Origin: Oscillospiraceae bacterium
Lineage (GTDB): Bacteria > Bacillota > Clostridia > Oscillospirales > Ruminococcaceae
Direction of reading: 5' to 3'
Length of the DNA: 5,334 nt
NCBI GenBank assembly: GCA_902362965.1
Contig: CABIYQ010000035.1
Location: 1 to 5,334, forward strand
The notes under the pieces were generated by a model. The model was not told the DNA's origin. It saw only the letters and a list, made by a program, of their open reading frames with translations, and did not search any database. Each line of letters opens with the position of its first letter. The stretch's first letter is position 1. Below are positions 1-5,334 of the stretch, in pieces. The position numbers were made by a program, and so were the translations under genes.

Positions 1-48
1 AAGGAAAATTATAGCTCAGTCGATATTGACAATATAGATTATAAATGA
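1..48 (+). CDS. C-terminal end of an upstream gene (partial, unidentified)
   Basis: Reading from base 1, sixteen codons are open and end at TGA (46-48), giving the tail KENYSSVDIDNIDYK. The other two forward frames are closed several times in the same stretch, so this is the likeliest frame of the preceding gene. Only 15 residues are visible, too few to name it. It is on the same strand and ends 13 bases before the next ATG, which suggests one operon; the Shine-Dalgarno of the next gene overlaps this stop. In related conjugative elements the gene at this place is usually another small or mid-size element-specific protein, but nothing here identifies it. Confidence 0.5.
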   Translation, partial: KENYSSVDIDNIDYK

Positions 49-52
49 AAGG
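47..52 (+). promoter_or_regulatory. Shine-Dalgarno site of the large gene
   Basis: GAAAGG lies 9 bases before the ATG at 62. It fixes the start: the frame is closed by TAG at 35-37 and no other ATG lies between. The site overlaps the TGA of the upstream reading frame (46-48), consistent with translational coupling. Confidence 0.65.
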
Positions 53-61
53 TATGATATA

Positions 62-3000
62 ATGGAATTCAGAAGAATAAGAGAAATAAAAGAATCTGTC
101 AAATCCGAAAAAGAAAAGCTTTCCGATACTCAGTACTGGCTGAAATTTTTGCAGACATCTTCTTACCACTACAAGCATTCATTTGACGATCAGATAATGA
201 TCAATCTGCAAAACCCTCAGTTTACTGCATGTTCGGACGCACGTTCATGGCGAAGTCTCAGCCGTGAGCCGCAGGGACACGGTGTTCCTACATTACATAA
301 CGGAAAAATACGTTATTTATTTGACATCACCCAGACGTCCACACCGGAAGGTACTCCCCTGCCTTGGATCTGGGAAATCAATGACAGTCAGCTGAATATT
401 GATTACAGCGAATCAGTTTCCAAACATCTAACTGAGAAATATAATCTGGATTCTGAAACTCTGGAGGAACAGCTATATGATATTACTCTTATGCGTACGG
501 CAAAGTATTCAAATGATGATAAATCAGACTTATACAAAGTAGTTGCAGAATCTGCCGCATATTCTTTACTTTACCGCTGCTGTCCGGGAGAAGCACAGCC
601 ATCACCCAAAAACCTTACCGGATTAAGTAAATATCCGATTGAAGAAATTGGACAGGCTGTAACAGAAATTTCAAAAAGTATTTTTCTTGAAATTGAAAGT
701 ATTGTAAGAAACACAAGGCATAATGCAATTGAAGAAATCAGGAGGAACGAACATAATGAAACAAGAGAAAATGATAGACGGAGTGAGACACGTTCTGAAC
801 CCCAAGACAGGGGAATATCTTCCGGATACGGAAATCTTAAAGGGATGGACGTACGTTCTGGACGAGGAGAATTTCCGGTATTATCCGATTTATCTGAGGG
901 AAGTTCCTATAGATCAGATATCGGATCAGGAAAGGAAAGAATTTCTGGAGATGGTAGCAGAATCGGAAAGACAATCGGCGGAGGAAAAAGAGATTCTGGG
1001 ATTCACGGAAGCGGAATTCGACATAGTACCGGAAGAAATGAGAGAGAATTATTACAAGACGGCATTGGGGTACTGGAAACCGATTCCGGAGGAACTTCTT
1101 CAGGAGATCCCTCACGGGAAGTACGTAACAATGCGCAGGAATTATCTTCTCAATCAGAATCCCAAGGAATTTATATGGCTGAAAAACAGCGATCAACTGA
1201 ACAAACATCTGACAGCCATCAATCTTCAGGCACACGAAATGGAAGATATAATAGTGGAAAAACTCAAGGAGAACAGTCCGGAATACAAAGAAGCGGAGAA
1301 TCAGGGAGATTACCTGAAAACAGTACAGCTTCAGAACAGTTTTCTGAAAACAGCAGAGGAAGAAATTCTGACAGAACTGATATACAAATAATCGGCAATA
1401 CTCCGTACAGATACATTCCGCAAAAGACTTACAGAAAGTATGATACCGATATTGCTGCTAAAATTGCTGATAAGCTTGGGGAAAGCGGAATAAAATTCTC
1501 CGGTAAAATTGCCGGAGAAACAACAACTATTACAGTCAGCAAAGCTGATATTGAACGTCTGGAGGAGATTGCACACAGCTTTACAGCTGAAAAAGAAAAA
1601 TTCGCCATTGGCGAATTGAGTAAATCTGTCACGGAATTGTCCGAACATAGGAAAATTAAAGAAAATCCAATGGATAGGGCTATCCGGTTAATCAATGAAT
1701 ACTGTGAAAAAGAATTTGGCTCTCCTGGTAACTTTTCAAATATGGATCACATTGAACTGGCATATAAACCGGATGAGGAAACCGGTCTTGCAGGTATTGA
1801 AGCTTATGCCGATCTTGAAACATACCGTATCGTAAAAGAACAGGATGGTAGAGTCGTTGATGAACAGCTTTTTAATTCTCTTGATCATATGAATACTGTT
1901 CTTAAAAATCTTGATTTTGACAAACTTATTGAATTGTCAGATAATGATAAATCTGAAATAAAAACTACTGTCTTTGAAAACACAGAAAAGAAATCTCCAG
2001 ACGTTTCTGAATTATCTGTAGGCGATGTGATTCTCTATGACGGTAAACGCAGAGAAGTTGAACAGATCAGTGAAAATAGTATCAGCCTGAAAGACCTTGA
2101 CGCTCCCGATTTCGGCGGCATTCTGCTCGGTACTTCCGATGTACTTGCATATAACGGCTGGCAGCAGGATATGAATGAAAAGGGATTTGAAATTCTGTCA
2201 AAAGCTGCGCCGCAAATTACATCAAAAGATCACCAATATGTACCGTCACAGCTTTCTCTGTTCGGAGAACCTGTAGTTTATGAATCTGACGCAGAAGAAA
2301 AAGCAATCTATGCAGCTTTAATGAGAGGCAGCGGATTTCAGGACGGTAAATTCCGTATTGAAGAATTCTGTAAAGAAAGCCACTCTATAAATGAACTTGC
2401 CAAAATGCTTAAAGACGAGTACGGTACAGGCGGTCATTCGGGAAATGAATTTTATGCCTTTGCAAATCACAATTCAAAAGGCATTGAAATTATTCTTAAC
2501 CGTAAGTATGACAATGAGGAGGGCAGAAAAATTTATCTTTCCTGGAAAGAAGTCGCTGAAAGAATTTCAGAACTGGTATCCAAAGGCGAATATATTACCA
2601 AAGCCGATATAGATGACCGTATATATCATGCAAAATACATTTTGAAATACTACGATTCAAATAATGAATTCGATAAACCTTACATAAAGAAAGCAAAGAA
2701 TACCCTTAAAGAATACGGCATTTTATCTGAAAACAATGAAAGCAATAAGGTCATACCTGAATCTGAAATAACATTTACAAAACCTGTTAATAATTCCGAT
2801 TTAAAAAATAATATTGAAGAATCAGATGCAAAAAATCCTGAAGAAAATAACAAGCCAGATGTTCCGCAGAAGATTACTGTAGGTGACAGATTTCGTCATA
2901 AGATTACGGGTAATATAAGCGAAGTTGTTTCTCTGACAGGCGCATTTCCGTGGATAACCGACGAATGTACGGTCACAAGGGACAGCGGCGTTTTTTCTGT

Positions 3001-5334
3001 CACTGAAAATATCTCATACAACCAACTGCTGAACAGCGATCTTTATGAATATATCGACCATACTGACAGAACCGTTGAACAAGCTAAAAAATCTATGAAG
3101 TCTGACATGAAAATTGAAAACTTCAAAATTACTGGTGATTTTATCATCGAAGGCGGCGCTAAATCGAAATTCAAGGCGAATTCCGAAGCTATCAGAACGC
3201 TGAAAATGATTGAAAAGGAAAATCGACCTGCAACACCGGAAGAACAAGTAATACTTTCCAGATACGTTGGCTGGGGCGGATTGTCCGCCGCTTTTGATTC
3301 AAAAAATGAACAATGGTCTGCGGAATATTCAGAGCTCAAAAATCTCCTTACTGACGAAGAATACAATGCCGCACGTGCTTCAGTTCTTGATTCCTTTTAT
3401 ACTCCCCCGTTCATTATTGAATCAATATATTCGGCTCTTGAAAATATGGGTTTTCACGGTGGTTCTGTTCTCGATCCTTCTACAGGCACAGGAAATTTCC
3501 TCGGTAAAATGCCGGGATCAATGTCAGACAACTCACGTATTTACGCAGTTGAAAAGGACAGCGTTTCTGGCCGCATTGCAAAGCTTCTTTATCCTGATGC
3601 TGACATTCAGATCACCGGCTTTGAAAAGCGTGACTTCTCAGACAATTTCTTTGACGTCGCTGTAGGCAACATTCCTTTCGGAGGTTTTAAAATTTCAGAC
3701 CGCAGATATGACAAATACAATTTTGCGGTCCATGACTATTTTATTGCAAAAACTCTGGACAAGGTACGTCCGGAAGGCGTAATCGCTTTTATCACTTCTT
3801 CCGGTACTCTTGACAAGGCTAATCCGTCGGTAAGAAAATACATTTCTCAGCGTGCGGAGCTACTGGGCGCTGTCAGACTGCCAAATAATGCTTTCAAATC
3901 CTATGCGGGAACGGAAGTCACCTCCGACATTATTTTTCTCCGGAAACGTGAAAAAATGATAGATATTGCGCCCGATTGGGTGTATACCTCAAAAAATCCA
4001 GACGGTCTTGTACTCAACAATTACTTCATTGAAAATCCGGAAATGATTTTAGGAAAAGTTGTGGAGGGAAACAAGCTTTACGGCAAAGGTACTATGGTTG
4101 TTCCTTTTGAAAATTCCGATCTTAAAGTTATTTTAAATGAAGCGGTAAAGAAAATAAAAGGAAATTATACCGCTGAAAAGTCTGTTATTGCAAAACCCTC
4201 CGGAAAGAAAAAGGATAAATTTAAACCTGAAATTCTTCCTGCCGATCCGACGGTCAAAAATTTCTCATACGCTGAAATTGACGGTAAAATATTTTACCGT
4301 GAGAATTCTATTATGACTGAAATCCCGTTTACCGGAAAGAGATACGAGCGTGTAAGCGGAATAGCCGCTATTTCAAAATGCGTCCGTGAACTGCTTAATA
4401 TGCAGCTTGAGGGTTACTCGGACGAAGCTATTATTTCAAAGCGTACAGAACTGAATCAGCTTTATGATGATTTCACAAAGAAAAACGGATTATTAAATGA
4501 TAAAACCAACAGAGACATTTTCCGTGAGGACGTTTCACTTCCCCTTGTTCTTTCACTGGAAAAGGTCAAGGACGGCAAGCTTATCGGTAAAGCGGATATT
4601 TTTACAAAACGTACATTACAGCCTCCTGTAAGGATAACGCACGCTGATACCGCCGCAGACGCTCTTGCCGTTTCCATTTCTGAAAAAGCAGGCGTCGACC
4701 TTGATTTCATGTCCGAACTTATGGACGGAAAAGAAAAAAGTGAAATAATTTCAGATCTTAAAGGCGTTATTTTCTTAAATCCTGAAACGTCTGCATGGGA
4801 AACCGCAGACGCATATCTTTCCGGAAACATCAGAAACAAACTTGCCGTTGCTAAGAGTGCAGCTGAAGCAAATCCTGATTTTACTGAAAATGTTTCCGCC
4901 CTTGAAGCCGCCATGCCAGACCGTATCGAAGCAGGAGATATTACGGCTAAGCTCGGTTCTCCCTGGATAGACGATAAGTACATTCAGGAATTTATGTATG
5001 AGCTTTTTGAAACCCCGAAGTTCTCCCGTAATCTGGGAATAGACAATAATTACATAGGAATTCAGCATAACCCTGCAACTGCTAAATGGAATGTTATGAA
5101 TAAGTCTCTTGATAAGGATAATATCAAGTCTAATACTGCATACGGTACGTCCCGAAAATCCGGATACAGCATTTTTGAGGACAGTCTTAACATGATCGAT
5201 ACTACCGTTTACGATCCTGTTTACAATCCTGAAAAGGATAAAACAGAATACGTGATAAATCATGATGAAACTCTCCTTGCACGTCAGAAACAGGAGCTTA
5301 TTGAAAACGCTTTCCGTGAATGGATATTCAAAGA
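62..5334 (+). CDS. Large polyvalent ArdC-like / N6-DNA-methylase / (SNF2 helicase) protein, 3' truncated by window
   Basis: One uninterrupted frame of 1,757 codons plus two bases, with no stop before the window ends. I recognise the huge protein carried by Clostridial integrative/conjugative elements, usually annotated as SNF2 helicase or DNA methylase. Residues 20-215 resemble the ArdC-like N-terminal domain (FDDQIMINLQNP at 41-52, RYLFDI at 84-89, W102/W104). Residues 220-443 are an S/G/R/E/N/D-rich linker. Conserved modules follow at 444-510, 535-626, 650-716, 730-845 and 937-1000. The methyltransferase domain carries YVGWGGL (1068-1074), FYTPP (1112-1116), motif I DPSTGTGNF (1138-1146) and motif IV NIPFG (1203-1207). 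Residues 1394-1757 match the family's post-methylase region up to REWIFK, after which relatives continue into a Walker-A ATPase not visible here. Full length is probably over 2,400 residues. Presumed cytoplasmic: no signal peptide or membrane segment is seen. Family identity is from memory of relatives; the mechanism is inferred. Confidence 0.93.
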   Translation, partial: MEFRRIREIKESVKSEKEKLSDTQYWLKFLQTSSYHYKHSFDDQIMINLQNPQFTACSDARSWRSLSREPQGHGVPTLHNGKIRYLFDITQTSTPEGTPLPWIWEINDSQLNIDYSESVSKHLTEKYNLDSETLEEQLYDITLMRTAKYSNDDKSDLYKVVAESAAYSLLYRCCPGEAQPSPKNLTGLSKYPIEEIGQAVTEISKSIFLEIESIVRNTRHNAIEEIRRNEHNETRENDRRSETRSEPQDRGISSGYGNLKGMDVRSGRGEFPVLSDLSEGSSYRSDIGSGKERISGDGSRIGKTIGGGKRDSGIHGSGIRHSTGRNERELLQDGIGVLETDSGGTSSGDPSREVRNNAQELSSQSESQGIYMAEKQRSTEQTSDSHQSSGTRNGRYNSGKTQGEQSGIQRSGESGRLPENSTASEQFSENSRGRNSDRTDIQIIGNTPYRYIPQKTYRKYDTDIAAKIADKLGESGIKFSGKIAGETTTITVSKADIERLEEIAHSFTAEKEKFAIGELSKSVTELSEHRKIKENPMDRAIRLINEYCEKEFGSPGNFSNMDHIELAYKPDEETGLAGIEAYADLETYRIVKEQDGRVVDEQLFNSLDHMNTVLKNLDFDKLIELSDNDKSEIKTTVFENTEKKSPDVSELSVGDVILYDGKRREVEQISENSISLKDLDAPDFGGILLGTSDVLAYNGWQQDMNEKGFEILSKAAPQITSKDHQYVPSQLSLFGEPVVYESDAEEKAIYAALMRGSGFQDGKFRIEEFCKESHSINELAKMLKDEYGTGGHSGNEFYAFANHNSKGIEIILNRKYDNEEGRKIYLSWKEVAERISELVSKGEYITKADIDDRIYHAKYILKYYDSNNEFDKPYIKKAKNTLKEYGILSENNESNKVIPESEITFTKPVNNSDLKNNIEESDAKNPEENNKPDVPQKITVGDRFRHKITGNISEVVSLTGAFPWITDECTVTRDSGVFSVTENISYNQLLNSDLYEYIDHTDRTVEQAKKSMKSDMKIENFKITGDFIIEGGAKSKFKANSEAIRTLKMIEKENRPATPEEQVILSRYVGWGGLSAAFDSKNEQWSAEYSELKNLLTDEEYNAARASVLDSFYTPPFIIESIYSALENMGFHGGSVLDPSTGTGNFLGKMPGSMSDNSRIYAVEKDSVSGRIAKLLYPDADIQITGFEKRDFSDNFFDVAVGNIPFGGFKISDRRYDKYNFAVHDYFIAKTLDKVRPEGVIAFITSSGTLDKANPSVRKYISQRAELLGAVRLPNNAFKSYAGTEVTSDIIFLRKREKMIDIAPDWVYTSKNPDGLVLNNYFIENPEMILGKVVEGNKLYGKGTMVVPFENSDLKVILNEAVKKIKGNYTAEKSVIAKPSGKKKDKFKPEILPADPTVKNFSYAEIDGKIFYRENSIMTEIPFTGKRYERVSGIAAISKCVRELLNMQLEGYSDEAIISKRTELNQLYDDFTKKNGLLNDKTNRDIFREDVSLPLVLSLEKVKDGKLIGKADIFTKRTLQPPVRITHADTAADALAVSISEKAGVDLDFMSELMDGKEKSEIISDLKGVIFLNPETSAWETADAYLSGNIRNKLAVAKSAAEANPDFTENVSALEAAMPDRIEAGDITAKLGSPWIDDKYIQEFMYELFETPKFSRNLGIDNNYIGIQHNPATAKWNVMNKSLDKDNIKSNTAYGTSRKSGYSIFEDSLNMIDTTVYDPVYNPEKDKTEYVINHDETLLARQKQELIENAFREWIFK
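119..706 (+). other. ArdC-like N-terminal domain of the large protein
   Basis: Residues 20-215 contain the sequence pattern at the front of ICE polyvalent proteins: YHYKHSFDDQIMINLQNP, a conserved W (63), RYLFDI (84-89), PLPWIWEI around 100-106, a helix VVAESAAYSLLYRCC (160-174) and a final helical segment ending near 215. ArdC-type domains bind single-stranded DNA and protect incoming plasmid DNA from restriction. I see no HExxH zinc-protease motif in this segment, so only the N-terminal binding part seems present. Assignment rests on pattern recall, not on a profile search. Confidence 0.7.
740..745 (+). promoter_or_regulatory. Internal Shine-Dalgarno AGGAGG for the nested gene
   Basis: A canonical AGGAGG lies inside the coding sequence of the large gene, 10 bases before the ATG at 756. 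In the large frame these bases encode part of the EEIRRN segment. This strong site decides the nested start: the earlier in-frame ATG at 723 has only a weak AAGG upstream. It implies independent initiation on the shared mRNA. Confidence 0.75.
756..1391 (+). CDS. Nested TnpV-like protein, wholly inside the large gene in the +1 frame
   Basis: A 211-residue frame from ATG 756 to TAA 1389-1391 lies entirely within the large gene, shifted by one base. The protein is rich in K, E, I, Y and L and looks helical and soluble, unlike the low-complexity sequence the same DNA gives in the large frame. The C-terminal half resembles TnpV, a small transposon-associated family of unknown function: GKYVTMRRNYL (121-131) corresponds to GKYGRMRKRYL, LNKHLTAINLQAHEM (148-162) to the LN.HL..I..QA.EM helix, and the last residues ELIYK (207-211) to the family's terminal ELIYx. 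TnpV proteins are, as I recall, about 110-130 residues, so this one carries an extra N-terminal part; GEYLPD (19-24) may match the Y.(I/L)P(D/N)L start of the family. A strong AGGAGG sits 10 bases before the start. Co-expression with the large gene is expected. Role unknown: neither a transposase motif nor a zinc ribbon is visible. Confidence 0.8.
   Translation: MKQEKMIDGVRHVLNPKTGEYLPDTEILKGWTYVLDEENFRYYPIYLREVPIDQISDQERKEFLEMVAESERQSAEEKEILGFTEAEFDIVPEEMRENYYKTALGYWKPIPEELLQEIPHGKYVTMRRNYLLNQNPKEFIWLKNSDQLNKHLTAINLQAHEMEDIIVEKLKENSPEYKEAENQGDYLKTVQLQNSFLKTAEEEILTELIYK
1391..1591 (+). other. Conserved alpha/beta module of the large protein after the linker
   Basis: Residues 444-510 run NTPYRYIPQKTYRKYDTD, then a helix, GIKFSGKI, and TTITVSKADIERLEEI. 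This short module recurs in polyvalent proteins of conjugative elements as I remember them, in the form NTPYR.I..K.Y.K.DTD...FSG......T.TVS..D. Its function is unknown. It begins at the codon that overlaps the nested gene's stop. Confidence 0.55.
1496..1519. repeat. Stem-loop with 8-bp GC-rich arms
   Basis: TTCTCCGG (1496-1503) and CCGGAGAA (1512-1519) are exact inverted repeats around an 8-base loop, 105 bases after the nested stop. There is no following T-run, so it is not a usual terminator. An 8-bp pairing of this kind is roughly what chance allows in 5 kb. Confidence 0.3.
1599..1617. repeat. 19-base palindrome with 9-bp arms
   Basis: AATTCGCCA (1599-1607) and TGGCGAATT (1609-1617) are perfect inverted repeats about a single central base (1608). 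It lies in coding sequence (KFAIGE) with no adjacent promoter. It could be an operator-like site, a hairpin or chance. Confidence 0.4.
1664..1939 (+). other. Second conserved module (LPD-like) of the large protein
   Basis: Residues 535-626 contain MDRAIRLINEYCEKEFGS, HIELAYKPDEETG, an alternating strand segment (IEAYADLETYRIV) and SLDHMNTVLKNLDFDKLIELS. This resembles one of the 'large polyvalent protein-associated' small domains that sit between catalytic modules in such proteins. I cannot say which numbered family. No catalytic residues are evident. Confidence 0.5.
2009..2209 (+). other. Small beta module 1 of the large protein
   Basis: Residues 650-716 begin ELSVGDVILYDGKRREVEQI and continue as short strands ending near FEILSKA. 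The VGD-x(2)-Y-DGK pattern suggests an SH3/KOW-like beta barrel. A second, related-looking copy lies at residues 937-1000. Confidence 0.45.
2249..2263 (+). other. QLSLF pentapeptide, candidate sliding-clamp-binding motif
   Basis: Residues 730-734 of the large protein are QLSLF, an exact match to the bacterial beta-clamp (DnaN) binding consensus QL(S/D)LF. It sits between the beta module and the next folded segment, after a polar stretch (ITSKDHQYVPS) and before GEPVVYESDAEE, so it is probably exposed, as such motifs need to be. Clamp binding here is inferred. Confidence 0.5.
2264..2596 (+). other. Conserved pre-methylase segment of the large protein
   Basis: Residues 735-845 include an acidic helix (DAEEKAIYAALMRG), a helix FCKESHSINELAKMLKDEYG, then GTGGHSGNEFYAF and YLSWKEVAERISELVSKGEYI. 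Relatives carry the same pattern (helix, K..YG.GG, a strand pair, then SWE..A.RI..L...G.(Y/F)) ahead of their methylase domain. Function unknown; a polar linker rich in N/E/K follows (846-936). Confidence 0.5.
2870..3061 (+). other. Small beta module 2 of the large protein
   Basis: Residues 937-1000 begin KITVGDRFRHKITGNISEVV and end in YNQLLNSDLYEYI. As in the earlier module (650-716), the segment opens with a VGD turn and alternates short strands, suggesting a repeated accessory barrel just before the methylase. Confidence 0.45.
3149..3955 (+). other. N6-adenine DNA methyltransferase domain of the large protein
   Basis: Residues about 1030-1298. The AdoMet-binding motif I is DPSTGTGNF (1138-1146), preceded by FYTPP (1112-1116), the usual 'motif X' region of gamma-type adenine methylases. 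Motif IV is NIPFG (1203-1207), where the classical (D/N)PP(Y/F) has its first proline replaced by isoleucine. The domain continues with YDKYNFAVHDYF, GVIAFITSSGTLDK and AGTEVTSDIIFLRKRE (1282-1297). Expected reaction: transfer of a methyl group from AdoMet to adenine N6, probably to protect element DNA. Activity is inferred, since N-x-P-F is kept but the motif is non-canonical. Confidence 0.85.
4241..5334 (+). other. Post-methylase region leading into the helicase (truncated)
   Basis: Residues 1394-1757 follow the family pattern: ADPTVKNFSYAEIDGKIFYREN, a helical CVRELLNMQLEGY..., LYDDFTKKNGLLN, DIFTKRT, AVSISEKAGVDLDFMSEL, GVIFLNPE, ADAYLSGNIRNKLA, LEAAMPDRIEAGDI, a PWIDDKYIQEFMYEL segment, YGTSRKSGYSIFEDSLN and LIENAFREWIFK. 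In relatives the sequence then reaches the Q-motif and Walker A of an SNF2-type ATPase, which lies outside this window. The region has no recognised catalytic motif of its own. Confidence 0.75.
4281..4300. repeat. Perfect 20-base palindrome inside the large gene
   Basis: ACGGTAAAAT (4281-4290) is followed directly by its exact reverse complement (4291-4300), with no spacer. The bases encode part of DGKIFYRE, a conserved protein stretch, so the symmetry may be incidental. Flanking bases do not extend it. Confidence 0.45.

Follow-up and report, generated by a model that had tools for sequence, protein, structure and literature searches.

A conserved tnpV gene lying one frame ahead within a giant methylase-helicase gene

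In bacteria, long genes nested on the same strand are considered rare. An earlier note on the window (the whole stretch of 5,334 nucleotides analysed here) described a complete open frame in the +1 register of a large gene that itself stays open, with an AGGAGG and an ATG of its own, and took both for real genes. The sequence bears out this arrangement (Table 1), and the locus raises the question of whether both frames are genes and in what sense each is maintained.

Table 1. Coordinates of the features in the window
Feature	Position	Strand	Remarks
Host gene, cut by the window end	62..5334	+	Open frame from 62 to 5332, 1757 codons; ArdC-like N-terminal domain, linker, adenine-methylase region
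Host N-terminal domain, ArdC-like fold (predicted)	62..754	+	
Host linker (tnpV DNA read in the host frame)	755..1390	+	Stop-free, hydrophilic; no amino-acid-level conservation detected in relatives
Nested tnpV gene	756..1391	+	ATG at 756, TAA at 1389-1391, 211 aa, host frame +1
TnpV Pfam domain	1101..1382	+	Residues 116-209 of the nested protein, PF14198, 50.9 bits
AGGAGG, candidate ribosome-binding site of nested tnpV	740..745	+	10 nt before the ATG at 756

The nested protein and its host

We identified the nested protein as a member of the TnpV family by profile search (PF14198, E 1.7e-13, 50.9 bits against a cut-off of 27), as had been proposed from its residues alone. Pfam returned no matches for the host frame over 756-1391 or for the antisense open reading frame, in agreement with the claim that these readings are unrecognisable, and NCBIfam returned none for the nested protein. 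The nested open frame has an alternative start at 723, but the AGGAGG belongs to the one at 756. Four full-length relatives of the nested protein are 59-98% identical to it; a search of viral contigs confirmed no kin. An AlphaFold model of TnpV reached a pLDDT of 88 and a pTM of 0.56, and a PDB search with this model gave no matches at E ≤ 0.001. Its resemblances to choline-binding repeats, toxin repeats and lambda integrase were weak matches and are not trusted.

The host resembles the ArdC-methylase-SNF2 ‘polyvalent’ proteins. It carries the predicted ArdC-like N-terminal domain by which polyvalent or DarB-like proteins are recognised, and the second hallmark, an adenine methylase with an SNF2 helicase, is present in its relatives. 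Specifically, N6_Mtase, SNF2-rel_dom and Helicase_C all score above cut-off in the complete relative L044, and relatives of the window host (99%, 2309 aa) carry PF00176, which is precomputed in P0011. In the window host itself, the Eco57I methylase match reached 22.2 bits, below the cut-off of 25.3, and the helicase part falls past the window end; complete relatives run on into the SNF2-type helicase. Viral contigs searched with host residues 1-443 and with the N-terminal part of L044 yielded no confirmed relatives. Some relatives (such as P0018, P0025 and P0059) contain an extra block of about 250 aa right after host residue ~519 (window position ~1618), which the window lacks. In genome G001, shorter ArdC-N-like genes of about 1000-1100 codons lie ~3-4 kb upstream of three hosts.

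Distribution and annotation of the nesting

A Pfam TnpV search over 196 genomes from the class of Hungatella hathewayi (G001) gave matches in 76 (72 above cut-off). We examined 139 of the 150 matches listed; left out were 10 fragments and G077:C216:33561-33869, later shown to be a nested copy over which the host frame stays open. With nested defined as lying wholly within an open frame of at least 400 codons, 46 of these 139 matches are nested, all with TnpV in host+1 and none in host+2, whereas 92 are standalone and one is intermediate, in a 162-codon frame. The 46 copies are phylogenetically clustered and do not represent independent events, and their lack of stops is partly a matter of definition because they were selected by an open host frame.

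A fairer count comes from a search with the host domain, blind to tnpV and to the length of the host frame, in which single matches reaching profile position 250 were counted (n = 57) and scoring was limited to 12 candidates in G001, G026, G027, G049, G077, G091 and G180. Among the matches listed, 55 of the 57 are followed by a TnpV-like frame in host+1, so that the suspicion of widespread nesting proved correct. These comprise 45 from the TnpV-first nested set and 10 recognised by a custom nested-TnpV profile; five of the 10 are diverged (L193-L197, 24.8-42.1 bits with that profile) and the others are in G055, G077:C216, G062, G017:C5 and G039. Three tnpV copies are partial: that of G062 is cut by the contig end, that of G017:C5 ends after 78 codons and that of G039 has 93 codons. 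The host frame has a stop inside tnpV in one of the 55 (G055), and 46 of the 47 hosts with at least 1000 open codons carry tnpV. The exceptions are G077:C68 (L191), where the host is intact but lacks tnpV and has a much shorter linker between its two modules, and G109:C207, in which the lack of tnpV is uninformative because the contig stops 201 bases past the domain.

Outside the 57, three loci matched in pieces or in part also carry tnpV (G137, G196:C66 and G049:C28). Weak two-piece domain matches without tnpV were found at G153:C1:606511-607404 (1013 codons, domain mid-protein) and G159:C3 (598 codons), of which at least the former is a protein of another layout. Many further matches, all to shorter proteins, are confined to the initial third of the domain. 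In a second sample, host residues 1-443 of the window were searched against 398 genomes, with at most 4 matches taken per genome. Among the matches listed, 25 of 27 loci (in 16 genomes) carry TnpV, always in host+1; 6 loci were already known, and 19 of the 21 new ones are nested. The gene is lacking in L216 and in L217, whose host frame spans just 260 codons.

Several loci depart from the common layout. A short linker joins the ArdC-like domain to the methylase side in L191 and L216 (G338:C5). In G055:C50 (L092 / L200) the nested frame is intact though the host frame is broken in the first part of tnpV. In G077:C216 (L060) a single ArdC-like domain is followed by two tnpV-like frames; the first is nested, the host frame stopping just past it, and the second is standalone downstream.

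The same nesting occurs in a plasmid of Cohnella herbarum (Bacilli) and in Subdoligranulum and Monoglobus records. The TnpV relative P0007 (59% identical) and the host relative P0071 (47%) can be written as overlapping readings with compatible codons over a run of 92 residues and at 162 of 213 positions overall, against a longest run of 6 in 20 shuffles. Likewise, a TnpV-like +1 reading is possible for each of the linkers of P0065, P0071, P0076 and P0126, with scores of 435-550 against at most 223 in six shuffles each. The strings that the earlier note had described from linkers of large proteins, as out-of-frame readings of a TnpV motif, are real: opposite G-K/R-Y-x-x-MR-x-x-Y/F-L in the TnpV frame, host L038 reads GQVRQDEENLPE, host L083 reads RQIRTDAEEIPQ and host L041 reads GQVRSDEERVSE.

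The same note had suggested that annotation hides one gene of the pair, and the records bear this out. In RefSeq NZ_OY725736.1 (Monoglobus), tnpV is annotated and the host, an SNF2 protein, is listed only from 1.9 kb downstream, although the host frame is open for 2559 codons without a stop. The gene table for Cohnella, which is that of PLSDB and is incomplete and omits pseudogenes, contains tnpV and an antisense open reading frame, and the host is absent. That antisense frame (L155:7214-7777) is annotated as a hypothetical protein over the host; this call is likely spurious, at a place where the table lacks the host. A search of 5.8 billion predicted proteins gave 7 clusters of window-type TnpV that cover at least 72% of the query, none of them from a contig longer than 1837 bases; host residues 1-520 have 499 relatives, with contigs of up to 243 kb among the 120 matches listed. 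Gene callers seem to keep one of the pair and to clip or drop the other. For the records checked, this indicates a fault of annotation, and both the number of TnpV proteins and the N-terminal half of large proteins of this kind are therefore likely to be misreported elsewhere.

Two kinds of unusual TnpV fragments turned up among the predicted proteins. P0008, P0009 and P0010 are lipoprotein-like genes whose products terminate with the final 55 residues of window-type TnpV; their contigs reach 15 kb, and the tail is probably a recombination remnant of the 3' end of the nested gene. In P0005 and P0006, on short contigs, TnpV from residue ~60 onward is fused to another protein (PF19864 listed), either as an assembly chimera or as a real insertion.

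Constraint, translation and origin

Selection was estimated with a simplified version of an overlapping-gene method on 16 homologous pairs of relatives (60-95% identity, 1849 codons), picked by a greedy procedure that used no sequence twice; none of these pairs includes the window, and L040-L044 and L041-L045 nearly repeat each other. Within the overlap, the TnpV frame had an omega of 0.39 (0.36-0.44), compared with 1.28 (1.12-1.46) in the host frame. Standalone tnpV gave 0.31, with 1.15 for its unused frame (33 pairs), and the host frame gave 0.40 upstream of the overlap (unused frame 1.16; 16 pairs) and 0.42 downstream of it (unused frame 1.14; 15 pairs). Resolved by host codon position, the 8 closest pairs pass from a third-position excess upstream to a first-position excess inside tnpV, and the third-position excess returns immediately past the tnpV stop. 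Across relatives, constraint moves from the host frame to the +1 frame at one border of tnpV and returns to the host frame at the other. Purifying selection on the nested frame, on which the proposal of two real genes depended, is thus present in relatives; the other half of that proposal needs qualification, as the host frame is not equally constrained at the amino-acid level.

The openness of both window frames exceeds chance under codon permutation. When the synonymous codons of the nested protein were permuted, the host frame acquired 11.2 stops on average and was open in none of 500 trials; when host codons were permuted, the nested frame acquired 5.0 on average and was likewise never open in 500. 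Under a weaker control based on host-gene codon usage, the nested frame was open in 8%. In nested relatives, the host frame was open in 0.09% on average when TnpV was re-coded with host codon usage and in 7.7% on average when its own codons were permuted. The nested frame was open in 4.8% when host codons were permuted and in 20% on average when the host was re-coded by codon usage; given this last, weaker control, an open nested frame is by itself poor evidence where copies are short.

The host frame bears a constraint of a different nature. The same frame of 85 standalone tnpV genes contains 7.1 stops per 100 codons, and its hydrophobic residues amount to 29%, compared with 13% in the host linker and 31-34% in the host flanks. 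The linker is thus kept free of stops and hydrophilic while its sequence drifts. In relatives, both frames are open and under selection, as is characteristic of same-strand nested genes, with selection at the amino-acid level in the nested frame and confined to stop avoidance and composition in the host frame.

The lack of amino-acid-level selection on the host frame would also be expected if the locus comprised three adjacent genes, namely an ArdC-like gene, tnpV and a separate downstream methylase-helicase, with the host frame across tnpV untranslated. The Monoglobus record is annotated nearly so, with tnpV followed 1.9 kb on by the SNF2 protein, and a host without the tnpV stretch exists. 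We nevertheless consider this arrangement improbable: an untranslated frame would gather stops at a rate like that in standalone tnpV, whereas one of 55 host frames is interrupted; it would be open by chance as rarely as the re-coding and permutation controls indicate (0.09% or 7.7%); and it would have no reason to be unusually hydrophilic, or, in Monoglobus, to be open across all 2559 codons.

For the start of the nested gene, we scanned for runs of AGGAGG bases 4-12 nt before a start, and background draws took the best of as many starts. A run of at least 4 bases precedes a start in all 46 nested relatives, a match that is weak by itself because 43% of background draws show it too; runs of 5 or more occur in 29 of 46, compared with 8% of background draws. 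In 45 of 46 the start chosen was an ATG, and GAAAGGA followed by nine bases and the start is found in 33. The ribosome-binding motif noticed in the window therefore has counterparts in every nested relative. These signals bear on programmed frameshifting, which would make TnpV part of a fusion with either the ArdC-like part or the methylase, with no free TnpV, and could also yield a switch of constraint to +1 and back at the borders. We regard frameshifting as very unlikely, given the Shine-Dalgarno-like motif before the start of nested copies, the near-universal ATG, the single steady distance in 33 of 46, the stop codon that nested copies possess and the standalone tnpV genes, which yield the same kind of protein without fusion. 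That the nested frame is a decaying, unused passenger, left by chance insertion of tnpV in the host linker, is least credible of all: the G017:C5 copy stops at 78 codons and its host is broken as well, but the nested omega (0.39) is close to that of standalone genes (0.31), tnpV is conserved across hosts, and the TnpV frame is intact beside the broken hosts L092/L200 and L060.

We are therefore confident that a giant methylase-helicase gene, its front domain predicted to be ArdC-like, entirely encloses a conserved tnpV gene set one frame ahead, and that two proteins are likely made. We propose that ribosomes on the host frame pass through tnpV, reading it as a hydrophilic linker without stops, and that TnpV would be started internally at its own Shine-Dalgarno site and ATG. 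The host gene may have been extended through tnpV, or fused across it, between the ArdC-like and methylase modules. Entanglement offers a plausible reason for upkeep, in which tnpV would travel with the large protein; it could not be lost cheaply because an indel in tnpV would break the large protein too.

The shared place, phase and host domain argue for a single, ancient origin of the nesting. In a TnpV tree of 111 columns and 132 rows, whose bootstrap had not settled and which fixes neither root nor direction, nested and standalone copies are interleaved, with at least 12 changes, 7 of them forced by starred branches. Five standalone copies (L105, L106, L109, L114 and L119) fall within a nested clade with starred support. 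Among 10 neighbouring proteins from six standalone loci, we found a large serine recombinase near L106 and L109, and no recombinase among the tested neighbours of L061, L064, L073 and L113. Given these five copies, two of them near a large serine recombinase, we infer that some nested copies later escaped into standalone genes.

On balance, we favour a broader reading, held with less confidence, in which a giant anti-restriction family borrows a linker of more than 100 residues from the out-of-frame reading of tnpV, one stretch of DNA giving a small folded protein as well as a disordered spacer. The arrangement would be ancient, shared by Clostridia and Bacilli, and would tether tnpV to the element while serving as the source of some transposon tnpV genes.

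Relation to known systems

Same-strand nested genes are known from comS inside srfA and Rz1 inside Rz, in which, as here, a complete out-of-frame inner gene has its own start. The present case differs in that the nesting spans a mobile-element protein family, in Clostridia and at least one Bacilli plasmid, and in that, within the overlap, all that is maintained of the host frame is its openness and hydrophilic character. The inner frame encodes a recognised protein family, conserved across hosts down to ~20% identity, so that the origin, persistence and translation of the overlap are directly testable. In the freely accessible literature searched, we found no report of a nested tnpV among the portions available.

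Passages of an account of Tn4451-type mobilisable transposons describe TnpV as an ordinary separate open reading frame and postulate that it acts in excision, by likeness to Xis (PMC3158075). The nested protein scores above the cut-off of this family; unlike the genes in those passages, it lies wholly inside another gene and bears an N-terminal extension of ~115 aa. According to parts of the work on polyvalent or DarB-like proteins of conjugative elements, these protect incoming DNA from restriction (Iyer et al. 2017, PMC5512222); neither ‘TnpV’ nor ‘overlapping’ occurs in its main text. The host shares with the DarB-like methylase-SNF2 dyad described there an ArdC-like N-terminal domain, an adenine methylase and an SNF2 ATPase, and differs from the polyvalent proteins of those parts in that a portion of its polypeptide is the out-of-frame reading of another gene.
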